NCBI GenBank assembly: GCA_910592005.1
Contig: CAJVPP010002763.1
Coordinates: 1-13,611 of the forward strand
Source: Funneliformis mosseae
Lineage: Eukaryota; Glomeromycota; Glomeromycetes; Glomerales; Glomeraceae
DNA: 13,611 nt
Direction of reading: 5' to 3'
Below, in pieces: positions 1 through 13,611 of the stretch. Position 1 is the first letter of the stretch. Every line of letters starts with the position of its first letter. The position numbers were made by a program, and so were the translations under genes. The notes under the pieces were generated by a model. The model was not told the DNA's origin. It saw only the letters and a program-made list of their open reading frames with translations, and ran no database searches.

Positions 1-549
1 AACTATATTTTTTATATAATAATTATATTATTAATATTAATATTTTATTTTTTATTAAAAAATTAATACTTTTTTATGTTTGTAGGCAAATTTGCCTGCA
101 TTATTAGACAAAGAAATAGTATCTAATTTATCATATATAATAGATACTAATGTAATAAATATAATGAAAATTATGCTTTATTTACTAGAATACTAAATAA
201 TTTTAATAATATATATTAAGAATTTCCATCTGAAGAATATGCAGAATTTATGCATATAATAATAAAATTTCATGTACAAAATCTACTTGCCAATACTTTT
301 ATACAATTTTTTAATAAATATTCAAATTATAATAATAATCCATTACTATTAATATTACAAGTTAGATGAGAATTTATGAAAAATTTAGAACTTTCATATT
401 TTGGATAGCGAAAAGAAAGTATATTTAAATATAAAGAAAAGAAATATATTTTTAAATATAGGATAGTATTTAATAATATACATCAAATTTTAATGAATGA
501 AGATATAATAAAGGAATTTATATTCAAATATAAATTATCTAAGAAAAAT

Positions 550-617
550 GTAAGTATAATTACTTAGAATATTATTTTATTTATTTATTATTATATTAAT
601 TTTTTTTTATTGATTAG
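550..617 (+). other. Predicted spliceosomal intron, element 1 transposase
   Basis: A 68-bp AT-rich segment starts with the strong donor GTAAGT and ends TTGATTAG. Splicing it joins the block ending KLSKKN to the block NVYTNIFNFN that precedes the doubled Trp motif, the order expected in the family. Confidence 0.55.
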
Positions 618-1251
618 AATTCCAATTAATGTATATACAAATATATTTAATTTTAATTAGTGAGAAAATCTAGAATAAAAGCTTCTTATCAAGTATATAT
701 TATACTAATTATTTTATATGCAAATGCTATACTTTGTGATCAATTAGGTAAAACTTCATGATATTCAATATTTATAATACTTAAAAATATTCCTTTAGCT
801 CATCATAATAAAACTGATGCTAAATTTTTATTATGATATATTCCTAGTTTTGAATATCATAGTTTATCAGAAAACAATTAATATAATTTTGCTCAGCAAT
901 ATTAAATCTTTTTTACTATACACTTGCAACAATATTATAACTATTAAGAGTTATAAGCAATAAAAGCATATATTTATATGTCAATAATAATATTAAGTGA
1001 TTTTATTCATATTTGGCATTAATAATTGCAAATTAACCTAAAGCATGTATTATGTGTGCTACTTATGGATTATCAAATTCTTTATATCCTTATCTTTTTT
1101 GCTTAATTGATCGTGATGCATTAAATAATGTTTATATTAAAAATGAAGACATTATTATTCGTAATGAGAATAATACCAAAAATATTTTATATTAAAATAA
1201 TAATAAATAAATCTCTATATATAATGTGAGAAATTCTTTATGAAAACTTCT

Positions 1252-1313
1252 GTAAGTAATTTTATATTTATATTTTATTTATTTTTTAAATTAATAATAT
1301 TTATGTATTATAG
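1252..1313 (+). other. Predicted spliceosomal intron, element 1 transposase
   Basis: A 62-bp segment starts GTAAGT and ends GTATTATAG. It lies just before the FDIYTICMIDC block. The open frame that begins at 1240 reads straight through it, which explains the run of hydrophobic residues there: that stretch is intron, not a membrane segment. Confidence 0.6.
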
Positions 1314-1895
1314 ATATTTTGATATTTATACTATATGCATGATTGATTGTATATATTATATAGACCTTGGTCTTTTTCAATATCAATTACAATTTATTGT
1401 TGAATTATTAAAATTTAATTATATTAATAATTCAATAAGAATTCTTGAAAAATTTTTATTTCAAATTCCTTGATATTCAAATCTTAAAATTTTTAAAAAT
1501 AGATTTGAAAGATTAAATTGATTAACTGTATCTGAATACTGTAATTTAATGAAGATTATACTATTTATTTTAGATGAACTAATATTAGATAAAAATCTTA
1601 ATAAGAATTTGTGAGACCTTTTTTATTATAGATTAATATGTATATATGGAAGTATCAACAAGAATATACTGAATCAGTTTTTTATGAATTTGAGATAAAT
1701 TTACTAATAATAAATAATTTTTTATATATTTGTTTAATAAAAATTAATGCTAATTTATTTTTTTTTATTAAAAGAAATCTATTATTATATAGAGTAATTT
1801 ATTTATTATACTCATGTTAAAAATTTCTCCATCAAATTTAAACTTATCCAAATTACACAGTTGGTATTATCATTTAATACCATCTATTCATCAGT

Positions 1896-1898
1896 TTG
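1896..1898. repeat. Left target-site duplication (TTG) of element 2
   Basis: TTG here and TTG at 9013-9015 flank the inserted element. A 3-bp duplication is what CACTA-type transposons make. Keeping one copy restores a glycine codon (g1898 plus gt9016-9017) between HQF and IINRF, matching the conserved Gly of the family. Confidence 0.75.
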
Positions 1899-1930
1899 TA
1901 CAGTTCAAATAAAGAAGTATCAGATTATCA
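1899..1930 (+). repeat. Left terminal inverted repeat of element 2
   Basis: It starts TACAGTTCAAATAAAG and pairs with the right end over 32 positions (about 21 matches, no gaps). The inferred older form starts CACAG. The T at position 1 and the A at positions 9 and 13 look like deamination of C or of the opposite-strand C. Confidence 0.75.
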
Positions 1931-2145
1931 AGTTTTAGACAAATATCAGGATAAATTAGGAATCGATATTTACTGAAACTTGATATAGTCACATCAGATA
2001 AGTATCGATATAATTGTTACCATATGATATTTAAATATAGGACCTGATATTATAAAGGAAAATCAAGTAAGTTCCAGAATTTTATAGGATAATCTGATAG
2101 ATTCTGTATTCTAGAAATTCATTGTCCTATCAGATACCCGATAGC
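1918..2145. repeat. Left subterminal zone of element 2: TATCAG/CTGATA motifs in both orientations
   Basis: TATCAG or ATCAGATA occurs at 1918, 1944, 1993 and 2128, and CTGATA on the plus strand at 2044 and 2094. The zone ends with the hairpin-like CTATCAGATACCCGATAG (2126-2143). Clustered short motifs in both orientations just inside the ends are typical of CACTA elements, where they bind element-encoded proteins. Binding is inferred. Confidence 0.6.
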
Positions 2146-2500
2146 TTTTTGATTTACTACGTCAAATTGGTTAATACATAGTAATTTTTATTAAAGTTTT
2201 TGGATTAATATTTTTTTTAAAAAAAATAGAACAATTATATTTCACAATCCAACTACTAGGACAAATTTTTTTTAATCAATAATATATATTTATTGCCATA
2301 TTAACTAAGAGTTAGTTACAAGCTACAATTATTTCATAATTTGCTAATTATCTTATAATTCAAAAATGTATTACTTAATTAACCCAATTAATATATTAGA
2401 ATGTAATACAAAACCTAAATTAAAATAAAATGTAACATTAAAATCTCTCGTAATAAAAAAAACTCTCTCTCGAAAATAAAAATGCATATACCATTAATAA
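2146..2500. other. AT-rich spacer between the left subterminal zone and the transposase 3' end
   Basis: About 355 bp without a recognisable gene. It contains A/T homopolymers near 2207-2230 and a short CTCTCTCTCG stretch near 2463. It probably contains the transposase 3' untranslated region (minus strand), but I see no clear polyadenylation signal. Confidence 0.4.
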
Positions 2501-5500
2501 TCAAATATGAAATTTTCTATTTATTGGAATAATTGACATGTACTTTTTTGGTTTTCTTTGACTGACTTCAAAACTTCCTAAAACAAATTGACATAAAATA
2601 TTGTGGATAGGAATAATACAATCTCTTTCAACTTCATAGAATTTTGATTTTCATAATTCGATGTTGCAGGATTTATCATCATCTATTTTGCAGTGGAATC
2701 TAATATTGTGGTTTTCAGACGGTTTATACCATCTAACAAATGCTAAATAATGTGTATTTTCCTCCAGTAGATGAACTGTATATTCAAAATAGAACTGGGC
2801 TTGACCAGGGTATACATCAGAATTATCATCATCTGTAAAGAAACGGACCAATATTTTTGCTGATTTGACATATTGAGAAGATAAGGTTGACCCAAACACT
2901 TCCGTTACAATTCTTAATTGGCTAAATTGATTAACATTTGGATCAACAGGAATAGAAAAATCTGGAGTATTATGAATTCGTAACAATGTAATAAAGTCTT
3001 TATTGTATGTATTACAATAAAAATCAACTAATAACTTTTGAAGTTCTTGCTGCAGTGTCACATTTTATTTTAATGGCCTAGAAAAGAGCCTGGAAATAGT
3101 TCAAAACCATAAGCTACTTCTTTTTCTATTTTTGTTAATAGTAGGCAGAATGTTCAATATTCTTTATCAGAATATTCATCATATGTAGAAAGACTTTTAA
3201 CTGAATCTTTCAGTTTTAATATTTCAAGATTTTCTTGAAAATGCCAGTTCTGTTCAATGCGAGATGTTAATTCATCCAAAAGAGTATTATTTTGAATGAC
3301 ATTCATAAGCTCTAATTCAATCTTTCTATGATTATTATTAAATGATCCTAAGTATTTAGATATTCAGTAAATGCTAGTATCAAACAATAATATTAACAAG
3401 ATGATTACCTAATAATCCATTCATATTTTCCATTGAGTAATACCAAAAGGCATACTAAAGACCATAATCCAACATGCATTCACATAAACACATGCATAGA
3501 TGTAAATTTAGAGAAATTTTTTTAGATCCGTATATTCGTTCAATTTCTTTAACCATTTTTACTAAACGCTGATAGGCTTCTATTAGATCATTTTTTGATA
3601 CTATTCTATACACTAAAATGTTGCAAGTACGGACGAAATTTACCAGAATTTTTCAGTCAACTTCTTTCAAGAGATCCCAAGTAATGGTTATTATATATAT
3701 TAATATGAATGTTTTCTACTGATCTGCAGAAAAACTGGAAAAACCTTTTCCTGTATCTATTTTGCTTAGAAGCCTACCAATATCAGTTGGTACTTGTATT
3801 TGATTGGCTCTCTTTTGCATAATTGCAAGATCAGATGAGATGAGCTTTTTTTTTCAATTCATAGTCTCATCATAATCCACTTTGTAATGCTGAGAAAAAG
3901 ACAATGCATAGGATCTATAATTAGAAATCATATAGGATTAAAGTAAGATAAGCGATATATCTCAGACCTTTGTATAAAGGTTTTTAATATATATTTTCGT
4001 CTTTGCTCATCTGTTTTACAGTTTTTTCATTCAAAAGCATTTTTTTTAACCTCTTCAACATTTCTTTCTATAAACCAGCTATCCATATTAGCCAATTCTC
4101 CAAAATTCAGCTGGTTTTTTTATCAAAATTAGCATATTTAAGATATAGATAATACGCAATATTCGCAGATATATACCTGCATAGCTTTCTTGCTGCAGGT
4201 ATATCACAAGCACAGCAAATAACAGCCCCTCTGATCATCTTTCTATTAGAATTTTTGAAAGATTCTGGTAATTCTATTTCTCGCCATAATTTAACTAATT
4301 GATTAACTAAAGGGCTAAATAATAATTTATTTGGTGTAGTTTTGGTTCCTTTAGACTCAGAATCATTGCTAACGTTAATATATTGGATGGCTTAAATTGT
4401 TTATTACGAGGCAAGTTATATATTATAGCATAGATTGCTTTTGTGCTATATTGAGAGTTTTCAAAGGGCTGGAACCAATCTATATTAAGCATTATTCCAA
4501 TATGAATATCTGTTAAATTTGGCTGAAAAAAGATCGAATCATTTTCATTTTTAAAAGATTTTCATATTCTCCCATCATATATTCAGCAAGAATTTCTGGA
4601 TCAGAAAGACGATTAACCCACTTTTTACAAGATTCTTCAAATCCTTTTCTTTTAAATAGGAGATTCAACTGGTGTTTTAAGCTGATAGTGAAAAATATTG
4701 AACTTGGCTTTTTGATTATTCCATTTTTTATATTAACACATTTGTATAAAATTCTTTTATAGGCATTTCATTTATTATTCATTGAATGATTCAGAAATTC
4801 TTAGAATATATACTTAGTGATTTTAGATGTGATTTTAGGTGTGATTTTAGGACAATCACTAGACACATTAGCAATATTATATAACTTACAACAGTTTTCA
4901 CAGTTCGCATAGTTAATTAGATTGGTACAAATGTCAAAATTCTTTTGCATTACATATTGTCACTGGGTTCATTTTCATTTATCTTAATGTTTAAGTTAAA
5001 AGGCTGCAGCAGCTGATTTTACACGTTGAAGTTTCTGATCTTAGGATTTTCTCTAAGTCCTACAGGTATCCATTATACTTAAATCAACTCAGCAATTTAT
5101 CACGTCTTAGAGTTTAAGATATATTTAATTGAACTCATAATAACGAACTCAATAGCAAGTTAGTGTAGTGTATCATAACAATTCTAGATAAGAGATAATA
5201 TTGAAGGGAAAAGTAGTTTGTGTAAATTTAAATGGATTTCTTTATTTATAACTTAAAACTCGCAAAAGAGTTAATTTACAACTTAAGCAAAAAGTTATTC
5301 TATTTATACAAATGAATTTGCTACAGCTAACTATTTGCTACACTATAAATTAACTAAATATATATATATGTCTCAATAAAAGTATACTTAAATATAATAA
5401 AATAATAAAAATAATAAAAAGAAATAAAATAAATTACAGATGTTAAAGAAATTATAAATAAAATAAAGTAAACAGATTAAACAGACTGTTTAGAAAATAC

Positions 5501-6297
5501 AGGAAAAACAAGCATGTCAGGTGAAACAGAAATTATTGCTGATCACTATTTGGCATAGCAGTGACATCATCTAATGTGAAATCATTATTGATTAACATAT
5601 CCCACATGATATTTGGAATTGCAATTTCTTCAGTTGATAATATAGAGAAGTGGGAAAAGCAGAGAATAATTTTTTGTTTATATTTATAAGAATATAATGA
5701 AAAAACTTAAAGAGTGAATTTGTGGTCACATTAGATAGTCAAAACCTCTCCTGGTACTTCAAAATCCATATTATAATCCATAAAAAGGAATCATCAAAGC
5801 TTTCTTTAGCATACTTAAAATCATTTTTTTCTGATTCAGTTTCTAGTACATCAAAATTCAATTGAAAATCTTCGTCTGAATCGTCTGAGGAGTTTTCTAA
5901 AGCATCATCTTCAAAGGTTCTTTTATTGTCTTCTTCAGATATATCATTACCATCATCACTATTACTATCAAAAAACAGTTTGCTTACTACTTCCCGAATT
6001 GAGATTTTAGACTTCCTTTTTTTCTGAGAATAACTGACATTTTTTTAACTAAAAATGAATAGTTTTCTTCATATGATTTTTGTGGTTCTTTATTATTAAT
6101 ATCTATAAGATTTTTTAAAGGAGATAATAGAGTAACAGATAAAAATAGATTAGTCGATTCTTTAATTTTCCTTTGAGATACAATAGGCGCAATCTTTTTT
6201 TTAGAATAGGCTGATTTAGTTCTAGGGTCTACCAATTTTCCATTACAAGCTTGACAATAACATGATATATGTTTTCAGGTTTAGGAAAAAGGAACAT
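2501..6297 (-). pseudogene. Plavaka/Tnp2-type (CACTA) transposase of element 2, decayed
   Basis: Blocks in translation order: CYCQACNGKLVDP (6225-6263, CxxC); basic KKRKSK, a possible nuclear signal (6003-6026); an Asp/Glu-rich stretch (about 5820-5980); WIIIWILKYQERF (5742-5780); CENCCKLYN (about 4880-4902); KKWVNRLSDPE (about 4597-4630); DGRI-stop-KSF (about 4550-4576); MLNIDWFQPFENSQYST then NILTLAM (4307-4492); ICCACDIPAARKLC (about 4180-4225); DSWFIERN; DPMHCLFL (about 3891-3914, likely catalytic); ENMNGLLG (about 3420-3445); and a C-terminal domain with YLAFVRWYKP and CNIEL-stop-KS ending NRKFHI with its natural stop at 2501-2503. At least seven Trp positions are stops and several 1-nt frameshifts occur. 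The 136-codon frame at 2651-3061 opens at GTG and is only a slice of this gene. A segment at about 4970-5530 does not fit. The 6297 start is tentative. Confidence 0.8.
4970..5530. other. About 560 bp of non-coding AT-rich DNA interrupting the transposase pseudogene
   Basis: The family normally has only a short linker between the WI..WI..YQ.RF helix region (5742-5780) and the CxxC block (about 4884). Here some 560 bp of stop-rich sequence intervenes, including an A-rich run near 5388-5435 and a repeated GAACTCA pair near 5134-5155. It may be a small insertion or an unusually long intron. No clean inverted repeats or target duplication were seen. Confidence 0.4.
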
Positions 6298-6806
6298 ATG
6301 AAGAAGTTTTGTTACTTTTATTTAAAGATATTGTTAATTATATCAATTTGAAAATGATTGAAAATTTTTAAAATGAAATTGTAAGTTTTTATATTGTATT
6401 TTTACTTAACATAGCTAATCTGATATACTAATAGTTTAATATATGACTTTTTACTAAATATAGATCTGATCATGAAGTTTATTTAATATATAAATAGTTA
6501 AACATGATACAGCTTTAAGTTGAATGAATTTTTTCTCAGAGATCACAAAGTCTATTTAATATATAAATAGTTAAATATGATACGAATTTAAGTTGAATGA
6601 ATTTCTTCTCAGAGACAAAGAAAAAAAATTAAGAAAAAATATTATATCATAGTAACTTTCTTTTACTAAGTGTTTAATATACAAACTTCTAAATACAGAT
6701 TATTATATTGGTTATATCTGATTTGTTAAAAAAAACACTTATATATTAACGATTTTATTAGTTTACAAAATTATAAAATCTATCGAAGTAAGAAAATTCA
6801 AGAGAA
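6298..6806. promoter_or_regulatory. Intergenic region between the two divergent genes of element 2
   Basis: About 510 bp, very AT-rich, with no coding resemblance. It separates the start of the minus-strand transposase from the plus-strand accessory gene, so it should hold both promoters. It contains a 73-bp tandem duplication (6468-6613). Promoter function is inferred from position only. Confidence 0.45.
6468..6613. repeat. Tandem duplication, 2 x 73 bp
   Basis: Copies 6468-6540 and 6541-6613 abut exactly and differ at 8 of 73 positions, 7 of them transitions. Each contains the imperfect palindrome TATTTAATATATAAATA, and each ends TTCTCAGA. Confidence 0.9.
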
Positions 6807-7081
6807 ATGTCATTATACAATAGGGAAGAGTCACTATACAGAGAAGGTTCATATGGAAGTAAAAGGCATATACATGTAAGAGGTAGAAGTTGAACTTTAC
6901 GTATTCTTATATCATCAGAAAGAAGAGGCAGAGTACTAAGTTGTACTTCTAATTTATTAGAAAGAGAGGCAGAGACCGAGAAAGAAGAAGAAAAGAAAGA
7001 AGTGTTAGTAAGGATTATAGAAATATTAGAGGGAAAAAAGAAGCAAAAGAAGTGAAAGTAGAGAAATTAGAAATCAGAAAG

Positions 7082-7164
7082 GTAATAAATTTTTATGGTA
7101 AGAAATATTGAATATTAATAAAAAGATTTATTACAATTTGTTATTTCAATAAAAAATTGTGGAG
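7082..7164 (+). other. Predicted intron 1 of the accessory pseudogene
   Basis: It begins GTAATA after LEIRK and ends GGAG before LHSTV. Removing it joins the basic exon to the SRTR exon without a frame change. Confidence 0.5.
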
Positions 7165-7335
7165 TTACATTCAACTGTCTTGAAATTGATTGAAGAAGTA
7201 AGAGAACTTTATCACAGAAATAAGAGTCGAACAAGAATATCTTCATTGTCTTCTGACTCTTTAGCTAACAGGAATTTTAAAGAAACCCAGAATAATTTGA
7301 AACCTATGAATAACAACTATAAAAAAGCTTTTTGT

Positions 7336-7455
7336 GTTAGTATGAGTACTTGATTGATTGTCATTTTTTAATGGTTAGTTTATAATTGTGTAAATATATT
7401 TAATTTAACTAATACTTTTTATCTATTGTAAAATAATGTTGATCAAATTTTAAAG
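7336..7455 (+). other. Predicted intron 2 of the accessory pseudogene
   Basis: The donor GTTAGT at 7336 and acceptor TTAAAG at 7455 join KKAFC to GLNDSLRLNHEKF in frame. The segment contains ACTAATAC, a good branch-site match. An alternative donor, GTATGA at 7340, would break the frame. Confidence 0.45.
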
Positions 7456-8022
7456 GGTTTGAATGACTCTTTAAGGTTAAATCATGAAAAATTTTAGACT
7501 GAAATCGAAGTGTACGTTATTCAAAATATGATACTAGTTATAAAAAGGGTATTCAGAGATAGATTCCAATATACTAACGCAAAAATGAAGAAGGTTCTAC
7601 AGAAACTTCATTGCGATAGAAGAGATGCGCATACCGTTTCATTAAATTTTTTAAAGTCTAAGGCAAACAAGCAAAGAGTTAGTGTAAATAGTAGACGAAA
7701 AGATGTAAGTATTATATGGTTTAAGGATAACTTTATATAGAATCAATATTCTACATTCATTTCAAAATTTCATTTTGTTTAATGGAGGACTTTTTATTAC
7801 TTCTGAAAACTCATTAATTACATTAATATTTATTATTGTATTTATTACAAAAAAAAGTATCAGTGAAAAAGAGCACTACAACATATACTAGATGCTAATG
7901 ATCAAATGCTAACGGACTTACAATTTTCAATGGAATAGAATGATTAGATTAAGGACCTAAAAAAGGTCATTGATGATTCTAGTTACCACTTGACGAACTT
8001 TCTGAATCAGATAATGAAAAAG

Positions 8023-8091
8023 GTAATGCATTTTTATCACATATAGTTATTAATACTCTATTGATTAAGTATTAATCACTTTCTTTTCTAG
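8023..8091 (+). other. Predicted intron 3 of the accessory pseudogene
   Basis: A 69-bp segment from GTAATG to TTTTCTAG, with TATTAATCAC upstream of a pyrimidine-rich acceptor, following the exon ending NQIMKK. Confidence 0.55.
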
Positions 8092-8417
8092 CATAAGAAG
8101 AAAAAGATAAGAAGATTCGTCCATTTAGAAATGAAAATTCAAATCATATTATTTACATATACGACAAGAGATAGAGATCGCAAAGGGTAAAACATTGATT
8201 TTAGCATTTAATAATTATTGATAGTATGTAATATTATAAATTTATTAATGACAATTATTGAATATGATCTAAATTTTTTTATTAGGTTCGACAATTTTTA
8301 CAGTATGCAGATTTCATAAGAAAAACTACCTAAAACATCAAAGTTGCAAGAAAAAGGTGGTATGATGATAATACATACGTAAATAACTCCAAGCTGCCTT
8401 TCGATACTTCAAAATAG

Positions 8418-8726
8418 ACCATTTCATCTTCATACTGATCTAAATAGAACTGTGTTTATTTACTAATAATTGTAATTTATTTTCATTTATAATTAATTGT
8501 TTATTTTTTATATATATAGAACGTTGTGTTTAATTAATAGTGTTTAACAATATAATTATCAATAGCATATCATTTATTAATAGTGTATTACAATAATAGA
8601 TATAGTAATAGAATAATGAATTGTATAATATTTTATTTTATTTTAAAATGTTATTTATAACATAATATTAAATAAAGTCAGCATATTACATGAAATTAAT
8701 TATCTATATTGATATATAAATTAAAT
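8418..8726. other. AT-rich spacer between the accessory gene and the right subterminal zone
   Basis: About 310 bp of A/T-dominated sequence with no coding resemblance and few structured repeats. It is likely 3' flank of the accessory gene. Confidence 0.4.
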
Positions 8727-8998
8727 ATCAGGCTCTACATAAAAATGATATATACCTGATTTATTGAAAAATTATATACACATCAGGTTATATAAGGATA
8801 TCTGATGTTCCTTCTGATATTTGTTCTAAATTTATATGATTCTTACCTGAATTATCCCAACCTGAATATCCTATAAATTATTTGTGATTATTGCTAAAAA
8901 CTGGTTAGAAATCATATAGGGATATCAGATTTCTTTCAAACTGAATTCGATTAAAAAAAAGAGGACTATCAGGTGACCAATGATCACTTGATAGCCTT
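8727..8998. repeat. Right subterminal zone of element 2: TATCAG/CTGATA motifs and terminal hairpin
   Basis: ATCAG-type motifs near 8728, 8773, 8924 and 8967 and CTGAT or CCTGA motifs near 8757, 8801, 8812, 8838 and 8861 run in both orientations. The zone ends in a hairpin, CTATCAGGTGACCA / TGATCACTTGATAG (8966-8994), with 12 Watson-Crick pairs, one G-T pair and one mismatch. It mirrors the zone at 1918-2145. Confidence 0.6.
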
Positions 8999-9012
8999 TC
9001 ATTCGACCTGTG
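8981..9012 (-). repeat. Right terminal inverted repeat of element 2
   Basis: On the minus strand it starts CACAGGTCGAATGAAAG and pairs with 1899-1930. It is the better preserved end, keeping both CpG-derived G positions that the left end has lost. Confidence 0.77.
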
Positions 9013-9015
9013 TTG
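9013..9015. repeat. Right target-site duplication (TTG) of element 2
   Basis: The second copy of the TTG found at 1896-1898. The element 1 gene resumes at the next base. Confidence 0.75.
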
Positions 9016-9117
9016 GTATTATTAATAGATTTACAAGTGAAACATATGATTTTTACATAAATTTAATATCATACAACTATATTGTATAACAAATAAATAT
9101 CAAATTAATACACAAAT

Positions 9118-9172
9118 GTAAGCTAATATATGCTATCAAAACATATTAACAAATATTATATTAAAATTTCAG
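9118..9172 (+). other. Predicted intron in the element 1 transposase
   Basis: A 55-bp segment from GTAAGC to AATTTCAG with ATTAAC inside. It separates the FTSETY block from the SIYHRIISKKATKK block. Confidence 0.5.
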
Positions 9173-9564
9173 CTATAATCTTATATTAAAAGTATTTATC
9201 ATAGAATTATATCTAAAAAAGCTACTAAAAAAATGATACAACATACAATTGATCAATTTACAAATCAACTAGAAAATACATAAAATAATACATATGAATT
9301 ATGGATTTGTGAATTAAAAAACTTAAATTAGCTATTAATGATTATCTTTAAAATATTGAAAAATGGTTATTACAAAAAATTGGAAATAAAATTATTTGTA
9401 TAGAATTGTTTGAATTTGCATATTTGGATAATGATTATAAAATAATTATTTATACTACACCTGATTATTATGAATAAAATGCCTATTCAAAAGTCTATGT
9501 TAAAATAGATGAATTAGAACATAATAATCATTACTTAATAGATAATAGTCTATGCTATGCAAAG

Positions 9565-9639
9565 GTATTATATTAATATGAACTAATAATTTTATTAAAT
9601 TTTTATTATAACAATTTAATATTATTTTACATATTATAG
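9565..9639 (+). other. Predicted intron in the element 1 transposase
   Basis: A 75-bp segment from GTATTA to ATTATAG with GAACTAATAA as a possible branch site. Removal joins CYAK to VLFIL in frame, matching the continuous CYGKVLL-type segment I recall from the family. Confidence 0.65.
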
Positions 9640-9909
9640 GTTCTTTTTATTCTTCAGATTAATTCAAAAAAACTGGATCAACAGAATATTGATCTTACAC
9701 TTGTTTATTGGTATGACTTTGCATATCCAGATGATATTCAAAAGCAATACTTTTATAAATGTGTTATTATTAAACATGTCGAATATTATACATTAATTCC
9801 TATTGCTTCAATTGTAAATATAGTGCATATTATACCAAAATTTAATAACCCAAGAATATTTTTTTGTAAATAATTATATTAAATATTATTAAATAATTAC
9901 TTAATATTT

Positions 9910-10177
9910 AAATGCTTTTAAAATAATAAATTCACATGCTTAATTAGTATTTTTTTTAGAATAATTAATAAATATTAAATCAAAACACTTTTTAAATATA
10001 TTTTAAAATAGCAGTTACAAAGCATTTATAATTAGAATTTTATTTGTATTATATTACAGTAGTAAATAAATGCTTGTTTTAAACATGAAAAAGTGCATAG
10101 TGAGCATTAAGCATTCAGTAAATGTTATCAATGATTGTGCTTAATAAATATAGGGTAAATGCTAGGCCAACTTCGTG
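9910..10177. repeat. Right subterminal zone and candidate right end of element 1
   Basis: AATGCT or AGCATT cores occur at 9911, 10020, 10069, 10103, 10110 and 10158, plus CATGCT at 9935, in both orientations. This is far above chance for a six-base word in about 260 bp of this composition. The bottom strand starting at 10177 reads CACGAAGTTGGCCTAGCATT, a plausible CACTA-type end running into the motif. CpG density rises sharply just beyond it. Confidence 0.5.
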
Positions 10178-12455
10178 ATGGAATTAATATTTTTCATAGA
10201 AATCACCAATCTGAAAGCGTTATATAAATACATAGTATTCAAATGTTATTAACAAGTTTCATTATAAAAAACTGCAATTTTAATTTACGACGACATTTCA
10301 AACATGTCAACATTTATTCTTACGATTGATTGGTTAAACAATAGATAAGTCACCTATTTACAAATATTTTTATACATTAACTGGTCTAGTTTACACTTTC
10401 ATGGAGAAATTTATCAATAAACAGATTTTTTTTTAAATCTACTATTTTCTTTGGTGGACGGAAAATTTGAAGAATCTTTAGATTTTCGACAAGTTAACCC
10501 TTCTAAAATTGCAAGTTTTGTCAATATATTGTACAAATTGAATTCTTAGAACGTAACGGAGGAACTTGGGATTCACAAAACTTTGTTCATTACGCACTTT
10601 TTAAAATCACTTTTTTTATTATGAGCTTTGCTTTATTATTCTCATTTTCAAATATAATATACTTTTTTATCATATTATTATTTCTTGAGCATATATCATT
10701 AATTAATTATCTTTAATAAATTGCAATGACCTATTAAATAAACGAACATCCAATTTTAACTTGATGTAATGTGGTAAAGGAAAGTTCATACATATCATTT
10801 ATTAAGTTATAAAAATCTTGAACTAGAAACAGTTTAAAAAATAAAAATTTAATTAATAAACTACTGTTACATTGAATATAATTTCGCCCGAAATCTCCAT
10901 AATTCCGCATGGATCGCTTTCGATATTTGTGTTTAGTGTAATTAGTCGTATGACAAAATTTCAAGAACGCCAGGATGTCCTAATTATATATTTTTTTTTT
11001 ATATACACAAACCGGAAATTCTTAAACAGCCAACATTCTACGCTCACCCTTATTATAATTTGCGTACATTAACCTCAAAATCCTTCCTTTAACACCTTCA
11101 CGACATTTTCGCCTTCGCCGTTTAATGTTTTAGATCTCGTATTTGTAACTTCGTTTATTTTTTTAATTTACGATTTTTAATGCTATTCAAATATTTTGTA
11201 ATTATTCGTAGTTTCGCTGTCTTAATTAATTTATTGCAAAAGTTTAGAGCGTCGACGTTGAGGAAATACTGACTTGATAATATAAAATAAATATATGTCA
11301 CATTAACTTCATAATTACTTCATTGTTATTCAATTAATACCTTCTGTTACATTACAAATTGTTTATAAATACATAAACAAAAGAACTGGATACATCACTA
11401 CTTTATAAAAAACGGGTAATCCAATTTGATTTAAAATTGATTGAAAATCAAGGAGTAGTGCTCCGTAAGAGTCTGATCGGGTCGGGTTCGAGTTCGAACC
11501 CGTTACAGCTGTTTTCATATTTTTTGGGGATTCGACTCGAAATTTCAAGGGTAATATTAATGCCGAAATAAGCACATACGGGCGTGAATTGTATTAGTTT
11601 TAAGACCACATCTATTGGTTGTTATCGCAGAGAAAACTCGCTCTACTTGTACACTTGTTGCTTTATAAAAAAAAATGTACAGTTAATGTTTAATAATCGA
11701 TAATTTTTTTTTTATCTATAATTCTACACTCCGCAATGATTTTTGTATTCTAGAAAAAGTTGTACTTTTGGTAACTTCGATAGGTTCATTCATTATTTAT
11801 TTTTTACAAATTAATGTCGCGTCAATTTATATAGATATTGTTTAATTTTCATCCGGGTCACTCAGCTCGGAACACTATCAAGGAGTTGTATTTATTTATA
11901 TCATATATTCAGCAGTAAAAATATCACTTTCGATTATTTTTGTGAAATTAAACACAAAACTAAATTTTGAAATTTGCTACCTTTGCGAAAATATGTAATT
12001 AAAACATAAAGTAGGAAAAAAATAAACTTCAAACCTATTAACTCATGAGTTGATAAAGAATAAGTTAATTTTGTAACATTCAATGTACAATTATGGTATT
12101 CTTGTATATTACATTTAGCTTTAATGTTTGCTGGTGATATGAGAATATTTTGTCGTACAAATTAGGTAAATCATGTTCAAAACTTGTAGAAAAATTTACG
12201 AATAGATTAAAAAAAAAAAGAAAATGATGATCACACCTCAAAATATTTTTATTTGCTTAACGAAGAGTTCTTCCACAAACAAGATGAGCTTATCTGTCTA
12301 TCTATTTTAAATAAGAATTAAGTTCAAGTATTTAAGCATTGCCGACCGAAATGTTTTTCACTTCCTATAGATATGTTCTACATTAGAATATGATTGCTAA
12401 AATAATAATGTTAGACTTAGGATCAACCTGATATTCGTTTGCATCACATCATAAT
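10178..12455. other. Intergenic DNA with normal CpG content; no gene supported
   Basis: About 2.3 kb without a recognisable protein block or RNA gene. CpG is abundant (more than 50 in the first 1.9 kb by eye), unlike the transposons to the left. One plus-strand frame at 10448-10624 (58 codons, one TAG) starts SLVDGKFEESLDF and might be an exon relic, but I do not recognise it. Overlapping frames around 10734-11072 lack any support. A minus-strand frame at 11363-11575 opens at GTG and contains a 20-bp palindrome (11483-11502). Confidence 0.5.
11483..11502. repeat. Short GC-rich palindrome, 9-bp arms
   Basis: CGGGTTCGA, a 2-base centre GT, then TCGAACCCG. It is an island of GC in AT-rich DNA, preceded by another CGGGT unit. 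It is not a tRNA T-arm because the loop is only 2 bases. Confidence 0.7.
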
Positions 12456-12591
12456 TAATAGTTATTCGGCGGCACTTCGTGCCGAATAACTATTATATTG
12501 GGAAAATCAAATTTGATTCCCAATATTATTAGCTACCTTTTAGGTAGCGGTAGTTATTCGGCTCGAAGTGCCGGATAAGTGATTTATCCGG
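12456..12591. repeat. Cluster of four hairpins (foldback or MITE-like structure)
   Basis: Hairpin 1: TAATAGTTATTCGGC (12456-12470) pairs perfectly with 12481-12495, and the centre also holds CGGCAC-TTC-GTGCCG. Palindrome 2: 12495-12526, ATATTGGG arms symmetric except for two extra A. Hairpin 3: GCTACCT-TTT-AGGTAGC (12532-12548). Hairpin 4: CCGGATAA-GTGAT-TTATCCGG (12571-12591). The sequence TAGTTATTCGGCTCGAAGTG at 12551-12570 is a near copy of the hairpin 1 arm (one mismatch to the arm read from the opposite strand). Hence the whole 136 bp is built from related inverted units, like a small non-autonomous foldback element. Confidence 0.75.
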
Positions 12592-12728
12592 TTTCCCGTG
12601 ATTAAACTAACTTTTTTAAACTTTTTTTTTTATAAATAAATAATATTTTTTTCCCACAAACAATTTTTTCTCACGATATTTTTTCTTTTTTTTACGAATA
12701 ATTTACTTTCGCAAACTAAATTCCGTTA
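12592..12728. other. T-rich 5' flank of the Crypton-like gene
   Basis: Runs of T near 12621-12633 and 12671-12694 precede the first ATG at 12729. Promoter function is assumed from position only. Confidence 0.3.
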
Positions 12729-13611
12729 ATGGAAATTGTAAGTAATTTTACATATTAAAGCTATAAATTATATTAATTTTAATAACTAACAAATTTTTAG
12801 ACTTATTTCAAACCTACAGCTGAGGAACTTTCAAGGGTTCAACAAAGCCGTGTACCATTAAATACAGTTAAATGCATTGAAAAATGTGTCAATATTTTAA
12901 ATACTTGGCGCAAAATGTGGACTATACCTATACCTTAGAATCACTTTTCTCTAATGAACAAATAGAAAATGAAATGTGCGAATCTATATATGGTGTGAGA
13001 ACAACAAAAGGCGAAAAATACTCAAGAGCTTCCTTGAAAAATGCTGTTACCTCAATAAGCCGTCATCTTAAAAATTCCAAACCACAATGGAATTATAATC
13101 TTTTAGATAAAAAGAATTTTCCAAAACTTCATGCCACACTTGATGGTACCTTAAAAGAAATGAAAAGATTAGGAATAAGTGTTCCAAAACCACATGAAGT
13201 TTTAACGAATGAGGAATTAAAAATTATCTTATCTAATAATGCCATGTCTTCAAATGAACCTGAAGGGTTGCTTCAGAAAGTTTTTTTTTGGATTTGTCTG
13301 CTAGGATGGCGAACATTACAATTTACTAATTGATCAATTTGAATATACAGAAAATGGATTTATTTTTAAGAAATTTCAACAAAAAAAATGATCAAGAAGA
13401 ATTAGAAGGTAATCAATCTACCTTTAAAATACCATTTCCATCAGATATTAAGGGTGTGGCTGAACCTAATGCAGATATTTGTAAGTATATTTCAATGAGA
13501 CTTTTAAATTGTAAAACTAAACATTTTATTTAGGAATCTCAACAAATGCATCAGGTAAATATTTTTTTAATTATTTTATTATTAATTAAATTTCTACTTA
13601 ATTTTAATTTT
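12729..13611 (+). pseudogene. Crypton/DUF3504-like tyrosine recombinase-derived gene, frameshifted, cut by the window edge
   Basis: Exon 1 is ATG GAA ATT (12729-12737); after intron 12738-12800, exon 2 begins TYFKPTAEELSRVQQSRVP and continues VKCIEKCVNILNTW. After a 1-base slip in the A-run 12912-12915 it reads YTLESLFSNEQ, YGVRTTKGEKYSRASLKNAV, ISRHLKN, LDGTLKEMKRLGI, HEVLTNEELKIIL and LLQKVFFWICLLGWR. This is the order in DUF3504 proteins: core-binding region, linker, then the start of the catalytic domain. A second frameshift just after GWR (about 13307-13315), where the first catalytic Arg sits, moves the continuation EHYNLLIDQFEYTENGFIF to another frame. A third, at the 8-A run 13381-13388, restores IPFPSDIKGVAEPNADICKY. 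A stop (TAG, 13531-13533) follows and a donor GTAAAT lies at 13555. The last catalytic residues are outside the window. No transposase activity is expected. Confidence 0.75.
12738..12800 (+). other. Predicted intron 1 of the Crypton-like gene
   Basis: A 63-bp segment from GTAAGT to TTTTTAG with AACTAAC (12784-12790) ten bases before the acceptor. It is phase 0 and joins MEI to TYFKP. Confidence 0.75.

Follow-up and report, generated by a model that had tools for sequence, protein, structure and literature searches.

The question raised by this locus of Funneliformis mosseae, a root-symbiotic, arbuscular mycorrhizal fungus, is whether a transposase gene that breaks off and reappears some 7 kb further on was interrupted by a second transposon, and, if so, where that element begins and ends and to which group it belongs. 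In the 13,611-bp stretch analysed (the window), the inner element proves to be a DNA transposon present at its full length of 7,114 bp (1899–9012) and lying between TTG duplications. We consider it highly probable that this is a cut-and-paste transposon of EnSpm/CACTA type, with two genes and CACAG termini, that entered a TTG site of an older F. mosseae Plavaka-type coding sequence, and that an LTR insertion and decay came later. The features are as follows:

107–1898, plus strand: Plavaka-like transposase pseudogene of the outer element, 5' portion (the 5' end of the outer element is off the contig)
1896–1898, no strand: TTG, left copy of the target site duplication (flanks read in the window)
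1899–1915, plus strand: terminal inverted repeat of the left end, TACAGTTCAAATAAAG (CACAG, or a one-base variant of it, in most other copies)
1899–2198, no strand: left subterminal region, five TATCAG in both orientations (motif count)
2651–6322, minus strand: pseudogene of a tnp2-family (Transposase_21) transposase, with its N-terminus near 6322 and with frame changes, stops and the LTR inside
4954–4957, no strand: ATAT, left copy of the LTR target duplication
4958–5639, plus strand: solo LTR of 682 bp (TGTCAC...TTGATA) within the transposase gene
5640–5643, no strand: ATAT, right copy of the LTR target duplication
6468–6615, no strand: pair of 73-bp tandem repeats separating the divergent genes, perhaps their promoter region
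7024–8444, plus strand: pseudogene of the second, divergently transcribed gene (R. irregularis P0142 aligns by tblastn)
8713–9012, no strand: right subterminal region, four TATCAG (motif count)
8996–9012, minus strand: terminal inverted repeat of the right end, CACAGGTCGAATGAAAG when read on this strand (end shared with C3311 and C3948)
9013–9015, no strand: TTG, right copy of the target site duplication (flanks read in the window)
9016–10180, plus strand: 3' portion of the outer element, with CTTCGTGATG at its end (matches of relatives stop here)

When 7,117 bp (the element plus one TTG) were taken out, ...SIHQF was joined to GIINRF... in one frame, as the preliminary description had proposed from a break at HQF (1897) and a resumption at GIINRF (9016). 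The protein of the outer paralogue C563 agrees with this join, matching the window to 1897 and picking up again at 9021, with the frame shifting at 9053. The uninterrupted copies of the outer gene for which a search had been suggested are present in C3831 and C563: their DNA alignments run to 1898 and 1897, respectively, and resume at 9022 in both, leaving 6 and 7 bases between the aligned blocks, which is the number required of an empty site, and both cross the insertion site with zero footprint, no base being gained or lost. The TTG duplications described at the junctions were found at 1896–1898 and 9013–9015; we propose that they arose when the target was cut with a 3-bp stagger, as would be expected from the family, with a tnp2-type DDE transposase presumably cutting at the CACAG...CTGTG ends. 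The nested insertion at 1899–9012 is confirmed, and the extent given for the inner element is exact to the base, the paralogues and other copies being in agreement.

The outer gene, likewise described beforehand as a transposase gene, encodes a Plavaka-type transposase. Its 5' part shares 68.7–68.9% DNA identity with C3831 and C563, and the PF18759 Plavaka domain was detected in the C563 paralogue with 42.5 bits (cut-off 26.3; one C563 piece alone, at 19.4 bits, fell under it); the window's own outer copy is not among the 15 PF18759 matches of the genome. The right end of the outer element is TGATG at 10180: the C1575 and C1035 matches stop at 10183 and 10180, and the last bases of the outer paralogues are AACTTCGTGATG in C3831 and a diverged TTTCGTGAAG in C563. 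The 20-base outer end had three genome matches versus one for the control. The outer left terminus was not found, the left break of C3831 and C563 being without CATCA. In the available text of PMC12730594, PlavakaA has TGT..ACA termini with 2 bp and PlavakaB has CATCA..TGATG with 2–3 bp; the outer element resembles PlavakaB in its Plavaka domain (C563) and its TGATG right end, its left end and target duplication lying off the contig.

The terminal consensus of the inner-element family is CACAGGTCRAATRAAAR; the left end in the window has decayed to TACAG, and its ancestral terminal base was probably C. None of the seven relatives reaches left of 1900 (query starts 61 in four cases, then 62, 66 and 69), and seven of the eight left ends of other copies show CACAG or one base off at the aligned position, the eighth (C3395) being diverged. 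On the right, matches stop at 9012 (C3311) and 9014 (C3948). Counting the window, 12 ends were read (nine left and three right), six of them CACAG, five one base off, including TACAG at the left end of the window element and the right end of C3948, and one diverged; the right end of C161 is CACAA. Both ends are present in three copies, each with equal 3-bp flanks in element sense, namely TTG (window), TTT (C3948) and TAA (C161). Other copies ending at the same bases, whose presence had been proposed as a check, thus comprise these left ends, the C3311 and C3948 right ends and the three both-ended copies.

The listing of paired ends was first pre-filtered for equal 3-bp flanks and then repeated without the flank filter. 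The filtered listing held 16 rows. Of these, 13 were set aside as chance pairings, every one having 4 or 5 mismatches at one end and lacking a colinear element; two of the 13 repeat C3311 rows. In the unfiltered repeat, C161 gave one candidate right end, with an equal flank (TAA), and the C3948 right end, placed by homology, has TTT on both sides. Candidate right ends of C1742, C4056 and C321 were rejected as chance, with unequal flanks and without supporting homology; for C1742 and C4056, which have left ends, the stretch read contains no convincing right end, and the C3311 copy has a clean right end and no left end within the stretch fetched. Most C1742 right-end candidates sit in a simple repeated array, and the C742, C1188 and C321 copies run into contig ends. 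The terminal repeat pattern had 22 matches in the whole genome versus 2 for the reversed control. The three both-ended copies account for six of the 22; these matches are not 22 elements, because the regions around the weaker ones (C439, C445, C318, C630, C786, C1081, C2432, C2560, C3240, C3564 and C3814) gave no further both-ended copies.

Along the transposase gene, the relatives P0127 and P0133 align with 42–73% identity (tblastn; for example at 6029–5595, 4956–4570, 4582–4319 and 4316–3924); its extremes at 6322 and 2711 were set by P0130 and P0121 (tblastn), and the open frame continues to 2651. Among the four relatives scanned for PF02992, all of which align to this gene, P0133 (58.6 bits) and P0127 (38.1 bits) exceeded the cut-off of 28.6 and P0128 and P0136 matched below it. 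The window's own tnp2 matches do not reach the Pfam cut-off (E 0.0011 and 0.024), and none of the genome's 13 PF02992 matches comes from the window, C3948 or C161. Of the C(2)C and H(3-4)H motifs and the acidic triad expected of the group, the cysteine motif reads CDIPAARK...CHRC in P0133 and CYRC in the C1742 copy, the window copy having tyrosines in place of both cysteines; the H motif and the final acidic residue could not be placed. Neither a search of the PDB by sequence, with P0133 as query, nor a search of Rfam gave a match. In the divergent second gene, whose start codon may lie at 6807, R. irregularis P0142 aligned by tblastn with residues 93–302 at 7024–7989 and 314–398 at 8091–8444 (E 1.8e-59). 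Codon-position counts are only suggestive of this gene; the evidence for it lies in five homologous proteins, each of them from R. irregularis (lowest E 5e-63, 48–59% identity).

TATCAG occurs nine times in the two outermost 300-bp stretches of the window element (shuffle mean 0.72, maximum 4, 1000 shuffles), seven times in the outer ends of C3948 and nine times in those of C161, and at most twice in any of 111 stretches from the middle of the window element. The left 300 bp of all eight copies contain 3–5 TATCAG, a count reached by 0–2 of 500 shuffles each, the motif having been chosen after inspection of the ends and the copies being homologous rather than independent. With every 6-mer allowed, a count of nine is not unusual, because the commonest 6-mer of shuffled ends reaches a mean of 6.5 and a maximum of 14. 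In maize Spm, TnpA recognises subterminal repeats, and the second protein probably aids recognition of the TATCAG repeats in a similar way. Since no intact copy of the inner element was found in the stretches read, we infer its mobility and the functions of both proteins.

According to the accessible parts of the sources, EnSpm elements have CAC..GTG ends and 3-bp TSDs (PMC12730594) and CACTA elements have two ORFs, subterminal repeats and a 3-bp duplication (PMC8978399). The inner element was placed in EnSpm/CACTA in the broad sense because of its tnp2 transposase, its divergent second protein with R. irregularis relatives and its subterminal TATCAG, and in the broad sense only, because none of the 12 ends read carries CACTA, the terminal motif of plant elements in the strict sense. 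With EnSpm/CACTA (CMC group; plants, fungi) it shares the 3-bp duplication, the CAC..GTG termini, tnp2 (PF02992, via relatives), subterminal repeats and two genes, and it differs by having CACAG for CACTA and by the divergence of its two genes; in maize Spm one transcript yields both proteins. The earlier label 'CACTA-like' is accurate in this broad EnSpm sense. The CMC-EnSpm elements of R. irregularis are also close: proteins of that species align along the transposase gene, the second protein has relatives there with 48–59% identity, and a related F. mosseae ORF on C3814 shows 36–55% with R. irregularis proteins. R. irregularis is another genus, and two papers on its transposons (PMC11075540 included) give no termini for the CMC families in the portions available, whereas the F. 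mosseae element has defined ends and duplications.

The 682-bp LTR within the transposase gene is missing from all four copies that align on both its sides (C3948, C161, C321 and C2048). It has at least 41 matches in the genome (40 of 702 candidates scored); among the matches listed, same-strand pairs 4–8 kb apart occur in four contigs (C14, C1335, C1758 and C35), and C394 has one full and one weak match on opposite strands. In all three pairs with ends read, the inner flanks (after the upstream copy and before the downstream copy) are common between contigs, as in LTR elements. The locus is a three-level nest, with an LTR in an EnSpm-type element in a Plavaka-like element. In viewing the transposase as interrupted, the preliminary description recognised the nesting and overlooked the solo LTR at 4958–5639, with its ATAT duplication and its absence from four copies. 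Likewise, its 'complete' element is full length and not intact, given the LTR, the frameshifts, the stops and the altered left terminal base.

Could the nest be a chance or assembly junction of unrelated transposase scraps, with frame and TTG coincidental? The contig is just 13.6 kb, and the window's own 17-bp ends match at 11 of 17 positions only; within the window alone, inverted repeats that match better and lie between equal 3-bp flanks are frequent near these ends (63/640,000 position pairs), so that the inverted repeats and duplication of this copy are not proof alone. Of the three signals that had been said to agree independently, the inverted repeats of this one copy are no better than chance and give no independent proof; it is the other copies that prove the element ends. 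As these share the end bases and the outer paralogues span the empty site with the exact base count, we regard a junction of scraps as having practically no probability, refuted in our view by C3831, C563, C3948 and C161.

It is also very unlikely that the inner element is itself a Plavaka, inserted into another. The transposases of the two groups are recognisably similar in what is available of PMC11075540 and PMC12730594, and the R. irregularis study places Plavaka inside CACTA/CMC/EnSpm (PMC11075540, available part), but the inner termini are CACAG..CTGTG, neither TGT..ACA nor CATCA..TGATG. Moreover, the four transposase relatives scanned all matched PF02992 (two over the cut-off) and none matched PF18759 at E 0.1, and no contig with an inner-element copy is among the 15 PF18759 genome matches; the Plavaka assignment was dropped on termini and domain. 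For the 682-bp insert, a short DNA transposon (MITE) instead of a solo LTR would fit its abundance (702 candidates, 40 scored) and its weakly inverted ends, TTGTCACTG and TTATCAACTG with one flanking base counted, yet paired same-strand copies with shared inner flanks resemble LTR elements (ends of three pairs read), and we judge a MITE unlikely.

The relative order of insertion is Plavaka, then EnSpm, then LTR. The LTR retrotransposon, seen from its insert and duplication to have entered the transposase gene later, would then have been reduced to a solo LTR. The inner element is a new family, well resolved but of an ordinary, known sort of structure. The abstract of PMC11075540 puts the unclassified share of R. 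irregularis transposons at two-thirds. For one EnSpm family of an AM fungus, the ends, target duplication, empty site and gene pair are now fixed, and it can serve as a seed for annotating this family in Glomeromycota.

All layers are broken at the window locus, and they probably decayed chiefly by cytosine-to-thymine changes. Between the closest copies there are about nine transitions for each transversion, an excess that points to cytosine decay and makes inactivation of transposons by methylation and deamination testable in AM fungi. The direction is not settled, one test favouring C-to-T and another not: with distant outgroups (about 70% identity) neither direction prevailed (C>T 77, G>A 88, T>C 88, A>G 73), which speaks against pure C-to-T, though we think that the outgroups themselves have decayed too, and a three-way comparison of close copies favoured C-to-T (CCT+GGA 132 versus TTC+AAG 54). 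A cytosine-deaminating process beyond CpG that mutates F. mosseae transposons, as RIP-like or methylation-driven silencing decay, is conceivable and on balance doubtful; RIP signatures are stated in a paper as not detected in Gigaspora margarita. In the two DNA-transposon families, CC and CA were altered more than CT.

The boundaries that the preliminary description had given to the inner CACTA/EnSpm-type transposon were borne out, with the ends of its relatives and the empty-site paralogues in agreement, and its classification as CACTA-like also stood. The window spans all of contig C2763. On contig C3814 of the same assembly, part of an ORF (64% of its length) shows 100% identity to a Funneliformis mosseae protein, and the host is accordingly taken as this arbuscular mycorrhizal fungus (Glomeromycota). 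The element interrupts an older Plavaka-like transposon, and its own transposase gene carries a further insert; the features concerned are:

1896–1898 and 9013–9015: TTG duplications
1899–9012: inner element
6322–2711, minus strand: aligned pieces of the inner element's transposase gene
7024–8444, plus strand: second gene of the inner element
4958–5639: insert, identified as a solo LTR, ATAT on each side

When 1899–9015 was taken out, CATCAGTTTG abutted GTATTATTAATAGATTT, with the translation SIHQF-GIINRF. Two outer-element paralogues showed the corresponding site: DNA alignment reached 1898 (contig C3831) or 1897 (contig C563) and restarted at 9022 in both, leaving 6 and 7 bases between, respectively, and the protein alignment of the C563 paralogue covered 1793–1897 and then 9021–9118, with a frameshift at 9053; the outer gene, too, is therefore a pseudogene. 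The 6- and 7-base gaps are exactly those expected of an empty site; the two are paralogues at other loci, not an allelic empty site, with 69% identity to the window left of the site and 69–82% right of it.

Searching the 82-Mb assembly with 1840–2200 retrieved nine places (the window, seven inner relatives and one outer relative); none of the seven inner relatives extended left of 1900, and the outer relative stopped at 1898. With 8700–9080, four places were found (the window, C3311, C3948 and one outer relative), the right ends of C3311 and C3948 reaching 9012 and 9014, respectively. The terminal sequence common to the inner copies was CACAGGTCRAATRAAAR; TACAG was found at the left end of the window copy and, on its own strand, at the right end of C3948, as if each had undergone a terminal C-to-T change. 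A genome pattern search with CACAGRTCRAATRAARRARTATCAG (≤3 mismatches) gave 22 matches versus 2 for the reversed control. The inverted repeats of the window alone are weak: 11 of 17 positions match, and among 640,000 nearby position pairs there are 63 that score better and have equal flanks. Equal flanks were required in the first listing of end pairs; when this was repeated without the filter, flanks were equal in all three copies with both ends, and C161 had a single right-end candidate ≥4 kb away.

Inner copies with both ends: copy, length, flanks
Window, 7,114 bp, TTG
C3948, 7,009 bp, TTT
C161, 7,288 bp, TAA

The transposase gene was traced with 12 relatives (258–488 residues, picked out of 21) aligning piecewise between 6322 and 2711. 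The best relative, P0133, matched PF02992 at 58.6 bits (cut-off 28.6); the window's own pieces fell under this cut-off, and the window was absent from the genome's 13 PF02992 matches. The CDIPAARK motif was present, as was the C(2)C pair in the relatives, and the window copy had tyrosine at both cysteine positions. The window copy is dead and sits in a three-level nest. All five proteins matching the second gene were from R. irregularis, two of them bearing the name GLOIN_2v1792113, and one R. clarus transposase match bore GLOIN_2v1792112; the names suggest putative neighbouring genes. A Pfam scan of the second-gene relatives gave sub-threshold matches for P0142 and P0143 and none for P0145.

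TATCAG occurred nine times in the outer 2 × 300 bp of the window copy (shuffle mean 0.72, maximum 4 in 1000 shuffles), seven times in C3948 and nine times in C161, compared with 0.2–0.5 for each 300 bp of the middle parts. For this one fixed motif, all eight copies had 3–5 occurrences in their left 300 bp, a count reached by 0–2 of 500 shuffles each, and the maximum in 111 middle windows was 2. Against this excess, the commonest 6-mer in shuffled ends averages 6.5 (up to 14), and the compared copies are homologous.

The inner element represents a family delimited here for the first time, within a superfamily already known; CMC-EnSpm elements are reported as present and expressed in R. irregularis (PMC11075540, PMC8647823). 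Among the open-licence papers listed by the literature searches, none, judged by title and opening of the abstract, describes the family in Funneliformis, or its termini or pair of genes there.

About 683 bp of the window (4957–5640) were missing from all four relatives aligning on both sides (C3948, C161, C321 and C2048). The repeat of this insert is very abundant (41 matches listed; best 40 of 702 candidates scored). It is identified as a solo LTR by same-strand pairs on four contigs among the matches listed and by inner flanks shared between contigs in all three pairs with ends read (C14, C1335 and C1758). Separately, the C3948 copy contained ~635 bp (L018, about 5541–6176) absent from the window copy, perhaps a separate nested insertion, and the C4056 copy ~1.1 kb extra (L022, about 4326–5452) where window 4192–4202 matches.

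For the outer element, PF18759 (Plavaka) scored above cut-off in the C563 paralogue, within its window-aligned part. Matches of the outer relatives C1035 and C1575 stopped at 10180 and 10183, where the window reads CTTCGTGATG; those of C3831 and C563 stopped earlier than 10180 in that search, and the C3831 end is nonetheless AACTTCGTGATG. The reported right end of PlavakaB is TGATG (PMC12730594), and Plavaka is described as present and expressed in R. irregularis (PMC11075540). The outer left end lies beyond the contig edge. Base 1 of contig C3831 (L027:1) is exactly the CATCACGAAGTT end of an outer-family element; the assembly may have broken where the repeat begins or ends.

Differences between copies, all counted within transposons, were mostly transitions: 556 against 60 transversions over 6,359 sites (window versus C3948), 679 against 58 over 5,881 sites (outer paralogue pair) and 96 against 15 over 712 sites (LTR end fragments, 17 of 18 usable). 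By context, C/T differences were CG 0.56, CA 0.30, CC 0.28 and CT 0.17 in the inner copies and CG 0.61, CC 0.48, CA 0.40 and CT 0.22 in the outer paralogues; the CT deficit was not seen in the LTR fragments (CT 0.39, CA 0.28). Versus distant copies, transition/transversion ratios were just 0.9–1.8, and polarising by these copies gave no C-to-T excess. For R. irregularis, 2,876,042 mCG sites have been reported (PMC8647823); the same paper gives RIP signatures as not detected in Gigaspora margarita. The transition excess is most simply explained by ordinary decay of methylcytosine; a RIP-like process may be an alternative cause.

Further right, 12451–12619 is strongly palindromic (GTTATTCGGCGGCACTTCGTGCCGAATAAC...) and has ≥50 genome matches including the window, some 95–99% identical over part, which marks it as a high-copy palindromic repeat; Rfam gave it no identity. 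Pieces of an ORF (150 and 67 aa) at 12881–13533 resemble a tyrosine-recombinase (Crypton-type) protein, and Pfam returned nothing above cut-off for them. On contigs C3090 and C2144, fragments of the second subunit of RNA polymerase contain several stops; they may be pseudogenes, or the stops may come from reading through exon edges. Window 1–103 matches a stretch of C321 (L023:8326–8425) at 89%.
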